The notes under the pieces: generated by a model
Seen by the model: the letters and a program-made list of their open reading frames with translations, nothing else
Database searches by the model: none
What the model was told of the DNA's origin: nothing
From: Pannonibacter indicus
Lineage (GTDB): Bacteria > Pseudomonadota > Alphaproteobacteria > Rhizobiales > Stappiaceae
Direction of reading: 5' to 3'
Length of the DNA stretch: 64,000 nucleotides
Assembly (NCBI RefSeq): GCF_001418225.1
Contig: NZ_LIPT01000001.1
Span: forward strand, 62,001 to 126,000
Shown here: positions 1-64,000 of the stretch, piece by piece
Position numbering within the stretch: position 1 is the first letter of the stretch
Layout: every line of letters starts with the position of its first letter
Translations under genes and position numbers: made by a program

Positions 1-1813
1 CGCCGTCGGACATGGCGTCGCCCGCATTGACCGCGAGATTGACGATCACCTGCTCCAGCTGGTTCACGTCCGCCATCACCGGCCACAGGTCGCGGCCATG
101 CACCACCTTCAGCTCCACCTTTTCGCCCAGCAGGCGGTCCAGCAGGTTGGCGAGATCGGCCAGCACATCATTGAGCGCCAGCTGCTGCGGGCGCAGGGTC
201 TGGCGGCGCGAGAAGGCCAGCAGCTGGCGGACAAGGCCCGCCGCGCGGTTGGCATTCTGCTTGATGTTCATGATGTCCTGGAAGGACGGATCGGTCGGCC
301 TGTGGCTCGCCAGCAAAAGATCGGAGAAGCCGATGATGGCGGTCAGCACGTTGTTGAAGTCATGCGCCACGCCACCCGCCAGCTGGCCGATGGCCTGCAT
401 CTTCTGGCTCTGGGCGAACTGGGCTTCCAGCGCCCGCTGCTGTGTCGTCTCCAGCGCGTAGACGATGGCCATCTCGCCATCCCCTTCCCCGTCCTGCACC
501 GCAGAGACATAGAAGGTGGCAGAGCGCCCGTCAGAGGCATTGGCCAGCGGCAGGTCAACCGGCGCGATCTCGCCGATCCCCTTTGCGGCGGCAGAGAGCG
601 CCCGCGACAGTTCCTCCCGGCCATGCTCAGCGACGAAATCCTGCATGCGGGTGCCGGAGCCGGAAATATCGACCGGTCCAAACAGACGCAGGAACGGCGC
701 ATTGGTGCGCAGGACCCGGCCCTCCGCGTCCAGCGAGGCGATGGCAATCGGCGTGTTGTTGAAGAAGCGCGCAAAGCGCACTTCGGCCGCCCGCAGCGCC
801 TCGGCCACCTCTTCCCCGCGCGAGCGGTTGAGCACCAGCGTGCGGCTGTCGCCGGGAACGCCTTCGGCGCCAAAGGGAACCCGGTGCAGCAGACGCACCG
901 GCAGGCCCCGGCCATTGCGGGTGACGAGATCAAGATCGAAGGTTTCGCTCTTCACCTCACCGGCAGAGCCGCGCACAGACCGCACCAGCTCAGCGCCATC
1001 CCCCCGGATGATGTCAGCCAGCAGCACTTCACCAGCCTGGAACTGGGCCAGATCATAGCCCAGCCAGTCGGCCAGCGTGGCGTTGAGATAGACGATCCGT
1101 CCACGCGCATCGCAGGAGAAGAAGCCTGCGGGGGCATGATCAAGGAAATTGATGACGCGCTGCAGCTCCTGGAAGGAGCTTTCCTGATCGCTGCGGTCGC
1201 GGGTGATGTCGGCAAGCTGCCAGACCATCAGCGGCCGGCCGGAACCGCCTTCCTTGCGCGGGATCTGCAAGGGCCGCACGGACACCCTGTACCAGCGGGC
1301 GCCGCTGTCATCGCCGTCCAGCGCCGCGGGAAGCCGCACTTCCTCCTGCGCCTTGCGCCCGTCGCGCATGGCCTGGGACAGGCGGAACATCACATCGGCC
1401 GCATCCGGATCGCTGGAGAATACCCGTTCGATGGTGCGCACCTCAGCGGGAGTTTCAGCGCCCGTCAGCATGGCATAGGCCTGGTTCGCGTAGATCAGAC
1501 GGCCTTCAGCGTCGGTGACAACCGCCCCCTCCTCCAATGTGTCCAGAAAGGCTCCGCCGAGCGGACTGGCACGGCCGCGCGTGGAAAAGCGCAACAGGCC
1601 GATGGCTGCCGCGAACAGTGAAAAAACACCGACCACAGCCAGAATGCCAAGCAGGGCAAGGACATAGGGCTCTGCAGCCTCGCGGCCCATGACCGCAAAG
1701 GCCGCGGCCGCGCCCAGAAGGGCCAAGGCCAGAAGCAGCAGCGCGGCAATGCTTCCCTGCCGCTCTGCACGGTCTACAACCGGCTCTGCCATGTGTGAGT
1801 CCCTGTCGCTCAT
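1..1813 (-). CDS. cckA: Hybrid sensor histidine kinase CckA (3' end outside window)
   Basis: Cell-cycle kinase that, in alphaproteobacteria, autophosphorylates and passes phosphate through its receiver domain and ChpT to CtrA and CpdR. The 604 visible codons show two membrane segments (about residues 22-42 and 50-74), PAS-like sensor regions from about 85 to 470, and the dimerisation box GGVAHDFNN with His484 as the expected phosphoacceptor, followed by the CckA-typical stretch LVRQLLAFSRRQTLRPQ. The reading frame is open to base 1, so the end of the ATPase domain and the receiver domain are missing. I chose the ATG at 1813; a second Met lies seven codons inside. It is the last gene of the flgB-flhB operon, 85 bases after flhB. 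Having cckA behind flhB recalls Caulobacter gene order (from memory). Confidence 0.93.
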   Translation of the reverse strand, partial: MSDRDSHMAEPVVDRAERQGSIAALLLLALALLGAAAAFAVMGREAAEPYVLALLGILAVVGVFSLFAAAIGLLRFSTRGRASPLGGAFLDTLEEGAVVTDAEGRLIYANQAYAMLTGAETPAEVRTIERVFSSDPDAADVMFRLSQAMRDGRKAQEEVRLPAALDGDDSGARWYRVSVRPLQIPRKEGGSGRPLMVWQLADITRDRSDQESSFQELQRVINFLDHAPAGFFSCDARGRIVYLNATLADWLGYDLAQFQAGEVLLADIIRGDGAELVRSVRGSAGEVKSETFDLDLVTRNGRGLPVRLLHRVPFGAEGVPGDSRTLVLNRSRGEEVAEALRAAEVRFARFFNNTPIAIASLDAEGRVLRTNAPFLRLFGPVDISGSGTRMQDFVAEHGREELSRALSAAAKGIGEIAPVDLPLANASDGRSATFYVSAVQDGEGDGEMAIVYALETTQQRALEAQFAQSQKMQAIGQLAGGVAHDFNNVLTAIIGFSDLLLASHRPTDPSFQDIMNIKQNANRAAGLVRQLLAFSRRQTLRPQQLALNDVLADLANLLDRLLGEKVELKVVHGRDLWPVMADVNQLEQVIVNLAVNAGDAMSDG

Positions 1814-1898
1814 TACCACTCTTCTCCCTCCCGCCCGGCGGGATTCGGTCTTTCATGCAGCATTCTGCCCCGCGCAGCTAAATTCAACCGATCTGGTG

Positions 1899-2978
1899 TC
1901 AATTATCGCGCCAGCTCCGGGTTTTCCGCATTCTGTAGACAAAGCCGATGACCTCGGCCGCTGCCTTGAAGTGTTCTTCGGGAATGAACTGATCGATTTC
2001 CGTCGCCGCGTAGAGCGCACGGGCCAGCGGCGGGTTCTCGACGATAGGCACCTTGTTCTCTTTCGCAATTTCCCGAATGCGCAAGGCGACTGCGTCGACA
2101 CCCTTGGCGACCACCTGAGGCGCCCCCATTCCATCCTCATATTTGAGTGCAACAGAGTAGTGCGTCGGGTTGGTGACAACCACCGTCGCCTGGGGCACGG
2201 CGCTCATCATGCGGCGGCGGCTGCGCTCCATGCGCAATTGGCGGATCTTGCCCTTTACCGCCGGATCACCTTCCGTCTGCTTGTATTCTTCCTTGATTTC
2301 CCGGAGGCTCATCTTCTGCTTTTTGAACCATTTCGTCTTCTGCCAAAGGAAATCCAGGGCAGCAACGATGGTCATGACGGCAAGAATGGCACCGATAAGC
2401 TTCAGCGCAAGAATACGGGTCTCCTCCATCACCATCAGCTCGTCCATGAACATGACGGCTTCCGCCATGTCCCGCTCCGGCCAGAGCACGGCGACCATCA
2501 GCGTGGAAACGATGACGATCTTGACGAGTCCCTTGAGAAAATTCATCAGGCTGTCGGCCGAGAACAGCCGCTTGAAGCCCGACATTGGCGAGACTTTGGA
2601 GAGTTTCGGCTTCAGCGATTCCGCCGAGAAGACCAGTTCATGCTGCACCATGTTGCCGATGACAGCCATGATCATCATGGTCAGCATGGGCAGAGCGACG
2701 GCGGCAGCCACCACCAGCCCGGTGTTGCTCCATAGCGCAACAAGCCCGCCGCCATCTGCGGGAATAGCATCGGCGTGTTCCACGTACCACTTCAGCTTGC
2801 CACCAAGGCTGGAAAACACTCTGGGCGCCAGAAATGCAATGATCATCGCGGTTCCGGCGAGCGTGAACCACGTGCTGACTTCCTGAGATTTTGCGACATC
2901 CCCTCGCTCCAACGCTTCCTTCAAGCGTTTTTGCGTGGGGTCCTCGGTTTTCTCCGAATCGTCGGTCTGGTCAGACAT
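1899..2978 (-). CDS. flhB: Flagellar type III export protein FlhB
   Basis: Inner-membrane component of the flagellar export gate that switches substrate class from rod/hook to filament. The 359-residue product begins MSDQTDDSEKTEDPTQKRL, the conserved FlhB start, has four hydrophobic segments in the first 210 residues, and carries the autocleavage motif at N270-P271-T272-H273, followed by the cytoplasmic FlhB-C domain ending in RKTRSW. An upstream in-frame ATG at 2996 exists, but the ATG at 2978 has AGGGG five bases upstream and fits the family. It lies 110 bases after fliR and 85 before cckA on the same strand, in the export operon. Confidence 0.96.
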   Translation of the reverse strand: MSDQTDDSEKTEDPTQKRLKEALERGDVAKSQEVSTWFTLAGTAMIIAFLAPRVFSSLGGKLKWYVEHADAIPADGGGLVALWSNTGLVVAAAVALPMLTMMIMAVIGNMVQHELVFSAESLKPKLSKVSPMSGFKRLFSADSLMNFLKGLVKIVIVSTLMVAVLWPERDMAEAVMFMDELMVMEETRILALKLIGAILAVMTIVAALDFLWQKTKWFKKQKMSLREIKEEYKQTEGDPAVKGKIRQLRMERSRRRMMSAVPQATVVVTNPTHYSVALKYEDGMGAPQVVAKGVDAVALRIREIAKENKVPIVENPPLARALYAATEIDQFIPEEHFKAAAEVIGFVYRMRKTRSWRDN

Positions 2979-3088
2979 TGTTTCCCCTGAAGCCACCGTC
3001 CGCAGAAGCGCGAACGGAATGCCCGGACGTGTTGAATGGGATCAGCCAGCCGCCGCCCCCACCTGCAGGCGGGACCCGGCAGGCCGGC

Positions 3089-3862
3089 CTATCCCCCTGT
3101 GAACTTGCCGATCGCCTCGGTGAAATACGCCAGGTACTTGTTCATGATGGCGATCAGAAGCGCGTAAAGAAGCAGGATGCCGATGGCAATGCCAACAGGT
3201 GCCGAGATGAAGAAGATCTGCATCTGTGGCATCAGCTTGTTGAGAAGGCCAAGGCCGAAATAGAAGACAAGCCCCACCACGATGAAGGGGGCGCTGATAC
3301 GCATGGCGATGGAAAACACCCCGGAGACCGTCTCCTGCGCCATCCGGGCAAAGTCTCCCACCGGCAGCACCACGCCCGGTGGAAACAGGCTGAAGCTGTC
3401 ATGCAGCGCCGCGATCATCAGATAATGGGTATCCGTGGTAAAGATCAGCGTGACAGCAAGAATGGACAGGTAGTTGCCGATCAATGCGCCTTGCTGGCCG
3501 GCATTGGTCACATCCGACCCAAGCGCGAAGGACAGGCCCGTCTGGTTGGCGATGATGACGCCCGCGGTCGTCAGGGCCGCGGTGATCATGCGCCCGCACA
3601 GGCCAACGGCAAATCCGATGATGAACTCCCCCGCCAGCATCACCCCGAAACGGTTGAGGTTTCCGGTCAGGCCCGCCGGATAGAGCCGGGACGCCATAGG
3701 ATAAAGCAACAGGGTCAGTGCCAGAGCCAGTGTCAGGCGCAGCCGCATGGGAATAGACCGCTCGCTGAAGGACGGCAGCAGCATCATAAGCGTGCCAAGC
3801 CGGGCAAACATCAGCATGAAGACAGCCGCCATTTCCGGCAGGAAAGAGAGCTGGATGGTCAC
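3089..3862 (-). CDS. fliR: Flagellar type III export protein FliR
   Basis: Membrane component of the FliPQR export gate that lets rod, hook and filament subunits cross the inner membrane. The 257-residue protein is hydrophobic throughout with about six membrane segments. The opening LSFLPEMAAVFMLMFARLG and the FliR-type loop GLSFALGSDVTNAGQQGAL (about residues 109-127) identify it. Length is normal for the family. It starts 13 bases after fliQ ends, so the two are probably translated from one message and assemble together. Confidence 0.95.
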   Translation of the reverse strand: MTIQLSFLPEMAAVFMLMFARLGTLMMLLPSFSERSIPMRLRLTLALALTLLLYPMASRLYPAGLTGNLNRFGVMLAGEFIIGFAVGLCGRMITAALTTAGVIIANQTGLSFALGSDVTNAGQQGALIGNYLSILAVTLIFTTDTHYLMIAALHDSFSLFPPGVVLPVGDFARMAQETVSGVFSIAMRISAPFIVVGLVFYFGLGLLNKLMPQMQIFFISAPVGIAIGILLLYALLIAIMNKYLAYFTEAIGKFTGG

Positions 3863-3875
3863 ATCCCCCTCCCCT

Positions 3876-4148
3876 CTAGCCTGGACCGGTCGTCAGGATC
3901 ATCTCGGAAATACGCATCATGAAAGCGTTGAGCATGCTGCCCATGAAGGGAAAGGTGATGATCATCGTCACGAAAATCGCCAGGATCTTCGGAACGAACA
4001 CCAGTGTCATTTCCTGAATCTGGGTCAGAGCCTGAAACAGGGCAACAATCACGCCGACGACAAGGCCAACAACCATCACCGGAGCCGCGACCAGCACCAG
4101 GGTCCAGATGCCCTCGCGGGCAATATCCATGACCTCAGGTCCGGTCAT
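3876..4148 (-). CDS. fliQ: Flagellar type III export protein FliQ
   Basis: Small hairpin-like membrane subunit of the FliPQR export gate. The 90-residue protein has the classical two membrane helices (about 15-38 and 52-74) separated by the conserved loop QALTQIQEMTLVFVPK. Length matches the family (about 88-90). The start at 4148 follows fliE by 36 bases. The order fliE-fliQ-fliR-flhB is shared with other alphaproteobacteria. Confidence 0.95.
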   Translation of the reverse strand: MTGPEVMDIAREGIWTLVLVAAPVMVVGLVVGVIVALFQALTQIQEMTLVFVPKILAIFVTMIITFPFMGSMLNAFMMRISEMILTTGPG

Positions 4149-4184
4149 CTGGTCTTCAGCCTTTCGTCCCGCTGCGATCTGCCA

Positions 4185-4511
4185 TCAGATCGACATGCGC
4201 ATGATTTCCTCGTAAGCCGCAATCACGCGGTCACGCACGGAGACCATCGTTTCCAGCGCAACTTCCGTTTCTGCGATGGCCGTCACCACATCAACCACGT
4301 CTGCCTTGCCCTGGACAAGGCCAAGGGCCAATCCCTCGGACTTGTGCCCTGCATCAGAGACGGAACTGAGAGCGTCGCGCACCATGCCGCCGAAATCCGG
4401 GGTCTGGGTAAGGGCACCGGCAGCCCCTTCGCCGGCGGCAGGCCCCTGCCCCTGTTGTCCGAGGCGGGCCATCGTCTGATAGGCATTCGCGGCAACGGAT
4501 GGAATAGCCAT
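4185..4511 (-). CDS. fliE: Flagellar hook-basal body protein FliE
   Basis: FliE links the MS ring to the proximal rod and is the first exported rod component. The 108-residue product has a variable Gly/Ala-rich N-terminal part and the conserved C-terminal helix with VVTAIAETEVALETMVSVRD ending in AYEEIMRMSI, which is the FliE signature for docking to rod proteins. It lies 46 bases after flgC and 36 before fliQ, in the rod/export operon. Confidence 0.94.
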   Translation of the reverse strand: MAIPSVAANAYQTMARLGQQGQGPAAGEGAAGALTQTPDFGGMVRDALSSVSDAGHKSEGLALGLVQGKADVVDVVTAIAETEVALETMVSVRDRVIAAYEEIMRMSI

Positions 4512-4557
4512 GATGGATTATCCTCTGGGTTCAGGTTCAGATGCGCCAGCCGAAGGA

Positions 4558-4968
4558 TCAGCCGCGCAGGATGTCGATGGTCCGCTGCAGCATGCTGCGG
4601 GTCGTCTCGATGACGTTCAGGTTCGCTTCATAAGAGCGCTGCGCCTCGCGCATGTCGACGCTTTCCACCAGCGAATTCACGTTGGGCATGCGCACATTGC
4701 CTTCCGCATCGGCGGCCGGATGGCCGGGCTCGTAGCGGGTGGGAAACTGCGACTGGTCTTCCTGGATCCGGCCCAAGGCGACGACTTCCGCATTCAGCTC
4801 CTTCTCGAAACGGTTCGTGAAGGTCGGAATCTTGCGGCGGTAAGGATCTTCCTGCGGCGTGCGGCCCGTGGAATCCGCATTGGCAATGTTTTCCGCGATC
4901 ACGCGGATGCGGCCCGTCTGCGCCTTAAGCCCGGAAGCCGAAACGAACAGCGTCTTGGTCAGATCCAT
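4558..4968 (-). CDS. flgC: Flagellar proximal rod protein FlgC
   Basis: Structural subunit of the proximal rod in the periplasm. The 136 residues contain the N-terminal rod motif SGLKAQTGRIRVIAENIANA, a variable middle, and the C-terminal FlgC helix with SLVESVDMREAQRSYEANL. Length is normal. It is 33 bases downstream of flgB and is exported by the products of the same operon (fliQ, fliR, flhB). Confidence 0.95.
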   Translation of the reverse strand: MDLTKTLFVSASGLKAQTGRIRVIAENIANADSTGRTPQEDPYRRKIPTFTNRFEKELNAEVVALGRIQEDQSQFPTRYEPGHPAADAEGNVRMPNVNSLVESVDMREAQRSYEANLNVIETTRSMLQRTIDILRG

Positions 4969-5001
4969 GGCACTCTCCTTTGCAAGTGTTCAAAGCCCGC
5001 C

Positions 5002-5406
5002 TCAGGCAGACTTGCCGATGGCAGTCTTGAGGAGCTTCATGCTGCGGCTGTAGAGCGTCGCCGCCGCCTGGAACTCCATCTGGTTCTGCGTGACCTTCAT
5101 CATCTGCTCTTCGAGAACCACATTGTTGCCATCCGGCGTTGTCTCGAAGGTGCTGGGCGAAATCTGACCGCCGCCGGAGGACGCACGCATCACGCCCGAC
5201 AGATGCCCCGCCTGGGTGCGCACCGTCTCAAGCCCCGGATTGGCGAATTTCAGATCCTCGTCCACCTTGAAGGCCTTGAGCTCCCTCGCCCGGTATCCCG
5301 GCGTATCCGCATTGGCAACATTCTCGGCCAGCACGCCCTGCCGGGCCTGATGCCACTGCATTTTGGACTTGATCGCCCGGAACATCGGCAGGTCGGTCAG
5401 AGACAT
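5002..5406 (-). CDS. flgB: Flagellar proximal rod protein FlgB
   Basis: Proximal rod subunit. The 134-residue product begins MSLTDLPMFRAIKSKMQWHQ and has the rod motif VLAENVANADTPGYRA at about residues 26-41, plus a C-terminal helix (QMEFQAAATLYSRSMKLLK) typical of FlgB. An ATG four codons upstream (5418) is possible, but GGTGA five bases before the 5406 ATG and family length favour 5406. It is the first gene of the leftward operon flgB-flgC-fliE-fliQ-fliR-flhB-cckA; the CtrA-type boxes lie 49-74 bases upstream. Confidence 0.93.
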   Translation of the reverse strand: MSLTDLPMFRAIKSKMQWHQARQGVLAENVANADTPGYRARELKAFKVDEDLKFANPGLETVRTQAGHLSGVMRASSGGGQISPSTFETTPDGNNVVLEEQMMKVTQNQMEFQAAATLYSRSMKLLKTAIGKSA

Positions 5407-5421
5407 GCGAGTCACCATTCG

Positions 5422-5480
5422 TTAACAATCCGGCAAACACTGCCGCTCAAAGGGTTAACGGAAAGTTAATGGCGCGTTAA
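5422..5480 (-). promoter_or_regulatory. CtrA-type binding array upstream of flgB
   Basis: Four TTAA tetramers start at 5422, 5455, 5466 and 5477. The last three form TTAA-N7-TTAA-N7-TTAA, two overlapping copies of the CtrA consensus TTAA-N7-TTAA, and the first lies 33 bases (three 11-base steps) away. This places a multi-site CtrA array just before the flgB operon, which contains cckA. The sequence pattern is seen directly; CtrA binding is inferred. Confidence 0.75.
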
Positions 5481-6051
5481 TGATTTTCGCAACAAGGCCG
5501 CAGTTTTCCGTGGAAACTCGTAAACAACCCGCTCAAGCACGGCCGCAAACAACAAAACCACCCGGCATTTTTTGCCTGCCCCTGTTAATATTTAGGGGCT
5601 CAGCCGATTCGATAGACTGGCGAGACAAGCTGGTCACATTTGTCCAGTCAGAATCATGCGGGGGGCAACCGGGCGGCGCAAGCTTCCGCCGCTACATTCC
5701 CCCACCATGGATGAGGGAATGGAGTGCCAGCACGGCGCAGGAGCACCGGCCCAAGAAGTTGGCCAGCAACTGGGCCAGCAACCGGGCCAGCAACCGGGCA
5801 GAGCCGGAGGCAGACGCGGCGATGGTTGCGCATTGCGCCGGCTTGCAAGTCTGGAAAGGCGCAAGTGAAGCGCTGCAACAGGCTGACGGGTAACTGGGAG
5901 GTATACCTCGGCGCCCGCAGATGCTATTTGCAGCTCTGATCTATCACGCAGGCGGGGCAGAAGTCTGCCCTGCGGCTGAATGCAAGGGAGATCTGGCGCC
6001 TGACCCGGCAAGGAGGCGGCCGCCAGTCCGGCGCAGAGTAATGAGGTTGGT
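5481..6051. other. Long intergenic region with a 12-base tandem repeat
   Basis: This region between the divergent flgB and fliO genes holds no open frame I would defend. The only clear structure is a 12-base tandem repeat (unit GGCCAGCAACCG, three units at 5761-5796, then a partial copy to about 5800). The promoter for fliO-fliP must lie in the right part, but I cannot identify a convincing -35/-10 or sigma54 element there. GAGGTTGG just before 6052 is the likely ribosome-binding site of fliO. Confidence 0.5.
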
Positions 6052-8151
6052 ATGTACGAGTGGATCGCGGATACTTTCGGCGTCGGAGACGGCATCGCAC
6101 GGGCGATGTCTTTCATTATTGCGCTGGCCATCGTCTTCGCATTGATCGGCCTGATGGTCTATTTTCTGCGGCAATTCACCGGCAACCGCATCAACGCAGG
6201 CCGCAACCGCCAGCCGCGCATCGCGGTGATGGATGCCATGAACATTGATGCCCGCCGCCGCCTGCTGCTGGTGCGCCGCGATAATGTGGAGCATCTCATT
6301 CTCGTCGGCGGACCGACAGATGTGGTAGTTGAACAGACGATCATTCGCGGCACTCCGGTCGCCGCAAACTACCAGCGCCAGCTGGCGGGCTATGGTGCGC
6401 CGGACTATGACACCGGCGACAGCCCCGTCCCTGCCCCTGCTGCGGCTCCCGTAGCGGTCATGACGGCTCCGTCTGCCCCCTCGCCCGCTGCGGCCGCCCC
6501 GTCCTCAGCTCCTGCGCCTTCTGCCCCACCGCCGTTGCGTGCCCACCCCTCCGCAGCTGAAAAGCCGCAGAGCGCCGCCTCCGGTCCGCAGCGCCTTGCC
6601 GCAAATCTTGCCGCCCGTGCAGCAGCGGCAGCCGGCAGTCTCGCCGCCAGCGCCCGTGCGCGCGGACAAAACGAGCCGCAGCTCGATGCCGCACCGGCAC
6701 CTCAGGCAACAGCTCCTTCCGCCCCGCGCCCGCATGCTCCGGCAGCTGAAGCGCCTGCAGCCAAGGCCCAGGCACCCCAGACGCCTCAGGCACCCCAGAC
6801 CTCCATGCCTCACGCCGCCCAGGCGCCCTCCGTCCAGATAGCTGGCGGCGCAGGTCCGGAACTCAAGCCGGTGACATCGCCGCTCGACACGATCAAGACC
6901 CTGCGCGCCCGCGCAGCGCAAGCCATGTCAGCCGGGACATCCGCAGCCCCGTCAGTACCGGCACCTGCCGCTTCGGCCAGCCCTGCCCTGCGGGCGTCCG
7001 ACCCGGCCATGCGCGCGCCGGAAGTTTCCGCTCCGGCCATCAGAAGCGCTGTCCAGTCTGATCCCCTGCCCGCCCCGAGGGAGCCCGCCGCTGGCGGCAC
7101 AGTCCAGTCGGCAACCTCTGCTCTCACCCAGAAGGCGGGTGCCTCGGTCGCTGCGGCAGGCGCTGCCGTTGCGGGGCTCGCACGCACCTTCTCCCGGTCA
7201 GCCTCATCCGACGTTCAGGCTCCGGCCCCCGAGCCCGAGCCGCGCCGTCAGGTCACGCCTCCCTCTTCGGGTCCCGCGGCCCGCGCACGCACCGTTTTCC
7301 AGAATCCGCTTGCTGCCGGCCAGAGCCCTGTGCCGGGCGAGGCTACGGCGGCAGACACCGCCCGGACCCAGCCTGCTGCCGCTCAGAATGCCACGGAATC
7401 TGCAGGCGCCTCACCTTCCGCCACAGCAGCAGAAGTTCGCAGCCCCGCAGAACGCAGCGGCGAAGGCCTGGGCTCTCTGGCCACCAACCCGTATCTGCGG
7501 CTGGACCCGGCCCGCGCGGCGAGCTATCGCGGCGGCGCAGGTGCTCCCGGCGGCACACAGGCGGGCACCCCGGCGAACACGGCAGGCGCGGCAGTGGCCG
7601 CAGCCCCCGCCGGCACCGCAGCCGCCGGTGAAGCACGCAGCGAAGCTGCGGCGGAGGTTCCGCCGGCTCCGGTGAAGACCGAAAGCGCCGCAGCTCCGCA
7701 GGTGGACAACACACCGGCGGCCCAGCAGGCCGGAAGCCCGGCAAGCTCAGCCCAGCCCGAAGGAAAAAGCGCCGCCACCCCGGATGCTGCAGCAGACGAA
7801 GAAGACCTGTTCGCGCCTCTTGCCCCGGCACGCCCCTCCGCAGAACCGGCAAGCGCAGCGCAGGGCGGTATGGCAGACGATCTGCTGGCCGATGCCCTGG
7901 CTGATGTTCTCGATGGCCATCTGCAGGGCAAGTCCTCGGCATCCGCACCGGCTGCAGCCCGGGCAACAGAGGCCGAAGCCCCCAAAGCCGCTGCACCGGA
8001 GCCTGACGCATCACAGGACAGCGAGGCAGAGCAACCGGGTGCGGCTCCGGAGATCAAGGTTCAGACCGCCCGTGACAATCCCGGCGTGACCGCCATTGAA
8101 GAAGAGATGGCACGCCTCCTGTCCGAAATCGGCACGCAAGAGCGCAAATGA
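6052..8151 (+). CDS. fliO: FliO-type flagellar biosynthesis protein with very long Ala/Pro-rich tail
   Basis: FliO helps FliP assemble into the export gate. The N-terminus has one membrane helix (about residues 19-40) followed by the FliO cytoplasmic domain (about 55-105: RIAVMDAMNIDARRRLLLVR, then VEHLILVGGPTDVVVE). This is normally most of the protein, but here it is followed by nearly 600 residues of low-complexity Ala/Pro/Ser sequence, ending in a short helix IEEEMARLLSEIGTQERK. The position directly before fliP, overlapping it by four bases (ATGA), supports the assignment. The tail looks disordered and its base composition matches high-GC coding sequence; the frame stays open over 2.1 kb, so I believe it is real. 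Confidence 0.87.
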   Translation: MYEWIADTFGVGDGIARAMSFIIALAIVFALIGLMVYFLRQFTGNRINAGRNRQPRIAVMDAMNIDARRRLLLVRRDNVEHLILVGGPTDVVVEQTIIRGTPVAANYQRQLAGYGAPDYDTGDSPVPAPAAAPVAVMTAPSAPSPAAAAPSSAPAPSAPPPLRAHPSAAEKPQSAASGPQRLAANLAARAAAAAGSLAASARARGQNEPQLDAAPAPQATAPSAPRPHAPAAEAPAAKAQAPQTPQAPQTSMPHAAQAPSVQIAGGAGPELKPVTSPLDTIKTLRARAAQAMSAGTSAAPSVPAPAASASPALRASDPAMRAPEVSAPAIRSAVQSDPLPAPREPAAGGTVQSATSALTQKAGASVAAAGAAVAGLARTFSRSASSDVQAPAPEPEPRRQVTPPSSGPAARARTVFQNPLAAGQSPVPGEATAADTARTQPAAAQNATESAGASPSATAAEVRSPAERSGEGLGSLATNPYLRLDPARAASYRGGAGAPGGTQAGTPANTAGAAVAAAPAGTAAAGEARSEAAAEVPPAPVKTESAAAPQVDNTPAAQQAGSPASSAQPEGKSAATPDAAADEEDLFAPLAPARPSAEPASAAQGGMADDLLADALADVLDGHLQGKSSASAPAAARATEAEAPKAAAPEPDASQDSEAEQPGAAPEIKVQTARDNPGVTAIEEEMARLLSEIGTQERK

Positions 8152-8924
8152 ACGTTCGCAAGGGCGCAACCAGATCTGCCAGATATGTGCGCCTGACGGC
8201 ATTTGCTCTGGCCGGTACAGCAGCGGTGCTGCTCGCCGCCCCGGCACTGGCGCAGGACATTTCCATCGGCTTTGGCGAAGGCACGGGCGTGACGCAGCGC
8301 GCCTTGCAGCTCGTGGCCCTGCTGACAATTCTCAGCCTGGCTCCGTCGATCCTTGTGATGGTGACGAGCTTCACCCGCATTGTCGTGGTTCTGTCGCTGC
8401 TGCGTTCCGCCATCGGCCTGCAGACGGCCCCGCCCAATACGGTGATGGTGTCACTGGCCCTCTTCCTGACAGCCTTCATCATGGCCCCCACGCTGCAGAC
8501 GGCGTATAACGAGGGCATCCAGCCGCTGGTGGAAGGAACCATCGAATTCGATCAGGCCTTTGAGCGGGCTTCCGAGCCTTTTCATGCCTTCATGCTGACC
8601 CAGGTGCGGGAGAAGGATCTTGGCCTGTTTCAGGAGCTCTCAGGTCAGGCCCCGCCGGAAACACCACAGGACCTGAGCTTTCAGGTCCTGATCCCGGCCT
8701 TCATGATCAGCGAGCTGCGCCGCGCCTTCGAGATCGGCTTCCTGCTCTATTTGCCGTTCCTGATCATCGATCTGGTGATTGCCTCCATCCTCATGTCCAT
8801 GGGCATGATGATGCTGCCGCCAGTGGTCATCTCCCTGCCCTTCAAGCTGATTTTCTTCGTGCTTGTTGATGGCTGGTATCTCGTGGCCGGAAGTTTGGTG
8901 AGAAGCTTCGGCGCCGCCGGATAG
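8148..8924 (+). CDS. fliP: Flagellar type III export protein FliP
   Basis: Core subunit of the FliPQR export channel in the inner membrane. The 258-residue product has a cleavable signal peptide ending at ALAQ (about residue 36), then the FliP blocks SLAPSILVMVTSFTRIVVVL, GLQTAPPNTVMVSLALFLT and the C-terminal IPAFMISELRRAFEIGFLLY and MMLPPVVISLPFKLIFFVLV. Length is usual for the family. It overlaps fliO by four bases, which suggests translational coupling. Confidence 0.97.
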   Translation: MNVRKGATRSARYVRLTAFALAGTAAVLLAAPALAQDISIGFGEGTGVTQRALQLVALLTILSLAPSILVMVTSFTRIVVVLSLLRSAIGLQTAPPNTVMVSLALFLTAFIMAPTLQTAYNEGIQPLVEGTIEFDQAFERASEPFHAFMLTQVREKDLGLFQELSGQAPPETPQDLSFQVLIPAFMISELRRAFEIGFLLYLPFLIIDLVIASILMSMGMMMLPPVVISLPFKLIFFVLVDGWYLVAGSLVRSFGAAG

Positions 8925-8970
8925 CGCCCCCGCAAAAAACATATAAATCAAATGATTAAAGCGAATTCCG

Positions 8971-9034
8971 GAATCAATTCCCGCAGCTCTTGAATCAATC
9001 TCTTTAAGAGCTGAATCAGTTTCTCCGGAAGCTT
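8971..9034. repeat. GAATC repeat with 21-base period (copy 1)
   Basis: GAATC occurs at 8971, 8992 and 9013, exactly 21 bases apart, each as GAATCA followed by a T/C-rich stretch and an AGCTCTT/AAGAGCT/GAAGCTT-like end. An inverted pair GCTCTT/AAGAGC surrounds the second unit. The segment lies between the convergent fliP and the 1385-residue gene. A related block lies inside ycjX at 38739-38830. GAATC matches GANTC, the CcrM methylation site. Confidence 0.7.
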
Positions 9035-9096
9035 CAGCAGAGGATCAGGCCGCTGCGGTCCGTATGCGGCAGGAACCCCGGGCGCCGGATATGGTG

Positions 9097-12000
9097 TCAG
9101 CCATTGGCCGGCATGGCATTGGCCAGTGAGCTGCTGCCACTGTCCGCGGAAGGCGACATGTACTGGCGCCGGTATTCCTGCAGGAAGGTGTCGAGCGTAT
9201 CCGTTGCGGCAATGCCTCTGACCACCTCCAGGAACTCGACTCCCTGTGCCGCGATGGGCCGGGTGACCACCTCGAACGACGCAGCATGGGGACTGTCCGA
9301 CATCTTCTTCGCATATTTGGTGCGCAAGCGGTCCAGGCTGAGCTGGTCGCCGGCCAGCGAATAGCTGATCGCGGCCTTCAGGATGTCGTCCCGTTCGATC
9401 TGCTCCAGCGGAATATTGTCCGACCAGCGTGAGCCATACATGGCCTCCAGCTGCTCCCCCGCCTCACGCCAGCTCTGCGCTTTCCAGAACGTATCGGCGC
9501 GCAACCGGTCCACATCGGCCCCGCGCATGTTGCGCACCAGTTCCAGCGCCAGATCCGGACGGCCGCTCTCCGTCATGGCACGCGCCTCGATGATATTCCG
9601 CTGCCGCTCCAGGGACGAAGGCAGGTTTGCCTGACGGGTGCGGTTGAGCACCGCCAGGGCCCGCTCCGGCTTGCGGTCCATCAGATAGATGGCACCAAGG
9701 TCGGCCGCGATCTGTGCGCGGGCAGCCCCCTTCAGGCGGTTGTCCACCTGATGCTGCAACAGACCGGCAGCCTGATCGAGAAGATCCACTTCAACCAGCC
9801 GCTTGGCGAGCTTGCGCACCATCTCGTCCCCCTGACGCCCCACCGGCATCAGTTCGCGGAAATCATAGAACAGCGCAAGAGACTTCACGGCAGGCATTTC
9901 GTCCGCTTTGCCATGCAGGAAGAGGCTGGAAAAAAGTGCGGACATCTCCTCCTGCAGCAGGCGGGTGGTCTCCGCGTCCGGCTGAGCCTGAAGCGCAGAC
10001 TTCATCGCCTCGAACGCCTCGCGGTAATTGCCCTTTTCCGCCTGCAGCTGGGCGAGCAGCCGCAGCGTCTTCAGTTCCGTCTCGTCACCGCGCCAGGAGG
10101 CCGCAAGGCCGCCAAGCTCGTTGATCGCAGTGTCGATGTTGATCTCTCCGTCCCGGTAACGGATACGCAGCGCACGGTACTGGGCTTCGGCCGCGCGCGG
10201 ACGGTCAAAACTGCGGGCAACAAGATCAAAGGCGGTGAGCGCCTCCAGCGAACGGCCCGACGCATCGGCCACGCGGCCGCGCAGAAGGTCATAGCGGGTG
10301 GCCTGCTGCGGGGTGATGAGCGCCGGCTCGATCTCCGCAAGAATGGCATTGGCCATGCCGAAGTCATTCAGTTCCACCATGGCCTGTGCGGCAGCCAGAT
10401 TGAACTCGGCCTGAATATTGACGGGGTAGTTGCCAATGACGGAACGGCCGCGCGCCAGTGCTGCGCGGGCCGGGGCCCACTGGCCAAGCGCGACTTCAAC
10501 GATGGTCTGCCAGACGGCTGCGTCCGGATTGTTCTTGAGATCATGACGGCTCAGATGCGGCAGTGCCTCACGCGGCCGTCCGGCAAGCGTTTGGGCCGCG
10601 CCCATCATGAGATTGAACATCGGATCCTGCGCCAGGGCCGGCTCTTCCTCCAGAGCCAGTTTCATCAGGCCGAGCGATTCATGAGGAAACACATGCGCCA
10701 GATAGAACCGGGCCAGATCAAGCCTGGGACCCTGCCGGCGCCCTTCGGGCGCCGCCGCCATGGCCGCTTCCAGCTCACTGCGGCGGCGGATGAAATCCTC
10801 CGGCGCCGAGGTCGTCAGGTTGGAGAATTCGATGGAGGCAACACTGTCCGCAGCAACGAGCGAGGTGAAGGAACCGGACCCCTGCCGCAGGTGGCTGCTG
10901 GACAGGATCAGGCCATCGGTCTTCTCCAGGATGACGTCATCCCCCACCAGTTGCACGCGCACTCCATCCGACTTTGGCACGACCGCAACACCATGCGCGG
11001 AAGACAGCGCATCCAGATCGACAAAGCTCTGCGGCTTGAGCAGGCCCCGCGCAGGGCCAAAGCCGGTCACCGCATGAATTTCGTCCCCCACATCCGGATC
11101 GGTAAACCTGCGGACATAACGCGGGTTCTGGAATGACACCCGCAGTACCGATCCCCCGTCGATCCGCACCGTGCGCTCCAGCAGCAGCGGGCGCGAGGGT
11201 TCGACGATCATGTCGCCGATGACGAGATTCCAGGCGTTACCGTCGGCACCGAGGGTCGCCAGCGTGGCAGAACTGACGTTCACCCGGAGCACCGAGAAGT
11301 CACCGTAGCTCTGGATATCGACCTCGCTGGCGATATCTCCGAGAGCAGAACGCATGCCGCGCACGTCGATCGCCGAGCTGGTATCGAACACCATCCAGAC
11401 ACTGTTGTTGCGCCGGAACAGCGCCGTGGAGACCTGTTCCCGGAAAGGAAACACGACACGCACCGAGTTGCCGATCCGCCGGGCTTCGGCAGCAACGAAA
11501 TTAAGGGTTGCTTCCGCCGCATCGGGCGGCAGGCTTTCTGGCGAGCGGGCCGGTCCGCCAAAGATGCTCGGCGGCATGCTCTGCGCCTGCGTGCCCGCAG
11601 CATCGTTGCCGCCAGTTGCCCGCCAGGCTTCATTGCTTTGCGGCTGCGACACCCCCGTCACATCAATGACAGGCGGCAAATCCGCCGGCACAGGCTCCTG
11701 AACAGCAGGCGCGGCAGAGCGGCGTGCCGGCACGGGCACCGGATCAAGAGGCGCCACATCAATCAGCCGGTCACCAGCCTGCAGAGCAGGCCCCTCCGCA
11801 ACAGGAGTGGCTTGCGGAGCCTCGCCTTCAGGCTGTGCAGTCGCCGGTGCCGGTTCCTGGACCGGTGGAACGAACGCAACCGAAGCCACCGTCTCCGGCT
11901 CGCCGGCGAGGGGGGGAATGACCACAGGCGGATTCATCTGCGCAACATCCGTCACGGGGCCTTGCAAAGCCAGTTCCGTTGCGGAGACCGGCTTGGCCCG

Positions 12001-13254
12001 GGGCAGCGGAAAAGACGCTTCTCCGCTGCCGGGCTCAGCCAGAGCCACATCAACGGGAGCCTCAGCGGCTTCAAGGCCGGTTGCCGGGCTGCTCTGCGCA
12101 ACCGGCGTTTCAGGCACCACCCGCGGGCCGATGGCCCCCGGTCTCGGACGGCTCACGCCACCGCCCTCAACCCCGTCGAACACCGGGTCCCGGCCCGGCT
12201 GCGGCATGCCGGAGGCAGGGGCTCCATCAGGCGTGCGGGGGGTATAGTCGCGGTTCCCCGGCGCAATGATCATGCCGGATGCTCCGGAAGGCACTCCGGC
12301 CCCCATTGCGTCATTTATGGCAGCATTGGCCGGATCCACCGGCACCCTTGCTTCCGGCGGACTGATGTCGACCACATAGGTCTGCTCTTCGCGGAAAGCC
12401 CGGATGTCGACACCCGGCTCAAGACGCATCAGAAACTTGAGCTTGCCCTCATCAATGAAGGCTGTCGCATCAACGACACCACGCGGCAGGCGGGCGCGCA
12501 GGTCGCCAACATCCAGCTGAGCGGGATGATTGAAGGTGATGCGGACGATGTCGTCTTCCCGCACAAAGGCCGTATCAAACTGGATGGACCAGTCAAAGAC
12601 CAGACGCGTGAAGGTCGGGTGATCCCCGACATGGAGCGTGACCTTCGGCCCCTCCTGCGCCTTCAGACGCGCCTGTTCGAGGGCCCGGACCTGCCGCATG
12701 GCCTCCTCGGCGCGCCGCGCCAGTTCACGCACCACCTCATCCGGCAGGCCGGGCGGCAGGCCTTGCCAGTTGGAAGGCAGAATATCGATGAACAGCTTCT
12801 CGCCCGCTTCAAGCGTGTTGATGCGGAATCTGTCTTTCAGGGCAAAGCGGATGGCGCTGCCATCCGGGTCACGGCGGGCGATGGCCACGTAGTTCCCCAG
12901 TTGCAGCGGGACATCATCCACGTTGATCTGAATCGGCGCCTCAAAGGCAACACGCAGCACATTGTTTGTGACGGCGGCATCATAATGCGGCAGCAGTGTC
13001 CTGTCCTTGAAGGTCAGGATCATCCGGCCGTAGCCCTCTTCGGCCCGCGCTTCCATGTCCACGGGCTCAGCCGTCTGGGCATGGGCCGGGGTCAAAGGCA
13101 TCAGCGGCAAGGACACGGCAAACAGAACAGCAAGGCTGCGGCACGAAACAGCCGCTCCCGGAATATACCGGAACACTGCGTGGACCCTGGCCGAGGCCCA
13201 CTGGCGTGCATGCCTCACAACATTCAACAAGGTCAGGGTTATCCTCTGGAACAA
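9097..13254 (-). CDS. Large periplasmic AMIN-like and TPR-repeat protein in the flagellar cluster
   Basis: A 1385-residue secreted or envelope protein of unknown role. The N-terminus has a signal-like hydrophobic stretch ending at AHAQ (about residue 60). Then come two beta-rich modules resembling AMIN domains (about 65-160 and 200-295), a Pro/Ala-rich linker (about 305-590), a third similar module near 600-700 with RIGNSVRVVFPFREQ, and a helical second half (about 830-1345) that reads as degenerate TPR repeats. AMIN domains bind peptidoglycan in known families, so a link between flagellar motor and cell wall is plausible but inferred. It follows the MotE-like gene by 71 bases on the same strand. 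The true start may lie downstream of 13254. Confidence 0.75.
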   Translation of the reverse strand: MFQRITLTLLNVVRHARQWASARVHAVFRYIPGAAVSCRSLAVLFAVSLPLMPLTPAHAQTAEPVDMEARAEEGYGRMILTFKDRTLLPHYDAAVTNNVLRVAFEAPIQINVDDVPLQLGNYVAIARRDPDGSAIRFALKDRFRINTLEAGEKLFIDILPSNWQGLPPGLPDEVVRELARRAEEAMRQVRALEQARLKAQEGPKVTLHVGDHPTFTRLVFDWSIQFDTAFVREDDIVRITFNHPAQLDVGDLRARLPRGVVDATAFIDEGKLKFLMRLEPGVDIRAFREEQTYVVDISPPEARVPVDPANAAINDAMGAGVPSGASGMIIAPGNRDYTPRTPDGAPASGMPQPGRDPVFDGVEGGGVSRPRPGAIGPRVVPETPVAQSSPATGLEAAEAPVDVALAEPGSGEASFPLPRAKPVSATELALQGPVTDVAQMNPPVVIPPLAGEPETVASVAFVPPVQEPAPATAQPEGEAPQATPVAEGPALQAGDRLIDVAPLDPVPVPARRSAAPAVQEPVPADLPPVIDVTGVSQPQSNEAWRATGGNDAAGTQAQSMPPSIFGGPARSPESLPPDAAEATLNFVAAEARRIGNSVRVVFPFREQVSTALFRRNNSVWMVFDTSSAIDVRGMRSALGDIASEVDIQSYGDFSVLRVNVSSATLATLGADGNAWNLVIGDMIVEPSRPLLLERTVRIDGGSVLRVSFQNPRYVRRFTDPDVGDEIHAVTGFGPARGLLKPQSFVDLDALSSAHGVAVVPKSDGVRVQLVGDDVILEKTDGLILSSSHLRQGSGSFTSLVAADSVASIEFSNLTTSAPEDFIRRRSELEAAMAAAPEGRRQGPRLDLARFYLAHVFPHESLGLMKLALEEEPALAQDPMFNLMMGAAQTLAGRPREALPHLSRHDLKNNPDAAVWQTIVEVALGQWAPARAALARGRSVIGNYPVNIQAEFNLAAAQAMVELNDFGMANAILAEIEPALITPQQATRYDLLRGRVADASGRSLEALTAFDLVARSFDRPRAAEAQYRALRIRYRDGEINIDTAINELGGLAASWRGDETELKTLRLLAQLQAEKGNYREAFEAMKSALQAQPDAETTRLLQEEMSALFSSLFLHGKADEMPAVKSLALFYDFRELMPVGRQGDEMVRKLAKRLVEVDLLDQAAGLLQHQVDNRLKGAARAQIAADLGAIYLMDRKPERALAVLNRTRQANLPSSLERQRNIIEARAMTESGRPDLALELVRNMRGADVDRLRADTFWKAQSWREAGEQLEAMYGSRWSDNIPLEQIERDDILKAAISYSLAGDQLSLDRLRTKYAKKMSDSPHAASFEVVTRPIAAQGVEFLEVVRGIAATDTLDTFLQEYRRQYMSPSADSGSSSLANAMPANG

Positions 13255-13325
13255 GCTCCGAAGTGACTCTAGGGGACCGGCCTTAACACCCTGTTACGCC
13301 GCACCGCAAAACTCGGCGCTTTCCG

Positions 13326-14024
13326 TCAGTTTGAGCCGATTTTCGGAAGTGCAGCCGGGGCCTGGATGGAAGCCCCCTGAAGCTGGTTCGCATCGCCGCT
13401 GGCGATCGCCACGGTCAGCTTTTCAGCCGCCTCGGGCGACATGCGCGCCAGAATGTCAGCCATCTTGCGCGGCTTCATCTGGCGCACGACCTTCAGCAGG
13501 ATATCAAGTTCAAGCCGGTCGAAGATGCGGGCTGCGTCCTTGGGCTTCATGTTTTCATACATGATCACCAGCGCTGCAATCTCGCCCTCTTCCTGCCGCT
13601 TCTTCTCTTCGACACCCTGCTGGATCTGCTGCTCGAGCGACTTGAGTTCGTCAACCCGCTGCTGCAGCCGCTCTTCGGTCGCCTGCAGCAGTTTCTCCCG
13701 CAGATCAAGCTGCCCTTCCTGATCCTGCAAGGCCCTGCGCCGCTCGCCAAGGCTCTCCAGAACGGCACGTTCCGCACTTGACCCTCCAAGCTCCAGGGTG
13801 TCAGGCACGGCAGGAACCTCCGGAAGCGTCTCACCAGTCGCAGGCGTTCCGGCAGACGGCGCTTCCTGCGGCTGCGCAGCCTGCTGCGGCGCGGGCTGGG
13901 CCTGCGCTCTTGCTTCCATGACCGGGCCCACGGCCGTGTGCCCACCGAGCACAAGGCCGAGCAGCTTCAGCGCCAGAAGGGCGCTGGCAGCTATGCCGAC
14001 AACTGGAAGCAGGCGAAGGTTCAA
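13326..14024 (-). CDS. MotE-like flagellar protein with MgtE N-terminal-type domain
   Basis: A 232-residue protein with an N-terminal hydrophobic anchor or signal (about residues 7-27), a Pro/Ala-rich linker, a charged coiled coil (about 85-150), and a C-terminal domain IALVIMYENMKPKDAARIF-like that resembles MgtE N-terminal and FliG middle repeats. In rhizobia, MotE is a periplasmic chaperone for the motor protein MotC, which is the closest role I can suggest. It overlaps the upstream DUF6468 gene by four bases and precedes the AMIN/TPR gene, so all three probably form one unit with fliL-fliM. Confidence 0.78.
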   Translation of the reverse strand: MNLRLLPVVGIAASALLALKLLGLVLGGHTAVGPVMEARAQAQPAPQQAAQPQEAPSAGTPATGETLPEVPAVPDTLELGGSSAERAVLESLGERRRALQDQEGQLDLREKLLQATEERLQQRVDELKSLEQQIQQGVEEKKRQEEGEIAALVIMYENMKPKDAARIFDRLELDILLKVVRQMKPRKMADILARMSPEAAEKLTVAIASGDANQLQGASIQAPAALPKIGSN

Positions 14025-14698
14025 GCAGCGGCCTCCCCTGACTTCTTGCGGAAGCGTTCAAGACGGGCGGTTGCTTCGGCCGCCGCAGCACGGATGTCCC
14101 GCGCGCTCACTGAAGGAGACGGAGCCGGTGCGGCAGGCGCGGGAGCGGACGGACGGTAGGCGCCGGCATAGGGCGCTGCCGGAGGTGCCGGGCGCGGTGC
14201 TGGCTGCGGCGCGACATAGCCCTGAGGCGCCTGCTGGTAGGCAGGGGCAGCCGTCTGCTGGGCAGCTGCAAGGCGGCGGGCATCGGCTTCAGCCTGGGCC
14301 TGAGCTTGCGCGCGCTGACGGGCCTCTTCCTCGGCAGCGCGGCGGGCATCCTCCGCCATATGCGCGGTGCGGGCGGCTTCGGCAATCTGGCTGATGCGCG
14401 TCAGGACTGCTTCACCCTCACCCAGCTGTCCGGCCAGAACCTTGGACAGATGCTCGGCCTGCGTCAAGCGGGTTCCAAGTGTCTTGTCCGCGTCATTTGC
14501 CGTGGCTTTCAGGCCCAGAATGGCACGCTCGGCAATTTCGGTGGCGGTGATCAGCTCCGAGATCGTCGCGCGCAGCGTCTCTTCATCGGCACGCAGACGC
14601 TGCAGCCGGCGGTTCAGGACCCAGCAATAGCCGATGGTGACCAGCAGAAGGACAGCCACCAGAGCCTCGATCAACATTCCAAGCGGCAGGGACGTCAT
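14021..14698 (-). CDS. DUF6468-type membrane protein of the flagellar cluster
   Basis: A 225-residue protein with one N-terminal membrane helix (about residues 7-28), a coiled-coil domain (about 30-140, LNRRLQRLRADEETLRATIS then AILGLKATANDADKTLGTRL), and an Ala/Pro-rich tail ending in a short basic helix TARLERFRKKSG. The N-terminal block resembles the DUF6468 family found beside fliM in alphaproteobacteria. Function is unknown. It overlaps fliM by four bases on one side and the MotE-like gene by four on the other, which argues for coordinated production with the switch. Confidence 0.8.
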   Translation of the reverse strand: MTSLPLGMLIEALVAVLLLVTIGYCWVLNRRLQRLRADEETLRATISELITATEIAERAILGLKATANDADKTLGTRLTQAEHLSKVLAGQLGEGEAVLTRISQIAEAARTAHMAEDARRAAEEEARQRAQAQAQAEADARRLAAAQQTAAPAYQQAPQGYVAPQPAPRPAPPAAPYAGAYRPSAPAPAAPAPSPSVSARDIRAAAAEATARLERFRKKSGEAAA

Positions 14699-15921
14699 GA
14701 CGTTTCCATTTCCTTCTGCATGGCCCGTTCAAATGCGGCCAGAGTCATCTTCGGCTTGCGCAATCCGCGGGTGACACGAATCGCGATCGAATCCTCGACC
14801 TTGCCGAGTGTACCCTCACTGAGCTCCACGTTGCCGCACTTGATTGTCACCGGATCATCAGGTTCCACGTCAAAAATCAGTGTCTGGCCCACGTCGAGGC
14901 TCAGGACGCGGCTGAGCGGCAGGAAGGTTTCGTAAAGGACCGCATCCACTTCCACCATGGCAGCGTAAATCTCGCTCGCAAGATGCCCTTCCCAGATCGG
15001 ATCACGGCCGAATTTTTCGCCCATGAACATCTGCAGCAGCAGGTCACGGATGGGCTCCAGCGTGGCATAGGGCATCATGATCTCGATGGTGCCGCCACGG
15101 TCCTCCATGTCGATGCGCAACTCGACAAGGATGGCCGCGTTGGCCGGGCGCGAGATCGCCGCAAAACGCGGGTTGGTCTCCATGCGCTCCAGGCTGAAAT
15201 GCACCGGGGAAAGCGGCGCAAAAGCCTGCTCCGCATCCGCCAGGATGATTTCCAGCATGCGCCGGACAAGGTTGGTCTCGATGGTGGTATAGGGCCGGCC
15301 TTCGACGCGGATACCCGTCGTGCCGCGCCCGCCGCCCAAGAGCACATCGATGATCGAGTAGATCAGGCTCGATTCCACCGTGACAAGTCCGAAACCGTCC
15401 CATTCCTCGGCCTTGAACACGCCCAGAATGGCGGGCAGGGGAATGGAGTTCAGGTAGTCACCGAAGCGAACGGAGCTGATCGAATCCAGGGACACTTCCA
15501 CGTTGTCGGACGTGAAATTGCGCAAGGATGTCGTGGTCAGGCGGACAAGCCGGTCGAACACGATTTCCAGCATCGGCAGGCGTTCATAGGACACCATGGC
15601 CGAGTTGATCAGCGCACGGATACCGCTCTGATCGCGCGAGATCGTGTCCTCGATATTGAAACCGAGAAGGTTGTCGATTTCTTCCTGGTTCAGAACGCGG
15701 TCTGCGCCGCGCGAGGCATTCTCAAGCTCCGGCTCGCTGTCATCGATCATCGCCGCCCATTGGGCCGCCATGTCGTCCGCGTTGCCGACGCCCTGCTCTT
15801 CCAGCGCCGCTCCCCAAGCAGCGGCCAGATCATCGTCGTCGTCGCCGGCCCCCTGCTCGGCGAGCGCGGCCCCCCAGGCATCAGCCAGGTCGGCATCACT
15901 CAGATCGTCGTCGTCAGCCAT
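14695..15921 (-). CDS. fliM: Flagellar motor switch protein FliM with repeated N-terminal extension
   Basis: C-ring switch protein that receives CheY-P and controls rotation. The 408-residue product has the FliM core from about residue 78 (NQEEIDNLLGF) through SYERLPMLEIVFDRLVRLTT and the middle domain, to the C-terminal SpoA-like domain (VSLDVGQTLIFDVEP near 335-350, GKVEDSIAIRVT near 380). Unusual is the acidic N-terminus with two near-identical modules (DLADAWGAALAEQG and DLAAAWGAALEEQG) and a third, degenerate one (DMAAQWAAMIDD) before the usual EIDNLL motif. It is 9 bases downstream of fliL and overlaps the DUF6468 gene. Confidence 0.95.
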   Translation of the reverse strand: MADDDDLSDADLADAWGAALAEQGAGDDDDDLAAAWGAALEEQGVGNADDMAAQWAAMIDDSEPELENASRGADRVLNQEEIDNLLGFNIEDTISRDQSGIRALINSAMVSYERLPMLEIVFDRLVRLTTTSLRNFTSDNVEVSLDSISSVRFGDYLNSIPLPAILGVFKAEEWDGFGLVTVESSLIYSIIDVLLGGGRGTTGIRVEGRPYTTIETNLVRRMLEIILADAEQAFAPLSPVHFSLERMETNPRFAAISRPANAAILVELRIDMEDRGGTIEIMMPYATLEPIRDLLLQMFMGEKFGRDPIWEGHLASEIYAAMVEVDAVLYETFLPLSRVLSLDVGQTLIFDVEPDDPVTIKCGNVELSEGTLGKVEDSIAIRVTRGLRKPKMTLAAFERAMQKEMETS

Positions 15922-15930
15922 GTATCACCG

Positions 15931-16428
15931 TCACTGAATCAGGATTTCCTTGAACAGCACTCCATCAACCCTTGCAGGATGAACCGCCAGATTGATGCGC
16001 CGGAGCAGCTCTTCCTTGAGCCTGAACAAACCGGCTGACCCTTCGAGGTCAGCGGGACGCAACTCACGCAGGTAAATCTGGAACGCATCCAGAATACGCG
16101 GCAGATAGGGAGTGATCCGGTCCACCATTGCCTGATCTGACACCTCGAGCGCAATGCGCACCCTGAGGTAGGTCGCCCGCCCTTCGGTGGACAGATTCAC
16201 GGTCATTTCCGGCAGGTCGTAAAAGACAACCGGCTTCTGCTGCACGACGGGCGGAGCCGTTGGGTCTACCGGTTCTCCGCCCCCTGACAGGAACAGGAAC
16301 CAGACCACCCCGCCAATGACGAGCAGTGCAGCAAGCCCGGCCGCTCCGAAGATGATCAGCTTCTTCTTGCCGCCCTTTTTCGCACCGCCTTCTTCGCCGT
16401 TTTCGGCGTCGGTATCCGTATCGGCCAT
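15931..16428 (-). CDS. fliL: Flagellar basal body-associated protein FliL
   Basis: Single-pass inner-membrane protein around the stator that supports motor torque. The 165-residue product has a short acidic/Lys-rich cytoplasmic head, one membrane helix (about residues 24-45, LIIFGAAGLAALLVIGGVVW), and a periplasmic FliL domain (about 65-165) with VVFYDLPEMTVNLSTEGR and the C-terminal DGVLFKEILIQ. The ATG at 16428 gives the family-like start MADTDTDAENG; an in-frame ATG eight codons upstream (16452) is possible. It is first in the leftward fliL-fliM unit. Confidence 0.93.
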   Translation of the reverse strand: MADTDTDAENGEEGGAKKGGKKKLIIFGAAGLAALLVIGGVVWFLFLSGGGEPVDPTAPPVVQQKPVVFYDLPEMTVNLSTEGRATYLRVRIALEVSDQAMVDRITPYLPRILDAFQIYLRELRPADLEGSAGLFRLKEELLRRINLAVHPARVDGVLFKEILIQ

Positions 16429-16481
16429 TGCCGCCCCGCCAGCTTGCCGCACATGCCTGCGCGTGAATAGTTTCTAAAGGG

Positions 16482-16514
16482 TTAATCGTTAACGAGTGGT
16501 TACCAACTCCTTAA
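16482..16514. promoter_or_regulatory. CtrA-type binding array between fliL and flgF
   Basis: TTAA occurs at 16482 and 16489, TTAC at 16500 and TTAAC at 16511. The last three half-sites stand exactly 11 bases apart, giving TTAA-N7-TTAC-N7-TTAAC, close to overlapping CtrA sites and very like the array before flgB. It lies 61-86 bases upstream of fliL and about 190 bases upstream of flgF. The leftward fliL-fliM operon is the more likely target. Confidence 0.68.
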
Positions 16515-16621
16515 CCCATCACCCGGCAACTGTTGCCCACTGGTTCATTTTTTCCTCACCTATTTGCACCCTGCCCCGCGACGGAAAGAAAAATAACCAA
16601 TTATTTCAACAAGATAAAAAC

Positions 16622-16637
16622 TGGCACGGTCCCTGCT
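16622..16637 (+). promoter_or_regulatory. Sigma54-type promoter of flgF
   Basis: TGGCACGGTCCCTGCT matches the sigma54 consensus TGGCACG-N4-TTGCW at all key places except one T. The invariant GG (-24) and GC (-12) are correctly spaced. The predicted transcription start is near 16648, about 58 bases before the flgF ATG. In Caulobacter, FlbD-activated sigma54 drives such rod genes. Confidence 0.8.
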
Positions 16638-16705
16638 ACAAGGGTGGTGGCACGCTGACCTGGGGAGGCTGGCGTGCCCTCGGGGAGCAAAAAGGAATCG
16701 TTAAC

Positions 16706-17446
16706 ATGGAGAATGCGCAGCTCATTAACCTGTCCCGGCAGGTTGCCTTGCGCAGGCAGCTGGATGTGACCGCCAACAATCTGGCGAACATGACCACGTC
16801 TGGCTACAAGGCCAAGCACATGAAATTCGAGGAATATCTGATGCCGGTGGCGCAGGCGACGGCCTTCAACCGCGGCGACAGAACCCTCTCCTACGTGCAG
16901 GACGCCAGGACCTTCACGGATTTTCAGGCCGGTGGAATCATCATGACCGGCAATCCGCTCGATCTGGCCGTCGATGGCGACGGCTGGTTTGCGGTACAGA
17001 TGGAAGACGGCAGCGAAGCCTACACGCGCAACGGATCGTTTCATCTCGACAGCACCGGCCAGCTGGTCACGCCGGATGGCCGCCCGGTCCTGACAGAAGG
17101 CGGCCCGATCACCTTCACCACGCAGGACGGGCAGATCGACATTGCCGCTGACGGGACGATTTCCTCGGAGCTCGGCGTGCGCGGGCGCATCCGTCTTGTC
17201 GCCTTCCAGGAACCGCGTGACGCCGTTTCCATCGGCAACAACCTGATGACCTACACGAATCCGCAGCCCGTCGCCCGCACACGGGTGATCCAGGGCGCCG
17301 TCGAGCAATCGAACGTCCATGGCATCACGGCAGTGACAGAGCTGATCGAAATCACCCGCAAGTACGAGAGCGTGACCAAGCTGATGAAGGACACCTATGA
17401 CCTGTCCCGCTCAGCGGTTGAGCGCCTCGGCAAGTCGCAGGCCTGA
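16706..17446 (+). CDS. flgF: Flagellar proximal rod protein FlgF
   Basis: Rod protein exported before FlgG. The 246-residue product begins MENAQLINLSRQVALRRQLD, has the rod motif VTANNLANMTTSGYKA at about residues 20-35, the mid-domain block GNPLDLAVDGDGWFAVQ, and the C-terminal YESVTKLMKDTYDLSRSAVE. The frame stays open upstream to 16496, but the ATG at 16706 matches the family and has AAGGA nine bases before it. It is followed by flgG after 20 bases. Confidence 0.95.
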   Translation: MENAQLINLSRQVALRRQLDVTANNLANMTTSGYKAKHMKFEEYLMPVAQATAFNRGDRTLSYVQDARTFTDFQAGGIIMTGNPLDLAVDGDGWFAVQMEDGSEAYTRNGSFHLDSTGQLVTPDGRPVLTEGGPITFTTQDGQIDIAADGTISSELGVRGRIRLVAFQEPRDAVSIGNNLMTYTNPQPVARTRVIQGAVEQSNVHGITAVTELIEITRKYESVTKLMKDTYDLSRSAVERLGKSQA

Positions 17447-17466
17447 GACGGACAGGAGAGACCACC

Positions 17467-18246
17467 ATGAAAGCACTCCATATCGCCGCCACGGGCATGA
17501 AGGCGCAGGAACTCAACGTTGAAGTCATTTCGAACAACGTTGCCAACATGCGCACAACCGGCTTCAAGCGCCAGCGGGCCGATTTTCAGGATCTGCTCTA
17601 TCAGAACCTGCGCCGCATGGGCACGGACACATCGAACGCGGGCACCATCGTGCCGACAGGCGTGCAGATCGGTTCGGGTGTGAAGACCGCATCCACCACA
17701 CGCATCATGAGCCAGGGCAATCTGGAACAGACCAACAAGGAAACCGACGTTGCCATCCGCGGTGAAGGTTTCTTCCAGATCCAGATGCCCGATGGCACCA
17801 CGGCCTATTCGCGGGATGGCTCCTTTGAGCGCGATGCCAACGGCACGCTGGTCACCGTCGACGGTTATACCATCGAGCCCGGCATCGTCATCCCGGAAAA
17901 TGGCCGCGACCTGACGATCTCGTCCGACGGCACGGTGCAGGTGACCGTCGATGGTGCCAGCGTCAACCTCGGCCAGATCCAGCTCGCCCGCTTTGTCAAC
18001 AAGGCGGGGCTCGAAGCCATTGGCGACAACCTCTTCCTCCAGACCGATGCCAGCGGCGCCGCACAGGTCGGCATTCCCGGCGAGAACAGCTTCGGCAACT
18101 TGCAGCAGAACTTCCTCGAAATGGCGAATGTCGATGCCGTGACGGAGATTGCGGATCTCATTTCCGCCCAGCGTGCCTACGAGATGAATTCCCGCATCAT
18201 CAAGGCCGCTGACGACATGTACTCGACCACGACCAACCTGCGGTAA
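17467..18246 (+). CDS. flgG: Flagellar distal rod protein FlgG
   Basis: Main subunit of the distal rod. The 259-residue product opens with the canonical MKALHIAATGMKAQELNVEV and SNNVANMRTTGFKRQRADFQ, contains the FlgG loop YQNLRRMGTDTSNAG, and ends with the conserved EIADLISAQRAYEMNSRIIK. Length agrees with the usual 260-262. A strong AGGAGAG sits before the ATG. It is second in flgF-flgG-flgA-flgH. Confidence 0.97.
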   Translation: MKALHIAATGMKAQELNVEVISNNVANMRTTGFKRQRADFQDLLYQNLRRMGTDTSNAGTIVPTGVQIGSGVKTASTTRIMSQGNLEQTNKETDVAIRGEGFFQIQMPDGTTAYSRDGSFERDANGTLVTVDGYTIEPGIVIPENGRDLTISSDGTVQVTVDGASVNLGQIQLARFVNKAGLEAIGDNLFLQTDASGAAQVGIPGENSFGNLQQNFLEMANVDAVTEIADLISAQRAYEMNSRIIKAADDMYSTTTNLR

Positions 18247-18256
18247 AAGGAGGCTG

Positions 18257-19291
18257 GTGATGAGACCCCTGTTCCTTGCGCTTCTTGGAGCCGCCCTCGC
18301 AGGCCTGATGCCCGGCGCCGCAAGTCTTGCGGCAGGCAGCAGCCAGCCGGTCTGGCAGCGCGGCAGCGAAGCTCCCGTTCTGCGGCCGGAGGTCGTAACT
18401 TCTTCGGACATTGTCACCATCGGTGATTTCTATCTCAACGCAGGCGCTGCCGGCTTTGAACCTCTGTTCCGCTCGCCTGATCTGGGCACATCGGGCAATG
18501 TGAGCGCGGCACTTGTTGCCGAGCGCGCCCGTGCGGCAGGCCTCAAGTCTGCAGGCACCGATGGACTTGCAGAAGTCATTGTCCGCCGTGACTCGATTTC
18601 CTTCGATGCACAGCGCCTCTCCGGCATCATCGCCGAGCGGCTTGCACGGCAGGAGGGCCAGATTTCCGCAGATGACCTTGAAATCGTCTTCTCCCGCACA
18701 CCGCAGATCATTCACGCCGATCCGCGCTCTGCCGATCCCCTGCGGATCGAACAGGCCCTCTGGTCACGCGCGGACGGCCGGTTCGACATAGTGATGTCCT
18801 ACGCAAGTGAAAACGGCTACCGCCGTGTCAGCCTCACCGGCGTTGCAAGGGAAATGACGGCCGTCGTCGCACTCGCAAGCCCGCTGGACAAGGGGGCGAT
18901 TGTCCGGGAGCAGGACCTGATAACCATGCGTCTGCCGCGTGAGCGGGTGCAGGGACGGGCCGTGACAGATCCGCAGGAGATCATTGGACTGGCCGCGCGC
19001 ATCCAGCAGCGCCCGGGCCGCCAGCTCAGCAAGGCGGACTTCGAACGCCCGATGCTGATCCAGCGCGGCGACAAGGTCACGCTGATCTATGAAATCTCGG
19101 GAATGAAACTGACTACGCAAGGCCAGGCCGCAACTGCAGGCGCACATGGAGACATGATCGACGTGATCAATCTGCAGTCCCGCCGCACCGTCAGGGGTAC
19201 CGTGAGCGCCCGCGGAGAAGTCCGCCTCGGCGGCACTCCCCGCATACTTGCCGCCAACACCAGCCTGCCTGCCCAGGAGAGCGCACAATGA
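18257..19291 (+). CDS. flgA: P-ring assembly chaperone FlgA
   Basis: Periplasmic chaperone that helps FlgI form the P ring. The 344-residue product has a signal peptide (cleavage near residue 25, SLAAG), an unusually large N-terminal part (about 40-195), and the C-terminal SAF/FlgA domain (about 205-325: ALASPLDKGAIVREQDLITM, then IGLAARIQQRPGRQLSKADF and RGDKVTLIYEISGMKLTTQG). FlgA of enterics is about 220 residues, so this is long, as in some other alphaproteobacteria. It overlaps flgH by four bases. Confidence 0.92.
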   Translation: MMRPLFLALLGAALAGLMPGAASLAAGSSQPVWQRGSEAPVLRPEVVTSSDIVTIGDFYLNAGAAGFEPLFRSPDLGTSGNVSAALVAERARAAGLKSAGTDGLAEVIVRRDSISFDAQRLSGIIAERLARQEGQISADDLEIVFSRTPQIIHADPRSADPLRIEQALWSRADGRFDIVMSYASENGYRRVSLTGVAREMTAVVALASPLDKGAIVREQDLITMRLPRERVQGRAVTDPQEIIGLAARIQQRPGRQLSKADFERPMLIQRGDKVTLIYEISGMKLTTQGQAATAGAHGDMIDVINLQSRRTVRGTVSARGEVRLGGTPRILAANTSLPAQESAQ

Positions 19292-20034
19292 TCCGTCCGA
19301 TTCACAAGGCTGTCGCCCTGACACTTCTGGCTTTGCCGCTCGCCGCATGCGGCTCTGCGGACCGCCTTGCCCAGGTCGGCAAGGCGCCGGCCCTCAATGC
19401 CATTCAGGACCCGACCACCATGCCAGGTTACCGTCCTGTGCAGATGCCAATGCCGACGCCCCAGCCCGCGCATTACAACGCCAACTCACTGTGGAAGTCC
19501 GGAAACCGCGCGTTCTTCGAGGATCAGCGTGCAAAACAAGTCGGCGATCTGCTCACCGTTCTGGTGACGATTTCCGACAAGGCTCAGTTCGACAACGAAA
19601 CCAAGCGCTCCCGCACTGGATCGGATTCCTCCGGCGTGAGCGGGGCTCTCGGTACGGCCATCGAAAAGTTTGTGCTGCCGGGCAATGCCAGCGCTGACGC
19701 TCTTGCAACCGTCAACGCCAATTCCTCCTTCAAGGGATCTGGATCGGTTGACCGCAAGGAAACACTGAAGACATCCGTAGCGGCGGTGGTGACCCAGGTT
19801 CTGCCCAACGGCAATCTGGTGATCGAAGGTCGGCAGGAAGTCCGCGTCAACTTCGAGGTACGCGAGTTGATCGTCGCCGGTGTCGTCCGCCCTCAGGATA
19901 TCAAGTCTGACAATACGATCGTCAGCGAGAAGATCGCAGAGGCCCGTATCGGCTATGGCGGACGCGGCCAGATCACCGACGTCCAGCAGCCGCGCTATGG
20001 CCAGCAGGTGCTGGATATCGTTCTGCCCTTCTGA
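19288..20034 (+). CDS. flgH: Flagellar L-ring lipoprotein FlgH
   Basis: Outer-membrane L-ring subunit. The 248-residue product has a lipoprotein signal peptide with lipobox LAAC (Cys21), the FlgH blocks NSLWKSGNRAFFEDQRAKQV and GDLLTVLVTISDKAQFDNET, and a C-terminal LIVAGVVRPQDIKSDNTIVS with a final QQVLDIVLPF. It overlaps flgA (ATGA) and ends the flgF-flgG-flgA-flgH operon; a strong terminator follows at 20181. Confidence 0.96.
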   Translation: MIRPIHKAVALTLLALPLAACGSADRLAQVGKAPALNAIQDPTTMPGYRPVQMPMPTPQPAHYNANSLWKSGNRAFFEDQRAKQVGDLLTVLVTISDKAQFDNETKRSRTGSDSSGVSGALGTAIEKFVLPGNASADALATVNANSSFKGSGSVDRKETLKTSVAAVVTQVLPNGNLVIEGRQEVRVNFEVRELIVAGVVRPQDIKSDNTIVSEKIAEARIGYGGRGQITDVQQPRYGQQVLDIVLPF

Positions 20035-20180
20035 TCCAGCCTGACAGAGGCTGACCGGCTGCACTCCCCAGCCGCCTGTCAGTCCGATCCCTCCGAGCCC
20101 TTTGCCGGGCAAAACCTTATGCATCCCGAATTGATCCCCCTGCCAGTCCGGTGTTCCGGACGCCGGACTGGCTGAATGAC

Positions 20181-20220
20181 GGGCACGGCGTCTCGCTCCC
20201 CGAGCGCCGTGCCCGTTTTT
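20181..20220 (+). terminator. Rho-independent terminator of the flgFGAH operon
   Basis: GGGCACGGCG (20181-20190) pairs with CGCCGTGCCC (20205-20214) and is followed by GTTTTT. It lies about 150 bases after the flgH stop. Apart from this and the dksA terminator, I see nothing in the 315-base gap 20035-20349. Confidence 0.85.
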
Positions 20221-20290
20221 CCTCAGCCCCCTGCCTCCCCATAAAGACAGGGCTGATCGCAAGCCGGCCGAAAACAGGCAGCCCGGACAA

Positions 20291-20326
20291 ACAAAAGCCC
20301 CCGGCAGCACGGCTGACGGGGGCTGA
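20291..20326 (-). terminator. Rho-independent terminator of dksA
   Basis: Read on the minus strand, AGCCCCCG pairs with CGGGGGCT and is followed by TTTTGTTTGT. It starts about 25 bases after the dksA stop codon, back to back with the flgH terminator. Confidence 0.85.
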
Positions 20327-20349
20327 AATTTTACCGAGGAGCCGGGATC

Positions 20350-20766
20350 TCAGTCGTCCCTGTACACCTTTTCGCGGCGCTCATGCGCTTCCTGAGCCTC
20401 GATGGACAGGGTCGCAATCGGGCGGGCCTCCAGGCGCTTGACGGAGATCGGTTCACCGGTCTCTTCGCAATAGCCGTAACTGCCGTCTTCAATCCGCTCC
20501 AGCGCCGCATCAATCTTTGAGATCAGCTTGCGCTGCCGGTCACGTGCACGCAGTTCAATGGAACGGTCCGTTTCCGACGAGGCTCTGTCAGCGAAGTCAG
20601 GGTGATTGGTGCTTTCTTCCTGCAGGTTCGCCAGCGTCTCGCGGCTTTCACGCAGGATGTCCTCTTTCCAGGCGAGCAGCTTGTTGCGGAAGTACTCGCG
20701 CTGCCGTTCATTCATGAACGGCTCGTCCTCGGAAGGTCGATAGTCAGACTCAAGTTCAACCGTCAT
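20350..20766 (-). CDS. dksA: DksA-type RNA polymerase regulator with degenerate zinc finger
   Basis: Binds the secondary channel of RNA polymerase and acts with ppGpp in the stringent response. The 138-residue product has the long coiled coil (about residues 20-85), with the tip region FADRASSETDRSIELR, and the C-terminal region GSYGYCEETGEPISVKRLEA. Only one of the four zinc-binding cysteines remains (in YGYCEET); the others are Thr, Ser and Ala. Single-cysteine DksA proteins are known in alphaproteobacteria such as Rhodobacter, so loss of zinc does not imply loss of function. It is a single gene between flgH and fliX. Confidence 0.92.
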   Translation of the reverse strand: MTVELESDYRPSEDEPFMNERQREYFRNKLLAWKEDILRESRETLANLQEESTNHPDFADRASSETDRSIELRARDRQRKLISKIDAALERIEDGSYGYCEETGEPISVKRLEARPIATLSIEAQEAHERREKVYRDD

Positions 20767-20926
20767 CGGAAACTCCGGTTACCGTTAGGACGGGGGGAAT
20801 ATATAGTCACTGGAGGTCAGCGACAACGGGCAAACTCGAAAAAAATGTTGAACTTTATTCCTTTCATTTCAATTGGTTATCCATTGCGCCCGAAGTTTGC
20901 GCAGCCGCGCAGCCAGCCAGCATGCA

Positions 20927-21343
20927 TCAACTTGTAAACCGGCCCTGCTTAGCCAGCTCAACCTTCACGCGCAATTCGATCTCGTCGATGACCGATTCCA
21001 GCCCCGGATCGCTGCTGACGGGGCGGTCCGCCAGAGCGCTCATCATTTCCTCCAGCCGGATGGGTTCAATCACCCCGGCCAGAAGGTCTGCCTTCAGCGC
21101 ATCCAGTAAATCCAGCATGGAATGCCCGCGCGCAGTGGCAGCATCGCGGTCATCCGGCTGGACCTGCATCTCCTGCAGGGAAAGCAGGGCGTCGATGCTC
21201 GAGAGTGACGACGAGGAGGACGTCGACACGGCAGCATGTGCCTCGCCATCGCCCCCGATCAGGAAACTACCGCCGCCACCGGCTTTTTTCTTGCTGCCCT
21301 TGCCCTGAACAGAGGAAACGGGCGTGTTGTTGGTGATGCGCAT
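20927..21343 (-). CDS. fliX: Flagellar assembly regulator FliX
   Basis: In Caulobacter, FliX couples completion of early flagellar structures to the sigma54 activator FlbD. The 138-residue product begins MRITNNTPVSSVQGKGSKKK, has a Gly/Ser-rich linker, a helix LSSIDALLSLQEMQV (about 47-61), and the helical FliX core (about 70-137) with RGHSMLDLLDALKADLLAGV and ELRVKVELAK. It is divergent from flgI, as in Caulobacter. The presence of sigma54 elements before flgF, flgI and flgE fits the FliX/FlbD scheme; flbD itself is not in the window. Confidence 0.88.
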   Translation of the reverse strand: MRITNNTPVSSVQGKGSKKKAGGGGSFLIGGDGEAHAAVSTSSSSSLSSIDALLSLQEMQVQPDDRDAATARGHSMLDLLDALKADLLAGVIEPIRLEEMMSALADRPVSSDPGLESVIDEIELRVKVELAKQGRFTS

Positions 21344-21597
21344 TGTGGCCTCGCTTCCCGTGTCTCATGAGCCGGTCCTGCACCGGCCGGTCCTGCACCG
21401 TAACAGCCTGTCTGACCCTACGGGGCTCCCGGTCAGACTCTTCCATCCCCGAAGGTAGGGAAATCCGGTCCTCCCGGCAAGAATTGCCCGGCAGAGTCCC
21501 GGCAGAATATGATCAAAACACCGGGAACACGGCAAAGTCCGGGATTTATATATTTATTTTCAATATCTTATATCAAAGCTAGGAAGCGTGGATAATC

Positions 21598-21613
21598 TGG
21601 CATGGACTTCGCA
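21598..21613 (+). promoter_or_regulatory. Sigma54-type promoter of flgI
   Basis: TGGCATGGACTTCGCA has the invariant GG (-24) and GC (-12) at the right distance and deviates from TGGCACG-N4-TTGCW at two positions. The predicted start is near 21624, ten bases before the ATG at 21634 and 28 before the ATG at 21652, which slightly favours the second start codon for FlgI. Confidence 0.62.
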
Positions 21614-21633
21614 TAGGCAGGTGCAAACCACTC

Positions 21634-22776
21634 ATGCGCCGGGTCCCTCCCATGCCATTTGCACGTCTGTACCGTTCCAGTCTCCTCTTCGCTGCCATGG
21701 CTGTCCTCCTGACGGCTCTTGCGCCTGCGGCGGTAGCCGCCTCGCGGATCAAGGATATCTCGGACTTCGAGGGCATCCGCGAGAACCAGCTGATCGGATA
21801 TGGCCTTGTCGTCGGCCTGAAAGGCACAGGCGACGGCCTGCGCAATTCGCCCTTCACCCGGCAAAGTCTGCAGGCCATGCTGGAGCGCTTGGGCGTCAAC
21901 ACGACAGCCGCGGACCTCAACACCAACAATGTGGCGGCAGTCATGGTGACGGCCAACCTGCCTCCCTTCGCCACACAGGGCACGCGCATCGATGTCTCCG
22001 TCAGCGCTCTGGGCAATGCGGAAAGCCTTCAGGGCGGGACGCTGCTGGTCACGCCGCTGATGGGCGCAGATGGCGAGACCTATGCCATTGCACAGGGCGC
22101 AGTAGCCATCTCCGGATTTGCAGCACAAGGCGATGCAGCCTCGGTGATACGCGGCGTGCCGACCTCCGGCCGCATTGCAAATGGTGCTCTGGTCGAGCGG
22201 GAAGTCGGCTTCAAGCTGGCCAGCATGACCACCGTGCGCATCGCCTTGCGCAACCCGGATCTGACCACCTCGCGCCGCGTTGCCCTCGCCATCAATGAAC
22301 TGATCGGCTTCCCCACCGCCGAGCCTCTGGATCCCGGCACAGTGCAGCTCACCGTGCCGCGTGATTACAACGGCAATGTGGTGGACCTGCTCACCGACAT
22401 CGAGCAGCTGATCATCGAACCGGATCAGCCGGCCCGCGTCGTGATCGATGAAAGCGCCGGCATCATCGTGATGGGCCAGAACGTGAGGGTCTCGACCGTG
22501 GCGGTCGCCCAGGGGAACCTCACTGTCACCATCGCGGAAAATCCGCAGGTGAACCAGCCCCTCCCGTTTGCAAACGGTCAGACGGCAGTCACCCCGCAGA
22601 CCGATGTGACGGTCAGTGAAAGCGGAAACAAGCTGGCGATCGTCAGCGAGAGCGTAACCCTGCAGCAGCTGGTTGACGGGCTGAACACGCTCGGCATCGG
22701 CCCGCGCGACATGATTTCCATCCTTCAGGCCATCAAGGCAGCAGGTGCGCTGCAGGCCGAAATCGAGGTCCTTTAA
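21634..22776 (+). CDS. flgI: Flagellar P-ring protein FlgI
   Basis: Periplasmic P-ring subunit around the rod in the peptidoglycan layer. The 380-residue product has a signal peptide ending AAVAAS (about residues 30-35), then the FlgI opening SRIKDISDFEGIRENQLIGY and GLVVGLKGTGDGLRNSPFTR, SLQAMLERLGVN, and the C-terminal TLQQLVDGLNTLGIGPRDMI. Length is normal. The start may instead be the ATG at 21652 (374 residues), which suits the sigma54 leader better. flgJ follows after three bases. Confidence 0.96.
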   Translation: MRRVPPMPFARLYRSSLLFAAMAVLLTALAPAAVAASRIKDISDFEGIRENQLIGYGLVVGLKGTGDGLRNSPFTRQSLQAMLERLGVNTTAADLNTNNVAAVMVTANLPPFATQGTRIDVSVSALGNAESLQGGTLLVTPLMGADGETYAIAQGAVAISGFAAQGDAASVIRGVPTSGRIANGALVEREVGFKLASMTTVRIALRNPDLTTSRRVALAINELIGFPTAEPLDPGTVQLTVPRDYNGNVVDLLTDIEQLIIEPDQPARVVIDESAGIIVMGQNVRVSTVAVAQGNLTVTIAENPQVNQPLPFANGQTAVTPQTDVTVSESGNKLAIVSESVTLQQLVDGLNTLGIGPRDMISILQAIKAAGALQAEIEVL

Positions 22777-22779
22777 GCC

Positions 22780-23088
22780 ATGACGCCGTCAGATCTCACC
22801 CTCACCAGCGCCGCTGCCCTGCCCCGTCTGGGAGGCGGCCGCATCATCGCTCCCGACTCAATCCGCAAGCAGGCCGAGAACTTCGAGGCCGTTTTCCTCA
22901 ACACCATGATGCAGTCGATGTTCACCGGCCTTGAGGAAGGCGGAGCCTGGGGCGGCGGACAGGGCTCCGACACCTGGCAGAAAATGCTGATCGACGAAAT
23001 GTCCAAAACCATCGCTTCGGCCGGAGGAATCGGCCTGGCCAACACAATCGAGCGCGAATTGCTCGCCCTTCAGGAGGCAAACCAGTGA
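22780..23088 (+). CDS. flgJ: Rod-binding protein, FlgJ N-terminal type
   Basis: Scaffold that helps rod polymerisation. The 102-residue product has only the FlgJ rod-binding domain, with the block RKQAENFEAVFLNTMMQSMF (about residues 27-46) and MLIDEMSKTIASAGGIGLA; the muramidase domain of enteric FlgJ is missing. This short form is usual in alphaproteobacteria (CagA of Caulobacter). It starts three bases after flgI and overlaps the next gene by four bases. Confidence 0.9.
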   Translation: MTPSDLTLTSAAALPRLGGGRIIAPDSIRKQAENFEAVFLNTMMQSMFTGLEEGGAWGGGQGSDTWQKMLIDEMSKTIASAGGIGLANTIERELLALQEANQ

Positions 23089-23576
23089 ACGCCCACACCC
23101 CGGAAACAGCCGCCCTGCCCTTTTCCACCGCAAGGCCAACCAGCAGATCCGAGGCAGAGAGCTTTTGCCTTGCCGTCTGCCACACCATGGAAAAGCTTCT
23201 CGAACTGATCGAGAAGGAAACAGATATGGTGCGGGAAGGCCAGTTGCGTGCTGCAGGCGAGCTGCAGCCGGAAAAGGCCGTGCTGGTACACCACTACACC
23301 CAAGGCGTTCTCTTCGCCAAGGAGCACTCTGTGGCTCTGGGCAATCTGGCTCCGGCTGCGGTACAATCCTTGCGGCGGCAGCATGCGGAATTCCAACCTG
23401 TCCTGCGCATCAATCTGGCGGTTCTGTCTACGGCGCGGGAAGTGGCATCGACCGTGGTGACGACGGTCGCACAGGCCGTTGGCGCCCGGCAGAGGACCAC
23501 GACCTACGGCCCGGGCGGCGCTTCACCGCAGGCGCCCCGGATCGCGGAAGGGATCGCTATCAACAGGTCGCTTTGA
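23085..23576 (+). CDS. FlgN/FlbY-like flagellar chaperone
   Basis: A 163-residue mostly helical protein. Long helices about residues 22-60 (EAESFCLAVCHTMEKLLELI, then EKETDMVREGQL) and about 60-130 resemble the FlgN family of export chaperones for FlgK and FlgL. The position flgI-flgJ-this gene equals flgI-cagA-flbY in Caulobacter. It overlaps flgJ by four bases. The assignment rests mainly on position and helix pattern, since FlgN sequences vary strongly. Confidence 0.72.
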   Translation: MNAHTPETAALPFSTARPTSRSEAESFCLAVCHTMEKLLELIEKETDMVREGQLRAAGELQPEKAVLVHHYTQGVLFAKEHSVALGNLAPAAVQSLRRQHAEFQPVLRINLAVLSTAREVASTVVTTVAQAVGARQRTTTYGPGGASPQAPRIAEGIAINRSL

Positions 23577-23706
23577 CGCAGAGACGCGAATCACTTGCCA
23601 GCACCCGCGAAAAGTCTAACCTTTCCGTTAACGGAGGATTCATATCCCCGTTGTATTTTGCGGGTGATACCATCGGGTCAAGGAGTGTTACCCGAAGGAG
23701 GCAGGC

Positions 23707-24099
23707 ATGGATACAGGAGCAATCCGGCCGTCACTGACCGCCTATGCGGCAGTAACCCCGGCTACGCGGGCTCCGGAACAGAACGAGCCCGCAGCTAAAA
23801 CTGAATTGCCGGGTTCCCAGACGGTGAGACCGTCAGGGAACTCTGAAAGACAGCGCCAGCTCGCTGAGAACGGCAATCAGCAGAGCGTACCAACGCCACT
23901 TGTCTCGCGAGAGATCGTGCGCAAGAATACACTCGATCCGGAAAGCCAGTCATTCATCTATGTCGCCATGGACCGGGAAACCGGCGAGGTGGTACAGCAG
24001 ATCCCGAGCGAAACATTGCGCAAACTGCGGGCCTACGCCAAGGCAGGCGATGAGCCGGCAGATCCCCAGTCCTCCTCCACAGTTCAGCGCACCGCCTGA
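23707..24099 (+). CDS. flaG: FlaG-type flagellar protein
   Basis: A 130-residue protein with a Pro/Gln-rich first half and a C-terminal FlaG domain (about residues 80-112): ESQSFIYVAMDRETGEVVQQ followed by IPSETLRKLRAYAK. FlaG proteins influence filament length in other bacteria; the mechanism is unclear. A strong GAAGGAGG precedes the ATG. It stands alone between the flgI operon and the flagellin genes, with its own terminator at 24126. Confidence 0.8.
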   Translation: MDTGAIRPSLTAYAAVTPATRAPEQNEPAAKTELPGSQTVRPSGNSERQRQLAENGNQQSVPTPLVSREIVRKNTLDPESQSFIYVAMDRETGEVVQQIPSETLRKLRAYAKAGDEPADPQSSSTVQRTA

Positions 24100-24125
24100 A
24101 AAAGCAGGATCCGGCGCACCAGTGC

Positions 24126-24156
24126 AGCCCCATGACCTAGGTCATGGGGCTTTTTC
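24126..24156 (+). terminator. Rho-independent terminator after flaG
   Basis: GCCCCATGACCT and AGGTCATGGGGC form an uninterrupted 12-base inverted repeat followed by TTTTTCC. It closes the flaG unit 26 bases after the stop codon. The rest of the 322-base gap up to the first flagellin holds the CtrA-type site at 24261 and A/T-rich leader sequence; no other gene is visible. Confidence 0.85.
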
Positions 24157-24260
24157 CTTTTGCCCGCCAGCAAGAACGTGCAGCCGGGCCACCTCCCGCC
24201 CTCACCCGCAATATCTGCCCAAGCCCCACGCCAGGCACATCGCAAACCTTTGATCTGGAA

Positions 24261-24276
24261 TTAAAATCGAATTAAC
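24261..24276 (+). promoter_or_regulatory. CtrA-type site upstream of flagellin 1
   Basis: The sequence is TTAA-AATCGAA-TTAAC, a perfect TTAA-N7-TTAAC match, 146 bases before the flagellin 1 start. More TTAA elements follow at 24300, 24306 and 24329 without the 11-base phase. No sigma54 element is visible before this or the other two flagellin genes. Confidence 0.65.
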
Positions 24277-24421
24277 CATAAAGTACAGTTCATCATACGT
24301 TAAGGTTAAAATCCGATAACCATATAACTTAACTTGTCATTACGCTTTAGAGCTGACTTTGTTGCTTGCGGGATCCAGAACGGATCCATGTATTGTGTTT
24401 TCCCAGGAAGGAAAAACCGTA

Positions 24422-25585
24422 ATGTCCAGCAACGTTAGTCTGTCCAGCGCCGTTCGCGCTAACCTCAACGCCCTTCAGTCTACAGCTCAGATGATGAGCT
24501 CGGTTCAGGAGAAGCTCTCCACTGGCAAGAAGGTCAACTCGGCTCTCGACAATCCGAATTCGTTCTTCACCGCCAAGGGCCTTGAGAACCGCGCAAGCGA
24601 TCTGGGCGCCCTGCTCGATGACATGGGCCAGTCGGTCCAGACCCTGAAGGCAGCCGACAAGGGCATCACCTCGATCTCCGGCCTCGTCGATGCCGCCAAG
24701 GCCAAGGTGAACCAGGCCGCACAGACCACCAATCAGGTCGAGCGCACCAAATACGTCAAGGAGTACAATGAACTCCTGACGCAGATCCAGGACATCGCCA
24801 AGGACTCCGGCTACAAGGGCAAGAACCTGCTCGGCGGCCAGGGTAACGACCTGAAGGTGACCTTCAACGAGAACGGCAAGTCTTCCCTGTCGATCTCGGC
24901 AGTTGATTATACGGATGTCTCCAGCTCGACCGGCCTCAACCTGTCGCGCCTCGCCACCGGTACCAGCGGCACGGCAACGATTACCCTGACCAACGGCACG
25001 GCTTCGGCAGCCCTGACCGCAGGCAGCCTGCTTTCCGCAGACGACGAGTTCAATGTCGGCGACGTCATTACCCTGACCGACACCAATGGCTCCGAACTCG
25101 GCAAGCTGGAAATCAAGGCCAATACAACAGTCGGAGACCTGCAGAAATTCCTCGGGGATGTCGACGGCGTGTCAACGAATCTCACCGGCGACACACTGAC
25201 AGTCACCTCCGACTTCAAGCTGAACCTGTCGTCCAGCAGTGATGCTTCCGGCTCCTTCGCCGACCGCTCGACAAACAACTCGGCAGAGTCAGGCTTTGCC
25301 TCGGACAGCGGCATTGACGACGTTCTGAACTCTCTGAAGAAGGCGCAGGACACGCTGCGGTCGCAGGCATCGACCTTCGGTACCAACCTGTCGATCGTGC
25401 AGAACCGCCAGGACTTCACCAAGTCCATGATCAACACTCTGCAGGAAGGCGCCGGCAAGCTGACCCTGGCCGACACCAACCAGGAAGGTGCCAACCTTCT
25501 GGCCCTGCAGACCCAGCAGTCCCTCGCCTCCACTGCCCTCTCGCTGGCAGCACAGGCGGACCAGAACGTGCTGCGTCTGTTCTAA
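24422..25585 (+). CDS. Flagellin 1 (one central repeat module)
   Basis: Filament subunit of 387 residues. The N-terminal D0/D1 helices (residues 1-150) contain the block TGKKVNSALDNPNSFFTAKG, and the C-terminal D1/D0 helices contain RQDFTKSMINTLQEGAGKLT and end in AAQADQNVLRLF. The middle carries one module of about 70 residues (about 203-272: EFNVGDVITLTDTNGSELGK, then NTTVGDLQKFLGDVDGV) resembling DUF1522-type domains of other alphaproteobacterial flagellins. The frame is open to 24359, but the ATG at 24422 follows AGGAAGG and matches the paralogues. First of three tandem flagellin genes. Confidence 0.95.
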   Translation: MSSNVSLSSAVRANLNALQSTAQMMSSVQEKLSTGKKVNSALDNPNSFFTAKGLENRASDLGALLDDMGQSVQTLKAADKGITSISGLVDAAKAKVNQAAQTTNQVERTKYVKEYNELLTQIQDIAKDSGYKGKNLLGGQGNDLKVTFNENGKSSLSISAVDYTDVSSSTGLNLSRLATGTSGTATITLTNGTASAALTAGSLLSADDEFNVGDVITLTDTNGSELGKLEIKANTTVGDLQKFLGDVDGVSTNLTGDTLTVTSDFKLNLSSSSDASGSFADRSTNNSAESGFASDSGIDDVLNSLKKAQDTLRSQASTFGTNLSIVQNRQDFTKSMINTLQEGAGKLTLADTNQEGANLLALQTQQSLASTALSLAAQADQNVLRLF

Positions 25586-25609
25586 GTCAAGAATACCCCC
25601 GCGAAACAA

Positions 25610-25640
25610 GGCGGCAGGCTCAGGCCTGCCGCCTTTTTTT
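25610..25640 (+). terminator. Rho-independent terminator of flagellin 1
   Basis: GGCGGCAGGC (25610-25619) pairs with GCCTGCCGCC (25624-25633), followed by seven T. Its core GGCAGGCTCAGGCCTGCC is nearly the same as the palindrome in the tandem repeat at 44605-44734. Confidence 0.9.
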
Positions 25641-25810
25641 ACGCTTTCAACTGTGAAGCCTGCGCCCTGCCGGAGCACTCGCACAGGCAAGAAACCATTA
25701 ACCTTAAAATGCCGCCGAGTTAACCAAGAATTAGGGTTACCAAATCATGATCAGGCTATCCCGCTCAGGAAGAGCGGTAAAAATGCTGGACCCAGGAAAG
25801 GGACACATAG

Positions 25811-27328
25811 ATGGCTGATATTACTCTGTCCGCCGCCGTACGGCAGAACCTGCTCACCCTGCAGCAGACTGCCGATTTCATGTCGGGCGTGCAGAACAAG
25901 CTCGCAACCGGCAAGAAGGTCAATTCGGCGCTCGACAATCCGAACTCCTTCTTCACCGCTTCGGGCCTCAACAACCGCGCCAAGGATCTGAGCAATCTGC
26001 TCGACGACATGGGCCAGGTTGTGCAGACGATGAAGGCTGCCGATCAGGGCATCACCAACATCACCAAGCTGACGGAAACGGCAAAGGCCAAGGCCAACCA
26101 GGCCCTGCAGACCCAGAGCCAGTACGAGCGCGCCCAATACGCCAAGCAGTACAACGATCTGCTCAAGCAGATCGAGGACATGGCCAAGGACAGCTCCTAC
26201 AAGGGCAAGAACCTGCTGGCCGGCGAAGGCAACAACCTGACCGCCATCTTCAACGAGGACAACACCTCGAAGCTGACTGTCACGGCTGTTGACTACACCG
26301 ACACCACCCTGTCCACAGGCCTCAACCTGCAGGACCTTGCCCTTGCCAAGGGCGGCGCCGCCTCGCTGCAGATTGAGGGCGGCAAGGCCTCTGCAACCTT
26401 CCTGAATGCGACAGGCGATGCCCTGTCTTCCGGTTCACTCCTGCAGGATGCCACGGGCCTTGCCGTGGGCGACGTGCTGCAGCTGCGCACCGCAGCAAGC
26501 GGCGGCGGCGCGGGCGTGACCGGTTTCACCAACATCACCATCGGTGCCAACACCACGGTGCAGAACCTGGTGGACCAGATCAATGGTGTCGCCGGCGTTC
26601 GGGCCGAGTTCGACGAAAAGACCGGCTCCCTGTCGATCATCTCGAACGACAACGTCTACCTCCACAACACCAATGCCAGCGCTGCCACACCGGCTCCATC
26701 CGACCTGATCAGCGTCAGTGCCGCAAACTTCACGTCAGGGTCGCAGCTGCTGAAGAATTCCGGCTCGTTCAACGTCGAGGACATCCTGACGCTGACCGAT
26801 GGCAACGGCTATGAGCTGGGCTCGCTTGAAGTCACCGACAAGACCTCCGTCAAGGATCTGACCGACTTCATCAAGCGCTTCAACGGCGTCAACGCTTCAT
26901 TCAACACCTCGACGGGCAAGCTGACCATCGAAAGTGACGTGTCTCTCAACCTGAAGAGCACAAACGCAGACTTTGCCGCCACGAGCTTTACCGCAGACAC
27001 CGATGGGGTCAACGTGGTCGCCGCGGTCGAATCCGGCTTCGCGACGGATGAAGCGATCAACCAGACCATCGACAAGCTGAACAATGCCCTGTCGCTGCTG
27101 CGCTCGCAGGCCTCGGAGTTCGGCACCAACCTGTCGACCGTGCAGATCCGTCAGGACTACACCAAGTCCATGATCAATACGCTGCAGGAAGGCGCCGGCA
27201 AGCTGACCCTGGCCGACACCAACGAGGAAGGCGCAAACCTTCTCGCCCTGCAGACCCGCCAGCAGCTTGCGTCAACCTCGCTGTCCTTCGCATCTCAGGC
27301 GGACCAGACCGTGCTGTCCCTGTTCTAA
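25811..27328 (+). CDS. Flagellin 2 (two central repeat modules)
   Basis: Filament subunit of 505 residues. The N-terminal helices include TGKKVNSALDNPNSFFTASG and SYKGKNLLAGEGNNLTAIFN; the C-terminal helices include RQDYTKSMINTLQEGAGKLT and end in QADQTVLSLF. The middle holds two modules of the same type (about residues 208-283 and 312-385), each with a VGD/VEDxLxL opening, a NTTVQNLV or TSVKDLTDF helix and an SLSIIS/KLTIES strand. AGGAAAGGG lies before the ATG. Upstream at 25720-25734 is TTAA-N7-TTAG, a weak CtrA-like match. Confidence 0.95.
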   Translation: MADITLSAAVRQNLLTLQQTADFMSGVQNKLATGKKVNSALDNPNSFFTASGLNNRAKDLSNLLDDMGQVVQTMKAADQGITNITKLTETAKAKANQALQTQSQYERAQYAKQYNDLLKQIEDMAKDSSYKGKNLLAGEGNNLTAIFNEDNTSKLTVTAVDYTDTTLSTGLNLQDLALAKGGAASLQIEGGKASATFLNATGDALSSGSLLQDATGLAVGDVLQLRTAASGGGAGVTGFTNITIGANTTVQNLVDQINGVAGVRAEFDEKTGSLSIISNDNVYLHNTNASAATPAPSDLISVSAANFTSGSQLLKNSGSFNVEDILTLTDGNGYELGSLEVTDKTSVKDLTDFIKRFNGVNASFNTSTGKLTIESDVSLNLKSTNADFAATSFTADTDGVNVVAAVESGFATDEAINQTIDKLNNALSLLRSQASEFGTNLSTVQIRQDYTKSMINTLQEGAGKLTLADTNEEGANLLALQTRQQLASTSLSFASQADQTVLSLF

Positions 27329-27370
27329 GAATCAGTTCACGCACGACTCACAACCTGACAACCAGAGAAA

Positions 27371-27395
27371 GGCCGGGCCAATCGCCCGGCCTTTT
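27371..27395 (+). terminator. Rho-independent terminator of flagellin 2
   Basis: GGCCGGGC (27371-27378) pairs with GCCCGGCC (27384-27391), followed by TTTT, 42 bases after the stop codon. Confidence 0.82.
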
Positions 27396-27593
27396 GCCCT
27401 TTCATCGTCTCCGGGCGCTCGAAGACATCAGTTTTCCCGTTTCAATTCAAGCGGTTAAAAGAAACCACTTGGTAACTTGCGTAACCAAAATCTTAACAGG
27501 TGCAAATCGTATTTACTTTTCGTTAATGATTGGAGTCAGATCATGTGAGCGGGGTGTTAAGTCGCACCCCATGTAGAGACCGGTGAGCAAGCC

Positions 27594-29099
27594 ATGAGCG
27601 ACATTGTCCTTTCCAGCCCCGTCAGGGATAACCTGCTCTCGCTCAAGAACACTGCGGACCTCATGTCCAGGACGCAGAACCGTCTGGCGACAGGCCTGAA
27701 GGTTAACTCGGCCCTGGACAATCCCAACTCATATTTTACCGCCGCCGGCCTGAATGACCGGGCGAAGGATCTGAACAACCTGCTCGACAACATGGGGCAG
27801 GCCGTTCAGACGCTGAAGGCGGCAGATACCGGTATCACATCGATCACAAAGCTGGTCGAGTCGGCAAAGGCCATTGCCAATCAGGCCCTTCAGACCCAGA
27901 GCGAATACGAGCGCAAGGTCTACGCAGAGCGCTACAACGGTGTCCTGCGTCAGATTGAGGATATGGCGCGTGACGCCAGCTACAAGGGCAAGAACCTGCT
28001 CGCTGGCGAGGGTAACGAGCTCTCGATCCTCTTCAACGAGGACAGCACGTCCAAGATGAAGATCCTGCCGGTCGACTTCACGAATGCTTCTCTGGAAGAC
28101 GGGCTGGCGCTGGGTGATCTGGCAACAGGCTCGGGTGCGACCGCTTCCTTCGCCTTGTCCGGCGGCACCACAACACTGACTTTGACCGGACTCCAGGCCT
28201 CGTCAGAACTGACGGATCTGGCCCAGTGGTCAGCGGGCGATGTGGTCTCCGTGTCGGATGGCGTCACCACCAGAACCTTCACCGTCGGCAGCGGGCCCGG
28301 ACAGATCCGGACCGTGCAGGATTATGTCAACGCCCTCAATGACCTCGGGGGCATCAAGGCCAGCTTCGATGAAGTGACCGACCAGATCACCGTCACCTCC
28401 GGCCTCGGCGTGGGGCTCAACCTGACGATCTCCAAGGACGCCGCCGGTGGCGGCACCGCCACGAACGGCGGCATCGGAACGGGCACGACCACTTTGACTG
28501 CCGCGTCAATGACGGCCGATTCAAAGCTTGTGTCGTCGGGCAGTTACAAGGTGGGCGATGTTCTCAAGGTCGTGGACGGCAATGGCTATGAAGCCGCCTC
28601 ACTCGAAGTCACCGCCAATACGACTGCTGACGATCTCGTCAAGCTGCTCAACAGCGTCAAGGGTTTGAAGGCGGGCTTCTCGGCCGGCCAGATCAGCCTG
28701 GTTGGCGATATTTCCTTCGACATCAAGAGCTCCAACAACGACTTCAATGTCACGGCGCTGGCGACGACAGATGGCACCGTGAAACTGCAGGCCACAGATT
28801 CCGATTTCAAGGATGATACGGATATCGAGCGCACGCTGCAGGCTATCAACAGCGCTCTGGCGACCCTGCGCTCAACCGCTTCGTCCTTCGGCACCAGCCT
28901 CTCGACCGTGGAAGTGCGGCAGAAGTTCACGACACAGCTCGTCAACACCCTCGAAGTAGGTGCAGGCGCGCTGACCATTGCCAACATGAACGAGGAAGGC
29001 GCGAACATGCTGGCTCTGCAGACCCGGCAGCAGCTCTCGTCCACGGCGCTGTCACTGGCAAACCAGGCCGACCAGAGCGTCCTCAGCCTTTTTGGCTAA
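27594..29099 (+). CDS. Flagellin 3 (two central repeat modules)
   Basis: Filament subunit of 501 residues. The N-terminus (MSDIVLSSPVRDNLLSLKNT, TGLKVNSALDNPNSYFTAAG) and C-terminus (VRQKFTTQLVNTLEVGAGAL, ending QADQSVLSLFG) are clear flagellin helices but diverge more than flagellins 1 and 2 do from each other. The middle carries two modules (about residues 200-280 and 302-383), with WSAGDVVSVSDGV and YKVGDVLKVVDGNGYEAASL openings and a Gly/Thr-rich linker. Likely a minor filament type or the part near the hook. FlbT and FlaF follow downstream. Confidence 0.94.
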   Translation: MSDIVLSSPVRDNLLSLKNTADLMSRTQNRLATGLKVNSALDNPNSYFTAAGLNDRAKDLNNLLDNMGQAVQTLKAADTGITSITKLVESAKAIANQALQTQSEYERKVYAERYNGVLRQIEDMARDASYKGKNLLAGEGNELSILFNEDSTSKMKILPVDFTNASLEDGLALGDLATGSGATASFALSGGTTTLTLTGLQASSELTDLAQWSAGDVVSVSDGVTTRTFTVGSGPGQIRTVQDYVNALNDLGGIKASFDEVTDQITVTSGLGVGLNLTISKDAAGGGTATNGGIGTGTTTLTAASMTADSKLVSSGSYKVGDVLKVVDGNGYEAASLEVTANTTADDLVKLLNSVKGLKAGFSAGQISLVGDISFDIKSSNNDFNVTALATTDGTVKLQATDSDFKDDTDIERTLQAINSALATLRSTASSFGTSLSTVEVRQKFTTQLVNTLEVGAGALTIANMNEEGANMLALQTRQQLSSTALSLANQADQSVLSLFG

Positions 29100-29183
29100 G
29101 GCTGAGGCGAATTAAGGTTTTGTCAGCAATCGTTAACTCTTTGGTGAGTGTTTCTGAACGATGCTGTGTTTCGGAGAAAGCGC

Positions 29184-29618
29184 ATGGCTCTCAAGGTTGA
29201 GCTGAAGCCGGGTGAACGGATTATTGTTGGCGACAGCATCATCACCAACGACAATCAGCGCACACGTCTCTTCATCGAGGGCCAGGCGCCTATCCTCCGC
29301 GAAAAGGACATTTTAACGCCAGCCACGGCAGATTCCCCCGCCAAGCGAATTTATCTGGCTGTGCAGCTCATGTACCTTTCCAAGGACATCGAAAAGATCG
29401 AGGATAACTATTTCAGCTTGGTGAATGACATAATACTGGCGGCACCAAGTACGATACCTTATATTACTAAGATCAGTAACTCGATATTGGCTGGTGCCTT
29501 CTATAAGGCTCTGAAAGAAGCAAAGAAGCTCATCGAGTACGAGAGGACGCTCATCGGTCATGTACAAGCAGGCAGCTCAAGCGTACCAGAAGACGAGCCA
29601 GGTAGCCGTCTCCCCTAG
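29184..29618 (+). CDS. flbT: Flagellin mRNA-binding regulator FlbT
   Basis: In Caulobacter, FlbT binds the leader of flagellin mRNA and represses translation until the hook is complete. The 144-residue product begins MALKVELKPGERIIVGDSII and contains FIEGQAPILREKDILTPATA and AVQLMYLSKDIEKIEDNYF, all FlbT-typical. The frame is open to 29148, but the ATG at 29184 with GGAGAAAG upstream is the family start. Its last 59 bases overlap the start of flaF in another frame. It follows the three flagellin genes it is expected to control. Confidence 0.94.
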   Translation: MALKVELKPGERIIVGDSIITNDNQRTRLFIEGQAPILREKDILTPATADSPAKRIYLAVQLMYLSKDIEKIEDNYFSLVNDIILAAPSTIPYITKISNSILAGAFYKALKEAKKLIEYERTLIGHVQAGSSSVPEDEPGSRLP

Positions 29619-29934
29619 GGAGCTCGAGGCAACCTTGCTGATGAAAGCTGCGGCCCGTCTGCAACTCATCAAGGATGAGTGGGAGAGCTCATCGCTCGCT
29701 GAAATCGATGATGCCCTCACTTACAATCGGAAGCTTTGGACCATTCTGGTTACATCTGTGACCAATCCGGAGAACCCTTTGCCCGATCAGATCAAGAACA
29801 ACATCGCCTCGCTCGGTGTGTTCATTTTCAAGCACACGATGGCGCTTCTTGCGGATCCGCATCCGGACAAGCTGAACACGCTGATTTCAATCAACAGAAG
29901 CATCGCGGAAGGCCTGCGCGCCCGGCCGGAATGA
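29560..29934 (+). CDS. flaF: Flagellin synthesis regulator FlaF
   Basis: In Caulobacter and relatives, FlaF counteracts FlbT and is needed for flagellin translation or secretion. The 124-residue product begins MYKQAAQAYQKTSQVAVSPR, contains ELEATLLMKAAARLQ, RKLWTILVTSVTNPENPLPD and GVFIFKHTMALLADP, the FlaF signature blocks. The ATG at 29560 lies 59 bases inside flbT, an unusually long overlap for a real gene pair; the FlaF start is well supported because the conserved MYxxA motif is at the very N-terminus. Confidence 0.94.
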   Translation: MYKQAAQAYQKTSQVAVSPRELEATLLMKAAARLQLIKDEWESSSLAEIDDALTYNRKLWTILVTSVTNPENPLPDQIKNNIASLGVFIFKHTMALLADPHPDKLNTLISINRSIAEGLRARPE

Positions 29935-29989
29935 AGGCCCGGAGCAAGAGCCCTACCCTTGTCACCTCGTCATGTGACCGCGCATGTTC

Positions 29990-30013
29990 AAGCCGCCGCC
30001 AAGGCGGCTTTTT
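29990..30013 (+). terminator. Rho-independent terminator after flaF
   Basis: AAGCCGCC (29990-29997) pairs with GGCGGCTT (30003-30010), followed by TTT. It lies 55 bases after the flaF stop. Confidence 0.8.
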
Positions 30014-30120
30014 CGTATCTTGCACGAAGACAACGCCTCTCACGCGGCGCACAAAAAGAAAGCCGCCGCCGGTTGCCCCGGTCTGCGGCCTTGTTCGATC
30101 ACAACGATGCGCCGTCATAC

Positions 30121-30209
30121 CAAGTCTTCCGGTGCTGACGCATCGCGCCTTGAAATTGCTCAGACGCCGCACGGCCTTACCCCACTCAATGAGTTAGGCT
30201 CATTGTGTA
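30121..30209. repeat. Dispersed intergenic repeat, copy A, with terminal hairpin
   Basis: Shares blocks ACGCATC, GCGCCTTGAAATTGCTCA and CCGCAC in the same order and spacing with copies at 41226-41284 and 52281-52375. It ends in a hairpin CAATGAG-TTAGG-CTCATTG (30187-30205), right beside the flgL stop codon. It lies in the gap between the convergent flaF and flgL. Confidence 0.75.
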
Positions 30210-30214
30210 GGATA

Positions 30215-31753
30215 TCAGATATAATCAGCCAGTGACAGCTTCAGAACAATGGACGAGGCGCGGTAGGACGCCTCGATATTGGTTTGCAGTTGCAGGATCT
30301 CCACGGCCAGAAGCTCCTTGTCGACCCCCTCAATCTGGTCCACTGCCGACAAATAGCCCGACTTCTGGATCTGATGGCGCTCGGCCGTAAACTCGATCGA
30401 CTTGAAAGCCACGGCGATTTCGGTCGTGATATCAACGATACCTGACCGGTCCGTCCTTACAGGCTGAAGAATGTTCTTCATGCTGGCGGCCAGTTCGGAA
30501 TAGTATTTTTCATCCAACGGCGTACCACCTGAAAAATCTGCAGCAATGAACGTAGCAAGCGTCTTGACTACATCCGTCAGGCCCTGCTCGTTTGCCCGCA
30601 CCCCGTAGCCCAGGCGCAGATTGTCATCAACGGCTGCAATCTTGTCCTGACGCGGATCGTCCGTCGGCAGGTTCTCTCCGACATACCAGATCGTCGTGGT
30701 CCCGGCTCCGGAAACCAGTCCCGTCGCGGTGTCAAACGGCGGCCCGTCGACACGGTTCGGTATCTTACCGCCAAAGGTGTCGAAAAACTCGCTGGACGCC
30801 CAGGTGTCCGAGGCAGCACGCAGGGAAGTTGCTGTCTGTTCCTTGATAGCGTCCTGAATCGCCGTACGCAGATTGTCTGCTGTTTCAGCAAGATCAGCGC
30901 CGATGATGAACTCACCCGTCTTGGCGTTTGAAAGCGTCGCTTTAAGTTCGATCTTGACCGACTTGCCACCGTCAGGCGGAAGTGCCAGCTCGATCGAGAT
31001 CGTCTCCCCCGGTTGCGGCTGCCCGGTGAACTCGACCGCGAAGCTGTCCGGGTCAACGCCCGTGGGTGCCGTGAGGGTCATGTTCGAGAGATTCGAGGTG
31101 ACGGCAGAAATGTCGAAACCGAAGTTATGGGCTCCGTCTTCCGAAATCGAAAAGTCAGCACTGACCGGAACGCCGGCCGACAGAACCGTGTTCAGCGGAG
31201 ACACTGTCAGGCGCCCCTCGCTGCCGGCGGGCCCCTGGTTGGCCAGCCAATACTCGTTCATCACCTGTTTCAGGCCAGCCTTGCCGTCGGCGCCGTTAAG
31301 GATCTGCGACATTTCGAGGACGGGATTGGTGTTCGCATCGCTGCCGCCAAACAGATAATGCCCGGCGACCTCGGCATTCAGCAGGCCGATCGTTTCGGCC
31401 AGCAGGATTTCAGCCGTTGCCTGCGTGCTTGTCTGGCCATCCGCCTGAAGCTGAAAGTTGTTCAGATCCATCGTCGCCTTGCTCTCGATCCGCAGCGCTT
31501 CCAGCCGCTGAAGATTGAGATTGAGCGTCTTGATGTGAAGCCGGCTCATGGTGATCGTTTCCTCATAGGCTTCGATCCGTTGTGCCTTCTGCTTCAACTC
31601 CATGCTCAAGAGGCGTTGACTGCCGACGCCGCCATAGGTGGTGGACACCTTTCCGGACGCAAGCTGGGATGTCTTTTCCGTCAGCGCTGAACTCAGGCTG
31701 TTAAGCTGCTGTGTCAGGTAGCCTCTGGATGTGGTGATCGTACTGATACCCAT
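30215..31753 (-). CDS. flgL: Hook-filament junction protein FlgL
   Basis: Second junction protein between hook and filament (HAP3). The 512-residue product begins MGISTITTSRGYLTQQLNSL with SQLASGKVSTTYGGVGSQRL, the FlgL variant of the flagellin N-terminal helix, includes AGHYLFGGSDANTNPVLEMS, and ends with the flagellin-like C-terminal helix EILQLQTNIEASYRASSIVL. It is longer than enteric FlgL (317), with the extra sequence in the middle, as is common in alphaproteobacteria. It follows flgK by 10 bases. Confidence 0.93.
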   Translation of the reverse strand: MGISTITTSRGYLTQQLNSLSSALTEKTSQLASGKVSTTYGGVGSQRLLSMELKQKAQRIEAYEETITMSRLHIKTLNLNLQRLEALRIESKATMDLNNFQLQADGQTSTQATAEILLAETIGLLNAEVAGHYLFGGSDANTNPVLEMSQILNGADGKAGLKQVMNEYWLANQGPAGSEGRLTVSPLNTVLSAGVPVSADFSISEDGAHNFGFDISAVTSNLSNMTLTAPTGVDPDSFAVEFTGQPQPGETISIELALPPDGGKSVKIELKATLSNAKTGEFIIGADLAETADNLRTAIQDAIKEQTATSLRAASDTWASSEFFDTFGGKIPNRVDGPPFDTATGLVSGAGTTTIWYVGENLPTDDPRQDKIAAVDDNLRLGYGVRANEQGLTDVVKTLATFIAADFSGGTPLDEKYYSELAASMKNILQPVRTDRSGIVDITTEIAVAFKSIEFTAERHQIQKSGYLSAVDQIEGVDKELLAVEILQLQTNIEASYRASSIVLKLSLADYI

Positions 31754-31763
31754 TGCCTGCCCC

Positions 31764-33617
31764 TTAGACCGAGTTCAACAGCGTTTCAAACATCTCCCGG
31801 GCCGCCTTGAGCACCCGGGCGTTCGACGTGTAGGCATTCTGCAGCTGGATCAGGAAGCCAAGCTCTGCATCGACATTGACCGAATATTCTTCCTCATGCC
31901 GGATCGCCAGGTTCTGGGTCAGAGCCGTGTGGGATGCGGCGGCCTGCTTGCTGGTCTGGGCCTGCTCACCCTGATAGGCGACAACCTGATTGACGAAATC
32001 GGAGACCGACCCGCGGAATGGCGATCCCTCGGTGCCCAGTCCGGTCGACGAGGAAAAGAAGAAGTTCGTCTTGCTGATCGCATCGGCCAGAAACTGCGGA
32101 CGGCTGCTGTCCTTTTCGGAGTTGCTGACCGGCGTGGTCTCATAGATCACCAGCTTGGAAGCATCCTTGGGCAGTTCCGAATTGAGCATGATCGACCGGG
32201 CATAGCCGGTCTTTTGCCCGCCGGACTCCAGGGCACCGGTGTAAAGCGCCTCGCCTGCCCTGCCATCTGTAAAGAGTGCAAGGCCCAGTCCCTGATTGGA
32301 ACTGCCGGTGACAGTCACATTCGCCTTCAGCGACGTTACAGAGGTGTTGGTTCCCGTGTCGCCCAGAATGCGCAGCTGGTCCGAGCCATTGTTGGCGACA
32401 TCCAGATCCGTCGCGCCGAGCGCTGCAATCATCTGGGTAATGTAGTTGGCAGGATCACCACTCGAAATGTCGATGCCGAAAACCGTGTCGGAAGGATCGG
32501 CCGTGACGTTGGGATCCAGCGGCAGCAGTGCCGGATCCTGAACGGCAACGAAGGTCACATTGCGCTGAACACCACCAGAGTCGCGGTAGCTGAGAGACAC
32601 CGTGTTGCCAGGCTGAAGGCCCGAAACATCAAGCGTGAAACCGCTTTCGGGGGCGACCGTGGTTGCAGTGCCGGCCACATCCACGTTGGAAAATGCAAGT
32701 GACAGCTGCGATGCAATCTCATCCAGCTGTGCCTGTGCCTCGACAAGCGTGTTGTCGCGCAGATCGACGAGCGCCATCAGCGAACCGGAGCTGGACGTTC
32801 TGGACAGGTCCTGCGTAAGGCCGCCGGGAGCTCTCAAGGTGATCTGATTGCCGGACTGTCCGGGCAGAAGAGTGCTGGCCGGCGTGAAGCTCAATGTCGA
32901 GGCCTTGCCATCCTGAAACAGCGCCTCGCCGTTGTTCGTGGTGATGTTGACCGTGTTGTTGTCGCCCTTGCTGATCCGGATATCCAGGTAGCCACTGAGC
33001 TGTTCGAGATACCGGTCGCGCTCGTCCAGCAGGGAAACCTCGGAAACCCCTGCACTCTGGGACTTGTATATTTTGGCTTCTATGTCCTGGAGCTGCTTCA
33101 GCAGCTGATTGACCTCGCCCACTTGCGAGGCAATGGTCCGGTCCGCCTCCTTGCGCATGTCCTCAAAGACCCTGTAGGTCGAGTTCAGCTCCTTGGCCAT
33201 AAGGTTGGCGGTGCTGAGAACCTCCTGCCGGGCGGCATAGCTGTCGGGAGACGTCACAAGCGAAGCCAGAGACGTGTTGAGCCTGGACATCAATGACGGC
33301 AACGACCCTGCATCCGCAAGGGTGCCAAGAGTGGCGTCCATCCGCTCCGTATAGCTGGCCTTGGTGGTGGAATAGGCCGTGTCTGCACGGCTGTTCCAAT
33401 AGGCCATCTGGATGGATTCATTGACCTGGCGCTTGATGTCACTCGACAGGATGCCGGAGACATTGCCCCCATTGTCGAAATAGACATTGGCCGTGATCCG
33501 CTTGGCCGTGTAGCCTTCGGTCTTGGCATTGGCCACATTGGCAGCAGTCAGGTCGATCTGCTTCTGGTTGTAGTTCAGACCGAACAATGCCGTATTCAGC
33601 GCCGAAATCAGACCCAT
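31764..33617 (-). CDS. flgK: Hook-filament junction protein FlgK
   Basis: First junction protein (HAP1). The 617-residue product begins MGLISALNTALFGLNYNQKQ with the rod-type motif DLTAANVANAKTEGYTAKRI, has the coiled-coil block RVFEDMRKEADRTIASQVGE and LDERDRYLEQLSGYLDIRI typical of FlgK, and ends FLIQLQNAYTSNARVLKAAR. Size is usual. It lies 73 bases after flgE and 10 before flgL; a GC hairpin stands in the flgE-flgK gap. Confidence 0.95.
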   Translation of the reverse strand: MGLISALNTALFGLNYNQKQIDLTAANVANAKTEGYTAKRITANVYFDNGGNVSGILSSDIKRQVNESIQMAYWNSRADTAYSTTKASYTERMDATLGTLADAGSLPSLMSRLNTSLASLVTSPDSYAARQEVLSTANLMAKELNSTYRVFEDMRKEADRTIASQVGEVNQLLKQLQDIEAKIYKSQSAGVSEVSLLDERDRYLEQLSGYLDIRISKGDNNTVNITTNNGEALFQDGKASTLSFTPASTLLPGQSGNQITLRAPGGLTQDLSRTSSSGSLMALVDLRDNTLVEAQAQLDEIASQLSLAFSNVDVAGTATTVAPESGFTLDVSGLQPGNTVSLSYRDSGGVQRNVTFVAVQDPALLPLDPNVTADPSDTVFGIDISSGDPANYITQMIAALGATDLDVANNGSDQLRILGDTGTNTSVTSLKANVTVTGSSNQGLGLALFTDGRAGEALYTGALESGGQKTGYARSIMLNSELPKDASKLVIYETTPVSNSEKDSSRPQFLADAISKTNFFFSSSTGLGTEGSPFRGSVSDFVNQVVAYQGEQAQTSKQAAASHTALTQNLAIRHEEEYSVNVDAELGFLIQLQNAYTSNARVLKAAREMFETLLNSV

Positions 33618-33644
33618 ATCACGCCTCCGAAGTCCTTTGGAAGC

Positions 33645-33670
33645 GGCGGCGCACCTTCCTGGGCGCCGCC
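33645..33670 (-). other. GC-rich hairpin between flgE and flgK
   Basis: GGCGGCGC (33645-33652) pairs with GCGCCGCC (33663-33670). There is no T-run after it on the minus strand, so it is more likely a mRNA-stabilising or processing element than a full terminator. Confidence 0.45.
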
Positions 33671-33690
33671 TGCACGATCAGTCAGCCTGA

Positions 33691-35076
33691 TCAGCGGATC
33701 ATGTTGAGAGCATCCGTCAGCATCTTGTCCGAGGAGGTGATGACCTTGGAGTTGGCCGAATAGGCCTGCTGGGTGATGATCAGCTTGGAGAACTCGGTCG
33801 CGATGTCCGAGTTCGAAGATTCGAGGTTGTTGGCGAGAACTGCACCGCCTTCGCCGAATTTCGGCTCACCGGACGTCGGCGTGGCAGCGAAGGCTGCTCC
33901 ATCGACACGGCGCAGATTCTGCTCGGCCTGGAAGGTCGCAATTGGAATCTCGTAGACCGCGCGCTGCTGATTGTTCGAGTAGGACGCGGTGATCCGGCCG
34001 GCCTCATCGATCGACAGGCTGACAACCTGACCGGCCGGATAGCCGTTCTGCTGGATATCAAGGCTGCTGACGATACCGGCGTCATCGTTGAACTGGGTCA
34101 GCGAGCCATTGTCGAAGGACAGTTCCACGTTCCCCGCATTCACGCCGCCAACAGTAAGGTTGGCGATGGTGAAGCTCGTCGCCGATGCCGTGTTCGGGGC
34201 AGAAGGCGTCAAGGTGTTCATGACACCCGATGCGGTGAAGTCAACTTCGCCAACGAGGCTCCACGCGGTCGCCGTCGCAGGGGCGGTTTCGCCGGTGTTG
34301 TAGTAAAGGTTCCAGGTGTTCGCCGAAGTCTGCGCCCAGCGGAGCGACACACTCACCGGGGCACCGTTTGCATCATAGATGGTCTTGGAGCCGCCAGAGA
34401 TGGAGGAGTCCACGAAGGCCTGCTGATCCGCCACGGTAATGTCGGACGTGGTCGTGATCGACGTGGAGCCGCCTGTCTGGAGGTACTGGCTGCCCGGGGT
34501 ATTACCGGCTGCGACCGCACGGTTTGTCTTGGGGAAGGTCGGCAGGTTGGCCTGATAGGTCATCTCCGTCGTTGCCTTCGACGGCATCGGCTTGTCATCA
34601 ATCTGGATCACCGAAGGCGCATCACCGATGGCGTTGCCCGTCAGCGGATCCAGCGGGAAGCCCTTCAGGTAGTAACCCGAGCTGTTGACGAGGTAGCCAT
34701 ATTGATCCCGCTCGAAGTCACCGGCGCGGGTGTAGTACTGGGTGTCGGCAAAGGTGGTCTTGCCGTCCACCACATCGGAAGCCTGAGTCACCACGAAATA
34801 GCCGGGGCCGTTGATCGCCATATAGGTATCGACCTGAGCCTGCACGATCGGGCCAGCCACCGTGTTGGTGGCACGCGAGGTCGCTGCGGTGGTGCCGCTC
34901 TGCTGCTTGGCCTGGGTACCGCCACCACTGCCGGCAACCATTTCCGAGAAGGTTGTGTCGAGGCGCTTGAAGCCAACGGTCTGAGAGTTGGCGACATTGC
35001 CGGAGATGTTCTCAAGCGCCCTTGACTGCGCCGTCAAACCGGAGATTGCCGCGTTGATAGCCCCGTAAATACCCAT
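33691..35076 (-). CDS. flgE: Flagellar hook protein FlgE
   Basis: Main hook subunit. The 461-residue product opens MGIYGAINAAISGLTAQSRA with ENISGNVANSQTVGFKRLDT, has the hook block TYMAINGPGYFVVTQ near residue 85, a Thr/Ala-rich variable region, and the C-terminal NLESSNSDIATEFSKLIITQ and AYSANSKVITSSDKMLTDAL. Length is normal for alphaproteobacteria. It is first in flgE-flgK-flgL and has a well-formed sigma54 element about 50 bases upstream. Confidence 0.96.
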   Translation of the reverse strand: MGIYGAINAAISGLTAQSRALENISGNVANSQTVGFKRLDTTFSEMVAGSGGGTQAKQQSGTTAATSRATNTVAGPIVQAQVDTYMAINGPGYFVVTQASDVVDGKTTFADTQYYTRAGDFERDQYGYLVNSSGYYLKGFPLDPLTGNAIGDAPSVIQIDDKPMPSKATTEMTYQANLPTFPKTNRAVAAGNTPGSQYLQTGGSTSITTTSDITVADQQAFVDSSISGGSKTIYDANGAPVSVSLRWAQTSANTWNLYYNTGETAPATATAWSLVGEVDFTASGVMNTLTPSAPNTASATSFTIANLTVGGVNAGNVELSFDNGSLTQFNDDAGIVSSLDIQQNGYPAGQVVSLSIDEAGRITASYSNNQQRAVYEIPIATFQAEQNLRRVDGAAFAATPTSGEPKFGEGGAVLANNLESSNSDIATEFSKLIITQQAYSANSKVITSSDKMLTDALNMIR

Positions 35077-35126
35077 GATGAATCCTCGTCAGCACTGGAA
35101 CCCGAAGGTTTTTCCTGCTCTGACTT

Positions 35127-35142
35127 GGCAAAGGCCGTGCCA
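35127..35142 (-). promoter_or_regulatory. Sigma54-type promoter of flgE
   Basis: On the minus strand the sequence TGGCACGGCCTTTGCC matches TGGCACG-N4-TTGC exactly, with GG and GC in the required spacing; only the last W is C. The predicted start is near 35116, leaving a 40-base leader before the flgE ATG. The remaining 35143-35346 gap shows no further signal. Confidence 0.82.
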
Positions 35143-35346
35143 TTTCCAACCAGGATCATAAGCAACTGTTTTTGTTTCATATTTTTTCTGATCACTATTT
35201 CCGGAATAGAAAGTCACCGGAACTTTCCTGCCGGTGAGGGAAGAAACTGCCGGGCGCAACCGGCAATTCCGTCCCTGCCCGGCAAGGCTTGCATGGGGAC
35301 GGGCGCCCCCCTACTCTGCCCGCAAGAGTCAGTTTGCGAGGCACGC

Positions 35347-36192
35347 ATGCGCTTTGAGGGAACACGGGATTACATCGCCACGGACGACCTGCGGGTCGCG
35401 GTCAATGCGGCGGTGGCGCTGGAGCGGCCGCTGCTGGTGAAGGGGGAACCGGGTACGGGCAAGACCGTTCTCGCCCATGAAGTCGCCAGAGCTCTTGGTG
35501 CGCCGCTGCTGGAATGGCACGTCAAGTCCACCACCAAGGCGCAGCAAGGCCTTTATGAGTATGACGCCGTCTCCCGCCTGCGCGACAGCCAGCTGGGCGA
35601 TGAGCGGGTGCGCGACATCCGCAATTACATCCGCAAGGGTAAGCTCTGGGAAGCCTTCGAAAGCCCGGTGAAGCCGGTGCTGCTGATCGACGAGATCGAC
35701 AAGGCCGACATCGAGTTCCCCAATGATCTCCTGCAGGAGCTCGACCGGATGGAGTTCTTCGTCTACGAGACCGGCGAATTGGTAAAGGCCCGCCAGCGGC
35801 CCGTGGTGATCATCACCTCCAACAACGAGAAGGATCTGCCGGACGCCTTCCTGCGCCGCTGCTTCTTCCACTACATCCGCTTCCCGGACCGGGAGACCAT
35901 GGCGGAAATCGTTGCCGTGCATTTCCCTGGCCTCAAGGACAAGCTGCTGCGCGAGGCGCTGAACCTCTTCTATGACATCCGCGACGTGGCGGGCTTGAAG
36001 AAGAAGCCCTCGACCTCCGAGCTGATCGACTGGATCAAGCTGCTGCTCAACGAGGATATCGATGCTGACGCTCTGCGCGAGCGCGACCCGCGCAAGCTTG
36101 TCCCGCCGCTGCATGGCGCCCTGCTCAAGAACGAGCAGGACGTGCATCTGTTCGAGCGGCTGGCCTTCATGGCCCGGCGGGAGCAGCGCTGA
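35347..36192 (+). CDS. MoxR-type AAA+ ATPase
   Basis: MoxR-family ATPase, a chaperone-like enzyme that usually acts with a VWA protein on a cofactor-carrying or membrane target. The 281 residues have Walker A GEPGTGKT (33-40), Walker B PVLLIDEIDKADIEF (about 114-128), sensor 1 VVIITSNNEKDLPDAFLRRC, and the arginine-finger region. The frame is open to 35125, but the ATG at 35347 (MRFEGTRDYIATDDL) is the family start. The likely partner, a CoxE-type VWA protein, is at 41333 on the same strand, 5 kb away; in related genomes such pairs usually stand closer. Confidence 0.88.
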   Translation: MRFEGTRDYIATDDLRVAVNAAVALERPLLVKGEPGTGKTVLAHEVARALGAPLLEWHVKSTTKAQQGLYEYDAVSRLRDSQLGDERVRDIRNYIRKGKLWEAFESPVKPVLLIDEIDKADIEFPNDLLQELDRMEFFVYETGELVKARQRPVVIITSNNEKDLPDAFLRRCFFHYIRFPDRETMAEIVAVHFPGLKDKLLREALNLFYDIRDVAGLKKKPSTSELIDWIKLLLNEDIDADALRERDPRKLVPPLHGALLKNEQDVHLFERLAFMARREQR

Positions 36193-36193
36193 G

Positions 36194-36769
36194 ATGACCT
36201 TCAGGGCGGCTCTGACGAGATGGCACCGCGTGGCGGCAATTTCTGCCGCGCTGGCTTTTGGCTGCACCGCCGCCCTGCCTGCCTCTGCCCAGACCGCGGC
36301 ACCATCCGTGCAGAACGAATACGAAGCCGGGTGGATCAACGACGCTCAGGGCATGCGCCACTTCACCGGTTTCCGGTGCCCCAACGAAGTGGGCGGGCTG
36401 ACCCGTTCCAAGGTGATGCCCACCGTGAACAGCCGCGTCGCCAGCTGCATTTATGTGGACGAAACGGGTGGCATTCAAGTTGTGGTCAGCGCCTTTCAGC
36501 AAGGCACGGCACGGCGCGAGGCAGGCAAGTTCAAAACCGGGTATCAGGCGGCTGGCTACAAGGAGCTTGCGCTCTCCGGCATTGCCGCCAGCGGCATCAC
36601 CTTCACCACGGGCGGCAACCAGAACCGCATGCTGTGTGAAACCCTGTGGCCCATGTCCGGCAAAAATGCCGACTACACCGTCTGGATCCATTACTCCCTG
36701 CCCTTCCACGAGCAAGCCGTCGAGCCCGCCTTCAATGCGGTGGTGGAGATGCTGAAGGCGCAGAACTGA
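36194..36769 (+). CDS. Secreted hypothetical protein
   Basis: A 191-residue protein I do not recognise. A signal peptide with cleavage near ASAQ (about residue 33) suggests the periplasm. The mature part has two cysteines early (RCPNEVGG and ASCIYVDETGG) and one later (MLCETLWPM), and ends in an amphipathic helix AFNAVVEMLKAQN. The ATG at 36194 overlaps the moxR stop region by one base step (GAGATG), so it is probably co-transcribed with moxR. No known domain is obvious. Confidence 0.75.
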   Translation: MTFRAALTRWHRVAAISAALAFGCTAALPASAQTAAPSVQNEYEAGWINDAQGMRHFTGFRCPNEVGGLTRSKVMPTVNSRVASCIYVDETGGIQVVVSAFQQGTARREAGKFKTGYQAAGYKELALSGIAASGITFTTGGNQNRMLCETLWPMSGKNADYTVWIHYSLPFHEQAVEPAFNAVVEMLKAQN

Positions 36770-36836
36770 TTTCCTGCGTGCAACCACAGGGCTGCCTTGC
36801 CAGAGGGCGCCGCACCCCTCAGGATGGCTGCGGCAA

Positions 36837-37376
36837 ATGCCAACCGGAGACACGCCCTTGCCGCGACTGCTGCTTCTGCGCCATGCCAAATCTGACTGGA
36901 GCACATCGGGGCTTCATGATCATGACCGCCCGCTCAATGCGCGGGGCGAGGATGCCGCACGGCGGATGGCGCGCTGGATTGCGGAGGAAGGCCTCAAGCC
37001 GGATCTCATTCTCTGCTCCACCGCCCTGCGCACCCGCATGACGCTGGCCGCATTGCTGCCCGTACTAGGCCACGAGATGGAAATCCGCCTGACGCGGCGC
37101 ATCTATGAGGCCAGCGAGAGCGATTACATCAGCTTCCTGCGGGATGAGGGCGGCGAGGCGGAAACCCTGATGCTGATCGCCCACAATCCGGCCACCCATG
37201 ACACGGTCCGCGAGCTGGCCATTCCCGGCTCCGGCGTTGGCTGGACGGCACTGGAAACCAAGTTCCCGACCGGCGCCCTCGCGGTGCTGGAAAGCCCTTC
37301 CCCCTCCTGGTCCGGGCTGCTGCCGCTGAGCTGCACGCTGCAGCATTTCATCCAGCCGCGCCTTCTGCCGGAGTGA
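36837..37376 (+). CDS. SixA-like phosphohistidine phosphatase
   Basis: Histidine phosphatase superfamily member. The 179-residue product begins with the RHG-type motif LLLLRHAKSDWS (nucleophile His16), followed by DRPLNARGEDAARRMARWI, LCSTALRTRMT (second Arg), and the late IAHNPATHD with the second catalytic His. This spacing matches SixA, which dephosphorylates Hpt domains. Targets here are unknown; an Hpt protein is encoded 8 kb away. 69 bases separate it from ycjX. Confidence 0.87.
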   Translation: MPTGDTPLPRLLLLRHAKSDWSTSGLHDHDRPLNARGEDAARRMARWIAEEGLKPDLILCSTALRTRMTLAALLPVLGHEMEIRLTRRIYEASESDYISFLRDEGGEAETLMLIAHNPATHDTVRELAIPGSGVGWTALETKFPTGALAVLESPSPSWSGLLPLSCTLQHFIQPRLLPE

Positions 37377-37445
37377 TCCGCTCTCCGGCGCATTTGCGCA
37401 AGGGATCCGGCCTTCCCATATGAAAGCCGGAGACACAGGACAGAC

Positions 37446-38969
37446 ATGAAACTCTCTTCCCTTGCCGATGAGGCGCTGCTGGCGCTGGAGAACCTGGCCG
37501 AAAGCGCATCCGGTCTTGGCGTGCCCACCTTGCGGCTGGGCGTCACCGGCCTTGCGCGGGCCGGCAAGACCGTGTTCATCACCGCCCTCGTCCATAATCT
37601 GCTGCATGGCGGGCGCCTGCCGCTGTTCGATGCCGCTGCCGGGCGGCGCATCACGCGCGTGTCGCTGCAGCCGCAGCCGGACGATGCCGTGCCGCGCTTC
37701 GACTACGAGGCGCATGTGGACGCACTGGTGAAGGAGCGGATCTGGCCCCAGTCCACCCGGCAGGTGTCGGAACTGCGGCTCACCATCGAATATGAATCGG
37801 CCTCCCTCCTCACCCGCAAGCTCGGGCGCGGCAAGCTGCATCTCGACATCATCGACTATCCCGGAGAATGGCTGCTGGACCTGCCGCTGCTCACAAAGGA
37901 CTACCGCCAGTTCAGTGCCGAAGCGATGACGCTGGCCCGCTCGCCCGCGCGTGCGTCCTTGGCCTTGCCTTATCTCTCGGAGCTGGCACGGCACGACCCG
38001 GCAGCCCCTGAAAGCGAAGCGGATGCGCGGGCGCTGGCCAGGGCCTTTACCGCCTATCTCGCCGGTTGCCGGGCAGAAGAACACGCCCTCTCCATGCTGC
38101 CGCCGGGCCGCTTCCTGATGCCGGGCGATCTTGACGGCTCACCCGCCCTCACCTTCGCCCCGCTGGCCCTGCCGGAGAGCGGCACAGCACCCGCAGGCTC
38201 GCTGTGGGCCATGATGGAACGCCGCTACGAGGCCTACCGCAAGCATGTGGTGCGGCCCTTCTTCCGCGAGCACTTCGCCCGGCTCGACCGGCAGATCGTG
38301 CTGGTGGATGCGCTGCAGGCACTGAACGCCGGACCTGACGCCCTGCGCGATCTGGAGACGGCACTGGGGCAGGTGCTCACCTCTTTCCGTCCTGGCAAGG
38401 CAAGCTGGCTGGCCTCGATCCTCACCCGCCGGATCGACCGCATCCTCTTTGCCGCCACCAAGGCCGACCACCTGCACCGGGACGATCACGACCGGCTGGA
38501 AGCCATCCTGAAACGGCTGGTGACGCGGGGCATCAAGCATGCCGAATTCAGTGGCGCCGAGGTGGATGTGCTGGCACTCGCCGCCGTCCGTGCGACCCGC
38601 GAAGCCACCGTGCGCCATGCAGGCGAAGAGCTTCCGGCCATCCTTGGCACGCCGCTTCCGGGCGAGCACGTCAACGGCGACAGCTTCGATGGAAAAACCG
38701 AAATCGCCATGTTTCCCGGTGACTTACCATCAGATCCGGAATCACTTTTCCAATCGCTTGAATCAAATTCTGCGAGAGTTCAGAGCCTTGAATCTGAATC
38801 AGAACGTGAAGCACATGCACGCCTTGATTCTTCACACGAAGACGGCCTGCGCTTCGTGCGCTTCCGCCCGCCGCATCTGGAGCGGACCGCCGAAGGGCTG
38901 ACGCTGTCCCTGCCCCACATCCGGCTGGACCGGGCGCTCAACTTCCTGATCGGAGACCGCATCGCATGA
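37446..38969 (+). CDS. ycjX: YcjX-type GTP-binding protein with in-frame GAATC repeat
   Basis: DUF463 family P-loop protein linked to stress responses (phage-shock partner in E. coli). The 507 residues carry the P-loop GLARAGKT (35-42), IIDYPGEWLLDLPLL (about 138-152, Walker B), and AATKADHL (about 336-343), the guanine-recognition-like site. Residues about 427-463 (DPESLFQSLESNSARVQSLE onward) are Ser/Glu-rich and lower in GC; they correspond to the 21-base GAATC repeat block and look like an inserted, tolerated linker before the C-terminal HEDGLRFVRFRPP. It overlaps ycjF by four bases. Confidence 0.88.
   Translation: MKLSSLADEALLALENLAESASGLGVPTLRLGVTGLARAGKTVFITALVHNLLHGGRLPLFDAAAGRRITRVSLQPQPDDAVPRFDYEAHVDALVKERIWPQSTRQVSELRLTIEYESASLLTRKLGRGKLHLDIIDYPGEWLLDLPLLTKDYRQFSAEAMTLARSPARASLALPYLSELARHDPAAPESEADARALARAFTAYLAGCRAEEHALSMLPPGRFLMPGDLDGSPALTFAPLALPESGTAPAGSLWAMMERRYEAYRKHVVRPFFREHFARLDRQIVLVDALQALNAGPDALRDLETALGQVLTSFRPGKASWLASILTRRIDRILFAATKADHLHRDDHDRLEAILKRLVTRGIKHAEFSGAEVDVLALAAVRATREATVRHAGEELPAILGTPLPGEHVNGDSFDGKTEIAMFPGDLPSDPESLFQSLESNSARVQSLESESEREAHARLDSSHEDGLRFVRFRPPHLERTAEGLTLSLPHIRLDRALNFLIGDRIA
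38739..38830. repeat. GAATC repeat (copy 2), in frame inside ycjX
   Basis: GANTC occurs at 38739, 38760, 38790, 38796 and 38826, five times in 92 bases. The first two are 21 bases apart, as in the copy at 8971-9034, and both copies start TCCGGAATCA and contain CTTGAATCAA. As 21 is a multiple of three, the repeat keeps the reading frame. Confidence 0.7.
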
Positions 38970-40003
38970 GCGAGGAGACCCGCAAGCCCCGCCGCCCCAC
39001 GGCCTTCCGCCTTGATGACGAGCGGGTGCGCTTTGACGACGGTTCGCTCGGCGCGCCCTTGCGCAACGAAGCGCGCATCGTGCCCAGCGGTGAGCCGGAG
39101 GAAGATGCCCTTCTGCCCGCCGAACCACGCTCCGCCCCCTTGCGCTTTGGCCGCTGGCTGGCGGGTGGCCTTCTCGGCCTTGCCATGCTGGCCCTCGGCC
39201 TCTCGGTGGATGCGCTGATCCGTGACCTCTTCGCGCGCACGGACTGGCTGGGCTGGATGGGCCTTGCCCTCACCGTGCTGGCTTTTCTCGGTTTCCTCGG
39301 ACTGGCGGTACGGGAGGTCTTCGGCCTGATGCGCCTGTCCCGCATCACCCACCTGCGGCAGGCGCTGGCGGACGCAGCAGAGGCAGATGACGCCAAGGCT
39401 GCCCGCGCCGCGCTGACGGATCTGATCGAACTCTACAAGGATAGGCCGGAGACAGCCCGTGGCCGCGCCGCCCTGAAGGCGCATATGGCCGAAGTCATTG
39501 ACGGGCGCGACCTGGTGGTGCTGGCCGAACGCGAGATCCTGGCCCCGCTGGATGCCGCTGCACGACGCATCGTCAGCGACAGCGCCAAGCGCGTCTCCGT
39601 CATCACCGCCGTCAGCCCGCGGGCCGCGCTTGATCTGGTGGTCGTGCTGTCGGAAAACATCCGCATCATCCGCCGTCTCTCGGCGCTTTATGGCGGGCGT
39701 CCGGGCACGGCCGGTTTCCTGCGCCTTGCCCGGCAGGTGGGTGCACATCTGGCCGTCACCGGCGGCATGGCGGCGGGCGACAGCCTCGTCTCGCAGGTGC
39801 TCGGACATGGCCTTGCCGCCAAGCTCTCGGCACGGCTGGGCGAAGGCGTCATCAACGGCCTGCTGACCGCCCGCATCGGCGTTGCGGCAACGGATGTTTG
39901 CCGCCCCGCCCCCTTCATCGGCCAGCGCGGCCCGCGCATTTCCGATTTCCTGTCCGAACTGACCCGCAGCAGCGCGGACCTGAAGGACGGCAAGGCGGAA
40001 TGA
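38966..40003 (+). CDS. ycjF: YcjF-type membrane protein (TIGR01620/DUF697 family)
   Basis: Inner-membrane partner of YcjX. The 345 residues have a hydrophilic head, two membrane helices (about 70-92 and 99-122, LAGGLLGLAMLALGLSVDAL and LGLALTVLAFLGF-like), and the C-terminal DUF697 domain with RISVITAVSPRAALDLVVVL-like sequence and GLLTARIGVAATDVCRPAPF. The ATGA overlap with ycjX and identical order in E. coli support a common complex. Function remains undefined in the family. Confidence 0.88.
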   Translation: MSEETRKPRRPTAFRLDDERVRFDDGSLGAPLRNEARIVPSGEPEEDALLPAEPRSAPLRFGRWLAGGLLGLAMLALGLSVDALIRDLFARTDWLGWMGLALTVLAFLGFLGLAVREVFGLMRLSRITHLRQALADAAEADDAKAARAALTDLIELYKDRPETARGRAALKAHMAEVIDGRDLVVLAEREILAPLDAAARRIVSDSAKRVSVITAVSPRAALDLVVVLSENIRIIRRLSALYGGRPGTAGFLRLARQVGAHLAVTGGMAAGDSLVSQVLGHGLAAKLSARLGEGVINGLLTARIGVAATDVCRPAPFIGQRGPRISDFLSELTRSSADLKDGKAE

Positions 40004-40045
40004 CCGGTTTCGCAACCTGCCTCTGAACGGCCTTGCGCTTTTCCC

Positions 40046-40059
40046 TTGATCCCGGTCAA
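40046..40059 (+). promoter_or_regulatory. FNR/FixK-type box before ppk2
   Basis: TTGATCCCGGTCAA is a perfect TTGA-N6-TCAA palindrome, 59 bases upstream of the ppk2 start, a usual distance for an activating FNR or FixK site. The same kind of box stands before the universal stress gene at 43053-43066. Confidence 0.68.
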
Positions 40060-40118
40060 GGCAGCACTTGATGTTTCTGTTAGCCTGCATCGGTTGAAAT
40101 GGCTGAGGAGGCAAGCCC

Positions 40119-41222
40119 ATGGACGATCGCACTGTAACCCGCAAGCCGCGCGGCACCCGCCCGGCACCTGCCGCGGATGCAGTTCTCCCGGTGACTGCAG
40201 ACAGTGCTGAGGCCGAGGCAACGCCTTCCGGCGTTGCAGAGACACCGGCAGAAGCGGTGACGGCACCGCAGCCGGGCACCGAGCCTGTGGCAGCACCCGA
40301 AGCTGCCCTTGAACCGGCCATCGCCCCCGTTGCCGCAGCCCCGCGCAAGACGCTCGCCGAAATGCGCCATGATCCTGCGGCCATTCATGAGCTGTTTGAA
40401 AGTGGCAAATACCCCTACGCCACACCGATGCGCCGCGCCCCTTACGAGCAGCGCAAGGCAAAGCTTCAGGCCGAACTGCTGAAGGCGCAGCGCTGGATCA
40501 AGGAAACCGGCCAGCGTGTCGTCATCCTGTTCGAGGGCCGCGACGCTGCCGGCAAGGGCGGCACGATCAAGCGCTTCATGGAACACTTGAACCCGCGCGG
40601 CGCCACCGTCGTTGCCCTGCAGAAGCCGACCGAGCAGGAGGCCTCGCAATGGTATTTCCAGCGCTACATCAATCACTTGCCCTCCGGCGGTGAAATGGTT
40701 CTGTTCGACCGCTCCTGGTACAACCGTGCGGGCGTTGAACGCGTCATGGGCTTTTGCAGCGCCAGCCAGTATCTGGAATTCATGCGCCAGTGCCCGGAGA
40801 TCGAGCGCATGATGGTGCGCGACGGCATCCGCCTGTTCAAATACTGGTTCTCCGTCAGCCGCGAAGAACAGCGCCGCCGCTTCATGGAGCGCCAGACCGA
40901 TCCGCTGAAACAGTGGAAGCTCTCCCCCATCGACATTGCCTCGCTCGACAAGTGGGACGACTACACCGAGGCCAAGGAGGCGATGTTCTTCTACACCGAC
41001 ACCGCCGATGCGCCTTGGACCATCGTCAAGTCAGACGACAAGAAACGCGCCCGGCTGAATTGCATGGAGCATTTCCTCCACTCCCTACCCTATCCGGACA
41101 AGGACATCCACCTCGTTGGCGTGCCTGACCCGCTGATCGTCGGCGCCGCCCATCACGTCATCAGCCATGACACACACATTCTCGGCAAGGCATTGCACCC
41201 GGAGATGAAGCCGGCCGGATAA
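40119..41222 (+). CDS. ppk2: Polyphosphate kinase 2
   Basis: Transfers phosphate between polyphosphate and nucleotides. The 367 residues start with an Ala/Pro-rich extension of about 75 residues, then the PPK2 domain: Walker A FEGRDAAGKGGTIK (from residue 138), EQEASQWYFQRYINHLPSGG, Walker B VLFDRSWYNRAGVERVMGFC, and the lid region REEQRRRFMERQTDPLKQWK, ending in GAAHHVISHDTHILGKALHP. It looks like a single-domain PPK2; class I is likely. An FNR/FixK-type box is 59 bases upstream. A copy of the dispersed repeat follows the stop. Confidence 0.93.
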   Translation: MDDRTVTRKPRGTRPAPAADAVLPVTADSAEAEATPSGVAETPAEAVTAPQPGTEPVAAPEAALEPAIAPVAAAPRKTLAEMRHDPAAIHELFESGKYPYATPMRRAPYEQRKAKLQAELLKAQRWIKETGQRVVILFEGRDAAGKGGTIKRFMEHLNPRGATVVALQKPTEQEASQWYFQRYINHLPSGGEMVLFDRSWYNRAGVERVMGFCSASQYLEFMRQCPEIERMMVRDGIRLFKYWFSVSREEQRRRFMERQTDPLKQWKLSPIDIASLDKWDDYTEAKEAMFFYTDTADAPWTIVKSDDKKRARLNCMEHFLHSLPYPDKDIHLVGVPDPLIVGAAHHVISHDTHILGKALHPEMKPAG

Positions 41223-41225
41223 TGC

Positions 41226-41284
41226 CAAGGCTTTCGATGCTGACACATCGTGCCTGGAAATTGCTCAAGCGCCGCACGGGCTAT
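41226..41284. repeat. Dispersed intergenic repeat, copy B
   Basis: Starts CAAGGCTTTCGATGCTGACA three bases after the ppk2 stop and keeps the blocks CATC, GCCTGGAAATTGCTCAAGC and GCCGCACGGGCT in register with copies A and C. The end hairpin of A and C is not conserved here. It lies between two co-directional genes. Confidence 0.7.
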
Positions 41285-41332
41285 GCCAAAAGCAATCTCG
41301 ACAGGCGTGATGGAGGGGCCTAACCTCCCGCC

Positions 41333-42508
41333 ATGTTCATCACGTTCTTCTCTGAGCTGAAATGCGCCGGGGTGCCGGTTTCCTTGCGGGAATATCTCGA
41401 CCTGATGCGCGCGCTGGAGCTGGATCTGGCCGGGCGGCGGGTGGAGGATTTCTATTATCTCGCCCGCGCTGCGCTGGTGAAGGACGAGAGCAATCTCGAC
41501 CGCTTCGACCGGATCTTCTCCCAGGTCTTCAAGGGCCTCGACCTCCTCTCCGATGCACCGCAGGCGGAGATTCCCGAGGAATGGCTGCGCAAGCTCGCCG
41601 AAAAGCACCTCACCGAAGAGGAAAAGGCGCTGATCGAAAGCCTTGGCGGCTTCGACAAGCTGATGGAAACGCTGAAGCAGCGGCTGGAAGAGCAGAAGGA
41701 GCGCCATCAGGGCGGCAACAAGTGGATCGGCACGGCCGGCACCTCCCCCTTCGGCGCCTATGGCTACAATCCGGAAGGCATCCGCATCGGCCAGGCCGAG
41801 AGCCGCCACCGGCGCGCCGTCAAGGTCTGGGACAAGCGCGAGTTCAAGGACCTCGACGATACGGTTGAACTGGGCACCCGCAACATCAAGGTGGCGCTGA
41901 AACGCCTGCGCCGCTTCGCCCGCACGGGCGCGGCCGACGAGCTGGATCTCGACGGCACCATCCGCGCCACCGCCCACAAGGGCCTGCTCGACGTGAAGAT
42001 GCGGCCCGAACGGCGCAACGCGGTGAAGGTGCTGCTGTTCTTCGACATCGGAGGCTCGATGGACGACCACATCCGCGTCTGCGAGGAACTGTTTTCCGCT
42101 GCCCGGTCAGAATTCAAGGTGATGGAGCATTTCTACTTCCACAATTGCCTCTATGAGCATGTGTGGAAGGAAAACCGCCGCCGCCATTCCGAACGTATGT
42201 CCACCATGGACGTGCTGCACAAGTACCCGGCAGACTACAAGGTGATCTTCGTCGGCGATGCCTCGATGAGCCCCTATGAAATCGCCTATCCGGGCGGGTC
42301 GGTGGAGCACTGGAACGAAGAGGCCGGCGCCGTCTGGATGCAGCGGATCACCAGCCTCTACAGCCGCGCCGCATGGCTCAACCCGGTGCCGGAAGCCCAC
42401 TGGGACTACACCCATTCCATCCGCATGATGCGCGAACTGATGGGCGGGCGCATGTATCCCATGACCCTCGAAGGCCTGACGGATGCCACGCGCGATCTGG
42501 CGCGGTAG
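41333..42508 (+). CDS. VWA-domain (CoxE-like) protein
   Basis: Likely partner of the MoxR ATPase at 35347. The 391 residues have an N-terminal helical CoxE-type region (MFITFFSELKCAGVPVSLRE, DFYYLARAALVKDESNLDRF) and a VWA domain from about 230, with the metal-site-like motif DIGGSMDDH starting at Asp238 (canonical is DxSxS, so one Ser is Gly), then VIFVGDASMSPYEIAYPGGS. The tail AYPGGSVEHWNEEAGAVWMQ is typical of this family. It is separated from moxR by five genes and a repeat. Confidence 0.87.
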   Translation: MFITFFSELKCAGVPVSLREYLDLMRALELDLAGRRVEDFYYLARAALVKDESNLDRFDRIFSQVFKGLDLLSDAPQAEIPEEWLRKLAEKHLTEEEKALIESLGGFDKLMETLKQRLEEQKERHQGGNKWIGTAGTSPFGAYGYNPEGIRIGQAESRHRRAVKVWDKREFKDLDDTVELGTRNIKVALKRLRRFARTGAADELDLDGTIRATAHKGLLDVKMRPERRNAVKVLLFFDIGGSMDDHIRVCEELFSAARSEFKVMEHFYFHNCLYEHVWKENRRRHSERMSTMDVLHKYPADYKVIFVGDASMSPYEIAYPGGSVEHWNEEAGAVWMQRITSLYSRAAWLNPVPEAHWDYTHSIRMMRELMGGRMYPMTLEGLTDATRDLAR

Positions 42509-42555
42509 GGACGCCTTCCGGCAGATCCGGAAAACGCCCCATCACGGCTGAAACC

Positions 42556-42987
42556 TCACTTCTCCGGACGCAGCACCAGCACCGAGCAGGGAGCGTGGCG
42601 AACCACATGAGCGGCGTTGGAGCCGATGAGATAGGTGGCAAGGCCCGGGCGGTGGGATTCCATCACGATGAGGCCCGCCTTGATGAAGCGCGCTTCCTCG
42701 ATGATCTCGTGGTAGACGCTGCCGCTGCGCACGACGCCCGAGACGCGCCCGTCCGCCAGCCCCATGCCCTTGGCCAGATCCTCCAGCATGGCACGGGTTT
42801 CGCCCATGGCCTTGCTTTCGAAATCTTCCGGCAGATAGCTGGCAATGAACCCCTGCGTCTGCGCCAGAACCGCGACGAGACGGACCTTGCTGCCATAGTC
42901 ATTGGCAAAGCGTGCCGCAGCCTCCAGGGCCGGGGCGGAAAACTTCGGTTCAGCCGGATCCACCGGGACCAGAATGGTGTCGAACAT
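42556..42987 (-). CDS. Universal stress protein (UspA family)
   Basis: Cytoplasmic UspA-like nucleotide-binding protein. The 143 residues show MFDTILVPVDPAEPKFSAPA, the helix ALEAAARFANDYGSKV, and the ATP-type signature near the end: LIVMESHRPGLATYLIGSNA and the final APCSVLVLRP. The ATG at 42987 follows GAGGAGA; an upstream ATG at 43020 gives only a non-conserved extension. A TTGA-N6-TCAA box lies 66 bases upstream, fitting an oxygen-regulated stress gene. Confidence 0.9.
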   Translation of the reverse strand: MFDTILVPVDPAEPKFSAPALEAAARFANDYGSKVRLVAVLAQTQGFIASYLPEDFESKAMGETRAMLEDLAKGMGLADGRVSGVVRSGSVYHEIIEEARFIKAGLIVMESHRPGLATYLIGSNAAHVVRHAPCSVLVLRPEK

Positions 42988-43052
42988 GGCACGTCTCCTC
43001 TTCGCGTATCGTTGAGCCAAGAGAAGCTTGCCTCCCGGCCCGGCTTCCTGCG

Positions 43053-43066
43053 TTGAGAAAGATCAA
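43053..43066 (-). promoter_or_regulatory. FNR/FixK-type box before the universal stress gene
   Basis: TTGAGAAAGATCAA reads TTGA-N6-TCAA, 66 bases upstream of the 42987 start codon. It also lies 194 bases upstream of the divergent MFS gene, but the distance suits the stress gene better. Confidence 0.65.
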
Positions 43067-43259
43067 GAATTTTTACGGCTTTTCGATGAAATGCTGCCCG
43101 CAGACGGCCAAACCGGGCAAGCCAGCTTATTTTGCTGAATACATGGTTCCAGCCTTTGCTGACCTTGCGCAGAAGCGCCGGATCTGTGCCTTGTAAGAGC
43201 CACTGTCGCGCCGTTGAAGACGGGCGCAAGATATCCTTCCCCTTCTGGCATGGCCGATC

Positions 43260-44486
43260 ATGAGCTTCTTCGCGAAAACCGCAGACCCGATGACAGCAAC
43301 AACTGGCTGGCGCTCGCCGCTGATGCTGCTGATGCTCATGGCCGGGGCGATGCAGCTGTCCTTTGCCGGATGGTGGAACCTCGTCAACAACTTCGCCGTG
43401 CACGAGCTGGAGTTCACCGGCCGCGAGATCGGCATCCAGCAGTCGATCCGCGAGATTCCCGGCTTTCTCGCCTTCACCGCCGTCTATCTGCTGCTGGTGA
43501 TGCGCGAGCAGACGCTGGCCTATGTCTCCCTCGCCTTGCTCGGGCTCGGCGTCGCGGCCACCGGCTACTTCCCCTCAGCCATGGGCTTCTACCTGACAAC
43601 CTTCATCATGTCGGTGGGCTTTCATTATTATGAGACCATGGCCCAGTCCCTGTCGCTGCAATGGCTGCCCAAGGCGACGGCGGCAGCGGGCATGGGCAAG
43701 ATCCTGGCCGTGGGTGCTTCCGCCCAGTTGATCGCCTATTCGCTGATCCTCGCCGGCTGGAAGGCGTTTGATCTCAGCTTCACCACCGTCTTTCTCATCT
43801 CCGGTCTCACCACCTTCGTGGCTCTGGCTGCACTGCTCATCATCTTCCCGCGGTTCCGGGAAGGTGTGCCCCAGCACAAGAAGCTGGTGCTGCGCAAGCG
43901 CTACTGGCTCTATTACGCCCTCACCTTCATGGCCGGCGCGCGGCGGCAGATCTTCACGGTCTTTGCCGGTTTCCTGATGGTCGAGCGCTTCGGCTATGAT
44001 GTGCATGAGGTGGCCGGTCTTTTCCTGATCAACGGCCTCATCAACATGCTGATTGCCCCGAAGATCGGATCGATGATCGTGCGCATTGGCGAGCGCCGGT
44101 CGCTGGCCATCGAATATTCCGGCCTCTTCTGCGTCTTCGTGGGATATGCCTTCGTCACCAACGCCCATGCGGCGGCGGCGCTATATGTGATCGACCACAT
44201 GTTCTTCGCCATCGCCATCGCCATGCGCACCTATTTCCAGAAGATCGCTGACCCGGCCGACATCGCTCCCACCGCAGGCGTTGCCTTTACCATCAACCAC
44301 ATCGCCGCGGTTTTCATTCCGGCGGTGTTCGGCCTGCTCTGGCTGGTATCTCCGGCGGCGGTGTTTCTGGCGGGCGCCGCCATGGCGCTCACCAGCCTCG
44401 CCCTCTCCCGCCTCATTCCGCTCAACCCGGATGCTGGCAACGAAGTGGACCTCCCCTGGCGGCGCACGCTGCGCCCGGCGGAGTGA
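43260..44486 (+). CDS. MFS transporter
   Basis: Membrane transporter of unknown substrate with 408 residues and about twelve hydrophobic helices. It begins MSFFAKTADPMTATTGWRSP, has a first helix region MLLMLMAGAMQLSFAGWWNL, and a central loop FREGVPQHKKLVLRKRYWLY between helices 6 and 7. FHYYETMAQSLSLQWLPKAT lies in the helix 4-5 region. Family level is clear from overall pattern; I do not recognise the subfamily. Divergent from the universal stress gene. Confidence 0.85.
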   Translation: MSFFAKTADPMTATTGWRSPLMLLMLMAGAMQLSFAGWWNLVNNFAVHELEFTGREIGIQQSIREIPGFLAFTAVYLLLVMREQTLAYVSLALLGLGVAATGYFPSAMGFYLTTFIMSVGFHYYETMAQSLSLQWLPKATAAAGMGKILAVGASAQLIAYSLILAGWKAFDLSFTTVFLISGLTTFVALAALLIIFPRFREGVPQHKKLVLRKRYWLYYALTFMAGARRQIFTVFAGFLMVERFGYDVHEVAGLFLINGLINMLIAPKIGSMIVRIGERRSLAIEYSGLFCVFVGYAFVTNAHAAAALYVIDHMFFAIAIAMRTYFQKIADPADIAPTAGVAFTINHIAAVFIPAVFGLLWLVSPAAVFLAGAAMALTSLALSRLIPLNPDAGNEVDLPWRRTLRPAE

Positions 44487-44535
44487 GGGCTGCTTGAGGC
44501 TTGGAGCTGGTCAGGCAGCAAAACCGCTCCCCCTC

Positions 44536-44578
44536 CATCGTCATCCCGGATCGCGCGGAGCGCGTCCGGATGACGATG
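44536..44578. repeat. Large imperfect palindrome after the MFS gene
   Basis: CATCGTCATCC...(44536-44555) pairs with CGCGTCCGGATGACGATG (44561-44578) as an 18-base stem with two single-base bulges and a five-base loop. The sequence type TCATCCCGGA...TCCGGATGA is a common dispersed palindrome of alphaproteobacteria. It may act as a bidirectional terminator. Confidence 0.75.
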
Positions 44579-44604
44579 AAAAGGCTGAAGGACATAAACA
44601 AAAC

Positions 44605-44734
44605 GGCAGGCCTCAGGCCTGCCGCAGCATCCCTGTTTCCGGGCAGGCCTCAGGCCTGCCGCAGCATCCCTGTTTCCGGGCAGGCCTCAGGCCTGCCGCA
44701 GCATCCCTGTTTCCGGGCAAGCCTCAGGCCTGCC
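44605..44734. repeat. 37-base palindromic tandem repeat reaching into the ferredoxin stop
   Basis: The unit starts GGCAGGCCTCAGGCCTGCC and continues GCAGCATCCCTGTTTCCG. Copies start at 44605, 44642, 44679 and 44716, exactly 37 bases apart; the last is partial and has one change (GGCAAG). Each contains the perfect palindrome GCAGGCCT-C-AGGCCTGC. The fourth copy contains the ferredoxin stop codon (44724-44726). It looks like amplification of a terminator hairpin. Confidence 0.9.
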
Positions 44735-45044
44735 GCTCCGGCACATGCACCACGATGCCGTCCAGCTCATCGCTCATCTTGATCTGGCAGGACAGGCGCG
44801 AGTTGGGCTTCACGTCATACGCGAAATCCAGCATGTCCTCTTCCATCGGGTCCGGGGAACCGGCGCGGGCGGACCACTCCTCGTCCACATAGACATGGCA
44901 CGTGGCGCAGGCGCAGGCGCCGCCGCATTCGGCTTCAATGCCGGGGACCATGTGCTTGATGGCGCTTTCCATGACGGTGGCGCCGCTTGAGGCCTCCACA
45001 TCATGGCGGGCACCGTCAGCGGTGATGAATGTGATTTTCGGCAT
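44724..45044 (-). CDS. Adrenodoxin-type [2Fe-2S] ferredoxin
   Basis: Electron carrier of the adrenodoxin/ISC type. The 106 residues begin [20 protein letters not shown] and have the cluster ligands in [19 protein letters not shown] (Cys pattern C-x5-C-x2-C, with an extra Cys in between) and the fourth Cys in [15 protein letters not shown]. The ending VVHVPERQA is typical. The frame continues upstream to 45122, but MPKITF at 45044 is the family start; MDAIIM at 45059 is also possible. The tandem repeat downstream overlaps the last codons. Confidence 0.92.
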
Positions 45045-45140
45045 GATGATCGCGTCCATCCTGCGGGGGGAAGATTGATCCACACGACATATAGGTTCGG
45101 ACGCAAAGGTCAAGAACCGCATACGCGGCAGAAGGGCAGA

Positions 45141-45539
45141 TCAGCCCTCGATCAGTTCGCGGATGAAATCATTCGTCTCGCCCACGAGGCTGACGAGCGT
45201 CAGGAAGGCAGGGGAACTCCCCTCCCGCAGCTCCTCTTCCACCGTGTCGCAGACATCGGCAAGGCGCAGCGCCCCAATGCCGCGCGCCGACCCCTTGAGA
45301 CTGTGCACCAGATCGGCCTGGTGCTGGCGGTCATCGGCGGCGGAGAGTTCGCTGACAAGCGTCTTCGAGCGGGCAAGGAAAAGCTTGAGAACCTCCTGCT
45401 GGAGTTCCCGGTTGCCAAGGGTGTTCGTTGCAAGCTGCGCAAGATCGATCGGGGCATGCCCCCCGTGACGGACAAAGCGGTCCGTGCTGCCCTTGCTGGC
45501 CATATTCGCCATCCCAGCCACCCCGTTACTCATGAACAC
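45141..45539 (-). CDS. Hpt-domain phosphotransfer protein
   Basis: A 132-residue protein with a histidine phosphotransfer four-helix domain (about residues 30-125). The motif QADLVHSLKGSARGIGALRL puts the phosphoacceptor at His79, with the usual Lys and Gly after it. The start could also be an internal Met (3, 10 or 13). It has no receiver or kinase beside it; its partner kinase is not evident. ChpT, the CckA partner, is a different family, so this is not an obvious CckA relay part. Confidence 0.85.
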   Translation of the reverse strand: MFMSNGVAGMANMASKGSTDRFVRHGGHAPIDLAQLATNTLGNRELQQEVLKLFLARSKTLVSELSAADDRQHQADLVHSLKGSARGIGALRLADVCDTVEEELREGSSPAFLTLVSLVGETNDFIRELIEG

Positions 45540-45781
45540 AGGCCGGGGCCCGGCCCGGCTTTCTCAGGTTCTGTTACCCGAATGAATGCCCGCCTGTCCG
45601 CAAAGGTGAGGTTAAGATCCCCAGCTCAAACCGTTGCCAATCCGCCTCTCCGAGCAACAAAGTGAATCTTTGGTTAACGCACATAAAGGAATTTTAGATA
45701 TTGGTGCAGGCAAGCCTCCTCCAGCCCGCCCTCCGGACGCGCAGCTGCCGTGAAATGGCAGGCGCTGCCGCCCTGCAGGGG

Positions 45782-46087
45782 CTATTTCCCGGAAGCGGCG
45801 AGAACGGCCTTGCGTCCTGCCTCCGTCAGACGGCAGACGAGCCAGTCCGGCTTGATTGGGTTGGAAAACCAAGGCTCTGCCCAGCCTGCAGCCATGCAGG
45901 CGCGGATCGTGGCAGGGGGAATGGTGCGCCCCTCATCGTCAAAAAGCGGAAGTTTTCCACCGGCCTGCGTCAAGCCTCTGGCAAGCCACTTGAGCTGTGC
46001 GGCAGAGGGCTTTTTCGCACCTGCTGCCTCAGGTCCGGCGCTATCTGCCGGCCCGACTGAGGACGACCTTACGTTGCGTTGTCTCAT
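45782..46087 (-). CDS. Conserved-looking hypothetical protein
   Basis: A 101-residue basic protein I do not recognise. After a short Ser/Ala-rich N-terminus, it has a compact region SAAQLKWLARGLTQAGGKLP, FDDEGRTIPPATIRACMAAG and DWLVCRLTEAGRKAVLAASG, which reads like a winged-helix or small helical fold. The ATG at 46087 has AGAGGTGG eight bases upstream; the longer start at 46117 lacks this. Divergent from the giant gpr-like gene; the 275-base gap between them has no clear promoter I can name. Confidence 0.65.
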   Translation of the reverse strand: MRQRNVRSSSVGPADSAGPEAAGAKKPSAAQLKWLARGLTQAGGKLPLFDDEGRTIPPATIRACMAAGWAEPWFSNPIKPDWLVCRLTEAGRKAVLAASGK

Positions 46088-46362
46088 GGTTTCACCACCT
46101 CTGGCAGGCTGACTCACAATGGCGTTTCTTGTTCCTTAACGCAGATTGTGCCATTACGTTGTGTGATGCGGCAAGATGGGGAAAAGGCCGCCTGACTCAG
46201 CGTCAGGCAGCCGATGCGGCGGCACCCTGTCCTGCCATGTCCAAGCGGCGGACGGTTTCTGCGTCAGAATCGAGGCGGAGGCAGACCCGGAACGGCGCGG
46301 GAAAAAGTGCTCGGTGGCTCAGGCCTCCGATTTGTAATGAGTTCGGATGTGAGGCGATCCAG

Positions 46363-49300
46363 ATGGCAAATCCCCCGAAGGTGAAAGACCCGGCGGAAGC
46401 GGCACTGTCGGCAGTGGAAGAGGCGCTGAAGCTCGACTTCGGCGGCCCCGCAACGGCAGCAGGCAGCGAAGACGGGGCCCGTGCGGCCCTTGGCGAAGCG
46501 GCACGCGCGGAAAGACCGGGCGGCGGATCTGCTGATGCAGCAGACAGCACGGCGTCCAGCGAAGGGCGCCGGGGCCGGGGACGCGGCGGACGCCCGCCTG
46601 CGGCCAATGACGACCGCCGCACCATCGGCAACCTGATCTTCGCCCTGCAGCGCCGGCCGTCGGCTGCCCCCTTCTGGGTGGCGCTGGTGCTGAGCGTGGT
46701 CTGGGGCGTCATCGGGTCGATCCTCACCATCTCCAGCTTCGGCACGCAGATCGAAGCCCTGTCCAGCGGCGCGGGCCTTTCCGCAGCCCCCGGACTGGTG
46801 CTTGCCGGCGTTGCCATCGCCGTACCGGTCCTGTTCTTCTGGGTCATGGCCATGATGATCTGGCGTGCGCAGGAAATGCGCATCGTCGCCCGTGGCATGA
46901 CGGAAGTGGCCCTGCGCCTCGCAGAGCCGGAAGACATGGCCAAGGAATCGGTTCTGTCGGTCGGTCAGGCCATCCGCCGCGAAGTCGCTGCGATGGGCGA
47001 CGGCATTGAGCGGGCCATTGCCCGCGCCAGCGAGCTGGAAGTCCTCGTCCATAACGAAGTCTCCTCGCTCGAGCGCTCCTACAACGACAATGAGCTGAAG
47101 ATCCGCGCCCTCATCGAGGAACTGGTCAGCCAGCGCGAGGCCATCCTCGCCAATGCCGACCGGGTGCGCGATTCCATTTCCGGCGCTCACGAGAGCTTTG
47201 CCGGCCAGCTGTCCGCCACATCGGAAGAAATCGCCCGCACGGTCGAGACGGCCACCTCCCGTCTGGTGAGCGCCGTGGAAGACCGCATCAACGAGCTGAC
47301 CAGCTCCGTCGACAGCCGCATCGACGCGCTCAGCTCCTCGCTCAATGCCTCCGGTTCCGAACTGGTCGACGCCCTCACCGACCGCGCCGGGGACTATGTG
47401 GCCCGCCTCACCTCTTCGGGCAGCGAACTGGTCGACAACCTGTCGCGCACCGGCAACGACATGTGGGAGACGCTGACCACCCGCGGCAAGGAGGTCAACG
47501 ACCGCTTTGCCGAGACGGCCAGAAACTTCGTCGAGACGCTGGATGTGCGCGGCGGCGAAATCACCACCACCCTCACCCTGCGCACGCAGGAATTCACCGA
47601 GGCGCTGGAGCGCACCGGTAATTCCGTCGGCGAGACCATTGCCCTGCGTGGTGACGAGATCAACGCAACCCTGTCCCTCACCTCGGGCCGCCTGATCGAC
47701 ACCATCTCCGCCCGCACCGAGGAGCTGATCACCACCGTCGACACCCGCGTATCGCAGCTGGATGCTTCGCTGAGCGACACCGGCGAGCGTGTGGTCAGCA
47801 GCATCACCGAGCGTGGCCAGGCCGTTACCGACGCCATCTCCATCAAGGGCGCCGAGATCGTCGAAACCCTCGCAGAGCGCAGCTCCGAGGTCGCCGAGAT
47901 CCTGCGCGGCACCGGCGAGTCCATCGTTGTGGACCTGTCCCTGCGCGGCGGCGAAATCGCCTCCAAGCTCGATGCAACCTCCTCCAGCCTCGCCGAGACC
48001 ATCACCGGCCGCGGCGGCGATCTGGCGGACCGCCTTGGCTCCATCAGCGAGCGCATCGAGACGGCCATCACCGTGCATGGCGCCGAACTCGACACCCGTC
48101 TTGGCGCACGCGGCACCGAAATGGCCCTGCTCATCGAGAGCCAGACCATCGGCTTCCGCGAGACGCTGCAGGCAGCTTCCTCGGAAATCTCCAGCTCGCT
48201 CGGCCAGCGCACAACGGAACTTGCCCAGAAGCTGGCCGAAACCGGCACCGAACTCGCACGCCTCATCGGCACCCGCGGCGAGCGCGTCAGCGCCGACATC
48301 AGCTCCGTCGGCGACCGCATCGCCGAGACCATGGAACTGCGCGGCCAGGCCCTGCAGGAAGGTCTTGCAGCCCACCTCACCGAGCTGGAAAAGATCGTCA
48401 CCGAGCGCGGTTCGCAGCTGGTCGAAAGCTTCGACAGCCGTTCCACCGTGTTGGCGCAGACGCTCGACAGCCGTCTGGAAACCCTCGACCAGACCTTCGA
48501 GCACCGCGTTGGCGGGCTCGATCTGGCACTCGACAGCCGCATCAGCCGCATCGACCAGACCTTCGACGCACGCATCGGCAGGCTGGAGACGACCCTCAGC
48601 GACAACATCAACCGCTTTGACCAGACCTTCGAAGCCCGGGCCAGCAGCCTTGACGCTGCCCTCGACAGCCGCCTTGGCCGTCTGGACCAGACCTTCGACA
48701 GCCGCATCACCACGCTGGACACGGCGCTGGGTGACAGCATCACCCGTCTGGACCAGACCTTCGAAATCCGCGCCAGCGGCCTTGATGCCTCGCTCGACAG
48801 CCGCATCAACAGCCTGGATCTAACGCTGGAGCAGCGCACGGCTGCCTTCGAGGCAGCGCTGGAAACCCGCACGGTCATGCTGTCCGACGCGATCAGCACC
48901 CGCACGGAACTGCTCAGCGAAACGCTGGAACAGAAGTCGCGCACCATTGCCGACGTTCTGGCCGACCGCTCCGATGCGATCACCTTCGAGCTGGCACGGC
49001 GCGTGGAAACGGCTGGCGAATCCCTCGCCGACAAGGCCGACACCGTGGGCCGCCTCATCGGCGAGCGCGTGGACCAGGCCGCCGAAGCCATCTCCGAGAA
49101 GGCCGATCATCTCGCCCAGAGCATGATTGCCGGCACCGAGCGGATCGACCAGACCCTCGACAGCCGCGCCCGCCAGATCAGCGAAACCCTGATTGCCCGC
49201 ACCCGCGAAATCGCCAAGGCCTTCGTCGATGGCCAGACCGAGATGGCGCAGGCACTCGACAGCCGCCTGGACGAGGCAGGCTCCGTCCTGGCCCGCCAGA

Positions 49301-52062
49301 GCGCGGAACTGACCGAGTCCCTCTCCGAGCGGATTGCGGAAATCAACGTGTCGCTGGGCGCCAAGGTGTTCGAAGTGGCAGAAACCCTCGACAGCCGCGC
49401 CAGCCAGCTGGAATCGGTGCTCACCGACCGCCTGTCCTCCATCACCGGCACCCTGTCGTCGGAGACCGAGCGCGCCCGTCTGGTTCTGACCGAAGCCATG
49501 CAGGATGCCACCTCGACGCTAAGCGGCGAGAGCACCCGTGTCCGCGAGATGGTGCTCGACGCCGTCACGCAGGCCGCTTCCGCTCTCTCCGAAGAGCGCA
49601 GCCGCACCGTCGAGACGGTCAGCACGACCTTCTCCGACGTCACCGGCAAGCTTTCGGGTGAAGGCGACCGCCTGCGCCAGCTGGTGCTGGGCGCCGTGGG
49701 CGAGGCACGCGGCGTGCTGGTGGGCGAAAGCCAGAAGGCAGCCGAAACCGTTACCAGCGCAATGGCACTGGCCACCGGTTCTCTGTCGGGCGAAGGCGAA
49801 CGCATCCGTGACATGGTTCTGACCGCAGTGGGCGAAGTGCGCGGTGTGCTGGAAGGCGAAAGCCAGAAGGCAGCCGAGAGCGTCACCGGCGCAATGACCG
49901 CTGCCACTGGCGCTCTCTCCGGCGAAGGCGAGCGCATCCGCAACATGGTGCTCAGCGCCGTTGCAGAAGCGGCCCGTTCCATGGCCGTGGAAAGCGAGAA
50001 GGCCCGCACGCTCTACGTCAGCACACTGGCCGAATTCTCCGGTTCGCTCACCGGCGAAAGCGACAAGGTGCGCGGCGATCTCGCCCGCACGATTGCGGAA
50101 ATCTCCGGCAACCTCAACGCCGAGAGCGAGCATGCCCGCGTCACCCTCACCCGCACCGTGGAAGAGATGCGCAATCTCATCTCCGGCGAGGCGGATTCGG
50201 TGCGCAGCCGCGTCAGCGGCGCCGTGCAGCAGGCCGCCGAGCTGCTGTCGCAGCGCGGCCATGCCGTTGCACAGGAAATGCTCGAAAAGGCTGCGGCCCT
50301 CAACGAGGCCTTCTCCTCGCAGAGCGCCGAGTTCAGCAAGCTCGTGGGTGAGGACGGCAACCATCTGGTCGCCGCGATCGAAACCCGCGCCAATGAACTC
50401 ACCAGCCGAGTGTCCGAGATCCACCGCGCCATCCTCGACGCCATCTCCGTCAAGGGCCGCGATGTCACCGAGAGCTTCGCACAGCGCGGCCTCGAGGCGA
50501 CCCGTTCGCTGGTGGAAGCAGGCGACCGCATCCTCAACGGCCTCGACGAGCGCAGCAACCGTGCCGTCCACGTGCTGGAAGAGACCAAGCTGCGCCTGGA
50601 AGCCGACGTTTCGGCCATCCTGGACCGCCTCGACCAGTCGAACAGCATGCTGCATCAGGTGATGGCCGATGCCGGGCAGAACCTGTCGGACGTGGAAACG
50701 AACCTGGCCCGCCGCGCCAGCGAGTTCCGCTCCGCCGTGGACCGTGCCGTCGCAGAGACCAGCTCCTCCACCAGCCTCATCGATGGTCAGGTCGGCGCGC
50801 TGCGGGATATCTCGGCCACGGTTCTGGCCGACATCAAGGCCCTGTCGACCCGCTTCGACCAGCAAAGCCAGGATCTCATCAGCGCAGCCCGTCACCTCGA
50901 GGAGACGAACCGTCTGGTCGAGGGCCGTGTGGCCGAGCGCAAGACCGCCATTGAACAGGTGGCCGACACGCTGCTGGCCAAGACCGAAACGGTCGACACG
51001 CTGATGCGCACCTTCACGAGCACGCTGACGGAAACGCTGGACTCGGCCGATGACCGGGCCCGCGAAGCCGCCGCCATGCTCTCGGCCGCTGCCGAAGCCG
51101 CCTCGCGTCAGGTGGCCGAGCAGTTCGAATCCATGCGCCTGACCGCAGGCATGGAAGGTCAGCGCGCCCGCGATGCCATCCGCGCCGTGCAGGACGAGAT
51201 CATGAAGGAAATGAGCCGCACCGTAACGGAAGCGCAGGAGCGGTTCGGTGAAGCGGCAAACCGCATGCGTGACGTTGCCCGCGAGGTCCATCGCGAGCTG
51301 GAAGCAACCCGTCAGGAGCTGAAGCAGGGCGTTCTCAACCTGCCGGAAGAGGCGGAGGAATCTTCTGCCGCCCTGCGCAAGGTCGTCAACGAGCAGATCC
51401 GCGCACTCAGCGAGCTTTCAGACATCGTTGCCCGCCAGTCCAACGCGCTGGATATCTCCCGCCCGCAAGAGCGTGCCGTTGCAGCCAGCGCAGCCCCGGC
51501 TGCCAGCTACAGCGCCTCGAGCCGTCCGGCCGCTCCTGCCCCGCGCAGCGAGCCCGAACCGCGGCCCGAGCAGCGCATCGCCGCAACCCGGCGCCCGGCA
51601 GCAGCCCCTGCTCCCGAGCAGACGCCGGAAGCCGGAAGCGGCAAGGGCTGGGTAAGCGATCTGCTGCGCCGCGCCTCGCGTGACGAGGATGGCGGCAAGG
51701 CTACCCGCACGCCGCTGCACATGGTCGAAAGCCTGAACTCGCTGTCCATGGACATCGCCCGGGCCATCGACCATGAGACCTTCATCGACCTGTGGGACCG
51801 CTACAAGCGCGGTGAACGGCATGTCTTCACGCGCCGTCTCTACACTCTGCAGGGTCAGCAGACCTTTGATGAGATCCGCCAGAAATACGGCCGCGATCCG
51901 GAATTCCGCACGGCGGTTGACCGGTACATCGCCGATTTCGAACAGCTCCTCACCCAGGTCTCGCGCAATGACCGTGACAACATGCTGGGTCAGACCTATC
52001 TGACCTCGGACACGGGCAAGGTCTACACAATGCTGGCCCACGCCAGCGGCCGTCTGGACTGA
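46363..52062 (+). CDS. Giant apolipoprotein-like polar protein (GPR/RgsE type)
   Basis: Membrane-anchored coiled-coil protein of 1899 residues. It resembles the Growth Pole Ring protein of Agrobacterium and RgsE of Sinorhizobium, which form a ring at the growing pole and are needed for rod shape. An Ala/Glu-rich head is followed by two membrane helices (about 104-126 and 143-167). From residue 339 to 1416, 98 11-residue units run without a phase break (examples DSRLGRLDQTF, DSRITTLDTAL); residues 1098-1229 include three near-identical 44-residue blocks. A Pro/Ala linker then leads to a globular end with WVSDLLRRASRDEDGGKATR and DLWDRYKRGERHVFTRRLYT. The frame is open upstream to 45997; the ATG at 46363 follows GAGG. 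A strong terminator follows. Confidence 0.85.
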   Translation: MANPPKVKDPAEAALSAVEEALKLDFGGPATAAGSEDGARAALGEAARAERPGGGSADAADSTASSEGRRGRGRGGRPPAANDDRRTIGNLIFALQRRPSAAPFWVALVLSVVWGVIGSILTISSFGTQIEALSSGAGLSAAPGLVLAGVAIAVPVLFFWVMAMMIWRAQEMRIVARGMTEVALRLAEPEDMAKESVLSVGQAIRREVAAMGDGIERAIARASELEVLVHNEVSSLERSYNDNELKIRALIEELVSQREAILANADRVRDSISGAHESFAGQLSATSEEIARTVETATSRLVSAVEDRINELTSSVDSRIDALSSSLNASGSELVDALTDRAGDYVARLTSSGSELVDNLSRTGNDMWETLTTRGKEVNDRFAETARNFVETLDVRGGEITTTLTLRTQEFTEALERTGNSVGETIALRGDEINATLSLTSGRLIDTISARTEELITTVDTRVSQLDASLSDTGERVVSSITERGQAVTDAISIKGAEIVETLAERSSEVAEILRGTGESIVVDLSLRGGEIASKLDATSSSLAETITGRGGDLADRLGSISERIETAITVHGAELDTRLGARGTEMALLIESQTIGFRETLQAASSEISSSLGQRTTELAQKLAETGTELARLIGTRGERVSADISSVGDRIAETMELRGQALQEGLAAHLTELEKIVTERGSQLVESFDSRSTVLAQTLDSRLETLDQTFEHRVGGLDLALDSRISRIDQTFDARIGRLETTLSDNINRFDQTFEARASSLDAALDSRLGRLDQTFDSRITTLDTALGDSITRLDQTFEIRASGLDASLDSRINSLDLTLEQRTAAFEAALETRTVMLSDAISTRTELLSETLEQKSRTIADVLADRSDAITFELARRVETAGESLADKADTVGRLIGERVDQAAEAISEKADHLAQSMIAGTERIDQTLDSRARQISETLIARTREIAKAFVDGQTEMAQALDSRLDEAGSVLARQSAELTESLSERIAEINVSLGAKVFEVAETLDSRASQLESVLTDRLSSITGTLSSETERARLVLTEAMQDATSTLSGESTRVREMVLDAVTQAASALSEERSRTVETVSTTFSDVTGKLSGEGDRLRQLVLGAVGEARGVLVGESQKAAETVTSAMALATGSLSGEGERIRDMVLTAVGEVRGVLEGESQKAAESVTGAMTAATGALSGEGERIRNMVLSAVAEAARSMAVESEKARTLYVSTLAEFSGSLTGESDKVRGDLARTIAEISGNLNAESEHARVTLTRTVEEMRNLISGEADSVRSRVSGAVQQAAELLSQRGHAVAQEMLEKAAALNEAFSSQSAEFSKLVGEDGNHLVAAIETRANELTSRVSEIHRAILDAISVKGRDVTESFAQRGLEATRSLVEAGDRILNGLDERSNRAVHVLEETKLRLEADVSAILDRLDQSNSMLHQVMADAGQNLSDVETNLARRASEFRSAVDRAVAETSSSTSLIDGQVGALRDISATVLADIKALSTRFDQQSQDLISAARHLEETNRLVEGRVAERKTAIEQVADTLLAKTETVDTLMRTFTSTLTETLDSADDRAREAAAMLSAAAEAASRQVAEQFESMRLTAGMEGQRARDAIRAVQDEIMKEMSRTVTEAQERFGEAANRMRDVAREVHRELEATRQELKQGVLNLPEEAEESSAALRKVVNEQIRALSELSDIVARQSNALDISRPQERAVAASAAPAASYSASSRPAAPAPRSEPEPRPEQRIAATRRPAAAPAPEQTPEAGSGKGWVSDLLRRASRDEDGGKATRTPLHMVESLNSLSMDIARAIDHETFIDLWDRYKRGERHVFTRRLYTLQGQQTFDEIRQKYGRDPEFRTAVDRYIADFEQLLTQVSRNDRDNMLGQTYLTSDTGKVYTMLAHASGRLD

Positions 52063-52082
52063 ACCAGTCTGACCTGATCAAG

Positions 52083-52115
52083 AAAAGCCCGCCAGAGCGA
52101 TCTGGCGGGCTTTTT
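52083..52115 (+). terminator. Rho-independent terminator of the gpr-like gene
   Basis: AGCCCGCCAGA pairs with TCTGGCGGGCT around GCGA and is followed by TTTTT, 20 bases after the stop. The rest of the 359-base gap 52063-52421 holds only the dispersed repeat copy C. Confidence 0.92.
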
Positions 52116-52280
52116 GTTCAGGGCCTATGAGCACCAAGACACAGCAGAACGGTGAGGTTGAGGTCCGGCGCAAAGGCTTGCTGCGGCCAGGGGCCTGCCG
52201 CCGGGCAACAGACAATTTCATCTTCTCTGCAAACGAGTAGGCCCCGGCCCGCGCTGCGCTTGGCCGGGGTCACTTCAGAC

Positions 52281-52375
52281 CAAGGCTCTGAGATGCTTAC
52301 GCATCACGCCTTGAAAATGCTCAAACTCCGCACAGGCTTGAGCAACTCCCGATGAGCCAAGCTCATCGGGAGTTG
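52281..52375. repeat. Dispersed intergenic repeat, copy C, with perfect 15-base hairpin
   Basis: Starts CAAGGCTCTGAGATGCTTAC and keeps ACGCATC, GCCTTGAAAATGCTCAAAC and CCGCACAGGCTTG. It ends in a perfect 15-base stem (52343-52357 with 52361-52375) with a three-base loop CAA. The middle contains TTGA-N6-TCAA (52311-52324). It lies between the convergent gpr-like and lipoprotein genes. Confidence 0.78.
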
Positions 52376-52421
52376 GTATCAGTGCCGGTTACCAGTGCCC
52401 TGCCTCAGGCCCCGGCGCAGG

Positions 52422-53036
52422 TCAGACCTTGGAAATGACCCAGGCCGCCAGTTCGGTGAAGACCTGCCCTGCGGCGGTGTTCATGGCGCGCACGGCCTGA
52501 TCGGCAGACTGGCCGCCGGAGGCCACCTCGGCGCGGAAGACCGTGCTGTCCACAGTCCGGCCGTTGCGGTCGTTCACGAGCCGGGCTGCAATCTCAACGA
52601 CACCGCGCGCATTGCCGGCGATATTCAGTTCAAAGGAGCGGATCTCGGTCTGGAGCTGATAATCGATCAGCAGGCCATCCCCCGGCATGCCGACTCCGCG
52701 CAGGCGGCGGGTGTTCTCCAGCGTCCGGACGATTCCGGTCTGCACCACATTGCCAAGCTGATCGGCCCAGGCGGCCTGCGGGAAATAGGTGTAGACCGGC
52801 CCCTGCTGCACCACCGCAATGTTGCTGCTGTCGAGCGCCTGCAGCGCCTTCGGCACGGCGACCAGCACCTGCACGGGCTTGCGTGCCCCTTCTGCAGTGG
52901 CAGCCGCCGGAGCCTCAATGCCATAGAGCGCATTGGGAGCTGTGGAGGCACAGGCAGACAGGCCGACCGCCAGGGTTCCAAGCGCCAGAATCGTCAATGT
53001 GCGGCGGCGGTTGATCAGCGTTACAGCGTCGGTCAT
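52422..53036 (-). CDS. ABC-transport auxiliary lipoprotein (PqiC/MlaABC-associated type)
   Basis: A 204-residue lipoprotein with signal sequence and lipobox LSAC (Cys29). The mature part has a short alpha/beta fold: VQVLVAVPKALQALDSSNIA, a YTYFPQAAWADQLGNVV block, TGIVRTLENTRRLRGVGMPG, and a late ARLVNDRNGRTVDSTVF. This matches the ABC-type transport auxiliary lipoprotein family (PF03886-like), found behind MCE operons. It is last in the leftward Mla-type operon, 115 bases after the MCE gene, and probably links the MCE protein to the outer membrane. Confidence 0.85.
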   Translation of the reverse strand: MTDAVTLINRRRTLTILALGTLAVGLSACASTAPNALYGIEAPAAATAEGARKPVQVLVAVPKALQALDSSNIAVVQQGPVYTYFPQAAWADQLGNVVQTGIVRTLENTRRLRGVGMPGDGLLIDYQLQTEIRSFELNIAGNARGVVEIAARLVNDRNGRTVDSTVFRAEVASGGQSADQAVRAMNTAAGQVFTELAAWVISKV

Positions 53037-53151
53037 GCCCTTCGTCTTCCCGGCCTGTGCCGTTCCTTGCCAGGCCGCAGCGCCTCAACGCCATGGCCCT
53101 GTTTCGTCAGTGCTTCATCGGTCAAACTGCCCGGAAAGGCAGAAGCCGGTC

Positions 53152-54804
53152 TCAGCGCCGCTGCCCGCCATTGAACCGCGGCACATCGTCCCCGCCAAAG
53201 ATCACCCGGTTCGGCGCACGGTCGAAGTTCTCGATCGCCCGCTGCAGGGTAATGAAGGTGCGGTTGACCTGCCCCAGCGTCGCGGCCAGATCAGCCGATC
53301 CCTGTGAAGCGAACCTCGACAGGCCGTCGGCGATACCGCCCGCACGGCTTTCAAAGGCCTCCGCCACCTTGCGGATGGCCGTCATCGCCTTCGTCGCCTC
53401 GGTGATCAGGCCTTCGCCGTCGCCATCTACCATGGTGTTCACCTTGTCCATCAACACGTCCAGTTTCTGAGACGAGGTGTTGAGGTTGGCGGCAACCGTC
53501 TTTGCGTCCGTGATGATCTGGTTCACATCGTCTGTGCGAGCGGAAAGGTCAGCCGACATGCGCTCCACATTGGTGGCTGCGTTGCGCGCCGAGTCGATCG
53601 TCTCGGCAATGGCGTTGCCCTGCCCGGCAATGGCGCTGACCGTCCGGTCCACCGCATCGACAATCGAGGATATGCGCGCCGGATCGATCGCGGCGACCAC
53701 CTCACCGGTGTCATCTACCGTCTTGATCAGGCCGGTGAGCAGCCTTTGCGCATCCCCGATCAGCGTGACAATATCGTCCTCGCGGCTGCGGATCGTCTGG
53801 GCCAGCTGATCCACGTGCGCCATCGTGCTGGTCGTGCTGCGGATCAGGCCGTCAATGTCGGACGAGCGGTTGGAAAGCACATCGCCAAGGCTCGCAGCGC
53901 CTGCCACCACGCGCTGCACCTCTTCCGGCTTCACCGCATTGACCACCGCCTCGACCTGCGTGAGCGAGGAGTTCATGCGCTCGGTAAACTGCTGCACATT
54001 GGCCACGGCGGAGCTGGCATCGCCCATGATCTGGCGGATTTCGGGCCCTGCGGCCTTCAGGGAATCCGAGAACTCGGTGATATTGACCACAAGTTCCTCA
54101 ACCTTGTCATCCGGCACGGCAGCCAGGATACGTTCCCCCTGCATCACCAGCCCTTCCAGCTTGCCGGACAGCGAACTGAAGGCAACCGTGGCCTCGCCGA
54201 GGGAGGCCATGAAGTCCTTCACGCCATCGGAGTTCTGGGCGAGCGCAGCAGAGAATGTCTCGACATTGCGCATGGTGGAGGCGATGACCGGCTGGTTTTC
54301 GCGCAGCACATCGTTGATGGCTTCCAGCGTGGTATCCGCCTTGCGCAACACATCGCGGCCATTCTCCAGCACGTCATCGAAGAAGGAGCGGTCGGCATAG
54401 ATCACCGGTTCCTTGCCTTCGTTCAGCGCATCCAGAAGAAGGCCGGTACCGGTCGTGCCCCCCTTCAGATCCACATAGGCAACGCCGGTGAGGCCCTGGA
54501 AGCCGAGCGTGGCCCGCACGTCCTTGCGCAAGGGGGCGTTGGGAGAGACACGGATTGTGGCAATGACGATGCGCGGATCGCGCGGATCAAAGTCGAGTGC
54601 CGAAACATCGCCGACCTTGATGCCGTTGAACAGCACCTGCCCGCCGACGGGCAAGCCGGTCACGGCGCCCGGGAAGACAACCTTCACATTGATGCTCTTG
54701 CCGGAATCGGCAGCAGCCGCCAGCCAATAGATGAACAGGAATGCCGCGACGAGAATGCCGAGAACGAAGCCGCCGATCATCACGTAATTTGCACGGGTTT
54801 CCAT
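53152..54804 (-). CDS. MCE-domain lipid transport protein (MlaD type)
   Basis: Periplasmic, inner-membrane-anchored lipid-binding subunit of an Mla-like ABC system. The 550-residue product has one N-terminal membrane helix (about 7-30, VMIGGFVLGILVAAFLFIYW), an MCE domain (about 40-120: VVFPGAVTGLPVGGQVLFNG, VGDVSALDFDPRDPR, GLTGVAYVDLKGG), and a long helical tail (about 140-525) rich in amphipathic helices. It is longer than MlaD of E. coli (183), closer to the long MCE proteins of other alphaproteobacteria. It follows the ATPase gene by 10 bases. Confidence 0.93.
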   Translation of the reverse strand: METRANYVMIGGFVLGILVAAFLFIYWLAAAADSGKSINVKVVFPGAVTGLPVGGQVLFNGIKVGDVSALDFDPRDPRIVIATIRVSPNAPLRKDVRATLGFQGLTGVAYVDLKGGTTGTGLLLDALNEGKEPVIYADRSFFDDVLENGRDVLRKADTTLEAINDVLRENQPVIASTMRNVETFSAALAQNSDGVKDFMASLGEATVAFSSLSGKLEGLVMQGERILAAVPDDKVEELVVNITEFSDSLKAAGPEIRQIMGDASSAVANVQQFTERMNSSLTQVEAVVNAVKPEEVQRVVAGAASLGDVLSNRSSDIDGLIRSTTSTMAHVDQLAQTIRSREDDIVTLIGDAQRLLTGLIKTVDDTGEVVAAIDPARISSIVDAVDRTVSAIAGQGNAIAETIDSARNAATNVERMSADLSARTDDVNQIITDAKTVAANLNTSSQKLDVLMDKVNTMVDGDGEGLITEATKAMTAIRKVAEAFESRAGGIADGLSRFASQGSADLAATLGQVNRTFITLQRAIENFDRAPNRVIFGGDDVPRFNGGQRR

Positions 54805-54814
54805 CAGTTGCCTT

Positions 54815-55618
54815 TCAAACCCTGCGCAGGGCGCGTTCGCCCCGGAAGTAGGATTTCACCCAAGGGTGCTCGCTCTTCATCATTTCATCCACTGTGCCGG
54901 CCAGCAGAACCCGCTTCTCGCCCAGAACCGCAATACGGTCGCAGATCGAGTGCAGGCTATCAAGGTCATGTGTCACCATATAAACGGTCAGACCCAGGGT
55001 TTCACGCAACTTGGCGATCAAACCGTCGAAGGCCGCAGCGCCAATCGGATCAAGGCCCGAGGTCGGCTCGTCGAGAAACACCAGATCGGGATCCAGTGAC
55101 AGCGCACGGGCAAGGCTGGCACGCTTGACCATGCCGCCGGAGAGCTCGGATGGATATTTATCCGCCGCATCGCGCGGGAGGCCCACCAGCTCCAGCTTCA
55201 GAAAGGCGAATTCATCCATCAGACGCTGCGAAAGCCCGAGATATTCGCGCATCGGCACCTGGATGTTCTGCTTGACCGTCAGCGAGGAGAACAGCGCGCC
55301 CTGCTGGAACAGGACGCCCCAGCGCCGCTCGATCCAGTTGCGCTCGTCCGGAGTGGCGCTGTCGAGGTCCTGGCCGAACACGGAAATTCGGCCAGCGCGC
55401 CGCGGGGTAAGGCCGAGAATGGCCCGCATCAGCACCGACTTGCCGGTCCCCGACCCGCCGACGAACCCCAGCACCTCACCCCGGTAGACATCAAGATCCA
55501 GCTTGTCGAGGATGATCTTCTTGCCGAAGCCGACCGTAACGCCGCGCGCAGACAAGAGAACCTCCCGCTCCCGCGCAGGCTGAACCGTCTCATCCAGGGC
55601 GTCAGCAGTGCTCATCAT
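54815..55618 (-). CDS. ABC transporter ATPase (MlaF type)
   Basis: ATPase of the lipid transport system. The 267 residues have Walker A GGSGTGKS (about 54-61), Q-loop in LFQQGALFSSLTVKQNIQVP, ABC signature ELSGGMVKRASLARALSLDP, Walker B LVFLDEPTSGLDP, and the H-loop THDL. The LFQQGALFSSLTV and GLDPIGA blocks are diagnostic for the MlaF/Ttg2A group. It stands between the permease and MCE genes with gaps of five and ten bases. Confidence 0.95.
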   Translation of the reverse strand: MMSTADALDETVQPAREREVLLSARGVTVGFGKKIILDKLDLDVYRGEVLGFVGGSGTGKSVLMRAILGLTPRRAGRISVFGQDLDSATPDERNWIERRWGVLFQQGALFSSLTVKQNIQVPMREYLGLSQRLMDEFAFLKLELVGLPRDAADKYPSELSGGMVKRASLARALSLDPDLVFLDEPTSGLDPIGAAAFDGLIAKLRETLGLTVYMVTHDLDSLHSICDRIAVLGEKRVLLAGTVDEMMKSEHPWVKSYFRGERALRRV

Positions 55619-55623
55619 GGCCC

Positions 55624-56772
55624 TTATACGTTGATGGCTGCAAAGAAGATGGCAAAAAGACCATCAACGACGATGACAAGGAAGATTGCCTTCACGACAG
55701 ACATCGTGGTGTGGCGGCCAAGGGAGTCGGCCGAACCGCCAACCTTCAGACCTTCCACGCAGGCAATGAGGCCGATGATCAAAGCCATGAACGGAGCCTT
55801 GACCATGCCAACGATGAAGGTCTGAACGGTGATCGCCTCTTCCAGACGGCTCAGGTAGGCCGCTGGCGGAATCTCCAGATACCACCAGGTCACGAGCCCG
55901 GAGCCAGTCAGTGCAGCCAGATCGGAGACGAAGGTCAGCACGGGCATGGCCGCCATCAGCGCCAGAAGACGCGGGAGGATGAGCACCTCCGTCACATTGA
56001 GGCCAATGACGTGGAGAGCGTCGATTTCCTCCTGCATTTTCATGGATCCGAGTTCTGCCGTAAAGGCGGAGCCCGAACGGCCGGCCACCATGATGGCAGT
56101 CAGCAGAACGCCGATCTCGCGCAGGACCAGCACACCAGCCAGATCGACGACAAAGAGGTCTGCGCCAAATTGCCGCAAATAGAACCCGCCCTGCTGGGCG
56201 ATGATGACACCGATCAGGAAGCTCATCAGCGCAACAATCGGCACGGCCCCGATGCAGGACTTTTCGAATTGCACCGCAATGGCAATGCCGCGCAGGCGCT
56301 TGGGCTGAAACAGAACCGTGGCGACAACCGTGCTGAGCGAGCCCAGGATGTGCAGCATGGCTATGAAATCCTGCCATGCCTCAACCACCGACTTGCCGGT
56401 CGCTTCCATCAGATTGATCAGCATGCCCTGCCGCGGCTCATGGCTGGGCGGTGGCGGATGGTGGGCATCCACCTCGTTCAAGAGGATCTGCTGCTCCGGC
56501 CGCAGCCCTTCGACGCGCACACGCGTGCCTGAAAACTCGATACGCCCGCGCAGCCTGTGAATCAGCCAGGCGCCCGCCGTGTCCAGAGCGCGCAGGCCGG
56601 ACAAATCCAGCACGATCTCGACCTGCCCCTGCTCGCTGACAAGACCTTCCACGATCGCCTCGGCTTCCATGGCCGTGCGGATCACCCAGTCACCGGACAG
56701 GGCAACGGTCACGGCCTGTCCGTCATGGGTGGCCGTGCATCTGGGAGCGAGCAGTTGAACCTGTAATGTCAT
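55624..56772 (-). CDS. STAS-MlaE fusion permease
   Basis: Permease of the Mla-like system with an N-terminal STAS domain. The 382-residue product starts with a STAS-like part (about residues 1-95: VTVALSGDWVIRTAMEAEAI, LDLSGLRALDTAGAWLIHRL), as if MlaB were fused, then the MlaE permease domain with VPIVALMSFLIGVIIAQQGG, REIGVLLTAIMVAGRSGSAF, TAELGSMKMQEEIDALHVIG and FIVGMVKAPFMALIIGLIAC. The frame is open to 56943, but the ATG at 56772 fits the family. It is first in the leftward permease-ATPase-MCE-lipoprotein operon and divergent from dgcN. Confidence 0.92.
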   Translation of the reverse strand: MTLQVQLLAPRCTATHDGQAVTVALSGDWVIRTAMEAEAIVEGLVSEQGQVEIVLDLSGLRALDTAGAWLIHRLRGRIEFSGTRVRVEGLRPEQQILLNEVDAHHPPPPSHEPRQGMLINLMEATGKSVVEAWQDFIAMLHILGSLSTVVATVLFQPKRLRGIAIAVQFEKSCIGAVPIVALMSFLIGVIIAQQGGFYLRQFGADLFVVDLAGVLVLREIGVLLTAIMVAGRSGSAFTAELGSMKMQEEIDALHVIGLNVTEVLILPRLLALMAAMPVLTFVSDLAALTGSGLVTWWYLEIPPAAYLSRLEEAITVQTFIVGMVKAPFMALIIGLIACVEGLKVGGSADSLGRHTTMSVVKAIFLVIVVDGLFAIFFAAINV

Positions 56773-56882
56773 GCGTGCTGACGCAACCCCTTGCCGCTTC
56801 GAAGGACTAACCCCTATACCTGAGAGTAAGGCAGGCCGTCCAGACGCGCGGCCGGTGACAATCAATAGAGGCGGATCACATA

Positions 56883-57896
56883 ATGGATATTGCAAACCCC
56901 TATCTGATGTTCCTGGGCGACGTTCCGGATGCGCTGGCGGCAAAGACGGCGCTCGGTGTGGTCGACTGGCGCCGGGACTGGTGCATCGGGCAGAATCGCC
57001 TGCCGGGCTGCCAGGCGGATGCCGGCCTGCCGGATATGACGATCCCGGCCGCGGCGAAAGCCGGCGCCAGGACCATGATCGTCGGCGCCGTGAATGCAGG
57101 CGGGCGCCTGCCGGATCACTGGGTTGCCTCCATCGTGGAAGCGCTTGACGCGGGGCTGGATGTGGCCAGCGGGCTGCATGTGCGCCTCGGGTCGATTCCG
57201 GCGATCAAGGAAGCGGCAGAGCGCAATGGCCGCCAGTTGTTCGACGTGCGCCACTCCGACATGACCTTTGCCACCGGCAAGGGCTCCAAGCGCAGCGGCA
57301 AGCGCATCCTCACCGTCGGCACCGATTGCTCGGTCGGCAAGAAGTACACCGCCCTCGCCATGGAGCGGGACATGCGCGCCCGCGGCTATGACTGCGACTT
57401 CCGCGCCACCGGCCAGACCGGTGTGTTCATTTCGGGCCGTGGTGTTGCCATCGACGCAGTGGTGGCCGACTTCATCTCCGGCGCCGTGGAATGGATCTCT
57501 CCGGCAGCGGACGAAAACCACTGGGATGTGATCGAGGGCCAGGGCTCCCTGTTCCATCCATCCTTCTCCGGCGTGACGCTCGGCCTGCTGCACGGCGCAC
57601 AGCCCGACGCCTTCATCGTCTGCCATGAGCCGACCCGCCGCACCATGCGCGGTGTGCAGACGCCCCTGCCCTCCATTCAGGAGGTCATCGACCTGACGAT
57701 CCAATGCGGCAAGCTGACGAACCCGGATATCCGCTGCATCGGCATTGCGGTGAATACGGCTGCCCTTGGCGACGCGGAAGCACAGGCCTATCTGGCGGAG
57801 CTTTCCGCAAAGTACGGCCTGCCCGCGACCGACCCCGTGCGCTATGGCATGGCCAAGGTGGTGGACAAGGTGGCAGAAATCTACGGCGAAGCCTGA
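56883..57896 (+). CDS. dgcN: D-glutamate N-acetyltransferase DgcN (DUF1611)
   Basis: In recently described D-glutamate catabolism, DgcN acylates D-glutamate to N-acetyl-D-glutamate, which DgcA then converts. The 337 residues include an N-terminal Rossmann-like part with PYLMFLGDVPDALAAKTALG, a P-loop-like block ILTVGTDCSVGKKYTALAME (about 142-161), FRATGQTGVFISGRGVAIDA, EGQGSLFHPSFSGVTLGLLH and a C-terminal PVRYGMAKVVDKVAEI. These are the DUF1611 signatures. dgcA follows after three bases. No regulator of the pair is visible; the divergent 110-base gap to the permease holds the promoter. Confidence 0.85.
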   Translation: MDIANPYLMFLGDVPDALAAKTALGVVDWRRDWCIGQNRLPGCQADAGLPDMTIPAAAKAGARTMIVGAVNAGGRLPDHWVASIVEALDAGLDVASGLHVRLGSIPAIKEAAERNGRQLFDVRHSDMTFATGKGSKRSGKRILTVGTDCSVGKKYTALAMERDMRARGYDCDFRATGQTGVFISGRGVAIDAVVADFISGAVEWISPAADENHWDVIEGQGSLFHPSFSGVTLGLLHGAQPDAFIVCHEPTRRTMRGVQTPLPSIQEVIDLTIQCGKLTNPDIRCIGIAVNTAALGDAEAQAYLAELSAKYGLPATDPVRYGMAKVVDKVAEIYGEA

Positions 57897-57899
57897 GCC

Positions 57900-58889
57900 A
57901 TGGCATCGCCCCTCACCATCACGGCTGCGCATGAGCGCTTTGCCATCGAAGGCGGCTTCGCGATTTCGCGGGGCAGCCGCACCCATGCAGATGTGGTCAC
58001 CGTCAGCATCAGCCGCGGCGGCCTCACCGGCCGCGGCGAATGCGTGCCCTACGCCCGCTATGGCGAGAGCATCGCCAGCGTGATGCAACAGATCGAGGAG
58101 GCGGCAGCGCGCTTCGGTCAGGACATCAGCCGGACGCTGCTTCAGGCGGATATGGAGGCAGGCGCGGCGCGCAACGCGCTCGACTGCGCCCTGTGGGACC
58201 TTGAGGCCAAGACGGCCGGAACCAGCGCCGCGGCGCTCGCCGGCCTTGCGGCCCTGAAACCGCTCATCACCGCCTACACGCTCAGCGTCGGCACGCCGGA
58301 GAGCATGGGCGCGGCAGCTGCCAAGGCGGCCTCCCGTCCGCTGCTGAAGGTGAAGCTGGCCGGAGCGGGAGACGATGAACGCATCGCCGCCGTCCGCGCT
58401 GCTGCGCCGGAGGCAAGGCTGATCGTGGATGCGAACGAGGCCTGGGACGAAAGCTGCTTCGCGGTCAACATGGCGGCTTGCGTTGCCGCAGGCGTCGAAC
58501 TGATCGAACAGCCTCTGCCTGCCGGCCATGACGGACTGCTGGCAAGCGCAGAGCGGCCGATTGCCGTCTGTGCGGACGAAAGCCTGCACACCCGGCATGA
58601 GCTGGCGAGCCTGCGCCAGCTCTATGATGCGGTCAACATCAAGCTCGACAAGGCCGGTGGCCTGACCGAAGCGCTGGCGCTGGCAGCAGACGCCAGAGCC
58701 CTTGGCTACAAGATCATGACCGGTTGCATGCTGGGCACGTCTCTCGGCATGGCCCCTGCCCTGCTCGTGGCCCAGACGGCCGATTTTGTCGATCTGGACG
58801 GCCCGCTGCTGCTGACCGCAGACCGGGACGGTGGCCTCACTTACGAGGGAAGCCTCGTCTACCCGCCCCAATCAAGCCTCTGGGGCTGA
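57900..58889 (+). CDS. dgcA: N-acetyl-D-glutamate racemase-type enolase superfamily protein DgcA
   Basis: Enolase-superfamily enzyme paired with DgcN; expected to convert N-acetyl-D-glutamate to the L-form, and related to L-Ala-D/L-Glu epimerases. The 329 residues have the catalytic lysine motif LLKVKLAG (near 155-162), metal ligands in LIVDANEAWDE, ELIEQPLPAG and VCADESLHTRH, and the second lysine in VNIKLDKAGGLTEA, with a final MTGCMLGTSLGMAPALLVAQ. All five key positions of the dipeptide-epimerase group are kept. Start three bases after dgcN. Confidence 0.87.
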   Translation: MASPLTITAAHERFAIEGGFAISRGSRTHADVVTVSISRGGLTGRGECVPYARYGESIASVMQQIEEAAARFGQDISRTLLQADMEAGAARNALDCALWDLEAKTAGTSAAALAGLAALKPLITAYTLSVGTPESMGAAAAKAASRPLLKVKLAGAGDDERIAAVRAAAPEARLIVDANEAWDESCFAVNMAACVAAGVELIEQPLPAGHDGLLASAERPIAVCADESLHTRHELASLRQLYDAVNIKLDKAGGLTEALALAADARALGYKIMTGCMLGTSLGMAPALLVAQTADFVDLDGPLLLTADRDGGLTYEGSLVYPPQSSLWG

Positions 58890-58908
58890 CACTGCCGGGC
58901 ACAGACTT

Positions 58909-60096
58909 TCAGCCCGCCGTCCGGGCCCTGAAACCGGGATGGCGGGCCAGCAGCAGAAGGCAGACAAAAGCGAGCGCCGCCATCACCGACATGGCGTAGA
59001 AGGCAAAAGCAGGCGCTGCCGCATAAAGCGGCCCGCTGAACCATGTGGCCGTCGCCGTCAGAAACCCGGTGGACGTTGCCATCAGGCTCTGCCCTGTCGC
59101 AGACCAGCGCATGGGCACGGCCTGCGCAATCAGCGCAACTCCCCCCAGATGCACGGCCCCAAAGGAGAGACCGTGCAAGGTCTGCACGAGCACGATGAAG
59201 GCAGGGTCCTGCACATGGGTAAACAGCGCCCAGCGAAGCACCGAGCCTGCAGTCCCGATGATGATCAGGCGCATGGGCGTCAGCCAGGCCGGAAGCCTTG
59301 CCGCAAACAGGAAGAGCAGGATCTCCGCCATCACGCCGACGGACCACAGCGGCCCCATCAGATGCTCCGGCACGCCCGTCTTGGTCCAGTAAATCGTTGA
59401 AAACGCATAATAGGCCGAATGCGCCGCCTGCGAGAGACCGATGAGCGTGACCAGCGCCAGAAACCAGGGCTGGCGGAAAACGGCGGGCTTTTTGTCTGCC
59501 GCATGGGCAGCCTCGGATGCCTCACGGGCTTCACGCTCAGGATTGCGCATGGGAGGCAGCGTCCCGGCGACCAGCACGGTTGCCACCATCGAGCCGAGGA
59601 TACCGGCAAGATAGGGCATTTCCGTGTGCGGCATCATCAGCCATCCGGCAAGAACAGTGCCCCCCACGAAAGCCGCAGACCCCCAAAGGCGCATGCGGCC
59701 ATAAGGGGCGCCGGTCTGACGCACGACATCCAGCGCATATCCATCGGCCAGCGGCACAATCGGCGCCCAGCAGACCATCAGCCCCATCACCGCAACCACC
59801 GCCAGAACATAACTTGACGTAAAGGCAAAGAGCGCAAGAAAAGCCATACCCATCAAAGAGTAAAAGCAGATCGAAAGACGGCGTAGGCCAGTCTTGTCGG
59901 AGAGTGCCGTCAGAAATGGAGATGCCGTAATCTTTGCATAGGTGCCAATTGCGAGAGCAAATGAGACTTCCGTAACTGAATATGACCTATTTGCAAGAAT
60001 GACCGGGAAAAATGGGAGGAATAATCCCGTACCGACAAAATTGACACCATAGAGAGCACTCACCCGGGGGGCGAGCCCAACTTGGAACATCTTCAT
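58909..60096 (-). CDS. MFS transporter (MFS_1_like/HcaT-type)
   Basis: A 395-residue transporter with about twelve helices. It begins MKMFQVGLAPRVSALYGVNF with GLFLPFFPVILANRSYSVTE, carries DKTGLRRLSICFYSLMGM in the helix 2-3 loop, and ends in TARTAG-like polar sequence. The pattern suits the 3-phenylpropionate/sugar H+ symporter-like (MFS_1_like) group. It is convergent with dgcA, 19 bases away, but on the opposite strand, so a link to D-glutamate uptake is speculation. Confidence 0.82.
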   Translation of the reverse strand: MKMFQVGLAPRVSALYGVNFVGTGLFLPFFPVILANRSYSVTEVSFALAIGTYAKITASPFLTALSDKTGLRRLSICFYSLMGMAFLALFAFTSSYVLAVVAVMGLMVCWAPIVPLADGYALDVVRQTGAPYGRMRLWGSAAFVGGTVLAGWLMMPHTEMPYLAGILGSMVATVLVAGTLPPMRNPEREAREASEAAHAADKKPAVFRQPWFLALVTLIGLSQAAHSAYYAFSTIYWTKTGVPEHLMGPLWSVGVMAEILLFLFAARLPAWLTPMRLIIIGTAGSVLRWALFTHVQDPAFIVLVQTLHGLSFGAVHLGGVALIAQAVPMRWSATGQSLMATSTGFLTATATWFSGPLYAAAPAFAFYAMSVMAALAFVCLLLLARHPGFRARTAG

Positions 60097-60217
60097 GAAG
60101 GATCGAACCTTGACGGCCTAAAGGGATGTTAACTTCTTGGGCCTACTATACCGCATGAGTTGGAGGAACATTCGAATCGAATGTCCGCTGCATCGAATAG
60201 GACGCCGAGACGATACG

Positions 60218-61345
60218 ATGGCAGAAACCGAACCGCCAGTCCTGATACCGGAGCACGAGTATCTCACACTGGAACAGACCCTTTCGGAATCGGATCGCGG
60301 CCGCCGCTTTCTGACCGAATATCTGCGCCGCCACCGCAGCTCCGAAACAAATTCCATTCTTGATGCCATCGCCCGGCTTGAGAAAATAATGCGCCGGGAA
60401 CGCAGCGTTCCAGATCTCAACCGCATCCGCCTCGACATTGCCGACATGCATGAGGCGATCGAACGCACCAAGCGTGAGATTTCCAACATCAAGAAGGAAG
60501 ACGAGGAGAGCAACCGTTTCACGGATGCCTCGCACGAACTGGATGCGATCATCACACAAACGGAAGGCGCGACGCAGGACATCCTGAACGCTGCGGAAAA
60601 AATTCAGGAATATGCCTGGACCCTGCGCGAGAACGGTGCCGACGAAGCGGTCTGCGACGATATCGATGCCAAGGCCACCGAAATCTTCATGGCCTGCTCC
60701 TTCCAGGATCTCACCGGCCAGCGCACCCAGAAGGTGGTGCATGTTCTGCGCTACCTCGAGAGCCGCATCAACCTCATGATCGGGATCTGGGGTATCGAGG
60801 ATGTGAATGCCGACGATACCGCCGGCCCGGTCGATACCCGCCCGGATGCGCATCTTCTGAATGGCCCCCAGCTTGCCGGCAAGGGCGTCAGCCAGTCTTT
60901 CGTTGATGAGGTGATGGACGGAGAAGCAGAAGACCAGAGCAGCGGTTTCTTCAGCGTCGAATTCGGCAATGAGCCAGCCGCTCCGGCTCCTGCCCCGGCG
61001 GCCAAGGCTGCAGCGGCCCCGGCTGCAAAGCCCGCCGCCAAGGCAGTTCCTGCCCCCGCGAAGATCGAAGAAGACCAGCATGTCGATCAGCTGGATGCAG
61101 CCACGATCGACGCCATTTTCGAGCAGACAGACGAAGCCTTTGCTGGCGAAGCCGGATTCGATGACCCGGAACAGGAAATGGGCGAGGACGACATCGCCAA
61201 GCTGTTCGACATGGGCGGCGGTGATGAGACCCCGGCGGAAGAAACCCAGGCAGATGCCGAATGGGAAGCAGCCGAGGAATTTTCCGAGGAGGAAGACCCG
61301 CTGGCCATGCTGACCGAGAGCGAGCGTCAGGCCCTGTTCAGCTGA
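60218..61345 (+). CDS. cheZ: CheZ-type chemotaxis phosphatase
   Basis: Expected to speed dephosphorylation of CheY-P. The 375 residues include a long helical hairpin (about 35-215) with DASHELDAIITQTEGATQDI and ending in ACSFQDLTGQRTQKVVHVLR, where Asp164 and Gln168 correspond to the catalytic pair of CheZ. An Ala/Pro linker (about 250-285) and an acidic tail (about 300-375) follow, with DQLDAATIDAIFEQTDEAF. CheZ is long here because of this tail. The frame is open to 60137, but the ATG at 60218 (MAETEPPVLIPEHEYLTLEQ) gives the better start. Terminator at 61373. Confidence 0.82.
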   Translation: MAETEPPVLIPEHEYLTLEQTLSESDRGRRFLTEYLRRHRSSETNSILDAIARLEKIMRRERSVPDLNRIRLDIADMHEAIERTKREISNIKKEDEESNRFTDASHELDAIITQTEGATQDILNAAEKIQEYAWTLRENGADEAVCDDIDAKATEIFMACSFQDLTGQRTQKVVHVLRYLESRINLMIGIWGIEDVNADDTAGPVDTRPDAHLLNGPQLAGKGVSQSFVDEVMDGEAEDQSSGFFSVEFGNEPAAPAPAPAAKAAAAPAAKPAAKAVPAPAKIEEDQHVDQLDAATIDAIFEQTDEAFAGEAGFDDPEQEMGEDDIAKLFDMGGGDETPAEETQADAEWEAAEEFSEEEDPLAMLTESERQALFS

Positions 61346-61372
61346 CCGTTCCGGAAACAGCACAATCCAAGG

Positions 61373-61397
61373 AAAACCCCGGCCACACCGGGGTTTT
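61373..61397. terminator. Bidirectional terminator between cheZ and the threonine dehydratase gene
   Basis: AAAACCCCGG pairs with CCGGGGTTTT around CCACA, so each strand ends in a T-run. It lies 27 bases after cheZ and 27 before the dehydratase stop, serving both converging genes. Confidence 0.88.
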
Positions 61398-61424
61398 CGC
61401 ATGTTTGAGACCTGATGGACCTGC

Positions 61425-62402
61425 TCAGACAGCCAGCGCCCTTGCAAGCGTTTCCGGATCGATGTTGCCGCCGGACAGGATCGCCACCACTTGGCCGTTT
61501 CCGGCGGGCATCTTGCCGAAGAGCACCGAGGCAAGCGCCACCGCCCCGCCCGGCTCCACCACCAGCTTCAGTTCACGGAAGGCAAAGGCAACAGCGGCCA
61601 GAGCTTCGTCATCGCTCACCACCAGTCCGCGCGCCTTGCGGCGGGTCAGGACCTCGAAAGAGAGTTCGCCCGGGCTTTCGGTGAGGATTGCATCGCAGAC
61701 CGAGCCGGAGCCACTGGCATTCACCTCGCGCCGCCCGCTGGCGAGCGAGCGGGCATAGTCGTCAAAGCCTGCCGGTTCGCAGGTATAGACCACGGCACCG
61801 GCCAGCCCCTCTTCCAGCCCCAGCGCCACACCGCTGGTGAGCCCGCCGCCGCCCGTGCAGGCTGCGACGGCTTCGATATCAAGACCGAGCGCTGCGGACT
61901 GGCGGACAATTTCAAGGCCAATCGTGCCCTGCCCGGCAATGACGCCCCGGTCATCATAGGGATGCACGAAGGTCGCGCCGTTTTCCTCACAGATGGTCTT
62001 GGCGATGGCGATGCGGTCTTCAATGCCGCGCTTGTAGGTGACGACCCGCGCGCCCATTTCCGCCGTGCGCTTCAGCTTGATGGCCGGGGCATCCTCCGGC
62101 ATGACGATGACAGCAGGCATCCCGAGAATGCGCGCCGCCTCAGCCACACCTTGCGCATGGTTGCCGGAAGAACAGGCCACAACGCCGGCCTTCCGCTCCC
62201 CTTCCGGGATCTGCGACAATCGGTTGAAGGCACCGCGGAACTTGAAGGAGCCGGTGCGCTGCAGGTTTTCAGGCTTCAGCCAGACCTTGCGGCCAGCTGC
62301 ATCATCCAGCACCTTGAAGGACAGGAGCGGGGTTTCAAAAGCTTGCCCTTGCAGCCGTGCGGCTGCGGCCTTCACATCATCAAGCGAGAGGGTGCCATGC
62401 AT
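61425..62402 (-). CDS. Threonine dehydratase-like PLP enzyme
   Basis: Fold type II PLP enzyme, probably a threonine/serine dehydratase. The 325 residues contain the PLP lysine in RTGSFKFRGAFNRL (Lys54), the substrate loop ACSSGNHAQGVAEAARI, the phosphate-binding CTGGGGLTSGVALGL, and the late VEPGGAVALASVL and LSGGNIDPETLA. There is no C-terminal ACT regulatory domain, so it is the short catabolic or hydroxyectoine-type (EutB-like) form. No operon partner; convergent with cheZ. Confidence 0.88.
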   Translation of the reverse strand: MHGTLSLDDVKAAAARLQGQAFETPLLSFKVLDDAAGRKVWLKPENLQRTGSFKFRGAFNRLSQIPEGERKAGVVACSSGNHAQGVAEAARILGMPAVIVMPEDAPAIKLKRTAEMGARVVTYKRGIEDRIAIAKTICEENGATFVHPYDDRGVIAGQGTIGLEIVRQSAALGLDIEAVAACTGGGGLTSGVALGLEEGLAGAVVYTCEPAGFDDYARSLASGRREVNASGSGSVCDAILTESPGELSFEVLTRRKARGLVVSDDEALAAVAFAFRELKLVVEPGGAVALASVLFGKMPAGNGQVVAILSGGNIDPETLARALAV

Positions 62403-62501
62403 GGCCAGTCTCCGGAAATATGCGATTTCCGAGACCTAGCAACGCCTTGCTTGCCCGGCAACAAAAGGCTTGTCACCGTGGCAATTCACGCTGGGACAAG
62501 C

Positions 62502-63542
62502 TCAGGCAGCCTGCGGCTGCGGCTCTGCAGGCATCCCATAGGCGGCGATGGCATTGTCGAGGAACTGCCTGGAACTGGCCTCCCAGCTGAAGCCAAGCGC
62601 CACCTGGCGGCAATAGCTGCGGGGAATATCAAGAGCGGCAAGGGCTGCCGCCTGCAGGTCCGTATCGAGAACCCCTGCGCCGCTGTCGCCGATGACATCC
62701 AGCGGCCCCATGACCGGATAGGCCGCCACCGGCACGCCGCAGGCCAGCGCCTCCAGCAGAACGTTGCCGAACGTATCCGTCAGCGAAGGAAACACGAACA
62801 CATCCGCCGAAGCATAGGTCCGCGCCAGATCCTCACCCGTTTTCGGGCCCGTAAAGAGCACATCGGGATAGGCCTTACGCATGGATTCGAGCTGCGGACC
62901 AGTGCCGACGACCACCTTGCTGCCGGGCAGATCCAGATTGAGGAAAGCCTCGATGTTCTTTTCCACCGCCACCCGGCCCACATTCATGAAGATGGGGCGC
63001 GGCAGATCCGGCGGCAGGACAGAGCCCTCATAGGGACGGAACAGCTCCGCATCCACCCCGCGCGACCAGCGCATCAAATGGGTGAAGCCACGCCCGGCCA
63101 GATCCTTCTCCAGGCTGCCGGTTGCCACCATGCAGCCTTGCCCCGCATTATGGAAGCGCCGCAGCCACCTGTAGGTCACCGACACCGGCACCGGCAGGCG
63201 GGCCGCCAGATATTCCGGAAAGCGCGTGTGATAGCTCGTCGTGAAGACCTTGCCCTGCTTCAACGCGACAGAGCGGGCCATGAGACCCAGCGGGCCTTCG
63301 GTGGCAATATGAAGGTGGTCACAGGCAAACTGGTCCATGATCGCCGCCACGCGCGTCCGCGTTGTCAGGGACAGACGGATTTCCGGATAGGTCGGGCACG
63401 GCAGGGTGCGGAAGAGCTGCGGCGTCAGAAACTCAACGCGCAGCCCCATGCGCAGCAACTGGTTCGCGGTCAATTCCAGAGAACGGACCACACCATTGAT
63501 CTGCGGATGCCAGGCGTCTGTGACGATGAGAATGGATGTCAT
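62502..63542 (-). CDS. GT4 glycosyltransferase
   Basis: Family GT4 (GT-B fold) glycosyltransferase. The 346 residues begin MTSILIVTDAWHPQINGVVR with a Gly/Asn motif typical of mannosyltransferases, include the donor-site block RPIFMNVGRVAVEKNIEAFL and KVVVGTGPQLESM, and the late ASADVFVFPSLTDTFGNVLL with the E-x7-E pattern in EALACGVPVAA. Acceptor unknown; the next gene suggests an envelope lipid. The start at 63542 overlaps the stop of the upstream phosphoesterase (ATGA); the longer frame to 63605 is not conserved. Confidence 0.87.
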   Translation of the reverse strand: MTSILIVTDAWHPQINGVVRSLELTANQLLRMGLRVEFLTPQLFRTLPCPTYPEIRLSLTTRTRVAAIMDQFACDHLHIATEGPLGLMARSVALKQGKVFTTSYHTRFPEYLAARLPVPVSVTYRWLRRFHNAGQGCMVATGSLEKDLAGRGFTHLMRWSRGVDAELFRPYEGSVLPPDLPRPIFMNVGRVAVEKNIEAFLNLDLPGSKVVVGTGPQLESMRKAYPDVLFTGPKTGEDLARTYASADVFVFPSLTDTFGNVLLEALACGVPVAAYPVMGPLDVIGDSGAGVLDTDLQAAALAALDIPRSYCRQVALGFSWEASSRQFLDNAIAAYGMPAEPQPQAA

Positions 63543-64000
63543 GCCGCGACGGAGCGCTCCCCCATCCCCTGTTCCGCCTGCTGTTCGGCCGGACGCTGCA
63601 CCCATCTGATAACCTCGAACGTTCCGTCGTGATGCTCGGCAACCGCCGTGCAGCTTTCGACCCAGTCACCGGTGTTGATGTAGTGGATGCCGTCGATATC
63701 ATGACTGGCGGCATGGTGAATGTGGCCGCAGATGACCCCGTGAACGCCCTTCCGGCGGGCTTCATCGGACAGGGCGTCCTCGAAGCGGCCGATGAAGTTC
63801 ACGGCGTTTTTCACCTTCAGCTTTGCCCAGGCAGAGAGCGACCAGTACGTCAGGCCCAGACGGCGGCGCATGAGGTTGAAGCCGGTATTCAGAGCCAGAG
63901 CGGTCACATAAGCCTTGTCACCGAAGAAGGCGAGCCACTTGGCATGACGGATGACCACGTCGAACTGGTCACCGTGGATGACCAGATACTCGCGCCCGTC
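63539..64000 (-). CDS. LpxH-like metallophosphoesterase (5' end outside window)
   Basis: Metallophosphoesterase resembling UDP-2,3-diacylglucosamine diphosphatase, an enzyme of lipid A synthesis, although many alphaproteobacteria use LpxI for this step. The 153 visible codons show REYLVIHGDQFDVVIRHAKW with the HGDxFD metal motif, GVHGVICGHIHHAASHDIDG with the GHxH motif, and YINTGDWVESCTAVAEHHDG. The frame is open at the right edge, so the N-terminal metal-binding residues are missing. It overlaps the glycosyltransferase by four bases; the pair probably modifies an envelope lipid. Confidence 0.85.
   Translation of the reverse strand, partial: DGREYLVIHGDQFDVVIRHAKWLAFFGDKAYVTALALNTGFNLMRRRLGLTYWSLSAWAKLKVKNAVNFIGRFEDALSDEARRKGVHGVICGHIHHAASHDIDGIHYINTGDWVESCTAVAEHHDGTFEVIRWVQRPAEQQAEQGMGERSVAA

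Follow-up and report, generated by a model that had tools for sequence, protein, structure and literature searches.

The window analysed here, a stretch of 64,000 nucleotides from Pannonibacter indicus, carries on its forward strand a gene for a very long protein that is built mostly of 11-residue repeats, followed by a lipid-transport operon on the opposite strand (Table 1). Two segments near the N terminus are the only hydropathy peaks of the protein (Kyte-Doolittle 19-residue mean > 1.6), and helices at residues 99-131 and 143-183 overlap them in a low-confidence AlphaFold model. At the other end lies a conserved domain with a mean column identity of 71% in a 49-sequence alignment. Modelled with AlphaFold from an alignment of the window sequence and 48 of 75 orthologues, this domain is predicted to be compact and all-helical (pLDDT 80.7, pTM 0.75), with low confidence for its first ten residues. 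A Foldseek search against the PDB found no known fold for it (124 matches at E <= 10, none at E <= 0.001, best E 0.37). The operon downstream consists of genes for a putative lipoprotein, an MlaD/MCE protein, an ATPase and an MlaE permease; the lipoprotein was called by inspection, as NCBIfam names no family for it.

Table 1. Features of the gene, its protein and the neighbouring operon, in positions of the window
Feature	Position	Strand	Remarks
gpr/rgsE-type gene	46363..52062	+	1899 aa from ATG; open frame reaches back to 45997
Two putative transmembrane segments (hydrophobic)	46657..46872	+	residues 99-127 and 136-170; Kyte-Doolittle
107 hendecads in one register, no interruption	47080..50610	+	residues 240-1416
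Tandem repeat in the DNA, 66- and 132-bp periods (two and four hendecads)	48529..48818	+	Tandem Repeats Finder
Tandem repeat in the DNA, 132-bp period (four hendecads)	49660..50003	+	Tandem Repeats Finder
Stretch without proline or array register, probably helical by sequence	50611..51342	+	residues 1417-1660; period ~3.6
Segment that is Pro/Ala-rich from about residue 1700	51343..51669	+	residues 1661-1769; proline positions, sequence
Conserved C-terminal domain, all-helical in the model	51670..52062	+	residues 1770-1899; alignment, AlphaFold
MCE/Mla-type operon	52422..56943	-	downstream of and convergent with the gpr gene

The original prediction described about 98 consecutive repeats from residue 339 onwards in a single phase, and this slightly understates the array. 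Position 11 of the repeat is L, I, V, F, M or Y in 98 of 98 units between residues 339 and 1416, and nine further units upstream also carry a hydrophobic residue there, which moves the beginning of the register to residue 240 and gives a run of 107 units. A hydrophobic residue (LIVMFWY) occupies position 7 in 82% of units; the first two of the 107 lack one. The landmark units that had been named, at residues 339, 966, 1098 and 1406, do share one 11-residue register. Over residues 339-1416, the dominant Fourier period of the hydrophobic residues is 3.668 with a power of 134 (11/3 = 3.667), and 2000 shuffles of the same residues gave a longest stride-11 run of 4.9 on average and 11 at most, versus the 98 observed. 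Local phase was steady in overlapping 88-residue segments starting from about residue 247 to 1336 and drifted in later ones, the drift setting in at about residue 1400. A profile-based phase-tracking model returned a single segment, residues 258-1426, with zero shifts; hence the phase is unbroken over residues 339-1416, and frequent breaks were not found in this protein. Hydrophobic residues at positions a, d and h define a hendecad coiled coil (as set out in PMC9858780), and the array combines the 11/3 periodicity with hydrophobic positions 4, 7 and 11 that correspond to a, d and h. Position 4, which belongs to the core, holds small or aliphatic residues; 65 of the 98 units have G, S, A or T there, so it is mostly small, not strongly hydrophobic.

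At the DNA level, sequence units of 66 and 132 bp recur in tandem within the array, so the gain of units by duplication is visible. Such recent duplication, present in two stretches, could in principle have produced the register as a by-product, with a phase that is under no functional constraint. We consider this very improbable. The tandem repeats cover about 0.6 of the 3.5 kb, and Tandem Repeats Finder reports nothing else in the gene; the hydrophobic residue at position 11 is present in 107 of 107 units; and in other families, shifts of the register are largely confined to heptad-compatible classes (see below).

By its architecture, the protein is predicted to be a Stappiaceae-type GPR/RgsE, where the named proteins GPR and RgsE were compared by their published descriptions. 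The traits of that family which we found are the two N-terminal hydrophobic segments, a PF01442 match over most of the 1899 aa, and conservation throughout the order. Both the family and the polar role of its members in other species have been described before: in Agrobacterium tumefaciens, GPR assembles into a ring of 200 nm (reported in PMC8262873), RgsE sits at the growing pole in Sinorhizobium meliloti (reported in PMC7327166), and the RgsE homologue of Brucella abortus is placed at the new pole in the account of PMC9938171. A polar ring in Pannonibacter, as the original prediction proposed, would follow by analogy with these relatives. A search of the P. indicus genome found no MreB, which is in line with a polar grower. 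Two MreB_Mbl matches above the Pfam cut-off were rejected as MreB, the proteins being FtsA and DnaK.

To describe the distribution of the family we used a 120-residue part of the C-terminal domain as the only query. The domain is present in 190 of 199 genomes of Rhizobiales/Hyphomicrobiales, with one match in 189 of them and two in the remaining one (G066), and in 56 of 142 genomes of a class-wide sample. Many alphaproteobacteria outside the order also carry it, often in shorter open frames (many of 700-1400 residues), so the C-terminal domain is spread more widely than the giant protein. We kept the 80 highest-ranking of at least 588 loci; among these, Pannonibacter is the nearest named relative (97% identical in its C-terminal domain), with Stappia, Roseibium and Pseudovibrio next.

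These best 80 loci were the basis for comparing the array among relatives. Leaving out five loci at contig edges (L038, L040, L064, L065 and L069), we retained 76 sequences, namely the window and 75 loci; orthologues from Rhizobium, Pararhizobium and Xaviernesmea (L068, L056 and L075) are included, and Atu1348 and SMc00190 lie outside this sample. A closest set chosen by similarity comprises the window and L002-L037, mostly from Stappia, Roseibium, Labrenzia, Pseudovibrio and Pannonibacter and also from Breoghania and Hongsoonwoonella; the name Stappiaceae is used here for this set. Array length was measured as the distance between two landmarks, residue 200 of the window protein (after the membrane segments) and residue 1410 (the array end), and both were placed in all of the 37 closest sequences but one and in 36 of the 39 others. 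The one closest sequence without the N-terminal landmark, L021 (Stappia sp. WLB 29), has an open frame of 1504 residues, which may reflect a truncation or a sequencing error.

The landmark distance spans 1041-1701 residues in these 36 closest sequences, equivalent to about 156-255 nm of helix. Relative to the array of the window protein, the shortest is 169 residues shorter and the longest 491 residues longer, and all fall into only three classes modulo 11 (21, 14 and 1 sequences). Given this range even within the closest set, a molecular ruler of universally fixed length is unlikely, and we rejected it for the family. Among the remaining sequences the distances scatter over the classes modulo 11, with 17 of 36 in the commonest; the alignments there are less reliable, at 20-31% identity in the M block. 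To limit the influence of common descent, we compared disjoint pairs of closest orthologues drawn from 72 of the 76 sequences. Among pairs sharing at least 80% identity, array-length differences were multiples of 11 in 16 of 22 differing pairs, and any other modulus from 5 to 15 accounted for at most 5 of the 22; the six exceptions were -123, -18, 54, 94, 94 and 105. With rounded identities on the same pairs the count was 17 of 23, and at all identities 18 of 32 differences were divisible by 11 and 14 were not. Changes of a single unit (11 residues) separate L003 from L002 and L047 from L051. In the flanking stretch of residues 1450-1800, 0 of 23 differences in the same pairs were multiples of 11 (1 of 33 at all identities), a control that is weak because only 5 of the 23 differences there reach 11 residues. 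Close relatives thus gain and lose array length mostly in whole hendecads.

More distant families depart from the single register. In L002-L037, the 36 closest sequences, the longest run comprises 59-124 units, versus 11-96 (median 23) in the 39 others, whose phase breaks are frequent; Mesorhizobium, Hoeflea and others have no single register. Of 455 adjacent phase shifts recorded in the 76 sequences, 440 match, modulo 11, the insertion of a single heptad (324), of two (65) or of three (51), whereas a simulated null recovers all shift classes about evenly. These shifts were tallied per sequence rather than as independent events, some of those counted for the closest set are located beyond the array end, and the underlying profile was trained on the array of the window; the classes 7, 3 and 10 modulo 11 may also be read as -4, +3 and -1. 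We attach no probability to the tally because the shifts are not independent and the profile derives from the window array. We note that segments of about 29 residues (11+11+7) recur in Mesorhizobium-type loci, for example L048, L049, L060 and L081; with such segments, a turn would take 3.625 rather than 3.667 residues.

Two kinds of helix could account for a stripe of this length, one that packs against other helices and one that lies on lipid. The original prediction took the second view, with apolipoprotein-type 11-mers forming curved or membrane-lying helices in a ring at the growing pole. Apolipoproteins A1, A4 and E consist of 22-residue amphipathic repeats punctuated by proline, and apoA-IV carries an 11-residue amphipathic periodicity. 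An apolipoprotein-like array would lie on or wrap lipid and so bend or mark the membrane at the growing pole. A resemblance at the profile level is clear: PF01442 matches with E 1.4e-70 and 237.3 bits, against a cut-off of 90, in nine stretches; the ApoLp-III profile scores just above threshold (39.6 bits, cut-off 36.3); and human apoA-IV chains are matched weakly in sequence (E 0.0016 and 0.0026). The array is also higher in mean hydrophobicity than the apoA-IV stretch that served as the one apolipoprotein in our comparison (0.230 vs 0.118).

The remaining properties of the array differ from those of that stretch. Residues 190-1660, a total of 1471, contain zero proline, versus 4.5 per 100 in the apoA-IV stretch, so the proline-punctuated 22-residue pattern is absent between these residues. 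Lysine makes up 1.7% versus 7.5 per 100. The hydrophobic stripe is narrow, being limited to positions 4, 7 and 11 and spanning about 66 degrees of the helix, and the net charge of the array averages -1.13 per 18 residues. The hydrophobic moment is lower in the array (0.339 vs 0.426), and only 2% of its 18-residue segments exceed a lipid-binding score of 0.68, versus 17% in the apoA-IV stretch. Taken from the amino acid sequence, these indices point mostly away from lipid binding, as an indication rather than as proof, and the traits of the array seem more suitable for packing between helices than for resting on an anionic membrane. Conservation of the register alone cannot decide between the two, since an unbroken stripe would be favoured as well in a single helix that lies on a flat membrane. 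Of the earlier reading, the 11-residue phase, the resemblance at the level of PF01442 and, by analogy, the polar ring therefore stand, while the curved or membrane-lying helices are not borne out by a sequence with no proline, a narrow stripe, little lysine and a negative charge. We rate an apolipoprotein-like array as unlikely on balance. The main reason for granting it even that chance is the neighbouring lipid-transport operon, of which three or all four genes persist downstream on the opposite strand in 58 of the 73 loci with enough sequence; this conserved neighbour makes some contact of the array with lipid plausible. The authors of the GPR study likewise favour an interaction with lipid in their account (PMC8262873).

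A further question is whether the helix is extended. In the AlphaFold model of residues 95-654, built from 21 aligned sequences (the window plus 20 of 34 orthologues), the chain forms long helices that are interrupted at 353-359 (mean pLDDT 67, pTM 0.21); the model lends weak support to helicity. The long helix might fold back on itself into an intramolecular antiparallel bundle, which would make the molecule compact instead of a rod. Long stripes can pair within one chain, the low-confidence model has its break, and the GPR authors propose in PMC8262873 that GPR must fold on its own length. Weighing against such a bundle, residues 190-1660 offer no proline to make a turn, 353-359 is the only break in the modelled part, and length changes of a single 11-residue unit are awkward for a hairpin with fixed pairing. 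We judge a folded-back molecule to be unlikely, somewhat more so than a lipid-bound one.

Our best explanation, which we hold with moderate confidence, is a continuous hendecad coiled-coil rod: a version of GPR/RgsE that is anchored in the membrane, whose copies pack along their stripes and whose C-terminal domain lies at the far end. The two hydrophobic segments would anchor the N terminus, an orientation suggested by relatives. The 107 observed units would form a proline-free alpha-helix with one narrow stripe along its full length, and two or more copies may pack stripe to stripe, in register, into a right-handed coiled-coil rod. Such a rod would measure about 175 nm if fully extended (1177 residues x 0.15 nm), with the conserved C-terminal domain presented at the distal end. 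As in relatives, it may scaffold the polar growth machinery and organise the synthesis of wall and membrane. Because the stripe is kept in phase and length varies by whole units, selection appears to act on continuity of the helix rather than on a universally fixed length.

We found no description of the hendecad register and whole-unit length changes of the GPR family in our search of titles in mainly openly accessible literature, and the words "repeat", "periodic" and "amphipathic" are absent from the main text of PMC8262873. PMC9858780 refers to a survey of the protein database for hendecads, and Scy already provides an example of a long hendecad rod in polar growth. GPR/RgsE is central to the one-pole growth of a whole order, and a register that is conserved and changes mostly by whole units makes it informative to compare deletions in phase (11 or 22 residues) with deletions out of phase (21 residues). 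The coiled-coil deletions of A. tumefaciens GPR described in PMC8262873 removed 21 residues and had a strong effect. As 21 is not a multiple of 11, part of that effect might reflect breakage of the register rather than loss of a special site; a 21-residue deletion corresponds to shift class 1, which was never seen among the 455 shifts. This reading is drawn by analogy, and distant arrays mix in heptads.

The protein can be compared with four known systems. The nearest is GPR (Atu1348) and RgsE (SMc00190), which are described in PMC8262873 and PMC7327166 as giant, membrane-anchored, cytoplasmic proteins of about 2,100 aa at the growing pole. According to these accounts they have in common with the Pannonibacter protein a pair of membrane segments near the N terminus, PF01442 repeats along most of the chain and a C terminus that is important. 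The Pannonibacter protein is shorter at 1899 aa and purely hendecad for 107 units, whereas more distant families mix in heptads. ApoA-IV shares the PF01442 profile match with the array. It is a protein of 396 residues that is rich in proline in the stretch compared, in contrast to the 107 uninterrupted units without proline found here.

ZorA of the Zorya anti-phage system shares a membrane anchor and a long cytoplasmic helical tail, and the ZorA3 model of PADLOC matches residues 199-710 (E 1.1e-27). The ZorA tail is built by bundling five C termini, as described in PMC11890865. We rejected membership in ZorA: matches are confined to the tail, the NCBIfam score is 26.8 bits against a cut-off of 190, and the motor domain (MotA/ExbB/TolQ-type) is unmatched, the best stretches of the PADLOC and NCBIfam ZorA matches beginning at residue 199 or later. 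The resemblance to the ZorA tail is one of working, not of membership. Separately, the same genome encodes the C-terminal part of a ZorA1 at a contig edge (contig C22, bases 3-1445, L086; PADLOC 613.7 bits).

The closest parallel in mode of working is found in Streptomyces, among the polar and division proteins of the DivIVA/FilP group, as portrayed in PMC9858780. Scy is there a rod of more than 1000 residues made almost entirely of hendecads, and FilP and Scy are dimers with small core residues (alanine), which avoid clashes in long hendecad dimers. By this account, Scy and FilP share with the array a long hendecad rod, a role in polar growth and division, and small residues in the core. They begin with an N-terminal DivIVA-like motif, whereas the Pannonibacter protein begins with two membrane segments and had no DivIVA match in a Pfam scan at E up to 1. 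Streptomyces (with Scy) and this order might then have reached hendecad rods independently, and the number of units, tuned by whole-unit duplication, could act as a slippage-adjustable ruler that sets ring size or spacing in each species and through it cell width, an extension to which we give little credence at present. The likeness to Scy and FilP itself is probably one of working, convergent rather than a sign of membership.
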